A stretch of DNA of 56,159 nt from Lachnospiraceae bacterium (lineage in GTDB: Bacteria; Bacillota; Clostridia; Lachnospirales; Lachnospiraceae). A program made the translations under genes and the position numbers. Shown piece after piece: positions 1-56,159 of this stretch. Location: positions 1 through 56,159 of the forward strand of contig JAFUFL010000007.1 in assembly GCA_017469935.1 (NCBI GenBank). The letters run 5' to 3'. The first letter of the stretch is position 1, and each line of letters opens with the position of its first letter. The notes under the pieces were generated by a model. The model ran no database searches, had not been told where the DNA came from, and saw nothing but the letters and a program-made list of their open reading frames with translations.

Positions 1-1170
1 AATTGGGTAGATGCGAGTCCGACCCATTTTAATAATTATCTGAACTGGAAGAAAACGGACGGCAATAATGCAAACAAATCACGAATGCGAATAACAAGAG
101 CATCTGCCTTACCGAGTATAGAAAATGTAAAAGAAGAGCTTCATAAGGCTGATAAAGAGACGATAGACAATATCTTCCCGAGTATACTTAACATACAGCT
201 TGAAGAATATTTGAGCCAGGAAGAGAGTGATCAATTAAGAGCATTATTAAGAAGACTAAAGGAAAGTATCTACCAGCATCGCTTTGAGGATTTAATTGCA
301 GAGCAAGTGATTCATCTTGTGAATTATACCTTAAACACAATAAAGGAAATTGCTGACAAAAGTACAAATTCAGTTTCTAAGCCATCAACTACAGGGTTGA
401 CAGGTTTTGTGGAAGGCCGATTAAAACTGCTTAAGATCGTTAATACTATACTGAGGGCGTTGTCTGTTGATGAGTCTAATAGTCGGGAAAAAGTAGGAAC
501 TCTGGATGAAAAGGGAGACATATATATCAATACTAAATTCCGGATGCTCTGTGCAGAATCCCGAAAGGAGGAATTTAGAATTGGCATACGAAAACTGCGT
601 GAGGTAAAAGCAATCCTTGAGTATATCAAACAGAATATATTTAATGTTGACATAGCAGACCAGGTGCAAAACCTCAATGATATTTGTTCGGAAGACAATA
701 TTACCTCTGTTTTGCCCTTTGTTGGAAGATCGAAGCAAATTATAAACAATACCGGGGAATTATACTCGCCTTCAAATGGCGAAAAGGGGATGTTGCTTCT
801 TCAGAGAGCAATAATGGAGGATGCGGATGCGTATTTCCTGGATGAACCTGAATTAGGTATGGGGAACTCTTATATAGATACAACGATCCGACCAATACTT
901 GTGAATTTATCAAAACGACACAAGTTCGTTGTTGTGGCGACCCATAATGCTAATATCGGTGTAAGAACACTTCCGTATACATCAATATATCGCACGCACA
1001 GCAATGGAATATATACAACGTACATAGGTAATCCGTTTTCAGATCGATTAGTCAATATAAATGATGAGAATGACGTGTTAAATTGGGCTGAAGAAAGCTT
1101 AAAATCTCTTGAAGGTAGCCGGGATGCCTTTTATGAAAGGAAGGATATCTATGAATCAAATAATTCTTGA
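1..1170 (+). CDS. ATPase of ABC/SMC-like fold, C-terminal part (5' end outside window)
   Basis: The reading frame is open to base 1 without a stop, so the gene begins left of the window; the ATG at 85 is internal. About 390 residues are visible. The middle is alpha-helical and probably coiled. Near residue 230 counted from the ATG at 85 there is an ABC-type signature (SPSNGEKGMLLLQRAI), followed by a Walker B segment (DAYFLDEPELGMG) and a switch-like histidine (VVVATHN). The Walker A loop must lie upstream. ATPases of this kind occur in SMC/RecF/OLD-like and TrlF-like proteins, several of which act in defence or DNA transactions. The DNA is clearly more AT-rich than the operon that follows, and the gene overlaps a small gene, which suggests an acquired two-gene unit. 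The family assignment is general only; the exact function is unknown. Confidence 0.75.
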   Translation, partial: NWVDASPTHFNNYLNWKKTDGNNANKSRMRITRASALPSIENVKEELHKADKETIDNIFPSILNIQLEEYLSQEESDQLRALLRRLKESIYQHRFEDLIAEQVIHLVNYTLNTIKEIADKSTNSVSKPSTTGLTGFVEGRLKLLKIVNTILRALSVDESNSREKVGTLDEKGDIYINTKFRMLCAESRKEEFRIGIRKLREVKAILEYIKQNIFNVDIADQVQNLNDICSEDNITSVLPFVGRSKQIINNTGELYSPSNGEKGMLLLQRAIMEDADAYFLDEPELGMGNSYIDTTIRPILVNLSKRHKFVVVATHNANIGVRTLPYTSIYRTHSNGIYTTYIGNPFSDRLVNINDENDVLNWAEESLKSLEGSRDAFYERKDIYESNNS

Positions 1171-1459
1171 AGTTAAACTGTTTGCCGAGAATACCGATGA
1201 TGATATTCTTTCTTTTGCATTCGAAGATGATGAGTGTCGAGTGAATTTGAATAGTGATTCATGCCAGGGAGAATTGAAAGAGGTCTTTTCAAAACTTGTC
1301 AAACTATGTCTTCATAATGATGTAACCCTTGAAATGAAAATAGAAGAAGGTTATAGTCGAGGCTTATATAAGGACGTATGTTCTGAATATGTTATAGAAC
1401 TTCAGCGTGAACTTGATAGTATTAAAGAAAGAATTCGTCGAGAAGTTTCTGCAGAATAA
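1151..1459 (+). CDS. Small acidic protein, partner of the upstream ATPase
   Basis: This 102-residue protein starts at the ATG at 1151, which has AAAGGAAGG at good spacing and lies inside the last 20 bases of the ATPase gene. In-frame TTG and ATG codons further upstream lack such a site. The overlap implies translational coupling. The protein is acidic with a short beta-rich start (MNQIILEVKLFAE) and a helical, charged C-terminus (about residues 75-102) that could form a coiled coil. I recognise no family. Because it is coupled to the ATPase it is probably a subunit or regulator of it. Base composition is AT-rich like its partner. Confidence 0.65.
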   Translation: MNQIILEVKLFAENTDDDILSFAFEDDECRVNLNSDSCQGELKEVFSKLVKLCLHNDVTLEMKIEEGYSRGLYKDVCSEYVIELQRELDSIKERIRREVSAE

Positions 1460-1492
1460 ATATTGAAACACGGATCAAGAAATGGAGAAAAA

Positions 1493-1948
1493 ATGTTAGA
1501 GATTGGAACCAAAGCTCCGGCATTTACCCTGCCGGACCAGAACGGAGAAATGAGAAGCCTTGCAGATTATCAGGGTCAGAAGGTAATTCTGTATTTTTAC
1601 CCAAAGGACATGACTGCCGGCTGCACGAAGCAGGCCTGTGCGTTCGGAGATCTGTATCCACAGTTCCGGGAGAAAGGCGCGGTCGTTCTTGGCGTAAGCA
1701 AGGACAGCATAGCATCCCACAAGAAATTTGAGGAAAAATACGGCCTGCCCTTCACACTTCTTTCTGATTCGGAGAAGGAAGTGATTCAGGCTTACGATGT
1801 CTGGAAGGAGAAGAAGAACTACGGCAAGGTCAGCATGGGTGTTGTCCGGACGACCTACCTGATTGATGAGAACGGTATTATCGTAAAGGCTTTTGATAAG
1901 GTTAAGGCAGCTGATAATCCGGCCCAGATGCTCGGAGAACTGGAATGA
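1493..1948 (+). CDS. bcp: Thioredoxin-dependent thiol peroxidase (peroxiredoxin, Bcp/PrxQ type)
   Basis: The 151-residue product reduces hydrogen and alkyl peroxides in the cytoplasm with electrons from thioredoxin. The N-terminus (APAFTLPDQNGE) and the active-site segment FYPKDMTAGCTKQAC are typical: the first Cys is the peroxidatic residue and the second, five residues on, the resolving Cys of the PrxQ/BCP class. The ATG at 1493 follows GGAG; an in-frame TTG at 1463 would add ten residues without family precedent. It is the first gene of a same-strand run to 6388 and overlaps yaaA by 4 bp, fitting a shared peroxide-stress role. Confidence 0.93.
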   Translation: MLEIGTKAPAFTLPDQNGEMRSLADYQGQKVILYFYPKDMTAGCTKQACAFGDLYPQFREKGAVVLGVSKDSIASHKKFEEKYGLPFTLLSDSEKEVIQAYDVWKEKKNYGKVSMGVVRTTYLIDENGIIVKAFDKVKAADNPAQMLGELE

Positions 1949-2718
1949 GAATCATTATCTCCCCGGCAAAGCAGATGCGGGTGGATACAGATTCTTTTGC
2001 CTGCAAAGAGTTTCCGGTATTTATGGACAGGACGAAAGTCCTGATGAAATGGATCCAGAGTCTGTCTTATGAAGAACAGAAAAAGCTTTGGGTTTGCAAC
2101 GACAAGATCGCCCGGCAGAACGCCGAGCGATTTGCGCATATGGATCTTCAGAATAATCTGACGCCGGCGCTACTTGCATATGACGGTATCCAATATACTT
2201 ACATGGCCCCGGCAGTCTTTGAGGATGGCCAATACGATTATGTGCAGGAACATCTGCGGATTTTGTCTGGTTTCTATGGCGTGGTGAAACCGATGGATGG
2301 CGTTGTGCCATATCGGCTGGAAATGCAGGCGAAGGCTGCTGTAGGTGGTCATAAGAACTTGTATGATTTCTGGGGAGACAGCCTTTATCGGGAAGTGATC
2401 GGTGACAGCAGGACCGTCATCAATCTTGCTTCGAAAGAGTACTCAAAATGCATTGAGAAATATCTGCAGCCGGGTGACCGGTATATTACCTGCGTCTTTG
2501 GTGAACTTGAAGGCAATAAAGTCGTTCAGAAGAGTGTTTACGCCAAAATGGCCAGGGGCGAAATGGTGCGTTTTATGGCAGGAATCCATGCAGAGACTCC
2601 GGAGCAGATGAAGGACTTCAATTGGAGTGGGTATCATTACGAAGATAACCGCTCTTCGGATCAGGAATATGTTTTTATCCGCACAGCAATACCAGGAAAG
2701 AAAAGTCTATCATTGTAA
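1945..2718 (+). CDS. yaaA: Peroxide stress protein YaaA (DUF328)
   Basis: The 257-residue protein begins MRIIISPAKQMR, the hallmark start of the YaaA family, and keeps the family segments NLASKEYSK and VYAKMARGEMVRFM. In E. coli, YaaA limits intracellular free iron during hydrogen peroxide stress and binds DNA; the exact chemistry is unclear. The ATG overlaps the bcp stop (ATGA), so the two are translationally coupled, which fits a joint response to peroxide. Length is normal for the family. Confidence 0.93.
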   Translation: MRIIISPAKQMRVDTDSFACKEFPVFMDRTKVLMKWIQSLSYEEQKKLWVCNDKIARQNAERFAHMDLQNNLTPALLAYDGIQYTYMAPAVFEDGQYDYVQEHLRILSGFYGVVKPMDGVVPYRLEMQAKAAVGGHKNLYDFWGDSLYREVIGDSRTVINLASKEYSKCIEKYLQPGDRYITCVFGELEGNKVVQKSVYAKMARGEMVRFMAGIHAETPEQMKDFNWSGYHYEDNRSSDQEYVFIRTAIPGKKSLSL

Positions 2719-2742
2719 GTGGACGTAATGGGAGAGATGAGT

Positions 2743-3057
2743 ATGGCATCAAGCAAAGGATACCTGGAATTCATATTGGAGCAGTTATCGGACTTGGATG
2801 ATATATCCTATCGAGCCATGATGGGCGAATACATCATATATTTTCGAAGCAAGGTGGTCGGCGGCATTTACGATGACCGTTTTCTTGTAAAACCCACAAA
2901 ATCTGCTGTGGCGATGATGCCGAATGCAGATATGGAACTGCCATATGAAGGCGCGAAGGAAATGCTGCTTGTCGATGACGTGGAGGACAGGGAATTCCTG
3001 CGCAAGCTGTTGGAAGCAATGCATGATGAACTTCCTGGTCCGAAGAAAAAGAAGTAA
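2743..3057 (+). CDS. TfoX N-terminal domain protein
   Basis: A 104-residue protein with the TfoX-N fold: the segment RAMMGEYIIYFRSKVVGGIYDDRFLVKPT is typical (quoted in part: MMGEYIIYF, GGIYDDRFLVK). It lacks the C-terminal helix-hairpin domain of full-length competence regulator TfoX, as do most stand-alone copies in Firmicutes. The ATG at 2743 has GGGAG eight bases upstream; the GTG at 2719 directly after yaaA is less likely. The C-terminus ends in a lysine tail. Function of stand-alone copies is not established; the operon suggests a stress-related role. Confidence 0.8.
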   Translation: MASSKGYLEFILEQLSDLDDISYRAMMGEYIIYFRSKVVGGIYDDRFLVKPTKSAVAMMPNADMELPYEGAKEMLLVDDVEDREFLRKLLEAMHDELPGPKKKK

Positions 3058-3100
3058 GGGCGAAACAGGCTGACTGCAATTACAGGCAGGGTGAATACAA

Positions 3101-3694
3101 ATGAGTAAGCACAGGATGGTGGATGGACGTCTGCTCCAGATGAATAAGAGTTACGGGCAGCTGAAGCAAAAGCAGAAAGAGAAAATCTCGGAGTGGATGT
3201 ACCAGGCCTATCGAAAACAGACTGAAGATAGTCTGTCTGATGAAGAGGCCCTGCAGTTCGTTTTTGACCGCATAGAAGAGGCAAAGATCTGGATTCCGGA
3301 TTATGAGATCGTCAACCATTACCGGGCGAAAAAGAGCCAGTTCAGAAAACGCCTTGCCGGAGAAAACGTGCCGCAGCATATCTATGCAATGGAGAGCATT
3401 CTGGATAGGGCGACACAGAAGATGGATGTCCTGGAAAAGAAGATCGAGGAGTATCAGGCATTCCAGTCTGAAATTCAGAAGCTGGAGGCATATTATACGA
3501 GCCAGCAGTGGAAGGATGATTATGCCATGGATGAAGCCGGCATCTTCCCAGAGAAATTGAAACGCGGAGTCCTTTCACAGGATGGTATTTGGAATCTGTT
3601 GGAACGGAACAGGGAATTGTCCCAGAGACTCGGAAACTCGGAGGTACAGGGGCATGATGACGATCATGGCTCGACTTACACACCAGAGAAATAA
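3101..3694 (+). CDS. DUF4298 domain protein
   Basis: The 197-residue protein has two parts. Residues 1-90 are helical and charged (DRIEEAKIWIPDYEIVNHYRAKK region). Residues about 105-180 match my recollection of DUF4298: a coiled helix starting DVLEKKIEEYQ, then YYTSQQWKDDYAMDEAG and VLSQDGIWNLLERN. The tail is rich in Asp and His. The domain is found in Clostridia, often beside small stress or repair genes, and has no known activity. The start has AGGGTG about eight bases upstream. It sits 43 bp after the TfoX-N gene and 11 bp before tag, so it is part of the same operon. Confidence 0.72.
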   Translation: MSKHRMVDGRLLQMNKSYGQLKQKQKEKISEWMYQAYRKQTEDSLSDEEALQFVFDRIEEAKIWIPDYEIVNHYRAKKSQFRKRLAGENVPQHIYAMESILDRATQKMDVLEKKIEEYQAFQSEIQKLEAYYTSQQWKDDYAMDEAGIFPEKLKRGVLSQDGIWNLLERNRELSQRLGNSEVQGHDDDHGSTYTPEK

Positions 3695-3705
3695 AGGAGT
3701 ATGGC

Positions 3706-4311
3706 ATGGGCTACTGTACTTGGGCCGGAATGAATGAGGCCAATCAGATTTATCATGATACGGAATGGGGAATCCCTGTCCACGATGACCGGCAGATGTT
3801 TGAGCATCTGACGCTGGAATGCCTTCAGTGCGGTCTTTCCTGGGATCTGATGCTGAAGAAGAGGGAAATCTTTCGTGAATGCTTCTGCAACTTCGAGTAT
3901 GATTGTATTGCTGAGTTCGGCGATGAAGATGTAGAACGTATCCTGAATACAGAAGGGATGATCCGATCACCCCGCAAGGTACAGGCTGTTATCAATAACG
4001 CCCGGTGTTATCAGAGAGTGCGGGAGGAGTTCGGAAGCTTCTGTGATTACATCTGGGGATACTCCGGGGGAAAGACGATTCTCTATCTGGGCCATGATAA
4101 GGGGCCGATTCCGGTGAGCAATGGACTGTCAGACAGAATAAGTAAGGACCTCAAGAAGCGAGGCTTCAAATACGTGGGTGCTGTCACGATCTATTCCCAT
4201 CTGCAGGCCTGCGGCGTCATCTGTGACCATGATCCAGAATGCCCTTGTTATCAGAAGATTGTTGCTGCGCATTCAACTGTACGGAAACGCAGGGACAAGG
4301 AGGTGCTCTGA
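3706..4311 (+). CDS. tag: DNA-3-methyladenine glycosylase I
   Basis: The 201-residue protein excises 3-methyladenine from alkylated DNA. It has the Tag signature: CTWAG at the start, YHDTEWGIPVHDD, and LECLQCGLSWDLMLKKRE. The structural zinc ligands of E. coli Tag are present in equivalent places: Cys4, His17 and the late His/Cys pair in CDHDPECPCY. AAAGGAG stands six bases before the ATG. With bcp and yaaA upstream, the operon looks aimed at oxidative and alkylation damage. Confidence 0.94.
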   Translation: MGYCTWAGMNEANQIYHDTEWGIPVHDDRQMFEHLTLECLQCGLSWDLMLKKREIFRECFCNFEYDCIAEFGDEDVERILNTEGMIRSPRKVQAVINNARCYQRVREEFGSFCDYIWGYSGGKTILYLGHDKGPIPVSNGLSDRISKDLKKRGFKYVGAVTIYSHLQACGVICDHDPECPCYQKIVAAHSTVRKRRDKEVL

Positions 4312-4313
4312 TT

Positions 4314-4847
4314 ATGAAAGTATTGATTTTTAACGGAAGTCCCCGACCCAAGGGAAATACTAAACAGATGATCCAGGCTTTTTGTGAGGGACTGGAGACG
4401 GCAGGGCACGAGTATGGTGTATATGAGGTCTGCAAGATGAATATCCACGGGTGTCTTGCCTGCGAATACTGCCACACAAAGGGAAATGGACAGTGTGTTC
4501 AGAAGGATGACATGCAATTTGTCTACCATGAGCTTCAGGAAGCTGAGATGCTCGTGATCGCATCTCCGATCTATTATCATGGCCTTTCCGGACAGCTGAA
4601 ATGTACGATTGATCGCTTCTATGCAGCAGCATATCCCAACAAACCGGAGAAGCTGAAGAAGGTGGCCATGTTCTTAAGCTCCGGTGATCCGGACATGTAT
4701 GACGGGGCGCTGTTCTCATATAAGGGAGATTTTCTGGATTATCTGCAGCTGGAAGATATGGGAGTTTTCACAACTCATGGATATGATCTCGGTGTATCGG
4801 AGGAAAAGCTGGAGGAACTTCGCAGGTTTGGGGCGAGTTTGAGATAG
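4314..4847 (+). CDS. NAD(P)H-dependent flavin oxidoreductase, flavodoxin-fold
   Basis: A 178-residue protein with the N-terminal FMN phosphate-binding loop FNGSPRPKGNT and the segment ASPIYYHGLSGQLKCTIDRF typical of the NADPH-dependent FMN reductase / iron-sulfur flavoprotein family. The cysteines in GCLACEYCHTKGNGQC resemble the partial Cys motif that in some relatives binds a [4Fe-4S] cluster. The ATG lies 3 bp after the tag stop and is preceded by AGGAGG. Likely role: two-electron reduction of quinones or other electrophiles; substrate unknown. Confidence 0.85.
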   Translation: MKVLIFNGSPRPKGNTKQMIQAFCEGLETAGHEYGVYEVCKMNIHGCLACEYCHTKGNGQCVQKDDMQFVYHELQEAEMLVIASPIYYHGLSGQLKCTIDRFYAAAYPNKPEKLKKVAMFLSSGDPDMYDGALFSYKGDFLDYLQLEDMGVFTTHGYDLGVSEEKLEELRRFGASLR

Positions 4848-4911
4848 CAGAGGATATCGGGACAAATCTGTTTGCAAAGATACTTCTTGATTGCGTCACT
4901 GAGGAAATGAG

Positions 4912-5466
4912 GTGGTCGTTTTGGAATACAGGAAGACAATCACATTGAAAGACGGCAGGATCTGCATCCTGCGCAATGGGACGGTAGAGGATGGGAAGGC
5001 TGTCCTGGATAATTTCATCCTGACACACGAGCAGACGGACAATCTGCTTTCCTATCCGGACGAATCGGACATTACTGCGGAACAGGAGGCTCAGTTCCTG
5101 AAAAGCAAGTCAGAAAGCGCCTGCGAAATTGAGATACTGGCGGAAGTGGAGGGTGTTGTTGCCGGTCTGGCCGGGATCGACCAGGTGGGCAGCAAATACA
5201 AGATCCGTCACAGAGCTGATTTCGGAATCAGTGTAGATCAGGCATACTGGGGACTTGGGATAGGTCGGGCTCTTCTGGAAGCCTGTATCGAATGCGCGAA
5301 AAAGGCCGGATATGAGCAGATGGAACTGAGAGTGGTTGCTGAGAACAGCAGGGCAATCGACATGTATGAAAAAGCCGGCTTTGTAGAATTCGGAAGGAAC
5401 CCGAGAGGTTTCAAATCCCGCATGTCGGGATATCAGGAACTTGTGTATATGAGACTGGAATTGTGA
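4912..5466 (+). CDS. GNAT family N-acetyltransferase
   Basis: The 184-residue protein carries the acetyl-CoA-binding motif A (YWGLGIGRALLEACIECAKKAGY) seen here in pieces YWGLGIGRALLE and the C-terminal NSRAIDMYEKAGFVEFGRNPRGF. The start is taken as GTG 4912, with GAGG seven bases before it; a TTG at 4921 is an alternative. It lies 64 bp after the oxidoreductase and 10 bp before the next GNAT gene. The substrate cannot be told from sequence; relatives acetylate amines, antibiotics or proteins. Confidence 0.85.
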   Translation: MVVLEYRKTITLKDGRICILRNGTVEDGKAVLDNFILTHEQTDNLLSYPDESDITAEQEAQFLKSKSESACEIEILAEVEGVVAGLAGIDQVGSKYKIRHRADFGISVDQAYWGLGIGRALLEACIECAKKAGYEQMELRVVAENSRAIDMYEKAGFVEFGRNPRGFKSRMSGYQELVYMRLEL

Positions 5467-5476
5467 GGATTTTGGG

Positions 5477-6388
5477 ATGCTGGAAACCGAAAGACTGATC
5501 CTGCGCCGCTGGGAAGAGAGTGACGCGGAGAGCTTATATCAATATGCAAAGGATCCGGACGTCGGTCCTATCGCCGGATGGCCGCCACACCAAAGTGTGG
5601 ATGAGAGTCTGGATGTGATCCGGAATGTATTTAACGGCCGGGAAGCGTATGCTATCTGTCTGAAAACGGACAACAAAGCAATCGGTGCGATCGAACTTAA
5701 ACTGAACGGCCACACGGATATGACAGAACGTGACGATGAGTGTGAGCTTGGCTATTGGCTGGGCAAGCCGTTCTGGGGACAGGGGATTGTACCGGAGGCT
5801 GCCCGGGAGATGCTGCGACATGCCTTCGAGGATATCGGCATGCAAAAGGTCTGGTGCGGCTACTATGAAGGCAACCTCAAGTCAAAACGGGTGCAGGAGA
5901 AATGCGGATTCCGTTATCAGTGGACCACGGAAGGTGTCGATGTACCGCTCATGCACGAGACGTGGACAGGGCATGTCAATCTGATGACGAAGGATAACTG
6001 GCTCTGGCAAAAGCTCTATGAAGCAGCTAAGTCTGTGCAGAACGGCAGGAAGATTTCAGATTATGTCGAGGCAGGCGGCGTGGCTGCGGCCATCCTCTCT
6101 GCATCAGGAAGGATTTATACCGGAGTGTGTGTAGATACCTGCTCGACCCTCGGCATATGTGCGGAGCGCAACGCTATTTTCAACATGCTGACCAACGGGG
6201 AACAGGACATCTGCAAGGTGCTGGCTGTTATGTCAAACGGCAAGACCGGCGCACCCTGCGGGGCTTGTAGGGAGCTGATGGTACAGCTGATGCCGACGAC
6301 ATACAAAGACATCGAAATCATGTTGGATTATGAACAGGATAAAGTGGTGACACTCGGGGAACTGACGCCGGAGTGGTGGATCGGATAG
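5477..6388 (+). CDS. GNAT acetyltransferase - cytidine deaminase fusion protein
   Basis: One uninterrupted 303-residue frame joins two enzymes. Residues 1-170 are a RimJ/RimL-type GNAT (LETERLILRRWEESDAESL; YWLGKPFWGQGIVPEAARE; NLKSKRVQEKCGF). Residues about 175-303 are a cytidine/blasticidin-S deaminase domain with the zinc motif CAERNAIFNML, whose Glu is the proton shuttle, and PCGACRELM, which supplies the other two Cys ligands. All catalytic residues are present in the deaminase half. The fusion may modify one nucleoside-type substrate by both acetylation and deamination, as would suit nucleoside antibiotics; this is inference. It is the last gene of the operon and is followed by a terminator. 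Confidence 0.85.
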   Translation: MLETERLILRRWEESDAESLYQYAKDPDVGPIAGWPPHQSVDESLDVIRNVFNGREAYAICLKTDNKAIGAIELKLNGHTDMTERDDECELGYWLGKPFWGQGIVPEAAREMLRHAFEDIGMQKVWCGYYEGNLKSKRVQEKCGFRYQWTTEGVDVPLMHETWTGHVNLMTKDNWLWQKLYEAAKSVQNGRKISDYVEAGGVAAAILSASGRIYTGVCVDTCSTLGICAERNAIFNMLTNGEQDICKVLAVMSNGKTGAPCGACRELMVQLMPTTYKDIEIMLDYEQDKVVTLGELTPEWWIG

Positions 6389-6452
6389 CATACTAAACCA
6401 AGGGTCGGATGCTATTCTCGGGAAAAACTGTATATTTAAGATGATGGAGAAG

Positions 6453-6498
6453 ATGCCATCTGCAACAGGTGAATTCCTGCGGCAGATGGCATTTTTTA
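6453..6498 (+). terminator. Rho-independent terminator of the stress operon
   Basis: An 11-bp perfect stem ATGCCATCTGC / GCAGATGGCAT, with a small inner hairpin in the loop, runs directly into six T. It ends the run of genes from 1493. Confidence 0.85.
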
Positions 6499-6775
6499 TC
6501 TCATACAATGGGTGCTTGCCGGGATATGGAATAGTTGTCCCGTAAAATGGGTAAACTGCTTCATGACCGGCTCACTATATTTGCCCAACGTAACAATTTT
6601 TTTTGGCGTAGAACACTGCTTATGCAAATTGCGCCACAGACCGGACGGTTTTGCGGAGCAAAACGGACGCGGAGCGGAGCGAGCGGACACCTTAACCTTA
6701 TGATCTAAAAGCCATTCTCCTATACTGATGATAACCATCAATAGTGGTGGGAATTCATTTTATAGGAGGTAGGCT

Positions 6776-7540
6776 ATGTTAGACTACAAGGACATTCTAA
6801 CCAAGCGGTACGTACTGCGGCTTTCTCTCCGTGAGATCGCGGAGCAGACTGGAGCGGGAAAATCAGGAGTACATGATTTCCTGAAAGCATTCGAAAAGTG
6901 TGATGCACTGGAGTTCCCACTCCCACCCGGGATCACAAACGCCGGGATTGCCATGAAGGTGTATGGCAAGGTGCCGGGTGAAGGCGGCCGGGACGAAAGC
7001 TACGAGTATCCCGATTACCAGCAGGTTCTGAAGCTCATGAACGAGAGAAAGAACATGACGCTTCAGGTATGCTGGGACCGGTATGTAAAGCGCTGCAAGG
7101 CAGAAGAGAAGAAACCTTACCAGTATCGGCAGTTCTGCGAACTCTTCGGCAAGTGGTGCGAAGAGAACTACGAGACCGCCCACTTCACAGCAGTGATCGC
7201 CCAGACAATGGAGGTTGATTTTGCGGGCAAAACTTTTGACCTTATCAACCGTCTTACCGGCGAGATCACACCGATCGTTGTGTTTGTTGCAATCCTTCCG
7301 TATTCCCAATACATCTACGCTGAGGGTATGGAATCCACGAAGGAGATGCAATGGATCGAGGTCAACAACAACGCACTGAAGGCCTTCGGCGGCGTTCCGG
7401 CAATCGTTGTATGCGACAACTGCAAGCAGGCCGTGATTGCGAACAAGGACTGGATCCAGCCGGAGTTGAATCAGGACTATGCAGAATGGGCTGAACACAA
7501 CCACACGGTGATCCTTCCCGCCAAGGTTCGGAAACCCCGT
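6776..7540 (+). pseudogene. istA: istA transposase, 5' fragment (interrupted)
   Basis: Residues 1-255 of an IS21 transposase: N-terminal helix-turn-helix (LSLREIAEQTGAGKSGVHDFL), then the integrase core with the first catalytic Asp in MEVDFAGKTFD and the second in VVCDNCKQAV. The frame stays open into the inserted DNA and stops at 7615 after foreign codons. It breaks at VILPAKVRKPR, just before the conserved catalytic Glu. AGGAGG stands six bases before the ATG. The 3' part resumes at 11443. Confidence 0.88.
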
Positions 7541-7542
7541 TT

Positions 7543-7573
7543 TTATCAGCGAAAAAGTGTTATCGGCAATCTC
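7543..7573. repeat. Left terminal inverted repeat of the RIT element
   Basis: 31 bp, a perfect inverted match to 11382-11412. It contains TTATCAGC and TTATCGGC, two copies of a TTATCRG core that recurs at both ends. A further inverted copy, TTACCGATAA, stands at 7625-7634. Confidence 0.9.
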
Positions 7574-7580
7574 AGCCCGA

Positions 7581-7610
7581 AGCCTGATACTTACGGTAGA
7601 GTTCAGGCTG
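7581..7610 (-). terminator. Hairpin downstream of the recombinase operon
   Basis: AGCCTGA at 7582 pairs with TCAGGCT at 7604 around a 15-base loop, about 30 bp after the last recombinase stop on the minus strand. There is no clear T run, so it may be a structural part of the element end rather than a true terminator. Confidence 0.4.
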
Positions 7611-7638
7611 AGTAGCCATAAAACTTACCGATAATACT

Positions 7639-8703
7639 TTACACAAGTCCACAGAAATGAAGCAGGTAATCTTCTTTGCCTTTCCACTTCTTTTCCGGGA
7701 CAGTTATGACGTTGCCATTACTATCTTTTTCAGGAAGTGCTTCCTGATCCACGGAACGGAGCGCTTCGGCCATTGCATCGTTGTCAGCATGTGCGTAGAT
7801 AGCCGTCGAATCGATCGATGAATGGCCAAGGAAATCCTTTATATATGAGATCGGGATCCCTGCTTTATACATTGCCATTCCGATGCTATGACGGAACACA
7901 TGGCAGTGCAGGTTCTCCGGAAACGCCGGCTCCATTTCATGTACCTGCTTTGCATATGCGGAAAGGAAGGAATTCACAGTCCTTGGAGACATTTTTGAAT
8001 GCTTCCCATCGTGGATCGTATAAAACAGGTAGTCGTCATTCCTGCCGTCCGGATGGAATTCGGCAAGATATGCGTCAAGATGCGGGATCACTTCTGACGG
8101 AAGAGGAGTATATCTGGTTTTGTTACCTTTTCCATGAAGCCGGATTTGCACGTTGTTTCCGTTGCGGATGATATCCCCCAATGTCATGCTGACCAGTTCT
8201 TCGACCCGGCCGCCTGTTTCGTAGGCGTGGATCATAAAATACTGGTTACGTCTTCCGTTCCTTGTTGCAGTATCTGGGATGGCAAAAACAGTTTCAAGCT
8301 GTTCCGGAGTCAGATATTCCAGCTTTGGATCTGTTTTCCCCTTAAAGCGGCGGATGGATTTCACTTTCAGGTAAACTGCTGACAATGAAGCGTCCTCTTC
8401 GCTGCAATAACGCAGGAATGACTTGATCGCTGAAAGCCGGAGGTTTATGGTGCTGACCGCCTTAGATTGGCTATCCCTCAGCCAGATGCAGAAGCTATAC
8501 ACAAATTCCTTGCTGAAGCAGTGGAATCCAACCTTATCAAACGGGATCCCCTTCTGTTCCCGCAGATACTTACGGTACTGATCCAGGGAATCCGTGTAGT
8601 TTTTTACAGTTGCTGCGGTGAAATTACGTTGGGTAACAAGGTATTTATTCAGGAAATCCCGGAGCATCTCATAAAAGTAGAGTTCTGACTTCTTAATCCT
8701 CAT
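7639..8703 (-). CDS. Tyrosine recombinase, third gene of the RIT trio
   Basis: The 354-residue protein has a phage-integrase N-terminal SAM-like domain (residues about 10-100) and a catalytic domain with all key residues: Arg in TGGRVEELV, His-x-x-Arg in HVFRHSIGMAM, His in FLGHSSIDST and Tyr in IYAH. The start at 8703 is chosen because GGAGGTG lies six bases before it; an ATG 27 bases upstream lacks one. It overlaps the end of the middle gene by 11 bp. The three recombinases are expected to act together in excision and insertion of the element. Confidence 0.88.
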   Translation of the reverse strand: MRIKKSELYFYEMLRDFLNKYLVTQRNFTAATVKNYTDSLDQYRKYLREQKGIPFDKVGFHCFSKEFVYSFCIWLRDSQSKAVSTINLRLSAIKSFLRYCSEEDASLSAVYLKVKSIRRFKGKTDPKLEYLTPEQLETVFAIPDTATRNGRRNQYFMIHAYETGGRVEELVSMTLGDIIRNGNNVQIRLHGKGNKTRYTPLPSEVIPHLDAYLAEFHPDGRNDDYLFYTIHDGKHSKMSPRTVNSFLSAYAKQVHEMEPAFPENLHCHVFRHSIGMAMYKAGIPISYIKDFLGHSSIDSTAIYAHADNDAMAEALRSVDQEALPEKDSNGNVITVPEKKWKGKEDYLLHFCGLV

Positions 8704-9667
8704 GCGGCACCTCCGGAAGGATGGCGGCATTTACTTTCCGCATGCGGGCTTCGAATTCCGAATAGAACGGCTCCGCCAATGTAAGGTAATAATCCGTATC
8801 AGCAAAGTTGGAGTGCCCCACAAATTCACTCAGGTAAGGATAAAGCGCATTAAGATCCGCATTATCGCTGACCCACTGATTCAGCCTGTAAACACAGTAA
8901 GAATGACGAAAGTCATGGACCCTCGGTTTATTGCCCTTTGTGACGGCTGCTTCAGGAAGCGTGTCCCAGAACTCATGAAACCAGATGTCGAGAGTGGATT
9001 TACTATAAAAATCCCCCTTCTGGTTTGGAAAGAAAACCTTCCTTGCAGGAAGGTACCGCTGAATGATGCAGTCATACCTGTGAAGCAGATCCAGCATATC
9101 CGGACTGACATAGATGATACGTGCTTCCCAGCCTTTTGATCCCCTGATAAAGATCTTTCCGGTATCAAGATCCACATCATCTACGTTTAGCAGCCTTGCT
9201 TCTGAAGCCCTGAGTCCGCATGTATAAAGCAATCGGAAGATCACCGGGATCACATAACAGCGGTATGGTGAAAACGAAGATTTTCTGCATTTGTCGATGG
9301 AAGAAAAGAATGCTTTCAGCTCGGTCTCCGTGAAAATGTGGGCATCGTAATGGATCTGTTTATTCGGAATCCCTCCCGGGATAATGTATGCTTCTTTACC
9401 TGTACCGACAAGGTACTTTGCTAACTGCCTCACGGGTGTCACTCTTCTCAACAGGGTATTCTGGTGGAACGAAGAGCATTTATCAATCCATGCATTGCAG
9501 ATTTCCTTGGAAAGAATGTCGCTATCAGGAAAGGATTTTGAAATCATGGCATCAAGATAACCCAATACTCTGGCGGAAGTATTGTATGGATATCCAGCAG
9601 CCCGTTTCTGGATAATAAATGCCTCTATATCGGCGCGGAACTTACTGCGGTATACAGGATCAGCCAT
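8693..9667 (-). CDS. Tyrosine recombinase, second gene of the RIT trio
   Basis: A 324-residue recombinase with catalytic Arg in LLYTCGLRASEARLL, HDFRHSYCVYRL, the late His in FVGHSNFADTD and Tyr in DYYLTLAEP. The ATG at 9667 has AGAAGGTG seven bases upstream and overlaps the stop of the first gene by 8 bp (ATGGCTGA), so translation is coupled. All catalytic residues are intact. Confidence 0.88.
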   Translation of the reverse strand: MADPVYRSKFRADIEAFIIQKRAAGYPYNTSARVLGYLDAMISKSFPDSDILSKEICNAWIDKCSSFHQNTLLRRVTPVRQLAKYLVGTGKEAYIIPGGIPNKQIHYDAHIFTETELKAFFSSIDKCRKSSFSPYRCYVIPVIFRLLYTCGLRASEARLLNVDDVDLDTGKIFIRGSKGWEARIIYVSPDMLDLLHRYDCIIQRYLPARKVFFPNQKGDFYSKSTLDIWFHEFWDTLPEAAVTKGNKPRVHDFRHSYCVYRLNQWVSDNADLNALYPYLSEFVGHSNFADTDYYLTLAEPFYSEFEARMRKVNAAILPEVPHED

Positions 9668-11246
9668 GCCGCTCACCTTCTTCCCAGTATTTCTGTCCGA
9701 TCAGTGAGAAGTCGAGCGGGCATTCGCGAAGCATCTGTTCTTCCATAGACAGATACGGCTTATCCGATTCCTTGGATATGTGCCCCAGCGTATCTGTAAT
9801 AACCTGGTGAGGAACCTTTTTCAACAGGAGTTTGTGCGTCAGCGTATATCTGCAGACATGAACCCCCTGACTGTCGCGGTTTACGGTCTTTATGTTGGCC
9901 TGTGAAAAAAGCTGGGAACAGACCGTATACATCGAGGCAAGCTTTTTGTAAGGCGCCTGTTTCCTTACAAATACATGCGGGCAGGCACGCGCATCCTCCG
10001 GCCGCTCATTCATGATGTAGTCCATGATACTGTTGCCGACGTCCTCCAATAAAGGAAGGCAGAGAGTTACTCCGGTTTTTTCCTGCTCCAGAACGATCCG
10101 ATCTTTTTTCCAGTCGATCTGGTCGAACCGCAGATTGCAGATATCAACGTCTCTCAGTCCAAGACGGAGCGCCAGCCGCATCATCGCTTTGGTCCGCAAG
10201 GGTGCTTCCTTCATGGTCTGGTAGAGCTTCGCTTCATCTGAAGCGGTGATATAAGGCCTGAGGTGAATCCGTTGATATGCGGGAGCCATGACCATGCCTG
10301 AAAAATCTGTCGGAACAAACCCTGCAGCGAATAAATAAGACAGGATCTTGCGGATGATCGGATATACGGTTCCCCTGCTGTTCAGGTTAAGCTTTTCTGA
10401 CAGGAAGACAAGCATGTCCTGGATCTGCGCAGGCTTTAGCGTAAGAAGATCATTAACAGTATTAACTCCCAAGCCTTCGATCATATTTCGAAAAGTATAG
10501 TCACAAAGGTCAAGGGTATTGTTTTCAAGGTTCTGAGTACGTAAAAATGCTAAATACTGCTGGCGGAGATGTTCCAGTGTTTCTTCATGACAGCATACTT
10601 TTCGTGAACGAAACAGCTTCCACTTAAAGCAGCCTGTATCAGCGACTTCAAGCAGTACACAAGCTGCACGGCGGCGTATCTTCCTCTTCCATTCGTGCAA
10701 GTTTCCAGCATGATGTTTCTTATCCGCATCTTCAATGAAAAACCTGCATCTTTCACGCGTGAATGCTGTATCGCCGCCGAGATAAAGAGATATATATAAT
10801 TCCCGCCATGCTTTCATGTACTGACCACCGGTTGATGCGGAAAGCTGAAGATACTCCATTTCGATTTCCGCCCTGCGGATCAGATGACCGATGTCAATAC
10901 TTCCGTCAATGATCGGAAATTCTACAGTCCGGAATGCGCACTCTGCCTCGTAGGAAGATGGGATTTCAGGCTCATTATAGAGGGTCCCTTCCGGCATAAA
11001 TGCCCTTGTTCCAGCTTCCTTGTCCACAAGACGTACGGTATGGAATAGCTGGAAACGAAGATCCGGCGTATCTGCCCTGGAAACATAAGAATCATATAGT
11101 TCCTGGCAAGGCTCGGTGAATCCTGTTTTCTCTGCGTGATCAGACAACTGTTCCAGGTAACGCCTGCGCACATCGTAAGTTGAAGGAGCAAGCAATAGCT
11201 TCTGTTGTACAAGGACAGCGTTCACAACTTTTTGCAACTCGTTCAT
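9660..11246 (-). CDS. Tyrosine recombinase, first and largest gene of the RIT trio
   Basis: The 528-residue protein has a long N-terminal region of about 240 residues without recognisable domain, then a core-binding and catalytic domain: Arg in LALRLGLRDVDICNL, His-x-x-Arg in HVCRYTLTH, His in TLGHISKES and Tyr in KPYLSMEEQ. The frame is open for 28 more codons upstream, but AAAGGAG before the ATG at 11246 decides the start. It is the first gene of the trio; its promoter must lie in the right end next to the inverted repeat. Confidence 0.85.
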   Translation of the reverse strand: MNELQKVVNAVLVQQKLLLAPSTYDVRRRYLEQLSDHAEKTGFTEPCQELYDSYVSRADTPDLRFQLFHTVRLVDKEAGTRAFMPEGTLYNEPEIPSSYEAECAFRTVEFPIIDGSIDIGHLIRRAEIEMEYLQLSASTGGQYMKAWRELYISLYLGGDTAFTRERCRFFIEDADKKHHAGNLHEWKRKIRRRAACVLLEVADTGCFKWKLFRSRKVCCHEETLEHLRQQYLAFLRTQNLENNTLDLCDYTFRNMIEGLGVNTVNDLLTLKPAQIQDMLVFLSEKLNLNSRGTVYPIIRKILSYLFAAGFVPTDFSGMVMAPAYQRIHLRPYITASDEAKLYQTMKEAPLRTKAMMRLALRLGLRDVDICNLRFDQIDWKKDRIVLEQEKTGVTLCLPLLEDVGNSIMDYIMNERPEDARACPHVFVRKQAPYKKLASMYTVCSQLFSQANIKTVNRDSQGVHVCRYTLTHKLLLKKVPHQVITDTLGHISKESDKPYLSMEEQMLRECPLDFSLIGQKYWEEGERHG

Positions 11247-11381
11247 CTCAATTCTCCTTTCTGCCGCAAGTATCATAGCGGTCAAGAACAGGATATCAAT
11301 TGAGTGAACTGAGAAAAATGTTATCAGCAATCAAGATGATGAAATCAAAGGATTAACTGCTTTCATAAAGCTTTATACGCC

Positions 11382-11442
11382 GAGATTGCCGATAACACTT
11401 TTTCGCTGATAATCCCGGTTATCGGTAATTACTGATAATAAG
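11382..11442. repeat. Right end of the RIT element: inverted repeat plus extra recombinase-like sites
   Basis: 11382-11412 is the perfect inverted copy of the left 31-bp repeat. The outer 30 bp (11413-11442) add TTATCGGTAA at 11419 and ACTGATAA at 11431, which form an imperfect palindrome. With these the right end carries four TTATCRG-like cores against three on the left. Confidence 0.85.
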
Positions 11443-12294
11443 GACAAATCCTCTGTGGAAAACGCGGTCGGCATTCTCGAGAAGGGGTTCTTCCATGATC
11501 TGGAAGAACGCAGGTATTTCTCGCTTGAACAGTTCAACGAAGACCTCTGGGAGAAGCTGGAAGAGCTGAATGACGCTCCGTTTAAGAAGAAGGAGCATTG
11601 CCGCTCCTACTATTGGGCAGAAGAAAAGGAAGAGTTGATGCCGCTCCCCTCCACGCAATACCACTACATGGAGAGGGCAACGGCAAAGGTATCAAGCGAC
11701 TTCCACGTACGCTTTGACAATGCTTATTATAGCGTAGACAAAGCATACCTGCACAAAAAAGTTGTCATTCGTGCCACCGCATCCGTTGTCAAGATCTTCA
11801 GCCTCGAAGGCGAACTGATCATTGAATGGCCCAGAGCCACTTACAGAGGCGAATGGAAAACGGACACAAGCCGCCTCCCGAAAAACTATGAAGATTTCTC
11901 AGAATGGAACAGCACCTACTTTATCCGGAAGGCATCCACGGTTGGCAGCAACACTACGGAAGTGATCAAGCGGATCCTGAAGAGCCGGAAGCTGGAGGTC
12001 CAGACCTACAGACTCTGTGTGGGCGTTCTTGGCTTCACAAAGAAGTACAGCCGCCCTGCCCTGGAGGAATGCTGCAGGCGTGCTCTCACTGCTGAGAGGA
12101 CAACATACACCTATATCAAGAATACCATTGGCGCAGTAGCTGAAGAGCTTGGTGCCGAAGGCTACAATACTGATAAGAATAAAAAGCGGAACGAAGGCTC
12201 CTACATCATGGACAGCAGCTACTCCGATATGGAAAAACTGCTGAATCGCAGCCGTACTCTCGCGGATCAGTCCGGAAAGGAGGCACAGCGATGA
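11443..12294 (+). pseudogene. istA: istA transposase, 3' fragment
   Basis: The frame resumes at DKSSVENAVGILEKG, which contains the catalytic Glu of the DDE triad (SVEN), and continues through the IstA C-terminal region with a beta-barrel-like DNA-binding part (VSSDFHVRFDNAYYSVD). It ends in the ATGA overlap with istB. Together with 6776-7540 it would give a full-length IstA of about 540 residues. Alone it lacks a start and the first two Asp residues. Confidence 0.88.
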
Positions 12295-13037
12295 ATACAG
12301 GAACAAAGGAGCTGAAGTCGATCCTGGAGGAACTGGATGAGTTAAGACTGCCGCATATGGCTGCAGAGCTTGAAACTCTCTATAAGCAACCTGCTTTTGT
12401 CAATACAGGCCGTCTGGAGCTGATCAGTTCCATCATCCACGCCGAATACATCGTATCGATTACAAACCGCTATACATCGCGCTTAAAGAAGGCAAAGCTG
12501 AAAGGCAGCGACAGTTGCCTTGACCAGTGTGTTGATTCCAAAGAACGCCAGTACCAGCCACTGGATATCGTCCAGACGCTCTCATCGCTGGATTTCATAC
12601 GAACTGGCATGAACCTTTGCATCTTCGGGGCTTCTGACAGCGGAAAAACTTATCTTGCAAGAGCGCTTGGCGCTGAAGCATGCAGAGAGTATCGTGTAGG
12701 CTACTACCACTGCGAAGAACTGGCAAGTGAGCTGGCCGCCATCCGAAAGATTGATTTCAAGCAGTATCAGAAGAAAGTAAAGTCAGTCATAAATCTTGAT
12801 CTTGTGATTCTGGACGACTTTCTTCTGCACCCTATCACGGAAGATGATGAAGTCAAGGCTCTGTATGATGTCCTGGAAAAACGGAATGAATTGTCAAGGA
12901 GCTGTATTATCTGCTCACAGCGTGAGCCAAAGGCATGGCCTTCTATGCTGATGGAGGATGAGGTCTCATCCAACTCGCTACTCAAGCGAGTGACGAAACA
13001 TTACATCGTTATGATTGAACGCAAAGTGACTGATTAA
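12291..13037 (+). CDS. istB: IS21-family transposition helper ATPase IstB
   Basis: The 248-residue AAA+ protein has Walker A in GASDSGKTYLARAL, Walker B in LDLVILDDFLLHP and a sensor-like segment CSQREPKAWPSML. IstB multimers activate the IstA transposase and choose the target. GGAGG precedes the ATG, which overlaps the istA stop by 4 bp. The gene looks intact, though without working IstA the element should not move by itself; IstB could still act in trans with another copy. Confidence 0.93.
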   Translation: MNTGTKELKSILEELDELRLPHMAAELETLYKQPAFVNTGRLELISSIIHAEYIVSITNRYTSRLKKAKLKGSDSCLDQCVDSKERQYQPLDIVQTLSSLDFIRTGMNLCIFGASDSGKTYLARALGAEACREYRVGYYHCEELASELAAIRKIDFKQYQKKVKSVINLDLVILDDFLLHPITEDDEVKALYDVLEKRNELSRSCIICSQREPKAWPSMLMEDEVSSNSLLKRVTKHYIVMIERKVTD

Positions 13038-13175
13038 AGTGCTGTCCGTTGTCGCCGCCGAGTGTCCGCTGGCAAACGCACCGGTGTCCGCTCGGCGGCG
13101 CAAAACGCAGCTTACGTTGGGCGAGGGTTTCCTGAATCCGGGCAGATGGTCTGCGCCTGGAAAGGAGAGCCTGAA

Positions 13176-13343
13176 ATGGCAAAAATCAGCATACGCACCA
13201 TTGGTTGCATGCGTCTAACTTCAAAATTTCTTCTCAAACATACCTTAGAAAGGGAAAAGTTACCTTGCTGCTTTCTGGAGTCATACGCCTGGATTTTCTA
13301 TAATGAAAGTGAACAAATATCGAAGGGAGGTGGCGTCCGGTGA
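13176..13343 (+). CDS. Possible small protein upstream of the Xre regulator
   Basis: A 55-residue frame starts at ATG 13176 after AAAGGAGAG and ends overlapping the GTG start of the next gene by 4 bp. The sequence is basic at first with several Cys (KLPCCFLESYAWIFY) and matches nothing I know. The ribosome site and coupling favour translation, but it may serve only as a leader for the regulator. Confidence 0.35.
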   Translation: MAKISIRTIGCMRLTSKFLLKHTLEREKLPCCFLESYAWIFYNESEQISKGGGVR

Positions 13344-13708
13344 AACCAAAATTTACAGAAGAAGAACGTAAACTGATCGGCCGCCGCATCCGTGATTCCA
13401 GAAATGCAGAGAAGTATACACTGGAACAGCTTGCTGAAATAATCGGCTGTTCCCCTAAGCATCTTGGCGATGTGGAAAGAGGTACTGTAAGCGCTTCATG
13501 GCCGCTGGCGGTAAAGATCGGAAAGGCGTTGAATACTGGTGTTGACTACTATCTCGCTGATACCTCTGACCAGTATTTTGATATCCAGATAGATTTGGAG
13601 ATTTCCAATATCTTAAAGGACTGCGATATGGAGGGACGTATGGCGATCCGCGATACCGCCAGAAGAATCGCAGAGTACGGAAAGAGACTACAGGCAAAGA
13701 AACAATAA
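13340..13708 (+). CDS. Xre-family transcriptional regulator
   Basis: The 122-residue protein has an N-terminal Cro/CI helix-turn-helix (YTLEQLAEIIGCSPKHLGDVERG, residues about 22-45) and a helical C-terminus that may dimerise. It starts at GTG 13340 with GGGAGGT nine bases upstream. It is followed by a strong terminator, so it is probably a unit with the small frame before it. It lies just outside the IS21 right end. Target unknown; self-regulation is usual in the family. Confidence 0.88.
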   Translation: MKPKFTEEERKLIGRRIRDSRNAEKYTLEQLAEIIGCSPKHLGDVERGTVSASWPLAVKIGKALNTGVDYYLADTSDQYFDIQIDLEISNILKDCDMEGRMAIRDTARRIAEYGKRLQAKKQ

Positions 13709-13769
13709 GCGTGGTGGTAGTTGCCAATGAACACTTCTTGGCAGCCACTCATATCAAAATAAAGGATGT

Positions 13770-13817
13770 CCGCAGGGCTGCCGGGGTTACGACAAGGCAG
13801 TTCTGCGGGTTTTTTTA
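13770..13817 (+). terminator. Strong Rho-independent terminator
   Basis: CCGCAGGGCTGCC pairs with GGCAGTTCTGCGG (11 Watson-Crick pairs and two G-T pairs), followed by seven T. It separates the Xre gene from the GAF/SARP-like gene. Confidence 0.88.
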
Positions 13818-13859
13818 TACTTTGGAATCGGTCAAAATATACGGAAATGGGGTGTTGCT

Positions 13860-15260
13860 ATGTTGGAGAAAATCTTTTCATTCGGGAAAGCAAAGGAAAA
13901 ACAGTCCGACGACACCACCGGGAAATGCCGCACGATCACGGAGGAAGAGTATCAGCGGTATGTGTTTGAGGATGAGCTTTTCAAAATCATCGTGGAAACA
14001 GAAGCGGCCCTGCACAACATTGAAGATCCCGTAGAGATCGCGGTCGGCGTTATGAAAGCGGCCTGCAAATTCTATGGTGCTGACTGGTGTGGCATCCTGA
14101 TCGCTGACCTTCGCTCGCAATTATGGCGTCCTGAAATGTGGTATGACGTGGAGACCGGCCCGATGAAAGAGACCCTTTTTCATGAGTTTGAGATGACGGA
14201 AGAATTCGTCACATGGGCTGAGCACCTGGTCAGCCAGAAACCTATGATCATCCCGGACACAGAGGCCATACGGGAGAGCAATCCGAAGGAATATGAAGCA
14301 TATCAAAGACTGAAAGCCAAAGCGGTCATCGGCGTCCCCTTTGGTCAGCATCCCCTTGGATACATGGTCGTGAGAAATCCTGTCCGCAATATTTCCCAGC
14401 CGGAACCGCTTCAGCTGGCCTGCTTTGTCGCTATGATGATGGTGCTGCAGAAGCGGCGCATTGACGCGGAACGCCGTTATATTTCCGACGTTACGCCGGA
14501 AGAGGGAAAACTGAAGATGCGCTATAACATACTTGGCCAGCACAGTATGGATATCAACGGTCAGCGGATCCGGGAACAGGACCTGGCACATCCGAACCGA
14601 CGTGGATGGGTGATCCTGCTATATCTGATCCTTCATAAGGCTCCGGTCGATCAGTTGAGCATGGCGGCAGAACTCTGGCCCGATGAGTCGGAGAAATCCG
14701 CCAGAGCTAATATCAGGCAGGCAATCTACCGCCTGCATAGTGATCTGGCCGTATATCATGATGCTAAGGTCATCGACGTAAAGTCCGGAATGCTGGAGCT
14801 TCTGGATGATGTACATATTGTCACCGATGCGGAAGAGATGGAAAGCCTGTATCTGAAAGCAAAGTCCACAGCGACTTCGGACGAGAAGGCAGCAATTCTC
14901 AAGAAGGCCTTCGAACTGTACCAGGGACGTCTGTTTGAGCTGGGAGAACTGGATATGGGGTCCTGGCTGATTCCCTATACGACGCATTATAACCAGGTGT
15001 TCATTGACATCACGAGGGAACTTCTGTCCATGCTTGGACACAGCAGGGACTATCACAGGGTTATTGAGTATGCTTCCCGCGCGCTAAGCCTCGAACCAGG
15101 TATTCAGGATGCGTACTACTGGATTGCCATTGCTGCCGAGGCAACAGGGAACAGTATGATGAAAGATCGCTACGATCAGATGGCCAGGGAGGAGCTGGCA
15201 GAGGAAGAATATCAGAAAGTACAGCATCTGCTGGAGATACGAACGCATACAACCGAATAA
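13860..15260 (+). CDS. GAF domain plus SARP/BTAD-type transcriptional regulator
   Basis: The 466-residue protein has a GAF-like sensory region (residues about 35-195, ending VIGVPFGQHPLGYMVVRNP), an OmpR-like winged helix (about 215-300, RGWVILLYLILHKAPVDQ; SARANIRQAIYRLHSDL) and a helical bacterial transcriptional activation domain (about 310-460, YQGRLFELGELDMGSWL). This is the order winged helix then BTAD of SARP regulators, with a ligand-sensing module in front. It is a single gene between terminators and has no obvious target beside it. BTAD regulators are best known in actinomycetes; the GAF version occurs in Clostridia. Confidence 0.78.
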   Translation: MLEKIFSFGKAKEKQSDDTTGKCRTITEEEYQRYVFEDELFKIIVETEAALHNIEDPVEIAVGVMKAACKFYGADWCGILIADLRSQLWRPEMWYDVETGPMKETLFHEFEMTEEFVTWAEHLVSQKPMIIPDTEAIRESNPKEYEAYQRLKAKAVIGVPFGQHPLGYMVVRNPVRNISQPEPLQLACFVAMMMVLQKRRIDAERRYISDVTPEEGKLKMRYNILGQHSMDINGQRIREQDLAHPNRRGWVILLYLILHKAPVDQLSMAAELWPDESEKSARANIRQAIYRLHSDLAVYHDAKVIDVKSGMLELLDDVHIVTDAEEMESLYLKAKSTATSDEKAAILKKAFELYQGRLFELGELDMGSWLIPYTTHYNQVFIDITRELLSMLGHSRDYHRVIEYASRALSLEPGIQDAYYWIAIAAEATGNSMMKDRYDQMAREELAEEEYQKVQHLLEIRTHTTE

Positions 15261-15380
15261 TCCTGGATGCGGTCAGAATCATCAGGCAGACAAGGCCAAA
15301 ACAAAAGTTTTTCAGTATGACTGGCATAGAAAGCCTGACAAAGATTGCCCGGAAAGGGAGTACTTTTCTGTATAGTAATG

Positions 15381-15417
15381 AAAGCCTGCCTGGACTTCGA
15401 TTGTCCCAGCAGGCTTT
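15381..15417. terminator. Bidirectional terminator between convergent genes
   Basis: AAAGCCTGCCTGGAC pairs with GTCCCAGCAGGCTTT across a short loop. It lies between the GAF/SARP gene and the convergent LysR gene and works from both sides. Confidence 0.8.
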
Positions 15418-15438
15418 CACTATTTTCAGGTTTAAGTA

Positions 15439-16311
15439 TCAGGACTGCCTTCTCAGAATGTTTCCGCGAACTGCGCTGAAGACAGAACGGTATTTTTGCT
15501 GCTCAGAGGTCAGGCAGGCGATCCAGTAGGTGGCATGGGCTTCCGGATCGGTGATGGGCAGCGCCACCCTGTCCGGAGGCTGATAGCCGGCTTTCAGCAT
15601 CTGGTCGGAATTAAAGAAAGGCAGATTGGAGGCATCGATGAGTTCTCCCAGAGCGTCCATGCTGTTTTGAATCAGAAGATCTGAGGCATTCAGCTTTTCC
15701 AGGGTGACGTCCATCCAGAAGCCTACATGAGCTGTCATCAGGATCCGGAGGCTCTTCAGATCTTCAAAGCTGACGCTGCCCAGGTCGGCCAGCGGATGAT
15801 CCTTTGGAAGGGTAATATAGAGCTGTTCATCCAGATATCGCTGGCAGAAAAGGTCCTTCTCTTCCGGGAGGTGATGCAAAACGACTATCTGATATAGATG
15901 GCTCCGAAGACCGGCAAGCAGTTTTTCATCACTGCCCACGAGTTCGGTGGACAGGGTTTTTTCGGGAAGCTGTTCCTGCAGGATCGGCATCAGGTCATTC
16001 ACCGGAAAAGGTGAACAGGAACCGATGCTGACTGTCCGAAGACTCCGGTCAAATGCGGTGACCCGTTCGATCATCTCCTGATTTGCTTCCAGAGCCCTTT
16101 TGGCATAGTCTGCCGCAAGTTTTCCCGTCTCATTCAGAGAGATCTTGCTGTTTTCCCTTAGAAATAAAGATACACCCAGCTCATCCTCCAGTTTCTTCAT
16201 GGATCGGCTTAATGACGGCTGGGATATATGCAGCTCCTCCGATGCTTTTAAGAGAGTGCCACAGCGGGCGACAGCTTCAAACTGCTCCAACAGATATGTT
16301 TCGATCAGCAT
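15439..16311 (-). CDS. LysR-family transcriptional regulator
   Basis: The 290-residue protein has the N-terminal LysR helix-turn-helix (AVARCGTLLKASEELHISQPSLSRSMKKLEDELG, in pieces LKASEELHISQPSLSRS) and a substrate-binding-like C-terminal domain from about residue 88. The ATG at 16311 is chosen because AAAGGAA lies eight bases before it and the family starts there; the frame is open 28 codons further. It is divergent from the aldo/keto reductase cluster at 16482 and is the natural candidate for its regulator. Confidence 0.92.
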   Translation of the reverse strand: MLIETYLLEQFEAVARCGTLLKASEELHISQPSLSRSMKKLEDELGVSLFLRENSKISLNETGKLAADYAKRALEANQEMIERVTAFDRSLRTVSIGSCSPFPVNDLMPILQEQLPEKTLSTELVGSDEKLLAGLRSHLYQIVVLHHLPEEKDLFCQRYLDEQLYITLPKDHPLADLGSVSFEDLKSLRILMTAHVGFWMDVTLEKLNASDLLIQNSMDALGELIDASNLPFFNSDQMLKAGYQPPDRVALPITDPEAHATYWIACLTSEQQKYRSVFSAVRGNILRRQS

Positions 16312-16481
16312 GACATCATTTCCTTTCTGATTCTTTATGTACTGATATATGCGTGCCACGTATACCATTATAGACATAAAGCAGTGTACTTGCAACGGAA
16401 TTCAATATAAAATGGCATCATCAACGAGGAACCAACATATAGTTCACAAGCAATGGACAGAATTGAAAGGAGATAAAGACT
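16312..16481. promoter_or_regulatory. Divergent LysR / reductase-cluster control region
   Basis: The 170-bp gap between two divergent genes should hold both promoters. A 9-bp palindrome CGTGCCACG stands at 16352-16360 inside ATATGCGTGCCACGTAT, which fits the T-N11-A form of LysR sites. An A/T-rich TATAAA at 16406 could be a -10 element for the reductase genes. AAAGGAG precedes the ATG at 16482. Confidence 0.5.
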
Positions 16482-17342
16482 ATGGAATACATCACACTGA
16501 ATACCGGAGCAAAGATGCCGCTGGAAGGTTTCGGAGTTTTTCAGATCCCGGATGCTGCCGAGTGCGAACAGGTCGTCTATGACGCAATCAAAACCGGATA
16601 CAGACTTCTGGATACTGCGGCTTCCTATGGAAATGAAGAGGCTCTTGGAAAAGGCGTGAAGCGTGCCATCGCCGACGGCCTGGTGACCCGCGAAGAATTA
16701 TTCATCACCACCAAAGTCTGGATCTCCGACATGAAGACTGAAGATACGGCTTATGAGGCTGTGAAGACTTCACTTGGCAAACTGGACATGCCCTATGTGG
16801 ACCTGGTCCTCCTTCATCAGGCGATGGGCGATTACTTTGCAGCTTACAGAGGCATTACGAGAGCATATAAAGAAGGGCTGACCAAAGCCATCGGCGTTTC
16901 CAATTTCTATCCCTTCGTACTGGTCAATTTCTGCGCCAACGTGGAAGTCATCCCGGCTGTCAATCAGGTGGAGCTGCATCCCTTCTTCCAGCAGGAAGAT
17001 GCATTGGCTGTTATGAAGGAATACGGCATCGCTCCGCAGGCATGGGGCCCGCTTGCCGAAGGAAAGCACGGGATCTTCAAGGATCCGCTTCTGACTGAGA
17101 TCGGTGCCAGGTACGGCAAGACGGCGGCACAGGTCGTCCTTCGCTGGAACACCCAGCGCGGCGTTTCCATCCTTCCCAAGTCCGTCCATGTGGAGCGTAT
17201 GGCGCAGAACCTGGATATCTGGGATTTCTCCCTTACAGATGAAGAAATGGAGCTGATCAAGGAAAAAGACCTGGGTCACAGCGAGATCATCAACCACTTC
17301 GATCCCCAGCTTGTCAAGTGGCTGACCACTTATAAAGCTTGA
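16482..17342 (+). CDS. Aldo/keto reductase (AKR5/DkgA-like)
   Basis: The 286-residue NADPH-dependent reductase has the AKR tetrad: Asp and Tyr in RLLDTAASYGNEEALG, Lys in FITTKVW, His in VLLHQAMGD. The coenzyme region SILPKSVHVERMAQN is typical. Relatives reduce methylglyoxal, glyoxal, 2,5-diketogluconate and other aldehydes. It heads a run of same-strand genes to 25832, beside a flavodoxin and an Fe-dependent alcohol dehydrogenase, which resembles the E. coli yqhD-dkgA aldehyde-response pair. Confidence 0.92.
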   Translation: MEYITLNTGAKMPLEGFGVFQIPDAAECEQVVYDAIKTGYRLLDTAASYGNEEALGKGVKRAIADGLVTREELFITTKVWISDMKTEDTAYEAVKTSLGKLDMPYVDLVLLHQAMGDYFAAYRGITRAYKEGLTKAIGVSNFYPFVLVNFCANVEVIPAVNQVELHPFFQQEDALAVMKEYGIAPQAWGPLAEGKHGIFKDPLLTEIGARYGKTAAQVVLRWNTQRGVSILPKSVHVERMAQNLDIWDFSLTDEEMELIKEKDLGHSEIINHFDPQLVKWLTTYKA

Positions 17343-17372
17343 TGGCCTGTCAGGGAAAGAGGAAGAACAGCT

Positions 17373-17855
17373 ATGGCAAAAGAACTGGTAGTCTATTTCA
17401 GCGTCTATGGAACGGCAAAGATCGTGGCAGAGGAAATTTCAGAGCAGACCGGCGCGGATATCGCGGAAATCGAGCCTGTCGTGCCCTATGACAGCAACCG
17501 GGATCACTACAACGCGCTTGCAAGACTCGCGAAGAAGGAGCATGACGAGGATCTGCGGCCGGCGATCAAAAATGAGATCGACATAGAAAACTACGACCGC
17601 ATCTATATTGGCTATCCCATGTGGTGGTATACCTTCCCGATGATCATTTACACCTTCTTCGATAAATATGATTTTTCCGGGAAAACCATCATTCCCTTCA
17701 ACACTCACATGGGATCCGGAGACGGCGGCACCTACGATACGATCCGTAAGCTCGAGCCGGAGGCAACGGTCCTGACCGGCCTTCCGGTGGAGATGCGGGA
17801 TGCGGAAAACGGTCCTGCAGAGGCAATTGAAAAGTGGCTGAAGAGCTTGCATTGA
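17373..17855 (+). CDS. Flavodoxin
   Basis: The 160-residue protein matches the flavodoxin-like family common in Clostridia: FSVYGTAKIVAEEI (FMN phosphate loop, partly diverged), IYIGYPMWWYTFPMIIYTFFDKYDFSGKTIIPFNTH and GSGDGGTYDTIRKLEP, quoted in parts. It could pass electrons to a reductase or act as a quinone reductase. It lies 30 bp after the aldo/keto reductase and shares its sequence type with the lipoprotein at 19999, so one is probably a secreted paralogue of the other. Confidence 0.9.
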   Translation: MAKELVVYFSVYGTAKIVAEEISEQTGADIAEIEPVVPYDSNRDHYNALARLAKKEHDEDLRPAIKNEIDIENYDRIYIGYPMWWYTFPMIIYTFFDKYDFSGKTIIPFNTHMGSGDGGTYDTIRKLEPEATVLTGLPVEMRDAENGPAEAIEKWLKSLH

Positions 17856-17898
17856 TTATAAGACATAAGAAACGAACGAAGAAAAGAGGAGAAATGTT

Positions 17899-18771
17899 AT
17901 GGATACACAGAAAGTTGTTTTTATGAATAAGGAACTCGGACTCAGACTTGTAGGGCTTCTCCGCATTCCGGAGGGATTTGATCTCAGCAAAAACTATCCG
18001 GCCATCGTCATCACTGGTCCGATGCTTTCTGTCAAGGAGCAGGCGCAGTCTGTCTATGCCGAGAGGCTGACAAAAGCAGGATATGTAACGCTGGTATTTG
18101 ACGGAGCCTTCTTCGGAGAGAGTGAAGGAATGCCTCGCGGGCAGGAGCTTCCCGATGTGAAGGAAAGCGATATTGAAGGAGCTGTCGATTATCTCTGCAC
18201 TCTTCCCTATGTGGATCAGAGCAGGATCGGGGGCCTGGGCATCTGCGGATCCGGTTCCTATATGTCCGTGGCAGGCGTCAAAGAACCCAGGCTGAAAGCC
18301 ATCACAGCCATCGTTCCAGCCATTTCCAATATCGCCACCTCTCCGATGATGGGTTTCTTTAAACCGGAGGAAGAAGTGAAGGCTGCCAAGGAAGCTTATG
18401 ACAAGGGCGAAGGGGATCTGATGTATCTCAACTTTATGCCCAGAGCCTTTGATGAAGGTGCGGCTTACTACTATTCCGGCCGGGGTACTCATCCCAGATG
18501 GTCCAATCAGGTCGTAGCCTGGAGTCAGCTGGAGCTGATCAAGTACAATGTGACCGAGATTATGAAGGACATGCAGAAGCCCTACTGTGTGATCAGCGGT
18601 GAGAATGCCTGGTCAAGGCCTTCCTCAACTGAGATTTTTGAAGCAGTCCCCGGTGAGAATAAGGAGATGCATGTCATTCCCGAGGCGAGCCATTTCGATA
18701 TGTACGATCTTGCCCCGTTTGTGTCGGAAGCATTTGACTATATCCTTCCGTTCTTTGAGAAGAATCTGTAA
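17899..18771 (+). CDS. Alpha/beta hydrolase, dienelactone-hydrolase-like
   Basis: A 290-residue hydrolase with nucleophile elbow GLGICGSGSYM, so the nucleophile is probably Cys, as in dienelactone hydrolases. The Asp/His end of the triad is likely around GENAW and EASHFDMYDL. GAGGAG precedes the ATG. No signal peptide, so it acts in the cytoplasm. The gene lies in the LysR cluster and is separated from the next gene by a hairpin. Substrate unknown. Confidence 0.82.
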   Translation: MDTQKVVFMNKELGLRLVGLLRIPEGFDLSKNYPAIVITGPMLSVKEQAQSVYAERLTKAGYVTLVFDGAFFGESEGMPRGQELPDVKESDIEGAVDYLCTLPYVDQSRIGGLGICGSGSYMSVAGVKEPRLKAITAIVPAISNIATSPMMGFFKPEEEVKAAKEAYDKGEGDLMYLNFMPRAFDEGAAYYYSGRGTHPRWSNQVVAWSQLELIKYNVTEIMKDMQKPYCVISGENAWSRPSSTEIFEAVPGENKEMHVIPEASHFDMYDLAPFVSEAFDYILPFFEKNL

Positions 18772-18780
18772 AAACAATCA

Positions 18781-18830
18781 CCCGATATCCGCCAGGAAGA
18801 TGTCCGTCATCCGGCGGATTTCGGGTATTT
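18781..18830 (+). terminator. Hairpin between hydrolase and alcohol dehydrogenase genes
   Basis: CCCGATATCCGCC pairs with GGCGGATTTCGGG with one mismatch, followed by TATTTATT. It may be a partial terminator that sets the level of the downstream genes. Confidence 0.6.
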
Positions 18831-18847
18831 ATTAAGGAGAGGAACTC

Positions 18848-20008
18848 ATGAATTCGTTTACATACAGCTACCCCGTAAAAGTATATTTCGGAGAAAAGGC
18901 AGCAGCAAATAACCTGGCAGCAGAACTGGCCAAGGTCGGTCCAAACGTTCTTTTGGCCTATGGCGGCGGTTCCATTAAGAAGAACGGTGTCTATGAGGAG
19001 CTGATGAATATCCTGCAGGAAGCCGGAAAAACGGTCACAGAGTTCACCGGAATCATGTCCAACCCGACTTATGCCAAGGTGCAGGAAGGTGCGGTTCTGG
19101 CAAAGGAGAAGAGTATTGATTTCATTTTGGCAGTGGGAGGCGGATCCGTCATCGACTGCTGCAAGATCGTCTCTGCCCAGGCAAAGCTGGACAAAGATAT
19201 CTGGGAGCTGGAGTATACCGATCACAAACAACCGGCGGAATTCATCCCCATGGGAGCCGTGGTGACAGCCTTTGGAACCGGCGCGGAGATGAATAACGGT
19301 GCTGTTATCACGAACGAGGAAAAGATGCAGAAGTCCGCTCTCTGGGGTGCCTTCTACAGCTTTGCGATCCTGGATCCGGTCTATACTGTGACCATGCCTA
19401 TGAAGCAGGTAATCTCCGGGGCCTTCGACTCTCTGTCCCACAGCATGGAGACCTACATGGGCTCACCGAGGGAAGTAAATTTGTCTGACGAGATCAATGA
19501 AGCCACTCAGAGAAACATCATCCGGAATATTCGCGCCACACTGAAGGATCCGCAGGACATCCAGGCCAGAAGTGAGCTGATCTGGGCTGCGGCCATGGCG
19601 GAAAACGGGATCTTAAAGATCGGCAAAGCAACCGACTTCCAGTGCCACATGCTGGAGCATCAGCTTGGGGCATACACAGACTGCAATCACGGACAGGGAC
19701 TGGCCGTCCTGCATCCGGTGCTCTATAAACACATGATGCCGGAGACAAATCACCAGTTTGCAAGGATGGCCACAGAGGTCTGGGGACTCAATCCCGCAGG
19801 GAAGACCGAGGCAGAGCTCGCGGAAGCTTTCGTGGATGTTCTCGCGGATTTTATCAGGGAGATCGGTCTGCCGACGACCTTCGCAGAGATGAACATCCCT
19901 GATGATACAGACTATAAGGCGATCGCGGATTCCACGGTCCTTACCGGCGGATGCGCGAAGAAGTTCACACGGGAAGAATTATTGGAGGTGCTTTTGGAAT
20001 GCAGATAA
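18848..20008 (+). CDS. Iron-containing alcohol dehydrogenase (YqhD/BdhA-like)
   Basis: The 386-residue class III dehydrogenase has the NAD(P) glycine patch LAVGGGSVIDCCKI, metal ligands Asp and His in GAFDSLSHSMETYMG and the late His pair in CHMLEHQLGAYTDCNHGQGLAVLHP (shown in part). YqhD-type members reduce short and aromatic aldehydes with NADPH. AAGGAGAGG precedes the ATG. The next gene starts 10 bp before its end. It fits an aldehyde-reducing role with the aldo/keto reductase. Confidence 0.93.
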   Translation: MNSFTYSYPVKVYFGEKAAANNLAAELAKVGPNVLLAYGGGSIKKNGVYEELMNILQEAGKTVTEFTGIMSNPTYAKVQEGAVLAKEKSIDFILAVGGGSVIDCCKIVSAQAKLDKDIWELEYTDHKQPAEFIPMGAVVTAFGTGAEMNNGAVITNEEKMQKSALWGAFYSFAILDPVYTVTMPMKQVISGAFDSLSHSMETYMGSPREVNLSDEINEATQRNIIRNIRATLKDPQDIQARSELIWAAAMAENGILKIGKATDFQCHMLEHQLGAYTDCNHGQGLAVLHPVLYKHMMPETNHQFARMATEVWGLNPAGKTEAELAEAFVDVLADFIREIGLPTTFAEMNIPDDTDYKAIADSTVLTGGCAKKFTREELLEVLLECR

Positions 20009-20769
20009 AGAAGATGACATCCCTGGTTCTGGCGGCTATGATTTCACTGTCTCTTGCGGCATGCGTCAGCAGTCAGACGACTGCTGCAACATCGGGTCAG
20101 ACATCACAGCAGGAAGTAAACGCACAGTCCGCTGACAGTTCGGGAGCGAAGAATGCAGAATCTGCTCAGGATGAAGGCAAAGCAGAGGTACAGCAGACAG
20201 AAGCTGCTGCGGAAAACGAAAGCTCTGTTGGTAAGAATATCCTGATCCTCTATTTTTCAGCAGATAACACAAGGGATGTAGATGCCGTCAGCTCTGCAAC
20301 CCCGATGGCGGACGGAACATCCTCTGTGGAATGGATCGCAAATATCATCCACGAGAACGTGGGTGGTGATCTGATACCGATCATTCCTTCTGAAGATTAT
20401 CCGCTTGAATATGAAGCACTTGCAGATTACGCAAAGAAGGAGCGCGATGAGGGCGGCAGGCCGGCATTTGAAGACCTTGGAGTCGATCCGGCAAGCTATG
20501 ACGTTATTTTCGTAGGTTACCCGATCTGGTGGTATGAAATGCCGATGATCATGGATACTTTCTTTGATACATATGACTTCTCCGGCATAACGATTATTCC
20601 GTTCAACACTCACGCCGGAAGCAGTGATGGCGGCACTTACAGTGATATCAGAGAACTGGAACCGAATGCAGCAGTTCTGGATGGACTTGCAGTTCGCGGT
20701 GAGGACGTCGGAAAAGGCAGCACAAAAGAAGCAGTGCTTTCATGGCTGCAGGGACTGGACCTGGAATAA
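19999..20769 (+). CDS. Flavodoxin-domain lipoprotein
   Basis: The 256-residue protein begins with a lipoprotein signal (LVLAAMISLSLAAC, lipobox LAAC), a Ser/Ala/Glu-rich linker to about residue 75, and then a flavodoxin domain (ILILYFSADNT; VGYPIWWYEMPMIM; NTHAGSSDGGTYSDIREL). It is anchored outside the membrane. The ATG at 19999 follows GGAGGTG and overlaps the dehydrogenase stop; upstream in-frame starts would spoil the signal peptide. A flavodoxin outside the cell implies extracellular electron transfer or quinone reduction. It closely resembles the cytoplasmic flavodoxin at 17373. Confidence 0.88.
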   Translation: MQIKKMTSLVLAAMISLSLAACVSSQTTAATSGQTSQQEVNAQSADSSGAKNAESAQDEGKAEVQQTEAAAENESSVGKNILILYFSADNTRDVDAVSSATPMADGTSSVEWIANIIHENVGGDLIPIIPSEDYPLEYEALADYAKKERDEGGRPAFEDLGVDPASYDVIFVGYPIWWYEMPMIMDTFFDTYDFSGITIIPFNTHAGSSDGGTYSDIRELEPNAAVLDGLAVRGEDVGKGSTKEAVLSWLQGLDLE

Positions 20770-21512
20770 CGTACTCCGTGCCTGGTGAGATCACGGTCGG
20801 CAAAGAAATGCAGAGAGGTTTTATCAATGACAATGTCCTGCATTCGCCGGAGCACGGAGATATCCACTATTCCAGTTACATACCGGAAACCTACGACGGT
20901 ACGAAGCCGTATGCTTTGTTTATTACGCTTCCGGGATGGGAAGGTTTGTACTTTCAGGGCGTTGGTGCCAATATGGTCGAAGATTTCGGTGTAGAGGCCA
21001 TCAGATACAATGACGAGATGATTGTCCTTTCCACTCAGTTTTCCGACTGGGGCGAGACCTCTGCCAATCAGGCAATTGTTCTGACGGAATTCTTTCTTGC
21101 CCATTACAACATCGATCCGGAGAAGGTTTATCTGCATGGTTATTCCGGCGGAGGAGAAACCGGCTCCCTCGTGATGGAAAAGAAACCGGAACTATACACT
21201 GCATTTCTCTGCTGTGCAACACAATGGGACGGCGATATGACTGCCCTCGCAGCAGCACGGACGCCGGTTTATCTGGTTACGGGAGAAAGCGACAGCTATT
21301 ATGGATCAAAGCCATTGAAGGATGCTTACGAGGAGCTGCATGACCTGTACCTGGCGGAAGGTCTGACCGAGAGGGAGACCGGCGAGCTGCTCATTCTGGA
21401 TATCAAAGAGGAACAATACTTTACCTCCAGAGGCTTCACAGATCAGCACATGGGAGGGCAAGCATTTGCAAAAGACGAAAGTATCATGGGGTGGTTGTTC
21501 GGAGAACACTGA
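20742..21512 (+). CDS. Feruloyl/acetyl-esterase-like hydrolase without clear own start
   Basis: The frame encodes an esterase of the prolyl-oligopeptidase/PHB-depolymerase type: PYALFITLPGWEGLYFQGVGANM, nucleophile Ser in LHGYSGGGETG, acidic residue near GESDSYYGS and His in DQHMGG (partly quoted). Relatives normally carry a lipoprotein signal. Here the only in-frame starts are an ATG at 20742 inside the previous gene and a GTG at 20778, neither with a good ribosome site, and no signal peptide remains. It may be translated by coupling, or an upstream deletion removed its signal. The hydrolase part itself looks intact. Confidence 0.75.
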   Translation: MAAGTGPGITYSVPGEITVGKEMQRGFINDNVLHSPEHGDIHYSSYIPETYDGTKPYALFITLPGWEGLYFQGVGANMVEDFGVEAIRYNDEMIVLSTQFSDWGETSANQAIVLTEFFLAHYNIDPEKVYLHGYSGGGETGSLVMEKKPELYTAFLCCATQWDGDMTALAAARTPVYLVTGESDSYYGSKPLKDAYEELHDLYLAEGLTERETGELLILDIKEEQYFTSRGFTDQHMGGQAFAKDESIMGWLFGEH

Positions 21513-21529
21513 GAAAAGAGGCGTATTTT

Positions 21530-23485
21530 TTGAAGAAAATGATTATACTGATATGCTTTCTGCTTCTGATCATAACTCTGGCCGCATGTGCAGGGATTCA
21601 AGCTCAGACGCAGGAGCCGACAAAGCAAAATGATACAGAGGAATCATCCGGGGACACGAAAGCACCTTCGGATGTCACCTCACCAGAGAATAAGGAAGCT
21701 ATGGAACAAACAGGATACACTGTCGCTGTTCCGTCTTCATATAAGACAGCATCAGACCATCCCGGTACTGTGACCCGGCTGGATTATGATTCGAAGGATT
21801 ATGTCGGAGATGGGGCAGCGATCACAAAAACTGCCTATGTCTATACCCCTTACGGCTATGATGAAAACGATGAAGATACCAGATACAATATTGTCTATCT
21901 GATGCATGGCTGGGGCGGACATGCAGGCGAATACTTTGAATACACTTCAACCAAAAACATGTTTGATCACCTGATCAAAAACGGCGATATCCCGCCGGTC
22001 ATCATTGTATCAGCCACGTTCTACAACGAAAACAGCAATACAGATTTCAGCGGTTCCATTGCTGAGTTCCGTCAGTTCCACCGGGATTTTGAAGAAAACC
22101 TGATGCCGGCAGTGGAAGGGAGATTTCACACGTACGCGAAGTCTGTGTCAGATGAGGATCTAAAGGCCTCCCGGGATCACCGGGCCTTCGGCGGTTTCTC
22201 ACTTGGCTCAGTGACGACCTGGCTGCAGTTCTGCTACGACACGGATTATATTCGTTACTTCCTGCCCATGAGCGGCTCCTGCTGGTATTACGGTACCTAC
22301 GGAGATTTCCAGATCGAAAGGAACGTGGATTTCATCGAACAGCTTGTGAAAGATAACAACCTTGACGAGCGCGGTTATTTCATATATCACGCCGTCGGCA
22401 CGCAGGATGCCGTCAAGAGCCAGTCCATTGACATGGCTGAGGAAATGCTGGACCGCCCTGACGTATTCACACCGGAGCATTATATGTTCCATCTGAAGGA
22501 CGGCGGGTATCACGACTTTGATGCCGTACAGGAATATCTGTACAATGCGCTGCCGTTTTTTTTCAGGGACTCGGATATGGATCAGGCAGATATCGCCACG
22601 GATCCGGCTGCTGTTTATACGAAAGAGACCGAAATTGCCGTTGTTCAGAATGATCCTGCTTTCGGCGATTACGGCAGGCTGATCTTCCCGGCTGACAACG
22701 GGTATATGAGCGGCGATACGCTGGGAAGCCTTCGTCTTACCTGGTACAGCAATATCGATCCGGATAAGACGGTTGAGATCTGCAATTACCTGAAAGACCA
22801 TGCCGGAGCCGGGGAGACGATCTTTTATGATATCTACTCGGATGAGGAAAAAGCGGTGGATCCTGCCAAGGAGGACACCGGATTATTCTTCTTCCGTGGA
22901 GACCCAGGCGCAAAGTTTGCCGTCGTAAACGCGGGCGGCGGCTTTGCCTATGTTGGCGCGATGCATGACAGCTTTCCGCATGCTTTAGAGCTTTCAAAGA
23001 AGGGCTACAACGCCTTTGCCCTGATCTACCGTCCCGGAGCGCAGACAGCATGTGAGGACCTGGCGAGAGCGATCGCATTTATCTTTGAACATGCGGAAGA
23101 ACTGCAGGTGGACACTACAGATTATTCCCTATGGGGAGGTTCCGCAGGTGCACGTATGGCGGCCTGGCTTGGTAGCTACGGCACAGAAAGCTTCGGAGAA
23201 GATGCTTATCCTCGTCCGGCTGCACTATTTGTCAATTACACCGGACTCTCGGAAGTATATGGCAACGAACCGCCAACCTACAGCGCTGTCGGAACAAGTG
23301 ACGGAATCGCATCCTGGCGGACGATGGAACAGCGCATCAATGCCATTCAGGCAAACGGTACAAAAGCGGAGATTGAAATCTTCAATGGCCTGTCCCATGG
23401 CTTTGGACTTGGCACCGGTACCGTTGCGGAAGGCTGGATCGAACGTGCCGTGGAATTCTGGGAACGCAACATGAAAAACGAATAA
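21530..23485 (+). CDS. Two-domain esterase lipoprotein (feruloyl-esterase-like plus second alpha/beta hydrolase)
   Basis: The 651-residue protein starts at TTG 21530, eight bases after GAGG, giving MKKMIILICFLLL; an ATG at 21539 is the alternative. A lipobox ITLAAC follows. Domain 1 (about residues 80-345) is an esterase D / CE1-like enzyme with YLMHGWGGHAGE, Ser in FGGFSLGSVTTW and a late GYHDFDAV. Domain 2 (about 360-650) is an alpha/beta hydrolase with VVNAGGGFAYVG, Ser in WGGSAGARMAAW and His in LSHGFGLG. Two complete active sites on one anchored protein suggest removal of two ester types from a polymer such as acetylated or feruloylated xylan. Confidence 0.85.
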   Translation: MKKMIILICFLLLIITLAACAGIQAQTQEPTKQNDTEESSGDTKAPSDVTSPENKEAMEQTGYTVAVPSSYKTASDHPGTVTRLDYDSKDYVGDGAAITKTAYVYTPYGYDENDEDTRYNIVYLMHGWGGHAGEYFEYTSTKNMFDHLIKNGDIPPVIIVSATFYNENSNTDFSGSIAEFRQFHRDFEENLMPAVEGRFHTYAKSVSDEDLKASRDHRAFGGFSLGSVTTWLQFCYDTDYIRYFLPMSGSCWYYGTYGDFQIERNVDFIEQLVKDNNLDERGYFIYHAVGTQDAVKSQSIDMAEEMLDRPDVFTPEHYMFHLKDGGYHDFDAVQEYLYNALPFFFRDSDMDQADIATDPAAVYTKETEIAVVQNDPAFGDYGRLIFPADNGYMSGDTLGSLRLTWYSNIDPDKTVEICNYLKDHAGAGETIFYDIYSDEEKAVDPAKEDTGLFFFRGDPGAKFAVVNAGGGFAYVGAMHDSFPHALELSKKGYNAFALIYRPGAQTACEDLARAIAFIFEHAEELQVDTTDYSLWGGSAGARMAAWLGSYGTESFGEDAYPRPAALFVNYTGLSEVYGNEPPTYSAVGTSDGIASWRTMEQRINAIQANGTKAEIEIFNGLSHGFGLGTGTVAEGWIERAVEFWERNMKNE

Positions 23486-23502
23486 GGAGGAGTTTACAGG
23501 TT

Positions 23503-23838
23503 ATGAAGAAACAGACAGTCGGCAGAGATCGCCTGGGTGATCTTGCCCCGAAATTTGCAGAACTGAATGATGATGTACTCTTTGGAGAAGTCTGGTCGAG
23601 GGAAAAGGAGCTCTCCCCCAGAGACCGCAGTATGATTACAATTGCTGCACTGTTTTCCGCAGGGCTGTATCCGCAGCTGAAAAGCCATCTGGCACTGGGG
23701 AAGGAGCATGGCGTGACAAAGACGGAAGCGATCGAGATTGCAACGCAGCTTGCCTTTTACTGTGGTTGGCCAAAGGCGTGGAGCACTTTCCCGATGATTC
23801 AGGAGGTCTACGGGGATGAAGATAATATGGAAAGCTGA
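23503..23838 (+). CDS. Carboxymuconolactone decarboxylase family protein
   Basis: The 111-residue protein has the family pattern: EVWSREKELSPRDRSMITIAAL and a second helix pair ending ATQLAFYCGWPKAWS. It lacks the CxxC of AhpD-type members, so a peroxidase function is unlikely; relatives are small lactone decarboxylase-like or of unknown function. AGGAGG lies before the ATG. It sits between the esterase and the channel gene in the LysR cluster. Confidence 0.88.
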   Translation: MKKQTVGRDRLGDLAPKFAELNDDVLFGEVWSREKELSPRDRSMITIAALFSAGLYPQLKSHLALGKEHGVTKTEAIEIATQLAFYCGWPKAWSTFPMIQEVYGDEDNMES

Positions 23839-23855
23839 AGTAGGAGGCGTTTCGC

Positions 23856-24431
23856 ATGAATAAGGATCGTTTGGCGGCCTTTACAGATGCTATACTGGCC
23901 ATCATTATGACCATTCTGGTGTTGGAATTGGAGAAACCGTCAGAAGCAAGCTGGGCAGCGGTCTGGGCACTTCGGCAAAGCTTTGTCAGCTATATCATTT
24001 CTTTCTTCTGGCTGGGGGCAATGTGGGTGAATCTCCATTCCCAGTGGCAGCGGATCGAGAGGATCGACAACCGGGTAGTCTGGTGCAGCATCGTAATGCT
24101 CTTTTTTGCATCCCTCTTTCCCTGGGTAACAGACTTTGTCGGCAGAAACTTCATGAGTCGTTTTGCTAATGGTGCTTATCTGTTTGTTGTACTGGCCGTC
24201 AGCTTCGCGAATATCGCTCTAAATCGATATGTCGGAGAGGCGAACCGTAAAGACAGTGAGTTCTATAACGAGACAAAGGCAGTGGACCGGATCATGTGGA
24301 TCGATATTGCTATTAAGGTAGTCGGCTTTGGAATCTCCATGGTGATCTGTCCTCCGCTCACGCTGGCGTTTGTCATTCTGGCCGGCCTGCTTCCATCGGT
24401 AGTGGCACATAATAATCAAAAGAAAGTGTAA
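23856..24431 (+). CDS. TMEM175-family (DUF1211) potassium channel-like membrane protein
   Basis: The 191-residue protein has about six hydrophobic segments and starts with the family motif RLAAFTDAILAIIMTILVLEL, corresponding to the pore helix F-S-D signature with Ser replaced by Thr. Bacterial members form tetrameric potassium-permeable channels. AGGAGG lies before the ATG. The link with the reductase cluster is positional only. Confidence 0.88.
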   Translation: MNKDRLAAFTDAILAIIMTILVLELEKPSEASWAAVWALRQSFVSYIISFFWLGAMWVNLHSQWQRIERIDNRVVWCSIVMLFFASLFPWVTDFVGRNFMSRFANGAYLFVVLAVSFANIALNRYVGEANRKDSEFYNETKAVDRIMWIDIAIKVVGFGISMVICPPLTLAFVILAGLLPSVVAHNNQKKV

Positions 24432-24442
24432 GGTTTATAGAG

Positions 24443-24985
24443 ATGAGCAGGAAAGTACTGATTATATCGGGGAGCCCCAGAAAAGGCGGAAACTCTGATC
24501 TGTTGTGTGATGAGTTTATGCGCGGAGCCGTCGATGCCGGCAATAATGCCACCAAGATCCGTGCAGCTGAAAAGAAGATCGGTTTCTGCAGTGCCTGTTA
24601 TTATTGCAGGAAGTCCGGCGGGGTCTGCGCAAAGAAAGATGACATGACAGACATCCTGCAAAAGATAATCGATGCGGATGTGATCGTTCTGGCAAGCCCT
24701 GTTTATTTCTATTCGATTGACGCCCAGATGAAGGCACTCATTGATCGGGCACTGGCCCGTTGGACCGAAGTGAAGAACAAGGAATTCTATTATATCGTAA
24801 CCTGTGCTGATACGGATAAAGCTGCACTGGAAACGACACTTGCATGCTTCAGAGGTTATGCCGATTGCGTTGAAGGCGCCGAAGAAAAAGGCGTCATCTA
24901 TGGAACTGGCGTATATCAGCCTGGAGAGATCAAAAAGAGTCCTGCTTTTAAACAGGCATATGAAATGGGAAAATCGGTCAGATAA
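24443..24985 (+). CDS. NAD(P)H-dependent flavin oxidoreductase
   Basis: The 180-residue flavodoxin-fold protein has the FMN loop IISGSPRKGGNSDLL, Cys-rich GFCSACYYCRKSGGVCAKKDDM (part quoted) and ASPVYFYSIDAQMKALIDR. It is similar in layout to the protein at 4314. The ribosome site is weak. It follows the channel gene by 11 bp and precedes an SDR gene by 13 bp. Role: probably quinone, nitro or azo reduction; substrate unknown. Confidence 0.88.
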   Translation: MSRKVLIISGSPRKGGNSDLLCDEFMRGAVDAGNNATKIRAAEKKIGFCSACYYCRKSGGVCAKKDDMTDILQKIIDADVIVLASPVYFYSIDAQMKALIDRALARWTEVKNKEFYYIVTCADTDKAALETTLACFRGYADCVEGAEEKGVIYGTGVYQPGEIKKSPAFKQAYEMGKSVR

Positions 24986-24998
24986 GGCAGGGAAAAAT

Positions 24999-25832
24999 AT
25001 GAACAGAGTATGGATGATCACGGGTGCCGGCCGTGGATTGGGCCGTGCGTTTGCGGAGGAAGCGGTTAAAAACGGTGACATGGTTATTGCCACAGTCCGC
25101 AAAGTCAACGATGCGGATCCGCTGATGAAAAACGAAAATGTGCTTCCGGTCATTATGGATGTTACGAAAAAAGAGGAAGTCACCGCTGCGGTCGATGTCG
25201 GAATAAAGAAATTCGGCAGAATCGATGTGCTGATCAATAATGCCGGCTTCGGTATGAGTGGTGCTTTCGAGGAAGTATCTGACGAAGAACTGCGAACTCT
25301 GATGGAAACCAACTTCTTTGGCGTGACCAATGTGACCAGGGCAGTTCTTCCATTCATGCGGAATCAGGAAAGCGGTATGATAATTACGGTTTCTTCTCAG
25401 GCCGGAGCTATGGGATTCCTTGGAAGCTCAGCCTACTGTTCTTCCAAGTATGCGGTGGTGGGGCTTTCAGAAGCTCTTAGCATGGAACTGGCTCCTTTTG
25501 GAATCCAGGTTGCTTCCATCCTGCCCGGTTCCTTCAGGACGGATTTCCGGGACAGCAGTTCTATGAAGCATGCAAAAAACTCGCTGGCAGCTTATGATGG
25601 ATCGGCTGTTCACGCAGCGAGGGATTTCCTTGCGGCCAATAATCACAAGCAGGAGGGAGATCCCGCTAAAGCAGCAGCATTTCTATACAGTATCATTGAA
25701 AGCGGAAAACTACCGAAGCGGATTCTGATCGGAAAGAAATGTTGTGAAGACGTAAAGGTGTATCTGAAAGAACGAATATCAGAGATCGATTCTTACCTGG
25801 ATGAATCATCCCAGACGGATTTTGACGAGTGA
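24999..25832 (+). CDS. Short-chain dehydrogenase/reductase
   Basis: The 277-residue SDR begins MNRVWMITGAGRGLGRAF with the TGxxxGxG NAD(P) motif, has NNAGFGMSG, the catalytic Ser in ITVSSQAGAMG and Tyr/Lys in AYCSSKYAVVG. The ATG at 24999 starts the family pattern; longer in-frame starts overlap the previous gene. It closes the reductase/esterase run and is followed by a terminator. Confidence 0.92.
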   Translation: MNRVWMITGAGRGLGRAFAEEAVKNGDMVIATVRKVNDADPLMKNENVLPVIMDVTKKEEVTAAVDVGIKKFGRIDVLINNAGFGMSGAFEEVSDEELRTLMETNFFGVTNVTRAVLPFMRNQESGMIITVSSQAGAMGFLGSSAYCSSKYAVVGLSEALSMELAPFGIQVASILPGSFRTDFRDSSSMKHAKNSLAAYDGSAVHAARDFLAANNHKQEGDPAKAAAFLYSIIESGKLPKRILIGKKCCEDVKVYLKERISEIDSYLDESSQTDFDE

Positions 25833-25841
25833 AAAACAGGG

Positions 25842-25885
25842 CCTGCTGATAGTGGATTGTCTGCTTCGGCGGGCCTCTTCTTTGT
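25842..25885 (+). terminator. Terminator after the SDR gene
   Basis: GGCCTGCTGA pairs with TCGGCGGGCC (with G-T pairs) followed by a T-rich TCTTCTTTGTTT. It ends the LysR-linked gene run. Confidence 0.75.
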
Positions 25886-25934
25886 TTCGTGATAACTACA
25901 TACTAAATAGGATATTATTCTGAAAATAATTCCT

Positions 25935-26025
25935 GTCACAGGATTGTCACAGCTATGGTGACAGCGCTGTCACAGCACCAGAATAAATAATCATGAAAAG
26001 TTTCACTGTTACAGGATTGTCACAG
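25935..26025. promoter_or_regulatory. TGTCAC repeat cluster with 16-bp perfect palindrome
   Basis: In the 440-bp gap before the Xre gene, ACAGGATTGTCACAG occurs at 25938-25952 and again at 26011-26025. Between them lies the perfect palindrome GTGACAGCGCTGTCAC (25958-25973), and further TGTCAC units follow up to 26050. This looks like an operator array, perhaps for the Xre protein at 26273, or Int/Xis-type binding sites near an element border. Confidence 0.55.
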
Positions 26026-26138
26026 GCTCTGAAGTAGGGCCGGTCACAGCCGACCATTAGAGTCTGCAATGCAAAAGCAACAGACAGCATTGTAGACGAA
26101 ATGGACGGGTGACAGGATTTGGAACAAGGTAACCAACC

Positions 26139-26189
26139 GGAGGCGGTTGTTTTTGCAGAATACTGCAGAAGCAGCCGCCTCCTTTTTTT
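26139..26189 (+). terminator. Terminator upstream of the Xre gene
   Basis: GGAGGCGG pairs with CCGCCTCC with an inner GCAGAA/TTCTGC-like helper region, followed by seven T. As no gene lies between 25885 and here, it may end a short non-coding transcript that starts near the TGTCAC repeats. Confidence 0.8.
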
Positions 26190-26272
26190 GTACTCAAAAA
26201 GTCAGAGAGCTCGGGCTCCTCCGGAACTGAAATTTGCCCAGCAACCAGATTTCAGATTTCGGAGGAAAGACA

Positions 26273-26560
26273 ATGAGCTTTGATACAGAAGCCTGCGGGG
26301 CCAGAATCAGAGAGCTTCGTAAGGGAAATAAACTGACACAGGAAAAACTGGCAGAGGAATTGAACATAACCGACAGCCATCTTCGGCGGCTGGAGAACGG
26401 CACAAGGGCCGGCTCTATAGATCTACTGATCGATATCGCAGCTTATTTTGAGGTGTCGATGGATTATCTCCTTCTCGGAAAGGTGGACCAGTCCGGGAAA
26501 GCGAGAGCGGAATTGCGGGAGGTACAAAAGCAGCTGAAGCGGATCACGGCCATGCTGTAG
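26273..26560 (+). CDS. Xre-family transcriptional regulator
   Basis: The 95-residue protein has a Cro/CI helix-turn-helix (LTQEKLAEELNITDSHLRRLENG, in part LAEELNITDSHLRRLE), the usual YFEVSMDYLLLG segment, and a short helical tail. The ATG at 26273 follows GGAGGAAAGACA; upstream starts in frame lack a site. It precedes a MazF-like toxin and Tn916-type Xis/Int, so it is probably the regulator of an integrated element. Confidence 0.9.
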   Translation: MSFDTEACGARIRELRKGNKLTQEKLAEELNITDSHLRRLENGTRAGSIDLLIDIAAYFEVSMDYLLLGKVDQSGKARAELREVQKQLKRITAML

Positions 26561-27105
26561 AGATAAGACAGGAACCGTGCCTGACTGGATCGGTAAACCG
26601 TGCCTCCAAGGCTCTAAAAGAGGCAGTCGCTTCTTATTATACTAACTTCAGAGCAGTGAGATAGCTGCTATACGCACCTTGACAACCGAATATACATTTC
26701 ATCAGGCACATTCTGATTCTTGATTTTTCCAGAGAGCCTGCGAGGGATTCGCCATGAGAGCCAGGAAATGAAGCACTTTTTTGAAAGAGCATTATCCTGT
26801 CTGGAGCGGGACAAATCCACTGCAAATGCCGGGGCTGCACCCGGCGGCGGCCATGACCTGGAAAAGGGGATAATGATACTTCCGTCGAAGGACGGCTCGG
26901 CGAGAACCGCGGAGGGGTGAGACTCCCATGAGCGCAGAAAAGCAGATCTGCCGCCTGATGAATTTCCCACACAGGCAGATGGCCTGTGTTCTCCGGGGTG
27001 TCGTGGACAAATAGGAGGACGATCATAGTTAAGATGACAGCAGGCCTGCTGCATGGGCAGAAATACCTGGGCAGAGGCCTGCTTTTACACAGGAGGCAGA
27101 GCTTC
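26561..27105 (+). other. 545-bp leader region before mazF-like gene, no clear gene
   Basis: No convincing protein gene is visible. A 28-codon frame at 26928-27014 (starting MSAEKQICRLMNFPH) has GGAGGGGTG before it and could be a leader peptide. Another ATG at 27034 after GGAGGACG is in frame with the toxin gene and would lengthen it by 24 residues. Several GC-rich hairpins are present. A hairpin just before the toxin (27040-27086) could attenuate it. Confidence 0.4.
27040..27086 (+). terminator. Attenuator-like hairpin before the toxin gene
   Basis: GCAGGCCT at 27040 pairs with AGGCCTGC at 27075, followed by four T. It ends about 20 bases before the ATG of the MazF-like gene and just before its AGGAGG. 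Confidence 0.5.
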
Positions 27106-27528
27106 ATGAAAGCAGACTGGGTATACCGCCGGGGAGATATCTACCTGGCAAATCTGAATCCGTTCAAGGGCTCAGAGCAGGGAGGCAAAAGGCCGGTCGT
27201 CGTTCTTCAGAACAATATCGGCAACCGGCACAGTTCCACCCTGATCATAGCGCCGATCACGTCCCGGATCGAAAAGAATACCAGGCAGCCGACACATGTA
27301 AATATCGGCAGGATCGGTCATAACCATGTTCTGTCTGTGGTCCAGCTTGAACAGATACGGACCATAGATAAACAGCGGGTGATCCGGTATTTCGGAAGAA
27401 TAGACCGGATCACGATGAAAAAGGTCGAAGAAGGTATGTTGATCAGCCTTGGAATAAAAGGTTTTGACAGAAGAGGTGAATGCATTGGAACCAATCATGA
27501 CAACAGAAGCGGAAGAGCGGGCGAGTGA
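27106..27528 (+). CDS. MazF/PemK-type toxin (endoribonuclease family)
   Basis: The 140-residue protein shows the MazF/PemK fold: RRGDIYLANLNPFKGSEQGGKRPVVVLQN and TLIIAPITSRI, then VNIGRIGHNHVLSVVQLEQIRTIDKQRV, quoted in parts. Such toxins cut mRNA at specific short sequences. AGGAGG stands before ATG 27106. No MazE-type antitoxin gene is visible next to it; in Clostridia this MazF type is often found without one. It overlaps the Xis-like gene, so toxin and mobility genes are probably co-transcribed. Confidence 0.85.
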   Translation: MKADWVYRRGDIYLANLNPFKGSEQGGKRPVVVLQNNIGNRHSSTLIIAPITSRIEKNTRQPTHVNIGRIGHNHVLSVVQLEQIRTIDKQRVIRYFGRIDRITMKKVEEGMLISLGIKGFDRRGECIGTNHDNRSGRAGE

Positions 27529-27745
27529 TCCGCCTGCTCCGATTCTGACGCGCTGTGTCAATCTCTGTGACAAATACACACTGACGATTGAGGAAGCAGC
27601 GGCTTATTTCGGAATCGGGCAGAAAAAGATCCGGAGCCTTGTACAGACACATGAAAACGATGACTTCATTCTGCACGTCGGAGTGAAGGTTTTGATCAAG
27701 CGAAAAAAGTTTGAGAATTTTATTGACAGGAGTTCAGAAGTTTGA
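27497..27745 (+). CDS. xis: Tn916-type excisionase
   Basis: The 82-residue protein (from ATG 27497; TTG 27485 is also possible) has the Tn916 Xis pattern: DKYTLTIEEAAAYFGIGQKKIRSL and then VLIKRKKFENFID. Xis bends DNA at the element ends and directs Int to excision. It overlaps the toxin gene and precedes int by 70 bp, the normal xis-int order. Confidence 0.88.
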   Translation: MTTEAEERASDPPAPILTRCVNLCDKYTLTIEEAAAYFGIGQKKIRSLVQTHENDDFILHVGVKVLIKRKKFENFIDRSSEV

Positions 27746-27815
27746 TATGGGAGAGTGATATATGGTATACTCACCATGTCGTAACGAAAGGCTCTCCTGC
27801 GAAGGAGGGAAGGCG

Positions 27816-29072
27816 ATGAGTGCAAAGCGGCGGGATAAGAAGAACCGGATCTTGCGCAGCGGAGAGAGCCAGACACAAGATGGAAGATATAAATACACAT
27901 TTTATGAGGGCGGAAAGCAGAGAGCTTTTTACTCATGGAAACTGGAACCGACGGACCGGCTGCCTGCTGGCAAGAGGGACTGTGTAGCCCTTCGGGATCA
28001 GATAGCCGACTACAAACGGCAGCATGACAGAGGCGTTGCCTTTCGGGGCGATGATTACACGGTCTATGAACTGACGCGGAGATATGTCGATCTGAAGCAG
28101 AACGTAAAGCATACGACAAGGGCCGGATACAAGACAGTCCTGAAGATCCTGTACCAGGATCCCTTCGGAACCAAACGGATCGATAAGGTGAGAACCATGG
28201 ATGCGAAGGCCTGGCTCGTGAAACTCCAGCAGGAGGAACACAGAGGCTATTCGTCCATTCAGACGATACGCGGTGTCTTAAGACCGGCATTTGCGATGGC
28301 GGTGGAGGATGACCTGCTGGTCAAGAATCCATTCGACTTTATGCTCTGTGATGTGATCGTGAATGACAGCGTCAGGAGGGAAGCCATCACGGCCGCCCAG
28401 ATGAGAGAGTTTCTCCGGTTCGTTCGGGAAGACAGACATTTCTCCAGGTATTACGACGGCATCTACATCCTATTTCATACCGGAATGAGAATTTCGGAAT
28501 TCTGTGGACTCACCATTCAGGATATTGATCTGGACAGACGTACCATCAATATCGATCATCAGCTTCAGCGCACTTCGGACATGCAATATATCATAGTTGA
28601 TTCGGCGAAGACGGATGCAGGTACGCGGATCCTTCCCATGGAGGATGATGTGTACGAGTGTTTCAGCAGAATCCTTGCAGAGAGGAAAAAGCCGAAAGTT
28701 GAGCCAATGGTGGATGGAAGGATTGGCTTCCTTTACATGGATAAGAACGGGATGCCCATGGTGGCGATGCACTGGGAAAAGTATTTTCAGCACATCACTG
28801 AGAAATACAACAAGATCTACCGGGTGCAGATGCCCAAGGTCACGCCCCATGTCTGCCGGCATACCTACTGCAGCGAGAAAGCAAAAAAGGGGATGAATCC
28901 GAATACCCTCAAGTATCTAATGGGCCATACGGATATCAGTGTCACCCTGAATACCTACACGCATCTGGGATTGATCGATGCGGAGCAGGAGCTGGAACGC
29001 ATGCAGAGAGAAGTCAAAATGAGTGAGAAAATCGAGCGCCGGAAGCAGCGCAGAAAGTCCTCAGGGGAATGA
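27816..29072 (+). CDS. int: Tn916-type tyrosine integrase
   Basis: The 418-residue integrase has the N-terminal arm-binding domain (KKNRILRSGESQTQDGRYKY), core-binding domain, and catalytic residues Arg in FHTGMRISEFCG, His-x-x-Arg in HVCRHTYCSEKA, His in LMGHTDISVTL and Tyr in NTYTH. It aligns along its length with Int of Tn916 from memory. The ATG at 27816 follows AAGGAGGG. Transcription runs toward the repeats at 29108, the expected side of an element end. No other conjugation genes are next to it, so the element is either short or its body extends to the left. Confidence 0.94.
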   Translation: MSAKRRDKKNRILRSGESQTQDGRYKYTFYEGGKQRAFYSWKLEPTDRLPAGKRDCVALRDQIADYKRQHDRGVAFRGDDYTVYELTRRYVDLKQNVKHTTRAGYKTVLKILYQDPFGTKRIDKVRTMDAKAWLVKLQQEEHRGYSSIQTIRGVLRPAFAMAVEDDLLVKNPFDFMLCDVIVNDSVRREAITAAQMREFLRFVREDRHFSRYYDGIYILFHTGMRISEFCGLTIQDIDLDRRTINIDHQLQRTSDMQYIIVDSAKTDAGTRILPMEDDVYECFSRILAERKKPKVEPMVDGRIGFLYMDKNGMPMVAMHWEKYFQHITEKYNKIYRVQMPKVTPHVCRHTYCSEKAKKGMNPNTLKYLMGHTDISVTLNTYTHLGLIDAEQELERMQREVKMSEKIERRKQRRKSSGE

Positions 29073-29107
29073 AAAGGGATGGAAAACCGGTGAAACCGCA
29101 AAAATCC

Positions 29108-29172
29108 AATGTTGATAAAACGCGGTTTTCGGCCTGTTTTTCGGTCCGTTTTATCAACATTTTATCAACATT
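29108..29172. repeat. Int-proximal inverted and direct repeats, possible element end
   Basis: AATGTTGATAAAACG (29108-29122) is the exact complement of CGTTTTATCAACATT (29147-29161). The motif TTTTATCAACATT is then repeated at once at 29160-29172. The site lies 36 bp after int, where Tn916-like elements carry Int arm sites and their end. It could also act as a terminator of int. Confidence 0.5.
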
Positions 29173-29286
29173 GAAGTCCAAGATATGCAAGGAGATGCCA
29201 GTTTATGCCGGATTTCAATGAAATCGAAAATCGCGGAAACCCGCATAAAATAAGGCAAAACGCGGCATAAGCTGGCAAAAAACTGC

Positions 29287-29760
29287 ATGATAAAAATTTT
29301 ATTCATTTGCCACGGCAACATCTGCCGCTCACCAATGGCAGAATTTGTAATGAAGAACCTCGTAAAGAAGGCCGGTCTCGAGGAACGGTTCGAGATCGCC
29401 TCCGCAGCCACCAGCACGGAAGAAATCTGGGGCGGGCGGGGCAACCCGGTCTATCCGCCGGCGCGCGCCAAGCTCAAGGAACACGGCATTGATCCCGGCG
29501 GCAAGCGCGCCCGCAGGACGACCCGGGAGGACTATAAATATTACGACTATCTGATCGGGATGGACCATGCGAATGTCTACAACATGAAGCGGATCTACGG
29601 CGGTGACCCGGACGGCAAAATATCGCTGCTCCTGGACTATTGCGGAAGAAGCGGACAGGAAGTGGCTGATCCCTGGTATACCGATGATTTTGATGCGACC
29701 TGGGACGATGTGCTGCAGGGGTGTACGGCGCTTCTGAGGACTTTGACCAGGCAGAAATAA
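29287..29760 (+). CDS. Low-molecular-weight protein-tyrosine phosphatase
   Basis: The 157-residue protein starts with the P-loop CHGNICRSPMAEF (CX5R-S) near residue 8 and carries the general acid Asp in VADPWYTDDF. Such enzymes dephosphorylate tyrosine kinases of capsule/exopolysaccharide systems or arginine-phosphorylated proteins. No partner kinase lies nearby. The ribosome site is weak. It is the first gene on the higher-GC side of the putative island end. Confidence 0.93.
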   Translation: MIKILFICHGNICRSPMAEFVMKNLVKKAGLEERFEIASAATSTEEIWGGRGNPVYPPARAKLKEHGIDPGGKRARRTTREDYKYYDYLIGMDHANVYNMKRIYGGDPDGKISLLLDYCGRSGQEVADPWYTDDFDATWDDVLQGCTALLRTLTRQK

Positions 29761-29922
29761 CCGGCAGGTAACCGAAACCTGGAGGAAACCGGAAACTATT
29801 CCGCCGCTGTTGAAATTCTCTTACATATCCGTATATTAAGTCAGATGCCGCAAAGAAACAAAATGGTGACAGGCATCGGCAGTAAACAAGACTATACAAA
29901 CACTATGTAAGAGGATATTAAA

Positions 29923-30606
29923 ATGACAAAGATGAATTTGAAAAAAAGGCTGATTTCACTTGGTGCGGCAGCGCTTATGTGCGTTTCCGCGGTGGCGGGC
30001 TTTGGCAATGCGGCTTGCGCGAAGCAGGTTTCTGACAGTAATGTCGATATTTTGGCTGCTGGTTCCAAGGAATTTACCGGCGGTGAGACCGGTACTGCGG
30101 AGGAAGACCCGGTGGAAGAGCTCATGGAGATGCTGTTCGGAGAGGGTTCCGGATATTCTTCCGGAGATGATTCCGTGGGAAACATGGTGAGCTTCGAGAC
30201 GACGGACCTGGATGGGAATTCGGTTAACAGCGCTGACCTTTTCCGCGATAAGAAGGTGACTGTGATCAATTTCTGGGCCACATGGTGCCCGCACTGCGTG
30301 GATGAGCTTCCGGAGCTGGAGAAATTTAATAAGGAACTTGAGGCACAGGGATGCCAGGTGATCGGAATCTGTGAGGATGCGGACACCGATGCCGCTGCGG
30401 CCAAGAAGATCCTTGGTGAAAAGGGCGTAACTTATACGAATATTGGCCTCGTGAAGGAAATGTACCCTGCGATGCCTCATAAGGCCATGCCTACCACTTA
30501 TTTTGTGGACAGCGAAGGCAAAGTATTGACGAAGCCGGTGGTCGGCGCGAACGTCGAGCTGTGCAGGGAAAGATTTGCGGAGGCGCTGGCCGCTGCCGAG
30601 AAATAA
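29923..30606 (+). CDS. Secreted TlpA/ResA-like thiol-disulfide oxidoreductase
   Basis: The 227-residue protein has a signal peptide (LISLGAAALMCVSAVAGFG), an acidic linker to about residue 85, and a thioredoxin domain with active site WATWCPHCVDELPEL and cis-Pro in KAMPTTYFVD. It acts outside the membrane, likely reducing or exchanging disulfides. AGAGGA precedes the ATG. A terminator and a REP-like palindrome follow. Confidence 0.9.
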   Translation: MTKMNLKKRLISLGAAALMCVSAVAGFGNAACAKQVSDSNVDILAAGSKEFTGGETGTAEEDPVEELMEMLFGEGSGYSSGDDSVGNMVSFETTDLDGNSVNSADLFRDKKVTVINFWATWCPHCVDELPELEKFNKELEAQGCQVIGICEDADTDAAAAKKILGEKGVTYTNIGLVKEMYPAMPHKAMPTTYFVDSEGKVLTKPVVGANVELCRERFAEALAAAEK

Positions 30607-30644
30607 GAAGGCGCTGCTGAGCGTGTAATGTGTGATTAAAGGCG

Positions 30645-30678
30645 GGCCCCAGGGGTTAATTCCCCCTGGGGCCTTTTT
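30645..30678 (+). terminator. Terminator after the TlpA-like gene
   Basis: GGCCCCAGGGG pairs perfectly with CCCCTGGGGCC, followed by five T. The last part of its stem and its T run are also the first bases of the REP-like palindrome at 30670. Confidence 0.9.
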
Positions 30679-30766
30679 GTGTCATGGGGACGTATCAGCT
30701 GACACATTTTGGGAGTGTCACTCCCAAAATGTGTCTGTAGATACGTCCCCATGACACAAAAAGGCC
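30670..30766. repeat. REP-like palindrome A
   Basis: A 97-bp near-perfect palindrome: GGCCTTTTTGTGTCATGGGG opens it and its complement closes it; inside are ACGTATC/GATACGT and TGACACATTTTGGGAGTG-type arms. The unit GGGGACGTATC...TGACACA recurs at 32691, 33201, 43705 and 44098. Confidence 0.88.
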
Positions 30767-30890
30767 GCGTGACACACTTTTCAACTGGCGGTAGTTTGTG
30801 AGAAAGGGAGTCCGTTAGTACAATGGAAAGCACACCCCAAAAATGAGGGAGTAATAACAAACTGAATAACAGAAGATCGGAGGTGAAAGC

Positions 30891-31478
30891 GTGGAAGTAT
30901 TAGTTAAGAGCTCAAATGGTATCACACAGGTTTCGGCGGACTCGAAACTCTTATCGCAGAGGAAGGTGTTCATCGAGGGAGAGATCGACGATCAGGCCGC
31001 ATGTTCTTTTATTAAGAAGATCATGCTCCTGACTGCGGAGAACCCGAACAAGGAGATCGATGTGCTGATCAACAGCCCCGGCGGGGAGATCAATTCCGGC
31101 CTGGCCATGTATGATGTGATTCAGTCATGTAAGACACCGATCAGGATCTTCTGCATCGGACGCGCCTACAGTATGGCGGCTGTGCTGTTTGCGAGCGGCA
31201 GGAACGGAAGATATATGCTCCCGCACAGCGAACTTATGCTCCACGAGCCCCTTCTGGGCAATCACGTGAGAGGAAACAGCTCATCGATCAAATCAATCTC
31301 GGACAGCTTGATCAGCACCAAGATCAAGCTCAATCAGATCCTGGCAAAGCACACCGGAAAAAGTGAAGAGGAAGTGGAGAAAGCGAGCAGCTTTGATCAC
31401 TATTTTGACCCGGAAGAGAGCATCGAATTCGGGCTTTGCGACGAGGTAGTGGATTTCAGCAAGATCATGGAGGACTGA
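30891..31478 (+). CDS. ClpP-family serine protease subunit
   Basis: The 195-residue protein has ClpP features: VFIEGEIDDQAACSFIKKI, INSPGGEINSGLAMYD, nucleophile Ser in GRAYSMAAVLFASG, His in LMLHEPLLG and Asp in SSFDHYFDPEE. It starts at GTG with GGAGGTG before it. There is no ClpX or ClpC gene beside it; the next gene, 3 bp on, encodes a VirD4/TraG-like ATPase. Since most Clostridia have a main clpP with clpX elsewhere, this is probably an extra copy tied to that ATPase. Confidence 0.88.
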   Translation: MEVLVKSSNGITQVSADSKLLSQRKVFIEGEIDDQAACSFIKKIMLLTAENPNKEIDVLINSPGGEINSGLAMYDVIQSCKTPIRIFCIGRAYSMAAVLFASGRNGRYMLPHSELMLHEPLLGNHVRGNSSSIKSISDSLISTKIKLNQILAKHTGKSEEEVEKASSFDHYFDPEESIEFGLCDEVVDFSKIMED

Positions 31479-31481
31479 GGT

Positions 31482-32714
31482 ATGAGAAAAGAGAGAGTCA
31501 TTTTGGGACAGAACTGCATCTACAGCACGGACTGCGAGGAGACCGGCCTCAACAACAATGTTCTGGTGTGCGGCGGAAGCGGGAGCGGCAAGACCATGTC
31601 GGTGGCGGAGCCCAGATTCCTTGAGACAAAATACAGCAACCTGATCGCAACCGTGGCCAAGCGGCGCCTGGTGGGGAAGTACGTTCCGCTGTTCAAAAAG
31701 AGGAAGTACAAGGTTCTGGACCTGAATCTGGCCAATCCGCGCGAGAGCACATGCGCTTACGATCCCATGAAATATATCGAGAGCAATTCGGACATCACTT
31801 TTTTGGCAAAGTCTATTGTGAAGGCGGATCCGCAGAAGGCTAAGTCGACGGCCGACCCGTACTGGGATCAGGCGGCGGTCTCTCTGTTGTCGGCCGAGAT
31901 TGCCTACACCAAAATGACGGACAAGAACGCCACCTTTGCGGACGTTCTGGAGCTGCACGACATGCTCAGCATAGAGGACGGTATCGGAACGGTCTCGACG
32001 AGCCTTGACGAATTGTTTGATGATGTGGACGAAAAGTGTTTTGCCGTATCCTGCTGGAAGTCGTTCAAATCGCTGCCGATCCGGACGGCGGGCTGTGTGT
32101 TCGGAACGCTCAATACGACGATTGATACGATCTTCACCCCTGAGCTCAGAGAGATGATCGCGAATAAGCCGTCGATCGATTTCAAAGAGTTCGCAAAGAA
32201 TAAGACGGCGCTGTTCGTGACGACCAGCGCGGTAAATCCTTCGCTTCACTTCTATGTGAACATGTTCTACGCGCAGGCTTTCAAGCAGCTCTTTGAATAC
32301 GCCGAGGGCTGCGCCGACGGCGTGCTGCCGATTCCGGTGCACATGCTGTGCGACGACTTCGCCTGCGGGGGACGCGTCCTGAATTTCCCGGAGTACATCA
32401 GCATCTTCCGCGAGAAGGGGATCTCGGTCACTTTGCTCCTGCAGTCGGAGAGCCAGCTCGAGCAGATGTACGGGGAGGACAACGCGACGACCATTATCAA
32501 TAACTGTGATACTTATATTTTCCTCGGCGGGATGGACCTCCTGACGGCCAGGAATATCAGCATCCGTCTGAACTGCCCGCTTGATGAGGTGCTCTATATG
32601 CCGATCGGTGACGAGATCATATTTCGGCGCGGGCAGAGGCCGATTCTCACGACCCGGTATGATGTCCGGAAGGATAAGCAGTATCAGGATGTGTCACGGG
32701 GACGTATCTCCTGA
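31482..32714 (+). CDS. VirD4/TraG-like (type IV coupling protein family) ATPase, soluble, short
   Basis: The 410-residue protein has Walker A in VCGGSGSGKTMSVAEP, a Walker B-like MLCDDFACGG, and the family segment ISVTLLLQSESQLEQMYG. It lacks the N-terminal membrane helices of true coupling proteins. TraG-like soluble versions occur in conjugative elements of Clostridia. The last residues (DVSRGRIS) and the stop are encoded by the REP-like palindrome at 32691, so its 3' end was remodelled. With the ClpP gene it forms a two-gene unit flanked by palindromes. Confidence 0.8.
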   Translation: MRKERVILGQNCIYSTDCEETGLNNNVLVCGGSGSGKTMSVAEPRFLETKYSNLIATVAKRRLVGKYVPLFKKRKYKVLDLNLANPRESTCAYDPMKYIESNSDITFLAKSIVKADPQKAKSTADPYWDQAAVSLLSAEIAYTKMTDKNATFADVLELHDMLSIEDGIGTVSTSLDELFDDVDEKCFAVSCWKSFKSLPIRTAGCVFGTLNTTIDTIFTPELREMIANKPSIDFKEFAKNKTALFVTTSAVNPSLHFYVNMFYAQAFKQLFEYAEGCADGVLPIPVHMLCDDFACGGRVLNFPEYISIFREKGISVTLLLQSESQLEQMYGEDNATTIINNCDTYIFLGGMDLLTARNISIRLNCPLDEVLYMPIGDEIIFRRGQRPILTTRYDVRKDKQYQDVSRGRIS

Positions 32715-32855
32715 CACATTTTGTGAGTGACAAGGGGCTGTTCCGGTGAGTGACAAGGGGGACGTATCTGCTCAGCAGATACGTCCCCCTTGTCACATCC
32801 CGGAACTGCCTTGTCACATCCTCAAAATGTGTCAGTTGATACGTCCCCGTGACAC
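32691..32855. repeat. REP-like palindrome B, two units nested
   Basis: About 165 bp fold into one long hairpin. Outer arms are GTGTCACGGGGACGTATC and its complement, inner arms TGACAAGGGGGACGTATC and its complement. GTTCCGG/CCGGAAC pair between them. The left arm lies inside the end of the VirD4-like gene. Confidence 0.88.
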
Positions 32856-32858
32856 ACC

Positions 32859-33189
32859 CGGTCAGAGCCGGCGCCGCAGGCGCGGAGGCGCGGGGCGCGG
32901 AGACGCGCCGCGTCGAACCGGCTCGCCTTGGCGGTGCAGTTGAATTTTAGGCATATCAGCTATATTTTGCAAAAACAACTCCCATAGAAATTTCAGAAGT
33001 CCCCTCATTTGGTCAAAATATGAAGGTATTTTCCATGAAACTAGGCACAGCGGTGCATTGTGGAAAAAAATCACCTAATTCAGGCTGTCGGAGTGAAGGC
33101 CCGAGAAAAAATTAGGATATGAAATTGTAAAAATACGGGTTTATACCTAAAAACGCAGAGGCCATTTCGACCTCTGCGCTTTTTTGATG
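32859..33189 (+). repeat. Dispersed ~330-bp non-coding element, copy 1
   Basis: A GC-rich head (32859-32928) is followed by a 261-bp AT-rich body (32929-33189) without a gene. A second copy is at 43766-44084 and is mostly identical by eye; one internal stretch of about 31 bases matches exactly. In the body TTTTAGGCAT near its start can pair with ATACCTAAAA near its end, and CCTAATT with AATTAGG inside. It ends in terminator hairpin CGCAGAGG/CCTCTGCG plus six T (33154-33185). REP-like palindromes lie directly on both sides. It resembles a structured RNA gene or a non-autonomous mobile unit. Confidence 0.8.
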
Positions 33190-33200
33190 CGTGTCAGGAG

Positions 33201-33328
33201 TGTGTCAGCTGATACGTCCCCGTGACACACTCTCAGGCGTGTGTCAGCTGATACGTCCCCGTGACACACTTCACCGGATACGTCCCCCTGACACAAAATG
33301 TGTCACCGGATACGTCCCCCTGACACAC
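33201..33328. repeat. REP-like repeat array C, four direct units
   Basis: TGTGTCAGCTGATACGTCCC plus the rest of a 30-bp unit occurs identically at 33201-33230 and 33240-33269. Variant units with CCGGATACGTCCCCCTGACAC follow at 33272 and 33299. The array ends at the base before the pucR stop codon (33329-33331). Unlike the other sites these are direct repeats. Confidence 0.85.
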
Positions 33329-34951
33329 TTATTGTGGATTCTTCCTGCCACTGTCCCGCTGGAGCTGCAGGATGTCTTCTTTGCGGTATTTGCGCATGTA
33401 GGCGAGAACGTACCCGCTGAAGAGCATCCGCGCGCGGAAATCGGGGTCCTCCAGATCCCTGTCGATGATCTCCTCGATCTTTTTGATCTTGTACAGAAGG
33501 GTGTTTCTGTGCATGTACAGCGCCTCCGCCGCCTTGGTGGTATTTCGCTCGTGCATCAGGAAAGTGAGCAGAATATCAGCCATATTCGTGGAGTGCTTCT
33601 GGTCGTACATAACGAGGGCGATCATCTCGTTGTTGCACAGGTGGGCCAGATTGCGGCTGCTGAGATATTTGATCTCGGATTCGGCGGCCAGCTCGATGAT
33701 CTGGTACATGGCATAATCTTCATAATAATAGATGCGCCTGGAGGGATCGATGTGGCGGCCGAGCCGGAGCGCCCCGTGGACCTGGTGGTACATGGGAGGC
33801 AGGGACATCATGAACTCGGAGGCGTTGCCCATGCAGGAATAACCGTTGTACTGTTCAAGAAGAGACATCAGGTGCTTTTCATTGAAGTGAACGCGGCTCT
33901 TGCGCTGTCTCTTCTGAATGATGAGGAGGATGTCTCCGTCATAGGTAGTGATATTGCTGTAGGGGAAGATATACTGCAGCTGCGAGATTACATAATTCCA
34001 CGGAATCGTGCTGCGATTCCCGCTCTGGTCGAAGGTGACGAGCATCAGGTGAAAATAGCGATGGGCGATGAGCCGGACCTGTTTCATGCGGTGATCCAGC
34101 TCTTTCTGGTCTACGATCCTTCCTTCTATGATATCGGAGACGAGGCTGCCCAGTTCCGCGTTGCTGGCGTAGTCCACGCTCTGTTTGTTGAAGAGATACC
34201 TCGCGATCGCGGCGCCCAGGATCTCCATGTAATCAGTGTAAGCGGGGGCAGTATCCGGCCCGTCAAGGATCAGGCACAGCCTGGCCGCGACCCGCTCTCT
34301 GTAACGGATCAGGCGGATGATCGTGTAATTTCCGCTGGCTTTTGACACGTATTCGGACGTCTCCGGCGTTGAGAAAACCGGAGTCTCTCCATGGATCCGC
34401 TCGATGGTCTCGAAAGTGTGATAGCCCAGTTCCCGGACCTCGTCGATGGTGGGATCGGACACGCCTTCTCTGTACACCACGGCCTGCAGCTTGTAGCCGG
34501 CGTTGGTGAGAATCAGCGTCCCCGGAAGAAAGGAAGAGAGATCGAGGAGTTTTTGCATTCCCTCATTTCTGTAGAGCGCGTTTTCCAGGTCATCGTGCCA
34601 GCGGATGAAGGCGCTGACTTTCTCCGCCAGATTATTGAACATGACCGGCAGGCTCTCCCGGGTATAGAGGACGGTGCAGCCGTCGGGCAGACCGGCGGGG
34701 GCGGCGCTATTTTCACAGCTGCAGCAGAGGTAGCAGAAGGGGCCTTTATCGCGAGGCGCAGCGCTGACCGACTCCGCAAAAGACTGCAAGTCGTTTTCGT
34801 ATCCGGTATAGAGAATAAAAGGGAGCGGCTCGATCCCCGGCTGATAGAGGCGCATGTCGCCGTTGCAGGAGAATGCGGGGACGCCGACCTGCGAGTCTGC
34901 GAGATCCTGTCCCATCCAGTGGAGCAGAATGGGGAAGGTTATTGTTGCCAT
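33329..34951 (-). CDS. PucR-family transcriptional regulator
   Basis: The 540-residue protein has an N-terminal region like the purine-catabolism regulator domain (residues 1-150), a GGDEF-like/central domain (about 270-400), and the C-terminal PucR helix-turn-helix ending HERNTTKAAEALYMHRNTLLYKIKKIEE (in part NTTKAAEALYMHRNTLLYKI). GGAGGT precedes the ATG. It is divergent from the CitMHS transporter gene and probably controls it and the following CoA-metabolism genes. Its stop abuts repeat array C. Confidence 0.9.
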   Translation of the reverse strand: MATITFPILLHWMGQDLADSQVGVPAFSCNGDMRLYQPGIEPLPFILYTGYENDLQSFAESVSAAPRDKGPFCYLCCSCENSAAPAGLPDGCTVLYTRESLPVMFNNLAEKVSAFIRWHDDLENALYRNEGMQKLLDLSSFLPGTLILTNAGYKLQAVVYREGVSDPTIDEVRELGYHTFETIERIHGETPVFSTPETSEYVSKASGNYTIIRLIRYRERVAARLCLILDGPDTAPAYTDYMEILGAAIARYLFNKQSVDYASNAELGSLVSDIIEGRIVDQKELDHRMKQVRLIAHRYFHLMLVTFDQSGNRSTIPWNYVISQLQYIFPYSNITTYDGDILLIIQKRQRKSRVHFNEKHLMSLLEQYNGYSCMGNASEFMMSLPPMYHQVHGALRLGRHIDPSRRIYYYEDYAMYQIIELAAESEIKYLSSRNLAHLCNNEMIALVMYDQKHSTNMADILLTFLMHERNTTKAAEALYMHRNTLLYKIKKIEEIIDRDLEDPDFRARMLFSGYVLAYMRKYRKEDILQLQRDSGRKNPQ

Positions 34952-35274
34952 AGTGAGACCTCCGAGAGAAGCGGCTCGAGGATGAGCCGGCAGGTGACAT
35001 ACTATTTCACTCTTATATTATATTATCCCGGATTTGTATACATCATACAATTTGAAGTGAAATCGGATTTAAAAATGTGCACCGTGCACATTTTGGGGCG
35101 GATGGATTTGGAATTTTACAAAGATTTAATCAGAGCAGTTAGTTGTTAAGATAGTTACAGATTCCGGAACATCAAGTGTCAACTTAAGCACCGCGCCGGC
35201 TCTGTCCTGAGGGCGGCCGCGGTAATCAGTATCAACCGGCGAAAAGCCGGGAAAAGAAAGAGAGGGAAAACACT
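34952..35274. promoter_or_regulatory. Divergent pucR / citMHS control region with 23-bp palindrome
   Basis: The 323-bp gap has no gene. A perfect inverted repeat AAAATGTGCAC, one central base, GTGCACATTTT lies at 35072-35094. TTGTAT/ATACAA flank 5 bp at 35035-35051. These are good operator candidates for PucR. A small CCGGC/GCCGG hairpin at 35236-35250 lies just before the transporter's ribosome site. Confidence 0.6.
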
Positions 35275-36639
35275 ATGTTGGCAACAATGGGCTTTATTCT
35301 CGTCATTGCAATGGTAGTCCTGATCATCCGAGGCAAAGTAGCACTTCCTCCGATCCTGATCATCCTGCCTACGATCGCAACCTTTATTCTCGGCTTTATG
35401 GGATATCTGGTTCCTCCGGGAAAGGAAGAGCCTGCCGCCATGGGCGTGAAGATGATCATCAAGACCCTTCAGGGTTATGTCTCCACAGGCGCCAACCAGG
35501 TCCTGAATACCGTCGCGCTGTTCACATTCGCGATCGTGTTCTTCAATATCCTCAGTGATGCCGGCATGTTCGACGCCATCGTGGCAAGAGCATTCAAATA
35601 TATCGGCAACAGCATCGGTGTTATACTGTTTATGACATGCCTTCTGGCGACGATCTCTCACCTCGACGGATCCGGCGCGACAACATGGCTGATCACAGTT
35701 CCCACAATGCTTCCTCTGTTCAAGAAGATGAAGCTGCCGCCGACCCTCCTGGTCCTCTATGTAGGTCTTGTATCCGGTGTCGTCAACATGCTTCCCTGGA
35801 CATCCGCGCTGGCACGCGCCACGGCAGGCGTAGAAGGCGTTGAGCCCCATGACGTCTGGGTAAAACTGGTTGTCGCGCAGGTCGTCGGCCTGATCATTCT
35901 CTATGTCTCCTGCTTCATCGTCGGCCCTATGCTTCAGAAGAAGGGCTACGGCATGTCTGATGAGGAATTCGCACAGATGAAAGACGGCCTTCTTCATCCC
36001 GAAGAGCCCGTTCTGAAGGTCAGCAAGACTGTTCTCTACATCGATATGGCTTTGACAGTTATCATCGTAGTCGCCCTCCTTCTTGGCTGGGTCAACACGA
36101 ACCTCGCATTCATGTGGGGTATTGCCGCGGCACTGCTGCTCAACTGCCACGGACCTAAGGAGATGACGGCGCAGATCAAGAAGCACGGCGCGAACGCCCT
36201 GAACATGATCATGATCCTGTTCTCCATCGGCATGCTGGTCGGAACCATGAAAGACTCCGGCATGATGCAGGCCATGACCAACACACTGGTATCGCTTGTA
36301 CCTGAGGCACTCAGCACACACCTGATGTTCATTATCGCCTGCATCTCCGCTCCGCTCTCGATGGTCGTCGGATCTGACTCTCTGTACATGATCATGACTC
36401 CTATCTTCGCAAGCATGAGCGTGGCCTTCGGCGGAACAGCGATCTCCGCTGTATGCGCGAGCGTAATCGGTGCCTGCCTGGCAGCAAACCTCTGCCTGGT
36501 CGCACCTACACCTTACCTGGCACTCGGCCTTGCAGGCGTCGAGATGAAAGACAACCTCAAGTTCTGCTTCCTTCCCACATGGGGACTGAGCATCATTCTG
36601 GCGATCGTGGCGGCCCTTGCCGGCGCGTTCCCGTTCTGA
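35275..36639 (+). CDS. CitMHS-type organic acid:cation symporter
   Basis: The 454-residue protein has about 11-12 hydrophobic segments and the CitMHS pattern: start MLATMGFILVIAMVVLIIRG, then ATISHLDGSGATTWLITVPTMLPLFKKM in parts (SHLDGSGATTWLITVP) and SDSLYMIMTPIFAS near the end. Family members import citrate or similar acids complexed with a divalent metal, driven by protons. It is divergent from pucR and followed, after a small hairpin, by the dehydratase-like genes, so it probably imports their substrate. Confidence 0.88.
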   Translation: MLATMGFILVIAMVVLIIRGKVALPPILIILPTIATFILGFMGYLVPPGKEEPAAMGVKMIIKTLQGYVSTGANQVLNTVALFTFAIVFFNILSDAGMFDAIVARAFKYIGNSIGVILFMTCLLATISHLDGSGATTWLITVPTMLPLFKKMKLPPTLLVLYVGLVSGVVNMLPWTSALARATAGVEGVEPHDVWVKLVVAQVVGLIILYVSCFIVGPMLQKKGYGMSDEEFAQMKDGLLHPEEPVLKVSKTVLYIDMALTVIIVVALLLGWVNTNLAFMWGIAAALLLNCHGPKEMTAQIKKHGANALNMIMILFSIGMLVGTMKDSGMMQAMTNTLVSLVPEALSTHLMFIIACISAPLSMVVGSDSLYMIMTPIFASMSVAFGGTAISAVCASVIGACLAANLCLVAPTPYLALGLAGVEMKDNLKFCFLPTWGLSIILAIVAALAGAFPF

Positions 36640-36683
36640 GGTCCTGTCTGATTGAAATCAAAACAGTGATGCAACATACGCGA

Positions 36684-36704
36684 ACGGCCCGCTCAGCGGG
36701 CCGT
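36684..36704 (+). other. Intergenic hairpin between transporter and dehydratase-like genes
   Basis: ACGGCCCGC pairs perfectly with GCGGGCCGT over a TCA loop. Without a T run it is more likely an mRNA-stabilising or processing stem than a terminator. Confidence 0.55.
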
Positions 36705-36730
36705 GACACAAGAAAGGAAATAACAGAGCT

Positions 36731-37900
36731 ATGAGTATTCGTTCCTGCGCTATGGAGAGCAAAGCTTTCCTGGCACTCAAGGATGCCTACGACCACCGCG
36801 AGAAAGGGGCGGCAGCTGCCCGCGCCGCAGGCGTCAAGGTAGTGGGCGAACTGGGATTTGATGTACCGGAGGAACTCGTCCTGGCAGCAGGCATGTTCCC
36901 GGTAAGAATATACGCGGACCCCGGGAAATCCCTGGAAGAGACAGACAAGTATCTGGAATATTCCTTTGAACCGGTCGTTCGCGCGCAATTTGAGAAGATC
37001 ATCGACGGAACCTACGGAAGCCAACTCGATTATCTGGCTATCTCCAATTCCACGGATGTGATCATCCGAATTTTCCTCTATCTGCGTGAGCTTAAGAGGG
37101 TAGAGCCCGAGAAGCCGGTGCCTCCGATCACCTTCATCGACTGGCTCTTCACCCGTCACCGCCTTCATCAGATGCGAGATGAGTTTGTGATCGATCTCTT
37201 CAAGAAGCAGCTCGAGGAGTGGGCCGGAAGAGAGATCACGGATGAGCAGATCCGGGAAGCCGGAGCGGTCCTCAACGAGAACCGCAGGGCGCTTCGCGAG
37301 ATGGCGCAGCTTCGTCACGGACAGGAGGTCCGGATCAGCGGCAGCGAAGCGATGGTGATCATCGGCGCAGGCTTCTTTATGGACAAAAAAGAGCACACCG
37401 CGCTTGTCGCGCAGGTGACCGAAGACGCTAAGTCCTGGCCAGTACTGGAAGGCCCCCGCGTCTTCTATACCGGAGCAAACCACGAGGACCTCGCGCTCTA
37501 TGAGAAGATTGAGGCGGCAGGTCTTGTGATCGTGGGCGAAGACACGGACTGGGGAGACAGATCCTACGACCGCGATTACAATCCCGGGCTCCCGGTCATC
37601 CGCGGCGTGGTAGACAGATATCTTTTCCGCGAGTTCTCCGCCAAGAAGGCTTTCGTGAGCCAGAGAGTGGAGGCGCTGGACAGAGAAGTGAACGCGGCCG
37701 GCGCAGAGGGCGTGATCTTCTACACGAACCAGTACGATGAAGTCGCGACCTGGGACATGCCAAAACAGAGAAAGAGCCTGGAGTCCCGCGGAATCAAACA
37801 TATCACTTTCGGACGCATGCAGTGGCCGGTCTCCCGAAATGAAGGACTCGATGAGAAACTCGCGGCATTTGCCCAGGAGATGAAAGGGGGTGCGCAGTAA
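36731..37900 (+). CDS. 2-hydroxyacyl-CoA dehydratase subunit D-like protein lacking cluster cysteines
   Basis: The 389-residue protein follows the HgdB/FldC pattern: FDVPEELVLAAGMFPVRIY near residue 43, ISNSTDVIIRIFLYL near 104, DWLFTRHR, and EGVIFYTNQYDEVATWDMP near 326. In the family each of three such regions normally supplies a Cys ligand to a [4Fe-4S] cluster. Here Cys6 is the only Cys; positions where I expect Cys hold Ser/Phe (LEYSFEP), Ser/Thr (SNSTD) and Asn/Gln/Tyr (TNQYD). It overlaps the next gene by one base (TAATG). The reaction is therefore uncertain. Confidence 0.82.
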   Translation: MSIRSCAMESKAFLALKDAYDHREKGAAAARAAGVKVVGELGFDVPEELVLAAGMFPVRIYADPGKSLEETDKYLEYSFEPVVRAQFEKIIDGTYGSQLDYLAISNSTDVIIRIFLYLRELKRVEPEKPVPPITFIDWLFTRHRLHQMRDEFVIDLFKKQLEEWAGREITDEQIREAGAVLNENRRALREMAQLRHGQEVRISGSEAMVIIGAGFFMDKKEHTALVAQVTEDAKSWPVLEGPRVFYTGANHEDLALYEKIEAAGLVIVGEDTDWGDRSYDRDYNPGLPVIRGVVDRYLFREFSAKKAFVSQRVEALDREVNAAGAEGVIFYTNQYDEVATWDMPKQRKSLESRGIKHITFGRMQWPVSRNEGLDEKLAAFAQEMKGGAQ

Positions 37901-39249
37901 TGGCTCAGGAACAGAAAGGAACCGCTTCCAAATCGGCGGTTGTCAAAAAGCTCAAAGCCACGAAAGCGGCCAGCGTCTACCAGAAACAGTGGTTTTTTGG
38001 CATGAAAGAGCGCGTGGAGAGAGAGGGCGGCGACTTCGCCGTGCTCAACGCGGACGTCCCCATGGAGATCTTCCGCGCGATGGATATCCCCTTCGTGGTC
38101 AATCAGTGGTGGGCAGCGATCTGCGGCGCCAAGAGAATGACGAGGAAATATTTTGGCCTGATGCAGGAAAACGGGTATCGCCCCGACCTCAACAGCTATG
38201 ACGCGCAGGCCCTTGCCGAGAGCTTCGACCCGGACGACAAGAAAATCGACGCCGACGGCAATCCCATGGGTCCCTGGGGCGGACTTCCGACTCCTACGAT
38301 CTCCATCACCCGTCTGACCGGGGATGTGCAGAGCAAGATCTTCGGGCTTCTCGCCGAGAACTACGGCGCGGATCTCTACGTCATTGAGAACACGGTCGCC
38401 CGCACGACGCCCCTGAACTGGTATGAACTGGCGGCGGACCGCTGGGAGGAGATGTACGACAAGGATCGTCTGGACCTGGCTGTCGAGGAGCTCAAGGAGC
38501 TGATCCGCTGGCTGGAGATGAAGACCGGCAAAATGATGGATATCAACAAGCTGGAATATGTAATGAACCTCATCAACGAGCAGGAGGGGTATTACAAGAA
38601 GACGAGAGACCTGATCGCCTCCTGTCATCCGGTTCCGGTAACGGTAGTGGATACGATTAATGCAGTCATGCAGGCGCAGTGGCAGCGCGGCACCGAGTGG
38701 GCCGTCGAGCACGCAAAGAGCCTGTATGAAGAGGTGAAGGCACTTGCGGACGCGGGCGTCGCGGCCGTGCCCAATGAAAAACTCCGCCTGATGTGGATCG
38801 GACGCGGAATGTGGCAGGATTTTGCCTTCTACCAGAGATTTGAAGAGAAATACGGCGCTGTCTTCATGTGGTCCATGTACCTGGCAATGGGCGCGGACGC
38901 CTATATCAGGAACAACGTGGAAGAGGACCCGCTCCGCGCGCTGGCGGCCCGCTTTATCGGCATGGAGGACTTCCTTCACATGCCGCCGTGGAACAGCAGC
39001 TGGTTCATCCAGCAGGCGCAGCAGAACGACATCGACGGCGTGGTCTATATGATCCCCGACAACGACATCCAGGCGGTCGAGGGCAGCTATTTTATCAAAA
39101 AAGCGCTCGAAGACGCCGGAATCCCCGTGCTCGCCTTCCACGGTGACCCGGTCAATCCCCGGAAGTGGAACGCAGAGACCATGACATCCCTTGTAGACGA
39201 ATTCATCGAGACCAGAGTCATCCCGGCTCACGAAAAGAAAGAGAGGTAA
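37900..39249 (+). CDS. 2-hydroxyacyl-CoA dehydratase alpha-like subunit lacking cluster cysteines
   Basis: The 449-residue partner resembles HgdA/FldB: PFVVNQWWAAICGAKRM near residue 65, GYRPDLNSYDAQ near 92, GLPTPTISITRLTG near 128, NWYELAADRWEE, and a late IDGVVYMIPDNDIQAVEGSYF with VLAFHGDPVNPRKW. The usual D-L-C-S-Y cluster ligand is Asn98 (DLNSY). Only two Cys exist (75 and 242), neither at a ligand position I recognise. No HgdC-type ATP-dependent activator gene is in the window. AAAGGGGGTG precedes the start. Confidence 0.82.
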   Translation: MAQEQKGTASKSAVVKKLKATKAASVYQKQWFFGMKERVEREGGDFAVLNADVPMEIFRAMDIPFVVNQWWAAICGAKRMTRKYFGLMQENGYRPDLNSYDAQALAESFDPDDKKIDADGNPMGPWGGLPTPTISITRLTGDVQSKIFGLLAENYGADLYVIENTVARTTPLNWYELAADRWEEMYDKDRLDLAVEELKELIRWLEMKTGKMMDINKLEYVMNLINEQEGYYKKTRDLIASCHPVPVTVVDTINAVMQAQWQRGTEWAVEHAKSLYEEVKALADAGVAAVPNEKLRLMWIGRGMWQDFAFYQRFEEKYGAVFMWSMYLAMGADAYIRNNVEEDPLRALAARFIGMEDFLHMPPWNSSWFIQQAQQNDIDGVVYMIPDNDIQAVEGSYFIKKALEDAGIPVLAFHGDPVNPRKWNAETMTSLVDEFIETRVIPAHEKKER

Positions 39250-39254
39250 GAGCA

Positions 39255-40481
39255 ATGTCGAATAAGCCGCTTTCAGGTTACAGAGTTCTTGATATGACAC
39301 AGTTCGAGGCAGGCACCGTTTGCACAGAGACGCTGGCCTGGCTCGGCGCGGAAGTTCTCAAGGTTGAGCGCCCCGTAAAGGGCGAGCTCGGCCGCTATTC
39401 CCAGGCAGAGCCCGGTGTCGATTCCTACGGTTTTCTTGTCATGAACATGAACAAAAAATCGATCACCTGCAACGCGAAGAACCCGGAAGGCTTTAAGCTT
39501 CTCGAGGAGCTCGTAAAGAAGTGCGACGTCATCGTCGAGAACATGGGTCCCGGATCCATGGACAAGCTCGGCCTCACCTATGAGCACTGCAAAGAGCTCA
39601 ATCCGAAGATCATCTACGCCTCCCTCAAGGGATTCGCGCAGAACGGCCCCTACAAGGACTATCCCGCTTTTGACCCGATCGCCACGCACACCGGCGTCAT
39701 GGTCTCCGCGACCGGTCTGCCGGAGCGCCCCATCAAGTGCGGCATCTCCGTGGCGGACTCCGGTACCGGCATCATGCTGGCTACCTCCATCATCACGGCG
39801 CTTCTGCACAGAGAGCGCTACGGCGTGGGGCAGAGAGTGGACTGCGCGATGCAGGACTTCATGATCGGCCTCTCCCGCAGCCAGTGGGAGCCCTATTACG
39901 CCAACGGCTGTGTTCCGAACCGCCGCGTCGCGAACGGAATGCCGCTTGAGGATGTGGCTCCTTCGGATACCTATCCCTGCAAGCCCTTCGGCACGAATGA
40001 TTATGTCCACATTTACTGCAGCCGTCACCCCGGCTCCAAGCAGTGGGACAACCTCTGCGACGTGATCGGAAGACCCGATCTCAAGCAGGACGTCTGCCCC
40101 GAGATGGCCACCCCTCGCAGCCGTTTCGCAAACAGAGAGATCTGCGACAACGCTATCAAGGACTGGCTCAAGAATTATGACAAGTTCACGGCCATGGATA
40201 TCCTCTGCAAGGCGGACATCCCTGCGGGCGCGCTCCTTTCCGTTGACGACATCACCAATGACCCTCAGTACTACGCACAGGACCGCAAGATGATGGTCGA
40301 GATCGAGCATCCTCAGCGCGGCAAGGTCAGGCTTCCCGGTTTTGCACCCAGATTCTCCGAAGTGGAGATCGACTACAAGTGCTCCCCTGAGCTTGGCGGA
40401 TCCAATGAAGAAATTTACGGAGGACTTCTGGGCCTGTCAGCGGAGCAGCTTGCAGAGCTGAAGGAGCACAAAGCAATCTGA
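39255..40481 (+). CDS. Class III (CaiB/BaiF-type) CoA-transferase
   Basis: The 408-residue protein starts LSGYRVLDMTQFEAGTVCTE with GAEVLKVERP, keeps ENMGPGSMDKLGL, GFAQNGPYKDYPAFD and the likely catalytic Asp in ISVADSGTGIMLA. Such enzymes move CoA between carboxylic acids without full release. It lies 5 bp after the dehydratase-like pair, as CoA-transferases do beside true 2-hydroxyacyl-CoA dehydratases (for example FldA with FldBC). It likely makes the CoA ester used by the pair. Confidence 0.92.
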   Translation: MSNKPLSGYRVLDMTQFEAGTVCTETLAWLGAEVLKVERPVKGELGRYSQAEPGVDSYGFLVMNMNKKSITCNAKNPEGFKLLEELVKKCDVIVENMGPGSMDKLGLTYEHCKELNPKIIYASLKGFAQNGPYKDYPAFDPIATHTGVMVSATGLPERPIKCGISVADSGTGIMLATSIITALLHRERYGVGQRVDCAMQDFMIGLSRSQWEPYYANGCVPNRRVANGMPLEDVAPSDTYPCKPFGTNDYVHIYCSRHPGSKQWDNLCDVIGRPDLKQDVCPEMATPRSRFANREICDNAIKDWLKNYDKFTAMDILCKADIPAGALLSVDDITNDPQYYAQDRKMMVEIEHPQRGKVRLPGFAPRFSEVEIDYKCSPELGGSNEEIYGGLLGLSAEQLAELKEHKAI

Positions 40482-40542
40482 TTCCCCAATCATTTTTTCC
40501 CTCTTAAGCAAATCATCAATCATGATGTTTGCTCTTTCCGGA

Positions 40543-40577
40543 AATAAGGAAGTTCGCAAGAACTTCCTTATTTTGTA
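40543..40577 (+). terminator. Terminator after the class III CoA-transferase gene
   Basis: AATAAGGAAGTTC pairs perfectly with GAACTTCCTTATT around a GCAA loop, followed by TTTTG. The MATE gene downstream therefore probably has its own promoter. Confidence 0.88.
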
Positions 40578-40682
40578 GTAATAATTCGGCACTCCAGAAA
40601 AAGGCGCGGAGCGCCTCCGGACGCCCACAGGGCTGAATAATTACAATTTGTAACTATCAAAGATTCACATGCGGAGAACAGG

Positions 40683-42053
40683 ATGGAGAAGAAGGTCGGA
40701 AGAGTCCGAGTCGTTACAGACAGGGAGTTTTATGGGGGTGTACTACGGATCATGGTCCCGGTCGCCCTGCAGGCTGCGATCAATATGGGCGTCAATATGC
40801 TGGATACGATGATGCTGGGGAGCTTTGGGGAGATCCAGCTCTCCGCGTCGAGTCTGGCCAACCAGTTTTACAATATTTTCTACATAGCCAATCTCGGGAT
40901 CATCGGCGGATCCAGCGTTCTGGCCTCCCAGTTCTGGGGAGCGGGCGAAAAAGAGAGCGCCAGGACGACTTTCAACATGGCGCTTCGGCTCTCTGCCGCA
41001 GTCTCCGCAGTCTTCATCGCGATTACCTGGCTGTTCCCCGGCGGGATCATGCGGCTGTACACCTCGGAGCCGGATGTCATCGCGCAGGGAATCCGCTATC
41101 TGAGGATTACGACGTTCGTCTACCTGATCCATGGGACCGGCCTCGTCGCGGCGCAGCTCATGCGCTCGGTGGGCGTAGTGCAGCTGGGACTGGTTGTCTC
41201 CATCATCTCCTTTGTGGTCAACATCGGAGCCAACTATGCGTTTATTTTCGGAAAATTCGGCGCGCCCCGCATGGAGATCGCCGGAGCGGCGCTCGGCACG
41301 CTGATCGCCCGAGGCGCGGAATTTCTGGTCACCTTTATCTATATTTTCCTGATCGATAAAAAGCTGCAGCTGCGACCGGTCCATCTTTTGAAATCGCCCT
41401 CCGGGCAGTTTTACAAAAATTTCTTCCGGCTGGGGGCACCGGTCCTTCTGAGTGATTTTCTGCTGGGCTTTGGCGGAAATATGATCTCGGTTGTGCTCGG
41501 GCACATGGGCTCCGCTGTCGTGGCGGCAAACGCCGTCTGTCAGGTCGTGGACCGGCTGGCCACGGTCGTGACGCAGGGAATTGCAAATGCGGCGGCGGTC
41601 ATCACAGGGCAGACGGTCGGCGCCAGAGAATATGACAAAGCCATGGTGCAGGGCGAGACTTTCTACCTGCTGAGCTTTATTGTCGGGTGTATTGCCGCGC
41701 TGTGCGTGCTGTTTTTTGGCCCGCTCACCTTTGAGGTCTATAAACTGGAGCCGGAGACAGTTGTGCTCGCCAGGCAGATCATGGGCTCTTACGCGGTCAT
41801 AGCGCTGTTCGGCGCCGTGCAGAGCGTGATGACAAAAGGCGTGCTCCGCGGCGGCGGAGATACAAGATTTCTTATGAAGGCGGACATATTGTTCCTGTGG
41901 ATCGTCTCGATTCCGCTCGGAGTCCTGGTCGGACTGGTACTGCACGGACCGGCCTGGCTGACGGTCATCTGCCTTCGAATTGACTATATGATCAAATCCT
42001 TCTGGTGCGTGGGGAGACTCCTCAGCGGGAAGTGGATTCACAGATTTGAGTGA
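40683..42053 (+). CDS. MATE-family efflux transporter
   Basis: The 456-residue protein has about 12 membrane segments and MATE features: LRIMVPVALQAAINMGVNMLDTMMLGSFG in pieces, LANQFYNIFYI, a gap, then VAANAVCQVVDRLATVVTQGIANAAAVITGQ in the second half. Members export drugs or metabolites in exchange for protons or sodium. It stands between two CoA-transferase genes, so it may export an end product. GGAGAACAGG precedes the ATG. Confidence 0.92.
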   Translation: MEKKVGRVRVVTDREFYGGVLRIMVPVALQAAINMGVNMLDTMMLGSFGEIQLSASSLANQFYNIFYIANLGIIGGSSVLASQFWGAGEKESARTTFNMALRLSAAVSAVFIAITWLFPGGIMRLYTSEPDVIAQGIRYLRITTFVYLIHGTGLVAAQLMRSVGVVQLGLVVSIISFVVNIGANYAFIFGKFGAPRMEIAGAALGTLIARGAEFLVTFIYIFLIDKKLQLRPVHLLKSPSGQFYKNFFRLGAPVLLSDFLLGFGGNMISVVLGHMGSAVVAANAVCQVVDRLATVVTQGIANAAAVITGQTVGAREYDKAMVQGETFYLLSFIVGCIAALCVLFFGPLTFEVYKLEPETVVLARQIMGSYAVIALFGAVQSVMTKGVLRGGGDTRFLMKADILFLWIVSIPLGVLVGLVLHGPAWLTVICLRIDYMIKSFWCVGRLLSGKWIHRFE

Positions 42054-42067
42054 GGAAAGGAGTAACA

Positions 42068-43693
42068 ATGGCACAGTTTATTACGGCAAAAGAAGCGGCG
42101 CAGCTGATTCCGGACGGCGCCACGGTCGCGATCTCGGGCATGGGCCTTTCCGGCTGGGCGGAAGAGCTGGGATGTGCTGTCAGGGACAGATTTAAGGAGA
42201 CCGGACACCCCAGGGACCTTCATCTCAAGCAGGACAGCGCCATGGGCGACTGGGCGGTCGGACAGAAGTTTATCGGCTGGGACAGAAACAAGCGGGAAGT
42301 GCCGGACACGGAGCACGGAGCCCGCGGCTCGACGCGGTTTGGCGAAGCCGGCCCCGGACTTATCAAAAAATGGACCAGCGCTCATGTGGGCAGCTCCTTT
42401 ACACTGAACGACCTGGCCTCAAAGAACCTTCTGGAGAGCTACTGCCTCCCCCAGGGCGTCACGATCAATCTGTGGAGAGAGATCGCGGCAGGACGCCCCG
42501 GCCTGATCACCAAGACAGGTCTCGGCACTTTTGTGGACCCCAGGGTAGAAGGCGGCAGAATGAACGAAGCGGCCAAAGATGAGATCGTCAAACTGATCGA
42601 GTTTAACGGCGAAGAGTATCTTTTCTACCCCACCTTCAAGTGCGATGTCGCGCTCCTTCGCGGCACGATCGCGGACGAGAACGGAAATATCTCCTTCCGC
42701 CACGAGAGCGTCGTAAATGAAGGCCCCGCGATCGCGGCCGCCACCAAGAACAGCGGGGGCATAGTGATCGTGCAGGTCGAATATCTGGCCAAAAAAGAGA
42801 CTCTGGATCCCAAGGAAGTCAAGATCCCGGGCGTTCTGGTGGACTATGTGGTGCAGGCGAAGGATCCCATGTCCTGCTGGCAGTCGGAAGGTGTTTACTG
42901 GGAACCCGCTTTTTCGGGCCAGATCAGGAAGCCTCTCGGCGCGATCGAGCCGCTTCCCATGGACGAGAGAAAGGTGATCTGCAGACGCTGCGCCATGGAA
43001 CTCAAGAAGGGAAGCCTGATCAATCTGGGCGTCGGAGTGCCGGCAGATGTGGCCAAAGTCATCGCGGAGGAAGGCCTGATCGAACATGTGACGATGAGCA
43101 CGGAGAGCGGAATGGTGGGAGGAGTTCCTTCGGCTCTTCCGAATTTCGGAAGCTCCTACAATCCGGAGAGCATTATCACCCCCAATGAGATGTTCGACCT
43201 CATTGACGGCGGCGGACTGGACGCGACCTGCCTCGGGATCGGCGAAATCGACAAAGAGGGAAACAACAATGTCAGCCGCATGGGAAAACGCCGGATCGGT
43301 CCCGGAGGTTTTATCGACATCACGGCGGCGACGCCCAAGGTCATCTTCGCGGGCACGTTCATGGGAAAGGCGGAGCTCAAGACCGGAGACGGCCGGATGA
43401 CGGTGCTCAAGGAGGGAACCTTCCGCAAGTTTGTGGACAAAGTCGGACAGATCACGTTCGCGGGCCAGTATTCACCCGCCACGCAGGAAGTGCTGTACGT
43501 CACCGAGCGCGCCGTCTTCAAACTCATTGACCATAAGGTGACTCTCATCGAGATCGCGCCGGGCATTGACCTTCAGACGCAGGTTCTCGACCAGATGGAC
43601 TTCGTCCCGGAGATTGCGGATGATCTTAAGCTCATGGATGAGGGGATTTTCTGTGAGAAGTGGGGAGGACTTGGGAAGTATATGGAAGGCTGA
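42068..43693 (+). CDS. Class I acyl-CoA:carboxylate CoA-transferase (YdiF/propionate CoA-transferase type)
   Basis: The 541-residue single-chain enzyme joins alpha-like (ITAKEAAQLIPDGATVAISG; LPQGVTINLWREIAAGRPG) and beta-like halves (MELKKGSLINLGVGVPADVA). The catalytic Glu is in VTMSTESGMVGGVP. YdiF-type members pass CoA among short acids such as acetate, propionate or 4-hydroxybutyrate. AAAGGAG precedes ATG 42068, 14 bp after the MATE stop. Together with the class III enzyme the cluster has two unrelated ways to make or recycle CoA esters. A REP-like palindrome follows the stop. Confidence 0.93.
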   Translation: MAQFITAKEAAQLIPDGATVAISGMGLSGWAEELGCAVRDRFKETGHPRDLHLKQDSAMGDWAVGQKFIGWDRNKREVPDTEHGARGSTRFGEAGPGLIKKWTSAHVGSSFTLNDLASKNLLESYCLPQGVTINLWREIAAGRPGLITKTGLGTFVDPRVEGGRMNEAAKDEIVKLIEFNGEEYLFYPTFKCDVALLRGTIADENGNISFRHESVVNEGPAIAAATKNSGGIVIVQVEYLAKKETLDPKEVKIPGVLVDYVVQAKDPMSCWQSEGVYWEPAFSGQIRKPLGAIEPLPMDERKVICRRCAMELKKGSLINLGVGVPADVAKVIAEEGLIEHVTMSTESGMVGGVPSALPNFGSSYNPESIITPNEMFDLIDGGGLDATCLGIGEIDKEGNNNVSRMGKRRIGPGGFIDITAATPKVIFAGTFMGKAELKTGDGRMTVLKEGTFRKFVDKVGQITFAGQYSPATQEVLYVTERAVFKLIDHKVTLIEIAPGIDLQTQVLDQMDFVPEIADDLKLMDEGIFCEKWGGLGKYMEG

Positions 43694-43704
43694 GAATAGG
43701 GGGA

Positions 43705-43767
43705 GTGTGTCACGGGGACGTATCAACTGACACATTTTGTGTCAGTTGATACGTCCCCGTGACACAC
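43705..43767. repeat. REP-like palindrome D, perfect 30-bp arms
   Basis: GTGTGTCACGGGGACGTATC plus ten further bases pair without mismatch with their complement around a three-base TTT loop. It starts 11 bp after the class I CoA-transferase stop and lies directly before copy 2 of the 330-bp element. Confidence 0.9.
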
Positions 43768-44084
43768 CGTGTTGGCGCCGTGCCGCAGGCGCGGGCGCGG
43801 GCGCTGGAGCCGGGGCGCCTATGGCGGTGCAGTTGGATTTTAGGCATAACAACTGCATTTTGCAGGAATAACTCCCATAGTGATTTCAGAAACCACCATA
43901 TTGGGTCAAATTATGAAGATATTTTCCATAAAACTAGGCACAGCGGTGCATTGTGGAAAAAATATTACCTAATTCAGACTGTCGGAGTGAATGCCTGGGA
44001 AAAAATTAGGATATGGAATTGTAAAAATGCGGGTTTATACCTAAAAACGCAGAGGCCATTTTCGACCTCTGCGTTTTGTTGATG
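43766..44084 (+). repeat. Dispersed ~330-bp non-coding element, copy 2
   Basis: Same structure and orientation as copy 1 at 32859: a variable GC-rich head, a body from 43822 that begins TGGCGGTGCAGTTG, the shared ACTAGGCACAGCGGTGCATT region, the CCTAATT/AATTAGG and TTTTAGGCAT/ATACCTAAAA pairings, and the closing terminator CGCAGAGG/CCTCTGCG plus TTTT (44048-44077). Differences from copy 1 are scattered substitutions and small indels. No gene is present. REP-like palindromes D and E flank it. Confidence 0.8.
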
Positions 44085-44097
44085 TGTGCCATGGTTT

Positions 44098-44158
44098 TGT
44101 GTCACGGGGACGTATCCGGTGACACATTTTGTGTCAGCAGATACGTCCCTGTGACACA
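44098..44158. repeat. REP-like palindrome E
   Basis: TGTGTCACGGGGACGTATC pairs with GATACGTCCCTGTGACACA with one mismatch; the apex is TGACACATTTTGTGTCA. It ends about ten bases before the stop codon of the convergent transporter gene, whose tail region carries a further TGACACA. Confidence 0.88.
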
Positions 44159-44168
44159 CCGTGACACA

Positions 44169-45140
44169 TCAAGCTTTCTTCTTATCAGAAGTATTAACGA
44201 TTACGATTCCCGCACTGACAAGCAGCAGGGCCAGAAGCCCGGTCAGCGAGAAAGCCTCCCTGCCTTCACCCAGGAACAGAGCTGAGAGCAGAACGCCCAT
44301 CACCGGATTGATGAAGCCGAGGATGGAGACGCGGCTCACGGGGTTGTACTTGAGCAGGACGCCCCAGAGCGTGTAGGCTCCCGCCGAAATGAAGCCCATG
44401 TAGAGCAGGTTCAGGACACAGCCGGTGCTGTAGAAGATCAGGTGTCCGCCCATGAGGGAGCCGATCGCGAAGAGGATCACTCCGCCGATCAGGAACTGGT
44501 AGCCGCTCAGGACCACGGGATTTTCGTCGCGGGAGAAGATCTTGATCAGGCATCCGGAGGCTGCGTAGAAGAAATCAGCCACGAGCATGGCGCCTTCGCC
44601 TGCCAGGGTCACGCGGCCGCCTTCCATGAGCGCCTGTCCGCCGCCCAGGATCAGCAGGATGCCGGCGAAGCCGACCAGGCATCCGAGGAACTTTCTCAGC
44701 GTCATCTTCTCAAAGCGGAAGATGTAGACCGCAAACAGGATCGCGATGAAGTTGCCCGACGCGTTGATGATCGAGCCGCGCACGCCGGACGTGTTGGCCA
44801 GGGCCATGAAGAAGAAGTAGTACTGGCCGACCGTCTGCACCAGAGACAGGATCACGACGTTCTTCCACGATTCTTTCTTGGGCAGAAGAAACTTTCTTGC
44901 CAAAATAGAGCCAAACACAATGGTCATGACACCCGCGATCATGAATCTGGCGCCCGCCAGCATGATCCGGGAAGCGGTGTCATCGGGCCCGATCTTAAAC
45001 TGTTCATACGCGATCTTGATGGCCGGTGAGGCGCTTCCCCACAGCACGCAGCAGAAAACCGCGGTGAGAAGCGTCACCGGGAACCAGGCCCAGATCACGC
45101 CGTTTTTCTTGTTTTGGGTTGCTGTTTCGTTAGCAGTCAT
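44169..45140 (-). CDS. EamA/DMT-superfamily transporter
   Basis: The 323-residue protein has ten hydrophobic segments in two EamA halves (AVFCCVLWGSASPAIKIAY; VQTVGQYYFFFMALANTSGVRGSII; second half AYTLWGVLLKYNPVSRVSILGFINPVMGVLLSALFLGE, partly quoted). Members export amino acids or other metabolites. AGGAGA precedes the ATG. Its stop lies at the border of palindrome E. Substrate unknown. Confidence 0.9.
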   Translation of the reverse strand: MTANETATQNKKNGVIWAWFPVTLLTAVFCCVLWGSASPAIKIAYEQFKIGPDDTASRIMLAGARFMIAGVMTIVFGSILARKFLLPKKESWKNVVILSLVQTVGQYYFFFMALANTSGVRGSIINASGNFIAILFAVYIFRFEKMTLRKFLGCLVGFAGILLILGGGQALMEGGRVTLAGEGAMLVADFFYAASGCLIKIFSRDENPVVLSGYQFLIGGVILFAIGSLMGGHLIFYSTGCVLNLLYMGFISAGAYTLWGVLLKYNPVSRVSILGFINPVMGVLLSALFLGEGREAFSLTGLLALLLVSAGIVIVNTSDKKKA

Positions 45141-45222
45141 TTTGTTTATCTCCTCGTATTATTAAGTAATATTTGTTGCTTTCCGGCAGCAGGCGCCGCC
45201 ACGATCAGCGGGCGCAGAAAAT

Positions 45223-45248
45223 CGCCTCCCGGCGAAATGCGGGAGGCG
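45223..45248 (-). terminator. Hairpin after the VanX-like gene
   Basis: CGCCTCCCG pairs perfectly with CGGGAGGCG, about 30 bp beyond the stop of the dipeptidase gene on the minus strand. A short A/T tract (TTTTCTGC on that strand) follows. Confidence 0.55.
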
Positions 45249-45280
45249 CGGGGCAGGCCGCGCGAGGCCTGCAGCCTCAT

Positions 45281-45940
45281 TCACCTTTTCAGAAATTCCG
45301 TCGAGACGGGAAACTCGAAATAAGTGTCCGGATACGGCTCGTCCCCAAGTGTGAAGTGCCACCACTCGCAGTCGATGGGCACAAATCCGCCGCGGACCAT
45401 CAGGTCCTGCAGGAACATCCGGTTCTCGTACTGCTCCTTTGTGACGTCCTTGCAATCGGGGTGGGACAGCTCGCTGAAATAGTCGAAGGGACTTCCCATG
45501 TCCACTTCTTTGCCGGTTTTCATATCCAGAAGCGTCAGATCGATGGTGCTGCCTCTGCTGTGGCTGGACTGGCTGGCAATGTAGCCCCTGCGGAAGAGCT
45601 CCTGCTTCTCGAGGTCCGGGTAGAAGAACGGCTTCATGCGCTGGTCCAGGTCGTCCACGCCCCAGAGCACAAAGTGCCTGACCGCGGCCGCCGGGCGGTA
45701 CGCGTCGAAGACTTTGAGGCGGTAGCCCATCACATTTGCCCGATTGCTGATCGCCTTAAGGGCTCTTGCCGCTTCCTTGGTGATGATCGCGCAGGGCTGC
45801 TCGTAGCCGTCGATCCTGTCTCCCACAAAATTGAAGGTGGAAAAATAGCGAATCTCCTGCACGATCGACGGAACAATATCCGAGAGCAGGACAAACCCAG
45901 ATGCATTCATCGCCGCTTCTTTTTTAAAATCTTTTTCCAT
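45281..45940 (-). CDS. D-alanyl-D-alanine dipeptidase (VanX family)
   Basis: The 219-residue zinc peptidase has the VanX ligands: His and Asp in SHSRGSTIDLTLLD, and Glu/His in DCEWWHFTLGD; Arg in KVFDAYRPAAAV is the usual substrate-side residue. ATG 45940 follows CCGGAG at eight bases; the Met ten residues on is an alternative. No vanA/vanH genes are near, so a role in peptidoglycan dipeptide use is more likely than vancomycin resistance. No signal peptide. Confidence 0.9.
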   Translation of the reverse strand: MEKDFKKEAAMNASGFVLLSDIVPSIVQEIRYFSTFNFVGDRIDGYEQPCAIITKEAARALKAISNRANVMGYRLKVFDAYRPAAAVRHFVLWGVDDLDQRMKPFFYPDLEKQELFRRGYIASQSSHSRGSTIDLTLLDMKTGKEVDMGSPFDYFSELSHPDCKDVTKEQYENRMFLQDLMVRGGFVPIDCEWWHFTLGDEPYPDTYFEFPVSTEFLKR

Positions 45941-46267
45941 TCTATTACTCCGGTGCGCACGGCACTTTTCCATAACCGGTGAGACCGCATAAGCGAAAGC
46001 TCCCTCCGGCTCAAACGCTTTCAGCTAAAATGATCTTCAATTAAAATGATCTTCAATTAAAATGATCTTCAGCCAAAACTGCCTTTACAACCCTATCATA
46101 ATTCTCTGTCTTTTACCATAAACGAATTGGATCTGAATGTGTACAATTTCGGATGTAAAATAGTCTGAAAAGTCCATAAATATAAAGGTTTGAGGTATTA
46201 CTAATTGGCGGGAACCGTGCGATACTGATTACTAAGAGGTGTTTACGAAATACGAGGGAGGTAAGAT
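45941..46267. other. 327-bp divergent intergenic region with 16-bp tandem repeat
   Basis: No gene. TAAAATGATCTTCAAT occurs in tandem at 46026 and 46042 with a third, nearly complete copy at 46058 (to 46072). AT-rich sequence suitable for promoters of both flanking genes surrounds it. GGGAGGTAAG precedes the ATG at 46268. Confidence 0.7.
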
Positions 46268-47503
46268 ATGCCTGTACATGTAATTACTGAAGCCAACCGC
46301 TGTCTGCAGTGTAAGAATCCCCGCTGCCGTATGCAGGGATGTCCCATTCAGACAAATATTCCGGAAGTCATCCGCCTGTTCAAAGAGAACAAGATGATGG
46401 AAGCCGCAGAGATTCTTTTCGAGAACAATCCGCTTTCTGTGGTCTGCTCCCTGGTATGCAACCACGAGAACCAGTGCGAAGGGCACTGCGTGCGCGGAAT
46501 CAAGGGCGAGCCGGTTCACTTTTCTTCTATTGAGAACTATATTTCGGACTCCTGCTTCGAGAGGCTGGATCTGAGCTGCGCGCCCGCGAACGGCATGAAG
46601 GTGGGCGTAATCGGCGCTGGCCCCGCAGGAATCACGATCGCCATCATTCTGGCCCGCCGCGGCTACAAGGTGACCGTATTCGAGACCCGCGAGAAGATCG
46701 GCGGCATCCTCCGCTACGGCATTCCGGAGTTCCGTCTGCCCAAGTCTATTTTGGACCGCTATTATCGCAGAATGCGCGATATGGGCATCATGTTCCGTCC
46801 CAACTTCGAGCTGGGCGGATCCACGAGCATACAGGATCTGTTCGACGACGGCTATCGCAGTGTCTTCGTCGGAACCGGCGCCTGGAAGCCGCGCAAGCTG
46901 GGCGTGCCCGGAGAGACTTTCGGCCATGTCTTCTACGCGATCAACTATCTGAACAACCCCGATGTCTACGAACTGGGTGACAAAGTAGCGATCATAGGCG
47001 CGGGTAACGCAGCCATGGACGTGGCGCGCACCGCCATTCGCCACGGCGCCAGAGACGTCACCGTCTATGTGCGGGGCGACAAGGTGGCGGCGTCTGAGAA
47101 TGAATATAATTATGCAGTGCTTGACGGCGTCCACTTTGAGTTTAATAAGAACATTGTACGCATTGTGGACGAAGGCGCGGTCTTCTGCGACAGAGTGGAG
47201 GATCCGGAGACAGGAAAGGCTGTGGACGATCACTCCACGGATCAGCTTGTGGAGGCGGACAGCGTCATGATCGCCATCTCCCAGGTTCCCCGCGACAGGC
47301 TTGTCAGCAGAGATCACGAGCTGCACCTGAACCAGCGCGGAAACCTGCAGATCGACGAGCAGGGCGAGACCACCATGGACGGCGTCTTCGCTTCCGGCGA
47401 TGTCGTGACCGGCGCCAAGACCGTTGTGGCGGCAGTGGCAGCGGCCAAGCAGATCGCCGATAACATGGACGCTTATATGCAGGAGAAGTTCGGAAATAAG
47501 TGA
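46268..47503 (+). CDS. GltD-like NAD(P)-dependent FAD oxidoreductase
   Basis: The 411-residue protein has an N-terminal cysteine-rich ferredoxin-like part (RCLQCKNPRCRMQGCPIQTNIP; CSLVCNHENQCEGHC) expected to bind [4Fe-4S] clusters, an FAD motif VGVIGAGPAGITIAI near residue 112, and an NAD(P) motif VAIIGAGNAAMDVART near 240. This is the layout of glutamate synthase small subunit and related NfnL-type proteins. No glutamate synthase large subunit lies beside it, so the electron partner is unknown. Confidence 0.9.
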   Translation: MPVHVITEANRCLQCKNPRCRMQGCPIQTNIPEVIRLFKENKMMEAAEILFENNPLSVVCSLVCNHENQCEGHCVRGIKGEPVHFSSIENYISDSCFERLDLSCAPANGMKVGVIGAGPAGITIAIILARRGYKVTVFETREKIGGILRYGIPEFRLPKSILDRYYRRMRDMGIMFRPNFELGGSTSIQDLFDDGYRSVFVGTGAWKPRKLGVPGETFGHVFYAINYLNNPDVYELGDKVAIIGAGNAAMDVARTAIRHGARDVTVYVRGDKVAASENEYNYAVLDGVHFEFNKNIVRIVDEGAVFCDRVEDPETGKAVDDHSTDQLVEADSVMIAISQVPRDRLVSRDHELHLNQRGNLQIDEQGETTMDGVFASGDVVTGAKTVVAAVAAAKQIADNMDAYMQEKFGNK

Positions 47504-47908
47504 GATTAATAAGTGAGATTTGACATTGTCAGTTTTTCCCGCCGCTGACAATTGACAGATAAACCCGAATAAAGCGAAAGGGAAAGAGCCCTTCAGAATG
47601 AGCACCGGCCATCCGGTATCCATTCTGAAGGGCTCTTCTCTTAAAGGGGGGAAAATGATAAACAATACGTCTCGGCAGGGAAGAAACTGATTGAGGGGGA
47701 GTTCATTTCTTTGTGCCCCTGTCGATGATGTAATAATAAAGGGAAATTATGTTCAAATCGCGGATTTCCTGTGAACAAAATGTGAAATCAGCCCCACTGG
47801 GGTCAACAATGCGCACACGGCGCGGAAAGGAAGGCGCTGCTATGGGCAGCCCGCACGCGGCGCGGCGGCTCGCCCCGCGAGCCTTGTCCCCGCCTGATCC
47901 GCCTGCCG
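47504..47908. other. 405-bp gap between convergent genes, no gene seen
   Basis: After the GltD-like gene there is a terminator (47585-47636). The rest, to the stop of rlmH, is GC-rich around 47820-47900 and contains no supported gene; short frames there lack ribosome sites. Confidence 0.6.
47585..47636. terminator. Terminator-like stem between convergent genes
   Basis: AGAGCCCTTCAGAATG pairs perfectly with CATTCTGAAGGGCTCT; the loop holds a second stem ACCGG/CCGGT. TCTCTT follows on the plus strand. It likely serves both strands. Confidence 0.75.
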
Positions 47909-48382
47909 TCACTTGTGATATTTTCTCCCATTCAGGATCATGAAGGCGCGGTAGATCTGTTCCAGAACCAGCACGCGCGTCATGAGGTGGGTGAATGTCA
48001 GGTCGGAGAGCTTCCAGCGGACGTTGGCGCGCGCCGTAAGGGCGGGCGAAGGTCCCAGGGACCCTGCTATGACAAAAGTCAGATTGCTCGAAGCCATCTG
48101 CCAGCCGCCCAGTTTCTCGGCGAAGGTCTCGCTGTCCCAGTGGGAGCCGTGCAGGTCGAGCAGGATGACGAAATCGCCGTCCCTGATCTGGGCCAGGGCG
48201 CGCTCGCCCTCTTTTTCTTTGGCCAGGGCGGCCTCCTTTTCGCGCTCGATGCGATCGTTGGGCTCGTCGCGAACTTCGAGGATCTCTATTTTGGCAAAAG
48301 CGCTCAGGCGCTTTGTGTATTCTTCTTCGAGCATGTGGAGGGCTTTGTCCTTCATTTTGCCGATGCAAAGGATGCGGATCAT
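47909..48382 (-). CDS. rlmH: 23S rRNA (pseudouridine(1915)-N(3))-methyltransferase RlmH
   Basis: The 157-residue SPOUT enzyme methylates pseudouridine 1915 of 23S rRNA with S-adenosylmethionine. The start MIRILCIGKMKDK, the middle VILLDLHGSHWDSETFAEKL, the knot region FVIAGSLGPSPAL, and the C-terminus QIYRAFMILNGRKYHK identify it. AAAGGAGA precedes ATG 48382; the upstream extension of the frame has no family match. Length is standard. Confidence 0.95.
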   Translation of the reverse strand: MIRILCIGKMKDKALHMLEEEYTKRLSAFAKIEILEVRDEPNDRIEREKEAALAKEKEGERALAQIRDGDFVILLDLHGSHWDSETFAEKLGGWQMASSNLTFVIAGSLGPSPALTARANVRWKLSDLTFTHLMTRVLVLEQIYRAFMILNGRKYHK

Positions 48383-48551
48383 GGGATCTCCTTTCTGTGC
48401 GGAGTTGTCGTCCAGAACATTTTCTAATGAGGCGGCCGATTCGTCAACCGACCGGCCCGCTAAAAACAGGCAAAAAGAGGTACCGATCCGGCACCCCAAG
48501 TCCCAAATGCTGCGCAGGCGGCCTGCGCGGGAGACTTTTTCCGATATCTTT

Positions 48552-48588
48552 TTGTCCCGAAGGGGATGTAGTTTGCTATAATGGTCAT
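48552..48588 (+). promoter_or_regulatory. Extended -10 promoter placed for a leaderless transcript
   Basis: TGCTATAAT (TATAAT at 48577-48582 with the TGN extension) ends seven bases before the ATG at 48589. A weak -35 candidate TTGTCC lies at 48552. A start site six to seven bases after the -10 box would fall on or next to the A of the ATG. No ribosome binding site lies between. Confidence 0.6.
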
Positions 48589-51519
48589 ATGCAGACTCCT
48601 ATTGATTTTGGTAAAGACTTTTTAAATAGCTTTTTCAGCAGCAGAGATCCGGACCTGTGCCTGGAAGACCTGGCCTACGACGTCGTCTGGATCACGCCGG
48701 GGCAGATGTACCATTTCCTCTCCGCCAAGGAGATCAGGGATTTCCTGCAGGAGGAGATGACAGCGAAGCCGGAGCGGTATTACGTGGACATTGTCTCGAT
48801 CAAGAGTTCACCCAGTGCCGCTGATATTTCGACGGTAGCATACGAGATCAACCTCGTGCCCAAGGAGGAGGAGAAGGCCGTCTATCTTCGCTGCAGCATG
48901 GCAATCTGTAAGCGCGGGCAGCACTTTGAGATCACATTTCTTCATATGTCCGAGAAACAGGGCGTCGGAGGAATGGAGCAGATCAGGGAATTCACCGAGA
49001 ACCTGCCGTGCGGCGTGCTGATCTTTGCATATATGAAGGACGAGGGTCCCAAGACGCTCTTTTACAATGAGTATTTCTGGAAGAAGCTCCACTACAAGGA
49101 GGACCAGTTCCAGAAACAGATGGAGCGGGATCCTTTCTTCATGGTCTCCGAAGAAGAGCGGGACAAAATAGTGTCCAGGCTCAAGGAGATCCAGGGGACA
49201 AACGGTCACCTGGCTGTCAATCTGACGTTCTTCAGGCGGGACGGAAACCGGTTCCAGTATCGGATGATCGGCGCGCCGGCCTATCAGGAAGGCGACAACA
49301 CCGTATACTACTGCGTATTCCAGGAAACCACGGGCTTCAACCAGCTTCACGCCCAGATGCAGGAGCGCGTCGCGACAGCCTCCGAGATTCTGGGGAGGAT
49401 CCCTGGGGCGCTCTGTGTTTTGACAGGGGAGCCCGGGAATTGGAGTCCGGTCTACGTGACCAGGCAGTTCCCCGAGAAGTTCGGCATGAGCATGGCGGGA
49501 TTTGCGGAAGAGGTGTCAAAAGATCCCTTCTACCGCCTGGAAATGACGAGCATCACGAGAAAGCGGCTGACGGAAGCGCATCTGGATATGATCTCGGCGG
49601 ACCCCTATCTGGGAATGTTCGAGATGGAGCAGGCGGACGGCACAAAGCGGTGGACGGACGTCTACATGGTCAGCAGTCCCGGCCGCGGCGGGAGCAGCAT
49701 GCGCATGCTCTTCTACGTAGACAGGGATGAAGTCCGCAGGGCGACGGACCTGCAGATCGCCAAAGCAGAGCAGGCCTCCAAGATGCAGCAGGAGCGCGCG
49801 CGGGTGGAGATCCGCGAGGCGCAGGAGAAGGCGCGGCTCCAGGTCGAGGAGGCGCAGACCACGGTCCGCAAGGAGATCGAGGAGGCGCAGGCCAAGACGC
49901 AGGAGCAGATTGAGGCCTTCCGCGTGAAAATGAACGAAGTGCTGAGCTCGCAGAAGGGCTCTGTTGAAGTGCGCGAAAAGCAGCTGCGGCTGGAGTATGA
50001 GGCCAGGGAGCAGGAACTGCAGCGCGGCTACACGGAGAAAGAAGAGCTGCTCGAGAAGCAGATCGAGAACTACCGCAGGGCGCAGGAGGCGGAACTGGCC
50101 AAGATGCAGAAGACCATCGATCTTCTGACAGCGGACTGCGATAAGGAACTGGCCGGCAAGCAGAAAGAGATTCAGCGTCTGGAAGAGGAACTCCAGAAGA
50201 CGATGGACGCGCTTCGCGAGTCCGAGAAGATTCGGGAGCAGGAGCGGCGCAGCAGCGAGCTGCGCGAGCGCGAGCAGCGCGGCACGGTCAAGAAGATGCA
50301 GGATATGATCGACGCCATGAAGAAGGCGTCGGAAGCGACAGATAGGCCCATGGCGGGCGGCGGCGCCGCGGGGCTTGCGGGCGCTTCAGCGGCCGGAGAT
50401 GCTGCGCTGACGGGTGCCGGTGCCTTAGCGGTCGCAGGTGTGTCGACAGGTGCGGGTGCAATGGCAGGTGCAGGTGTGTCGGCAGGTGCGGGAGCCCTGG
50501 CAGGTGCGGAGGCCATGGCGGGTGTCGGTGCTATGGCGGGTGCCGGTGCGTCGGCAGCGACTTCAGCCGCGGGCGGACTCGTCGGCAGTTTAAACGCGGG
50601 CTCGCTCCGGGAGCCGGAAGACACCGAGGACGGCTGGATGGACGGCATGTCCGGCAGCATGGACGGCACGATCATTCGGAGAGGCGCGGTCAATCAGGCG
50701 TCCCGCAGTCCTTTCAGCAGCGGACTTCGTCCCGAAGCAGCCGGGCGCAGGGAAGAGCCTGTGCGGAGAGGCACTGTTTTGCAGCGGGAGGAATCTGCGA
50801 GGAGAGGCACTGTTTTGACACGTGAGGAATCCGTGCGGAGAGGCGCCGGTTTGCGGCGTGAGGATTCCGGGCAAAGAGATGCTGTTTTGCAGCGGGAGGA
50901 ATCTGTGCGGAGAGGCACTGTTTTGACGCGGGAAGATTCTGCGCGAAGAGGTGCCGGTTATCAGGAGGAGACCGAGCGCGAGGCGGCGGCGGTGAAGACC
51001 AGCACGGTCATGGATGATCTTGTTGAGATGGCCGCTTCGGACGACCGGGTTCTGAAGGAGGAACTCTTCTCCATCGATGAGTGCCTGGAGAACGTCATGG
51101 TTCTTCAGGAGCCCGTGTGCGCGAAGAAGAGGATTAAGCTGGAGCTGAAGAAGAGCGTGTCGATGCCCGACCAGGCGATCGGCGACAAGGCAAAGCTGCA
51201 GAGAGCGCTGGTGAGCCTTCTGGAGACCGCGGCCGAGCAGACTCCGCAGGGCGGCGTGATCAACCTGGGATGCAGGGCGGACAGGGCTTCGGGAAACAGA
51301 GCTTATATGTACTTTACGATCAGGGACAACGGCAGCAGCATTGCCAGCGACCTGATGCAGGGTATGTTTGAAATGAAAGATGAGAGGGACGATCCGCTCC
51401 GCGCAGGGCTTTATATTGCGAGGGAGATCGTCAGTATCATGGGCGGAAATGTGAGAGTGCGCAGCCGCAGAGGCGAGGGCACGGAGTTCATGGTCACAGT
51501 TTGTATGAAACTGCCGTGA
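48589..51519 (+). CDS. Large PAS/coiled-coil signalling protein with orphan histidine-kinase-type ATPase domain
   Basis: The 976-residue protein has: a SnoaL/NTF2-like domain (about 1-120, LAYDVVWITPGQMYHFLSAKE); two PAS-like domains (about 130-250 and 265-380); a long coiled coil (about 385-580, rich in Glu, Gln, Arg and Lys); an Ala/Gly-rich low-complexity stretch (about 584-670); five to six 12-residue repeats of the form RRGTVLxREES (about 715-790); and an HATPase_c domain (about 805-976, FTIRDNGSSIASDLM, GLYIAREIVSIMGG, GEGTEFMVTV). A classical His-containing dimerisation domain is not evident. No signal peptide. The start at 48589 matches the domain start; upstream in-frame DNA overlaps the rlmH promoter region. 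Confidence 0.75.
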   Translation: MQTPIDFGKDFLNSFFSSRDPDLCLEDLAYDVVWITPGQMYHFLSAKEIRDFLQEEMTAKPERYYVDIVSIKSSPSAADISTVAYEINLVPKEEEKAVYLRCSMAICKRGQHFEITFLHMSEKQGVGGMEQIREFTENLPCGVLIFAYMKDEGPKTLFYNEYFWKKLHYKEDQFQKQMERDPFFMVSEEERDKIVSRLKEIQGTNGHLAVNLTFFRRDGNRFQYRMIGAPAYQEGDNTVYYCVFQETTGFNQLHAQMQERVATASEILGRIPGALCVLTGEPGNWSPVYVTRQFPEKFGMSMAGFAEEVSKDPFYRLEMTSITRKRLTEAHLDMISADPYLGMFEMEQADGTKRWTDVYMVSSPGRGGSSMRMLFYVDRDEVRRATDLQIAKAEQASKMQQERARVEIREAQEKARLQVEEAQTTVRKEIEEAQAKTQEQIEAFRVKMNEVLSSQKGSVEVREKQLRLEYEAREQELQRGYTEKEELLEKQIENYRRAQEAELAKMQKTIDLLTADCDKELAGKQKEIQRLEEELQKTMDALRESEKIREQERRSSELREREQRGTVKKMQDMIDAMKKASEATDRPMAGGGAAGLAGASAAGDAALTGAGALAVAGVSTGAGAMAGAGVSAGAGALAGAEAMAGVGAMAGAGASAATSAAGGLVGSLNAGSLREPEDTEDGWMDGMSGSMDGTIIRRGAVNQASRSPFSSGLRPEAAGRREEPVRRGTVLQREESARRGTVLTREESVRRGAGLRREDSGQRDAVLQREESVRRGTVLTREDSARRGAGYQEETEREAAAVKTSTVMDDLVEMAASDDRVLKEELFSIDECLENVMVLQEPVCAKKRIKLELKKSVSMPDQAIGDKAKLQRALVSLLETAAEQTPQGGVINLGCRADRASGNRAYMYFTIRDNGSSIASDLMQGMFEMKDERDDPLRAGLYIAREIVSIMGGNVRVRSRRGEGTEFMVTVCMKLP
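50761..50965 (+). repeat. 36-bp in-frame tandem repeat in the signalling gene
   Basis: About 5.5 copies of a 36-bp unit encode V/A-R-R-G-T-V-L-x-R-E-E/D-S. Copies differ by a few bases; the fourth is the most diverged. The unit length divisible by three keeps the frame when copies are lost or gained. Confidence 0.88.
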
Positions 51520-51543
51520 CGGGCAGGTGAAGGGAACTTAGAT

Positions 51544-52572
51544 ATGGGTAAGAAGGATAAGTCCATAATACCGGAAGAGATGAGGCAAAAGGCGGAGATA
51601 TCCCTTATGCGCAAGGTTTCGGGATTTTTAGCGGGTTCGAGTCTGTGGGGCGCAGTGGGATCGCTGGTCGGGATAGCGAACTATTTCTACGATTTTTCCA
51701 TGAAGCCGGTCAAGCGCGACAAGAGCCACGACAAGGATGAGAGCGAGCGACCCTACATGCAGGGGCGCCGCTGGATGAACACGCACCCGGACAGAAAGGA
51801 CTGGTACGAGAGGGCGGAAGACGGACTGCGGATTCACGCCAACTTTATTCCGTCGGCGGTCAAGGGCGGAGACCATCGCTTTGCGGTGTGTGTGCACGGC
51901 TATTCCGATTCTGCGGAGAGCATGGGCCTCTATGCAAAGGTTTATCACGACCGCTACGGCATGAATGTCGTCCTGCCTGACCTGCGCGGCCACGGCAAGA
52001 GCGAAGGAACTTACGTCGGCTACGGATATCATGACAGGCTGGATGTGATCATCTGGATCGACAGGATTCTCCATTTGGACCCCGAGGCGGTAATCATTCT
52101 GCACGGCATGTCCATGGGCGCGGCTACGGTCATGATGGTCACGGGCGAGAAGCTTCCTTCCAACGTGAAGGCCTGCGTCGAGGACGCCGGTTTCACAAGC
52201 GCCATGGATGAATTCGCGCATGTTTACAGTACTTTGAAGGAGAAGCCTCCGATCCCTTCGGATATCCTTCTCCCCATTATGCGCAGGATCGCCATGGTGA
52301 GGGCCGGATACGACTTGAATCTGGCGTCTCCTCTGGAGGCGGTAAAGCGCTCCAAGACGCCTACGCTGTTCATTCATGGAGATGCGGATACTTTTATCCC
52401 CTGCAGAATGATGCACAGGCTGTTTGAGGCGGCGTCCTGCGAGAAGATGTGCATGGTGGTGCATGGGGCGAAGCATGTCCACAGCGCTATTGTGGATCCG
52501 AAGGGATACTGGGCTAAGATAGAGAGCTTCCTGAAGCTGGTGGATCCGGCGATTGTAGAGAGGAAAGCGTGA
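51544..52572 (+). CDS. Alpha/beta hydrolase with N-terminal hydrophobic segment
   Basis: The 342-residue protein has a hydrophobic stretch (about residues 26-50, VSGFLAGSSLWGAVGSLVGI) that may anchor it, then an alpha/beta hydrolase domain: VCVHGYSDSAESMG, PDLRGHGKSEG, nucleophile Ser in LHGMSMGAATVMM, Asp in IHGDADTFIP and His in AKHVHS. Relatives (often called YqkD-like) have no fixed substrate. GAAGGGAA precedes the ATG, 24 bp after the signalling gene. It is convergent with the NYN gene with 6 bp between stops. Confidence 0.88.
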   Translation: MGKKDKSIIPEEMRQKAEISLMRKVSGFLAGSSLWGAVGSLVGIANYFYDFSMKPVKRDKSHDKDESERPYMQGRRWMNTHPDRKDWYERAEDGLRIHANFIPSAVKGGDHRFAVCVHGYSDSAESMGLYAKVYHDRYGMNVVLPDLRGHGKSEGTYVGYGYHDRLDVIIWIDRILHLDPEAVIILHGMSMGAATVMMVTGEKLPSNVKACVEDAGFTSAMDEFAHVYSTLKEKPPIPSDILLPIMRRIAMVRAGYDLNLASPLEAVKRSKTPTLFIHGDADTFIPCRMMHRLFEAASCEKMCMVVHGAKHVHSAIVDPKGYWAKIESFLKLVDPAIVERKA

Positions 52573-52578
52573 CACATC

Positions 52579-53823
52579 TCACTGCCGCTTGAGCGTCACA
52601 TGCCGCCCATTGACCTCGACGGAGCCGATCATGCGGTGCAGGTAGACCGAGAAGCGGGTGACGCCGCTTCGGCGGATGCTGGCCTCCAGGTTGGGATTGA
52701 GCTCGAGAAGCTCTTTCTTGAGGGTGGCCAGATACATGTCGTCTGTGCCGTGTTTCTTGAAGATGCGGAGGATCTGCTGCTCGATCTCACTGTCAGTGGA
52801 ACTGTTGAGGGAGACCCACACGGCGTTGTCGCGGTTCTCGACCTTGAGGGACGGGAAGTCCTTGAGGTACTCGGAGAGTTTGCTGTAATGATAGTTTCTG
52901 ACGTCGAAGTCAGGGAAGATCTTGACCAGGCGGGAGCCGATCTCGCCCAGGCCGGTCTCTTTGCCCTCGGCGCTGTTGTCGGTGATGATGCTGATGATCG
53001 CGGCCTCGATGGTCTCCTTATCGGTGAAGGAGCCTTCCGAATCGCTGTCGTAATCCTGGTCGAGATCAGGATCTTCCTGCAATCTGGCGGGGGAATAAAC
53101 GGCCTGCGAACCCGGCAAAATAGAGGAAGCCTGCGAGCCCTGGGCGTTCCCGGAAGATGCCTTGTAGGGCAGGGCAGGTTCGGAGACGGCCGTCTTTCTT
53201 CGGCGCGAGGTGGTACCTGTGCCGGAGGCAGTTCGCCCGGAAACGCTGTCTGCGGAGGAGTCAGATCCGTAGCCCTGCGAAGAGGCCCCGTAGCCCTGTG
53301 TGGCGGATCCATAGGATTGAGAAGCGGCCCCGTAGGACTGCGAGCCGGCTGACGCATAGGGGCTCGGCCTGCGCCGGGCAGCCGGGTCCTCACTCTCGAT
53401 GACATCGAGGAATATGAAACGTTCACAGGACGCGCGGAAGGACTCCGGCGTCTTTTTCTCGCCCATTCCGATGACAAATTTGCCGGCTTCGCGCAGCCGG
53501 GTCGCCAGTTTGTTGAAATCGCCGTCGCTGGAGACAAGGCAGAAGCCCTGCACGTCGCCCGTGTAGAGAATGTCCATGGCGTCGATGATGAGGCCTATGT
53601 CGGAAGCATTTTTGCCCGGCGTGTTGTTGGGCTGCATGACAGGGGTGAGCGAGAATCTCGAAGAACACTTCATCCAGGTGTGAAGACGATCCTGGGACCA
53701 GTCGCCGTACATGCGGCGGATCGTGATTTTGCCGTATTTGGACAGTTCACTGAGAATCCCCGAGATATATCTGGGGCTTACGTTATCTGAGTCGATTAAG
53801 AGAGCGATATTGAGATCTTCCAT
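52579..53823 (-). CDS. NYN-domain (LabA-like) protein with LOTUS/OST-HTH domains
   Basis: The 414-residue protein starts with a NYN/PIN-like nuclease domain (residues 1-145): acidic residues in ALLIDSDNVSP, KNASDIGLIIDAMD and SSDGDFNKLATRL are the expected metal ligands. A low-complexity linker (about 150-265) has a [S/T]Q[S/G]YG repeat of seven-residue period. Two C-terminal modules (about 275-345 and 350-414) look like LOTUS/OST-HTH RNA-binding domains. ATG 53823 has AAAGGAA at eight bases. The make-up suggests an RNA-binding nuclease or RNA-granule-like factor; the role in bacteria is unknown. Confidence 0.82.
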   Translation of the reverse strand: MEDLNIALLIDSDNVSPRYISGILSELSKYGKITIRRMYGDWSQDRLHTWMKCSSRFSLTPVMQPNNTPGKNASDIGLIIDAMDILYTGDVQGFCLVSSDGDFNKLATRLREAGKFVIGMGEKKTPESFRASCERFIFLDVIESEDPAARRRPSPYASAGSQSYGAASQSYGSATQGYGASSQGYGSDSSADSVSGRTASGTGTTSRRRKTAVSEPALPYKASSGNAQGSQASSILPGSQAVYSPARLQEDPDLDQDYDSDSEGSFTDKETIEAAIISIITDNSAEGKETGLGEIGSRLVKIFPDFDVRNYHYSKLSEYLKDFPSLKVENRDNAVWVSLNSSTDSEIEQQILRIFKKHGTDDMYLATLKKELLELNPNLEASIRRSGVTRFSVYLHRMIGSVEVNGRHVTLKRQ

Positions 53824-54108
53824 AAATTGATTCCTTTGTCTTATATACTGAACATTACTTGCACTTTTCAAAAAGAACAGTTTCCATTAATATAGATGGT
53901 ACGGGGTTTCGACAGCTCCTTCGTTTAATGTATTTCAGAGCAGGGGAAGTCCCCTGTTTAATACTATAGCAGTTTTTGGGGCGCGAGAAACAATTAATAT
54001 TTGTAACTGTTCGGCGCGCAGCGCCTCCGGACGCCGCGGCAAAGAAGCGAAGCATTCGAGATGCAAGAGCCGAATGGTTGGGCATACTAAAGAATGGAGG
54101 AACAAAAC

Positions 54109-54921
54109 ATGAGTGCTCAGAATAATAATGGCGCACCTAAGCCGCCCACGCCACCGGATTTTCATATCGAGGCAAACAAGGGGAGCCACGTCAACAAGGT
54201 GATCGCGGTCGTCAGCGGCAAAGGCGGAGTCGGCAAATCTTCCGTCACGGCGATGAGCGCGCTCTGGTCCAGAAGAAACGGCTATCAGACGGCAATCCTT
54301 GACGCGGATATTACGGGCCCCAGCGTGCCGAAGATGTTCGGCGTCGGCTACGCGGACCTGGTCGCCACAGAAGAATGTCTCTATCCGGCAACTACCGTGA
54401 CGGGGATCAAAGTGATGTCCATGAATCTTTTGACAAAACAGGAAGACGCCCCTGTGATCTGGAGAAGTCCTGTGATCACGGGAGCCCTCAAGCAGTTCTG
54501 GACAGACGTCGCGTGGGGCTATGTGGACTACATGTTCATCGACATGCCTCCGGGAACCGGCGATGTACCGCTTACCGTTTTCCAGTCGCTGCCGATCGAC
54601 GGCATCATCGTTGTCACAACGCCTCAGGATCTGGTCAGCATGATCGTGAAGAAGGCGCTGGGCATGGCCAAACTCATGAAGGTGCCGGTATTGGGCATCG
54701 TCGAGAACATGAGCTACGTGAAGTGCCCGCACTGCGGCGAGGAGATCCGGATTTTCGGTGACAGCCATGTGGAAGAGATCGCGGCGAAGGAAAATATTCC
54801 TGTTGTTGCCAGGATCCCGATCGATCCTGAGATGACTTCCTTTATGGATACGGGAAGAGCAGAGTATTATGAGAGTACCTTTATGGAAGGGCTTAAGGAT
54901 ATTCTGCCGCCGATTGAGTAA
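54109..54921 (+). CDS. Mrp/NBP35-family P-loop ATPase (Fe-S carrier)
   Basis: The 270-residue protein has Walker A in VVSGKGGVGKSSVTAM, switch I-like DADITGPSVPKMFGV, MFIDMPPGTGDVPLTV and the C-terminal CPHCGEEI with the conserved CxxC for a bridging [4Fe-4S] cluster. It assembles or transfers Fe-S clusters. ATG 54109 is chosen because GGAGG lies seven bases upstream, inside a rival ATG at 54094. A terminator follows, so it is a single gene. Confidence 0.93.
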   Translation: MSAQNNNGAPKPPTPPDFHIEANKGSHVNKVIAVVSGKGGVGKSSVTAMSALWSRRNGYQTAILDADITGPSVPKMFGVGYADLVATEECLYPATTVTGIKVMSMNLLTKQEDAPVIWRSPVITGALKQFWTDVAWGYVDYMFIDMPPGTGDVPLTVFQSLPIDGIIVVTTPQDLVSMIVKKALGMAKLMKVPVLGIVENMSYVKCPHCGEEIRIFGDSHVEEIAAKENIPVVARIPIDPEMTSFMDTGRAEYYESTFMEGLKDILPPIE

Positions 54922-54949
54922 AAAAAAAATGAACATTATGTGAGGATGC

Positions 54950-54984
54950 AGTGCCGCCGGAGGGAGCTCCGGCGGCACTTTTTC
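54950..54984 (+). terminator. Terminator after the Mrp gene
   Basis: AGTGCCGCCGGAG pairs perfectly with CTCCGGCGGCACT, followed by TTTTC. It separates mrp from ftsH. Confidence 0.92.
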
Positions 54985-55175
54985 GTTCCATCTGCCGTCG
55001 CTGCACCACCCCCCGGCTCACCACCCACCTTCAACTAGCAGTCACACCCTCCCGGTTAACACTTGCGCAAAATTCCCACATCATTTAATATGAATCATAG
55101 TGCTTTTTTGTCGGCGGATCCTTTCGGCGGTCCCCGGCAGTAGTTACATTCACAGAAAGAAAGAGTGACCGTAGA

Positions 55176-56159
55176 ATGTTTGGAAATCTGTTCGACAGTA
55201 ATAACAGAAAGAAGAAAAGTGACAACATTGAGCGCTACGACGACAAGCGGCGCGGGGACAACAATAGAGGCGGCAGCGGTGGCGGCGGAAACGGGGAAGG
55301 TGACGACGACCACGGCCGCGGCAGCAAGGGGCCCAATCGCCAGAATCTGATGATCATGCTGCTGGCGACGGTGATCGCGCTGGTCGTGATCAGCTATGTG
55401 ATGAACATGGGCTCGGAGAGCGCCACGAGGATCAGCTACAATGAGTTTGTGCAGCTGGTAAACGACGGCAAGGTCGAGGAAGTCAATGTCCGCTCGGATC
55501 GATTGGAGATCAAGCTCAAGGATTCGGACGCCATCCGCTATACGTCCATATCGGAGGACGATTCGGACCTGACCAAGCGCCTGCTGGATGCCGGGGTGAC
55601 CGTAAACGGCTATATTCCCGACAGTTCGGGGATGATCATCTCATTCCTGCTCTCGTATGTCCTTCCCATCGCCTTCTTGTGGGTGATCATGGGCTTCATA
55701 TTCCGAAGGGCCGGCAGCGGCGGCCTCATGGGCAGTGTCGGCAAGAGCACGGCCAAGGAATATGTGCAGAAGGACACCGGCATCACGTTTGCGGACGTCG
55801 CAGGTGAGGACGAAGCCAAGGAATCTCTGCAGGAAGTGGTTGATTTCCTGCACAATCCCGGCAAATACGTCAAGATCGGCGCCAAGCTTCCCAAGGGAGC
55901 CCTGCTCGTGGGCCCTCCCGGAACGGGCAAAACATTGCTCGCCAAGGCCGTCGCAGGAGAGGCGCATGTTCCTTTCTTCTCGCTGACCGGTTCCGATTTT
56001 ATTGAATTATATGTAGGTGTAGGTGCATCCCGTGTCCGCGACCTGTTCAAGGAAGCCAACAAGAACGCGCCCTGCATCATCTTTATCGACGAGATCGACG
56101 CCATCGGCCGCAGCCGCGACTCCAAGTACGGCGGAGGCAACGAAGAGCGCGAGCAGACG
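55176..56159 (+). CDS. ftsH: ATP-dependent zinc metalloprotease FtsH (3' end outside window)
   Basis: The visible 328 codons show a Gly/Asp-rich N-terminus (to about residue 53), TM helix 1 (about 56-77), an external domain with [21 protein letters not shown] helix 2 (about 152-175), and the AAA domain with Walker [14 protein letters not shown] near residue 246 and Walker [12 protein letters not shown]. The frame is open to the last base; the protease domain with HEXGH lies beyond the window. FtsH degrades membrane and regulatory proteins. The ribosome site is weak (AGAGTG). The unusually long polar N-terminus before TM1 is noteworthy; many FtsH start almost at TM1. Confidence 0.93.

Follow-up and report, generated by a model that had tools for sequence, protein, structure and literature searches.

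The window analysed here, that is, the whole 56,159-nucleotide stretch of contig JAFUFL010000007.1 from a Lachnospiraceae bacterium (GenBank assembly GCA_017469935.1), contains two tightly coupled genes, designated A and B, whose products belong to the HGD-D protein family (Table 1). Both reading frames are open and full length, the last base of A serves as the first base of B, and B terminates (at 39249) 5 bp ahead of the ATG (at 39255) of a class III CoA-transferase gene, in the arrangement described when the locus was initially annotated. The PF06050 (HGD-D) profile matches A with 171.3 bits and B with 148.6 bits (curated cut-off 28.4), spanning positions 4-339 and 3-340, respectively, of its 342 positions, and thus bears out the earlier reading of both subunits as having the full family layout; a structure model of B is likewise predicted to adopt the HadB/BzdO fold. 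Translation of the frames confirmed that Cys6 is the sole cysteine of A, and that Cys75 and Cys242 are the only two of B. Comparison with six relatives gave dN/dS of 0.02-0.11, which indicates purifying selection on the pair and agrees with the claim that the genes are not decayed.

Searches with NCBIfam models were used to ask whether the pair belongs to a characterised subfamily, and none was matched: no equivalog cut-off was reached by A, by B or by a fused form of the two described below, and all scores were far lower, with dehydratase-type models giving 64.2 for B (cut-off 750) and 90.4 for A (cut-off 700), and the bzdN and bzdO equivalogs giving 96.5 (cut-off 453.8) and 55.6 bits (cut-off 448.6). 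A scan of viral contigs for relatives of A and B found none. Profile searches confirmed that the CitMHS, PucR, MATE and second CoA-transferase genes named in the initial annotation surround the pair. The motif that we take to carry the catalytic Asp of class III CoA-transferases was used in reading the adjoining gene, and that Asp is present in all four aligned sequences.

Table 1. Genes at the A/B locus and codons of the residues discussed, in window coordinates.
Feature	Coordinates	Strand	Remark
PucR-type regulator, divergent from operon	33329..34951	-	
CitMHS-family carboxylate transporter	35275..36639	+	upstream of pair
Subunit A, HadC/HgdB/BzdN-like HGD-D protein, without cluster cysteines	36731..37900	+	389 aa
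A Glu80 codon, first canonical cluster-Cys column	36968..36970	+	alignment
A Thr108 codon, second canonical cluster-Cys column	37052..37054	+	alignment
A Asp336 codon, third canonical cluster-Cys column	37736..37738	+	alignment
Subunit B, HadB/HgdA/BzdO-like HGD-D protein, catalytic-cluster cysteines replaced	37900..39249	+	449 aa
B Gln69 codon, column of HadB Glu55 / BzdO Glu65	38104..38106	+	alignment
B Asn98 codon, column of HadB Cys84 / BzdO Cys95	38191..38193	+	alignment
B Tyr100 codon, column of BzdO Tyr97 (thioester oxygen)	38197..38199	+	alignment
B Gly141 codon, column of BzdO Cys128	38320..38322	+	alignment
B Arg302 codon, column of BzdO Gln274 (thioester oxygen)	38803..38805	+	alignment
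B Tyr327 codon, column of BzdO Tyr298 (thioester oxygen)	38878..38880	+	alignment
B Asp389 codon, column of BzdO Cys380	39064..39066	+	alignment
Class III CoA-transferase, nearest formyl-CoA transferase, below equivalog cut-off	39255..40481	+	Pfam/NCBIfam
MATE exporter, loosely associated	40683..42053	+	downstream of pair
Second CoA-transferase (PF01144), loosely associated	42068..43693	+	

Each of the two proteins was aligned with its Cys-bearing counterpart (HadC-like for A, HadB-like for B) encoded in the same genome, and six further canonical rows were added for A and seven for B. Cysteine occupies all three ligand columns in each of the eight canonical A rows (two of which represent the same protein) and in each of the eight canonical B rows. 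In BzdO the cluster is held by Cys95, Cys128 and Cys380, and coordination in HadB is alike, as stated in the BzdNO report (PMC11971306). The same columns contain E80, T108 and D336 in window A and N98, G141 and D389 in window B; the ligands of both [4Fe-4S] clusters are lost in the window pair. A shift of the ligands to other positions is rejected, given that the entire pair has three cysteines and that none of them falls at any ligand column. The alignment with canonical pairs, HadB and BzdO thereby upheld the proposal that the ligands had been replaced throughout both subunits, Asn98 included, and corrected it at the third A column, which holds Asp336 rather than the Asn, Gln or Tyr first suggested.

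Relatives were collected by scanning 84,980 species genomes with two peptide patterns, which returned 106, and the best 80 of these 106 were kept; the row and locus counts that follow refer to that set. All 82 clade B rows (62 from separate genes and 20 proteobacterial) contain the recruiting pattern FVVNQWW, such that conservation of B residues 65-71 among them arises by construction. In a first group, comprising 47 of the 62 separate-gene rows, B retains all three ligand cysteines; the hosts are mostly Bacillota, with a few Actinomycetota. Position 101 of B is Cys in 51 and position 143 in 42 of the 62, and two rows are too short to judge. A second group of 13 separate-gene rows, the window included, lacks all three cysteines, with N/G/D in their place in 11 rows and D/S/D in two, and is found in Lachnospiraceae, Oscillospiraceae, Intestinimonas and Oribacterium. 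The third group consists of the proteobacterial rows, from Novosphingobium, Sphingomonas, Povalibacter and kin, in all 20 of which B is devoid of the three cysteines (two of the B halves contain no cysteine at all). In 19 of these 20 rows A and B are fused in one open frame of 764-901 aa; the exception, L095, has a shorter frame of 601 aa and contributes no A row. The A ligand columns contain no cysteine in any filled cell across 61 separate and 19 fused rows (three cells are gaps, and L053 and L055 preserve only parts of A). Fused B is 40-45% identical to window B; for A the corresponding figure drops to 23-30%, which makes the column assignment of fused A less sure. Cys75 of B is kept in 62/62 separate-gene rows and lost in the fused rows.

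A cluster-free branch, as postulated in the initial annotation, is thus present in both separate-gene and proteobacterial rows among the best 80 of 106, and is not peculiar to the window's genome. A literature search found no published description of such a clade, which is weak evidence in that subscription papers lay mostly outside its coverage. As a sample independent of the patterns, a loose search of 398 Pseudomonadota genomes and 398 genomes of the window's phylum found the family in four of the former (centre genome included) and three of the latter (the window's own included). NQWW is present at B residues 68-71 in all six of these genomes other than the window's. Two proteobacterial members of this sample, L105 and L106 (both outside the row counts above), have separate A and B genes; in L105, whose A is only 292 aa long, B retains two of the three cysteines, and in L106 it retains none. 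L107, also from a pattern-free genome, retains all three.

HadB Glu55, which we take to be a conserved active-site residue of the dehydratases, is replaced by Gln69 in window B. The corresponding Glu65 of BzdO lies next to the cluster and is named as acid/base catalyst, and Tyr97, Tyr298 and Gln274 bind the thioester oxygen of the substrate, according to the BzdNO report (PMC11971306). Tyr100 is found in 82/82 clade B rows, and Tyr327 and Arg302 each in 81/82 with one gap (best 80 of 106 relatives); the Arg302 column is Ala in the distant proteobacterial L105 and L106. Gln69 is present in all 82 pattern-recruited rows and in all six pattern-free genomes, and since the recruiting pattern itself holds Gln69, only the latter six support its conservation independently. 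Outside residues 65-71, many positions of B, some of them aromatic or charged, reach 93% conservation or more in both separate-gene and fused rows and carry other residues than the canonical enzymes do. In the rows examined, the carbonyl-polarising part of the pocket has been retained, with the acid/base Glu and the relay-cluster ligands gone. The conserved thioester tyrosines argue for acyl-CoA binding by the pair, and the positions common to cluster-bearing and cluster-free rows suggest one chemistry that would be independent of electrons.

The history of ligand loss was followed in two trees. In tree 1 (which omits the truncated L071 and L079, and in whose group table L011 is mislabelled as canonical), the window group falls inside the Cys-bearing rows and at a clear distance from the fused ones. 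Tree 2 was built without the ligand columns and omits L071, L079, L012, HadB_own, L024, L021, L041, L098 and L095, which are truncated, long-branched, near-duplicate or partial. The cluster-free separate-gene rows that it places form one clade, and support is 100/100 for the window clade, for the fused clade and for L106 as sister to L105. The state in which B has no ligand cysteines takes three undirected changes on this tree, and well-supported branches force all three. The B ligands would accordingly have been lost three times if cysteines were never regained, and otherwise at least twice, two losses being enough if L105 regained its two. Loss is the simpler direction, because Cys occupies these columns in the canonical outgroups; the long branches to the outgroup and to L105 and L106 make the root within the clade, and the placement of those two, uncertain. 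That cofactor ligands have been lost stepwise and repeatedly, in a family defined by its Fe-S ligands, is well supported.

The initial annotation also described the pair as being without an activator, which is correct for the locus and for the contig, where no PF01869 (activase family) match is found, and incorrect for the genome. A search for an hgdC-type gene elsewhere in that genome located a HadI-type activase gene (named by reading and position) on contig C42, beside a canonical, Cys-bearing HadB/HadC-like pair, in an operon of its own that also has a ligase-like and an acyl-CoA-dehydrogenase-like gene (both named by reading). A HadI-like gene was found near the pair at none of 81 loci (best 80 of 106 relatives; flanks of up to 10 kb, often less). 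Activases were searched for genome-wide in the hosts of 20 of the 80 loci and in four further genomes. TIGR00241 exceeded its cut-off in none of the 16 proteobacterial genomes, the completeness of which is unreported (one match, in G407, fell below the cut-off), and in those same 16 genomes PF06050 matches a single locus each, namely the family itself. All eight non-proteobacterial genomes searched contain an activase above the cut-off, and together with the gene in the window's genome this leaves room for activator use in such hosts.

The suggestion that the pair belongs to an acid-using pathway with a linked set of genes was examined at the 12 other cluster-free separate-gene loci (best 80 of 106), some of which end at contig ends. 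The class III CoA-transferase (11 loci), PucR (nine) and CitMHS (nine) recur, and the second CoA-transferase is found at only two, such that the transporters and CoA-transferases fit the pathway and the gene set is not a fixed one. In the broader set of the best 80 of 106, a class III CoA-transferase lies no more than 250 bp downstream of B at 48/61 separate-gene loci, and occurs within the stretch examined at 20/20 proteobacterial loci; since contig ends cut many loci, all such counts are lower bounds. Importers vary by branch and are mostly of carboxylate type (CitMHS, MatC-like, TRAP DctPQM), with Dpp-type binding proteins or an MFS protein at some loci, and PGA_cap proteins, weakly similar to the MslH epimerase, are found at 28/81 loci in both phyla. 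Glycyl radical enzymes and weakly URO-D-like proteins also occur as neighbours. These genes, from CitMHS, MatC-like, TRAP and Dpp-type to PGA_cap, glycyl radical and URO-D-like, single out no one compound; our best guess is that the substrate is a polycarboxylate.

Several systems share features with the pair. HadBC (PDB 3o3m), with its lactyl-, phenyllactyl- and 2-hydroxyglutaryl-CoA kin, differs from the window pair in that the latter, at approximately 20% identity, lacks cluster Cys in either subunit, has Gln at the HadB Glu55 column and has no activase adjacent to it. The class I benzoyl-CoA reductase BzdNO (PDB 8s02) has the fold and the Tyr97/Tyr298 columns in common with window B, and BzdN is the best PDB sequence match to window A (1.3e-22); however, the columns of BzdO Cys95/128/380 and Glu65 are replaced in window B, no activator gene lies nearby, and window A has fewer cysteines than the BzdN double-cubane cluster requires. 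DCCP (PDB 6eno, 7yyl) shares the HGD-D fold, but its [8Fe-9S] cluster would find too few cysteines in the window pair (one in A, two in B), and the clade, unlike DCCP, is a heterodimer or fusion beside a CoA-transferase. The Cys-bearing sisters (for example L011, the B of which is 73% identical to that of the window, L056, L069 and L070) have the same A-B-CoA-transferase order, the same NQWW and an A without cluster Cys, yet their B has three ligand Cys, accompanied in most of them by a CxxC and a CxC partner. The fused proteobacterial form (19 of L081-L100, plus L102) contains both domains, the same pocket residues and no cluster Cys, and differs from the window in its TRAP transporter genes, its extra CoA-transferases and the deletion of the third B ligand column. 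Sphingomonads, which are among the hosts of the fused form, are aerobes; benzoyl-CoA reductases and 2-hydroxyacyl-CoA dehydratases rely on radical chemistry that requires Fe-S clusters of low potential and injection of electrons driven by ATP, and are normally found in anaerobes. The loss of the ligand cysteines, the conservation of the pair and its fused occurrence in sphingomonads and kin make a new, iron-free chemistry on coenzyme A esters probable.

That the pair is a cluster-free acyl-CoA enzyme is very likely, and the explanation as a whole, that it is an acyl-CoA lyase or isomerase which evolved from a radical enzyme and needs neither redox chemistry nor an activator, is the one that we moderately favour; acid-base lyase or isomerase chemistry, taken as a separate inference, is put forward only tentatively. 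In the proposed scheme, A and B would form a heterodimer of the 2-hydroxyacyl-CoA dehydratase/benzoyl-CoA reductase fold in which neither [4Fe-4S] cluster is bound. The class III CoA-transferase would turn an imported carboxylate into its CoA ester, and A/B would act just after it, taking the acyl-CoA into the channel of B, where Tyr100, Tyr327 and probably Arg302 would polarise the thioester carbonyl with no supply of electrons. Acid-base chemistry on an enolate-like intermediate, whether as elimination or hydration, as isomerisation or as C-C cleavage, would replace the ketyl-radical dehydration. Since Cys is retained in 47/62 separate-gene B rows (best 80 of 106), most of that group must have a use for the cluster, and different branches could catalyse different reactions; the earlier suggestion of other chemistry, or of a new cofactor, is plausible for the cluster-free branch.

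Among the alternatives, a metal-substituted enzyme, in which a divalent metal bound by carboxylate and hydroxyl side chains at the former ligand columns replaces the cluster as Lewis acid, is unlikely, though the least improbable of them. Among the best 80 of 106 relatives, separate-gene rows have D or E at A 80 in 53/59 filled cells and at A 336 in 59/61, B 389 is D in 13/13 cluster-free separate-gene rows, D is likewise retained at A 336 in the fused rows (19/19), and proteobacterial rows have E or D at B 98 (20/20). The fused rows, however, have S or G at A 80 and a gap at B 389, so no single ligand set extends throughout the clade, and the acidic A residues are also found in rows whose B retains the cluster cysteines. 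It is somewhat less likely again that the pair is a non-catalytic paralogue, one that binds CoA esters or has a regulatory role, helping the CoA-transferase or sensing acyl-CoA, as might be read from the disappearance of the known cluster ligands and acid/base Glu and from the poor conservation of A between phyla (the 23-30% identity to fused rows, and the 292 aa of L105). The identity of 40-45% in B across two phyla, with its many positions conserved to at least 93% in both, and the retention of B through fusion fit catalysis better, and are no proof of it.

An ordinary 2-hydroxyacyl-CoA dehydratase, holding its cluster on other ligands and served by the HadI-type activase of the window's genome, is very improbable. 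A class III CoA-transferase does adjoin the pair, as it does in Had and Fld operons and as is common to the ATP-activated 2-hydroxyacyl-CoA dehydratases, and the activase exists; yet that activase belongs to another operon, together with a canonical pair of its own, the one Cys in A and two in B lie at no ligand column, the acid/base Glu column is Gln, a HadI-like gene is found at 0/81 loci (best 80 of 106), and an activase above the cut-off is found in 0/16 proteobacterial genomes. Decay of a canonical pair into pseudogenes, with which the loss of cysteines invariant in canonical rows would agree, can be dismissed almost outright in view of the open frames, the dN/dS of 0.02-0.11 against six relatives, the recurrence of the operon order and the 13 cluster-free separate-gene rows (best 80 of 106), those in tree 2 forming one clade.

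For the clade as a whole, a single account that we rate at slightly less than an even chance is that of a redox-neutral acyl-CoA enzyme from which the cofactors of a radical, ATP-activated Fe-S ancestor were stripped stepwise: the relay cluster of A would have been lost first, and in many anaerobes the cluster of B would have stayed on as a Lewis acid without redox function; the B cluster would later have disappeared on two or three occasions, with one of the lines concerned becoming fused and coming to work in aerobic sphingomonads. Cys-to-Ala variants of BzdNO failed through instability, according to the BzdNO report (PMC11971306), and natural cluster-free proteins therefore offer a direct route to the cluster's role: relatives that have the fold and the CoA-ester pocket, and lack the ligands of both clusters, are natural variants in which that role is exposed. 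The pair represents a new variant of the HGD-D superfamily that should not be annotated as a 2-hydroxyacyl-CoA dehydratase or a benzoyl-CoA reductase, and a 2-hydroxyacyl-CoA dehydratase annotation in gut, rumen and soil bacteria need not mean hydroxy-acid fermentation.

The genome from which the window derives also carries, on another contig, a canonical HadB/HadC-type operon, in which a class III CoA-transferase-like gene, a HadI-type activase and Cys-bearing HadB- and HadC-like subunits are accompanied by ligase-like and acyl-CoA-dehydrogenase-like genes (several of these names being assigned by reading). Within the window itself, the ClpP-like protease gene and the VirD4/TraG-like coupling-protein gene that directly follows it may mark an integrative conjugative element adjoining the operon.

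Some relatives whose B subunit retains the three ligand cysteines are adjoined by glycyl radical enzymes, activases and weakly URO-D-like proteins; all three of the glycyl radical enzymes scanned fell below every NCBIfam equivalog cut-off. PGA_cap (CapA-like) proteins, weakly similar to the lasso-peptide epimerase MslH, repeatedly adjoin the pair in Bacillota and Pseudomonadota alike.

Cys75 of B, which coincides with no cluster-ligand column, is present in all 62 separate-gene rows of the alignment, the window's own included; the fused proteobacterial chains carry Val or Ala at this position. At the proteobacterial locus L105, where A is shortened to 292 residues, B still possesses two of its three ligand cysteines; this pair is an apparent intermediate.

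Coordinates of features (L, locus handles, numbered locally)
Feature	Location	Remark
ClpP-like, VirD4/TraG-like genes	window 30891-32714	named by reading only
B Cys75 codon	window 38122-38124	
VanX-type D-Ala-D-Ala dipeptidase-like ORF	window 45281-45973	minus strand; by eye only
HadB/HadC-type operon	L019:3470-9853 and 9880-11022	G000:C42
Glycyl radical enzyme region	L070:2608-5908	
Glycyl radical enzyme region	L031:1435-8698	
Glycyl radical enzyme region	L077:3957-7416	
PGA_cap protein	L070:7637-8818	beside pair
PGA_cap protein	L056:15045-17366	beside pair
PGA_cap protein	L088:13608-14738	beside pair
Pair locus	L105:6916-11161	proteobacterial
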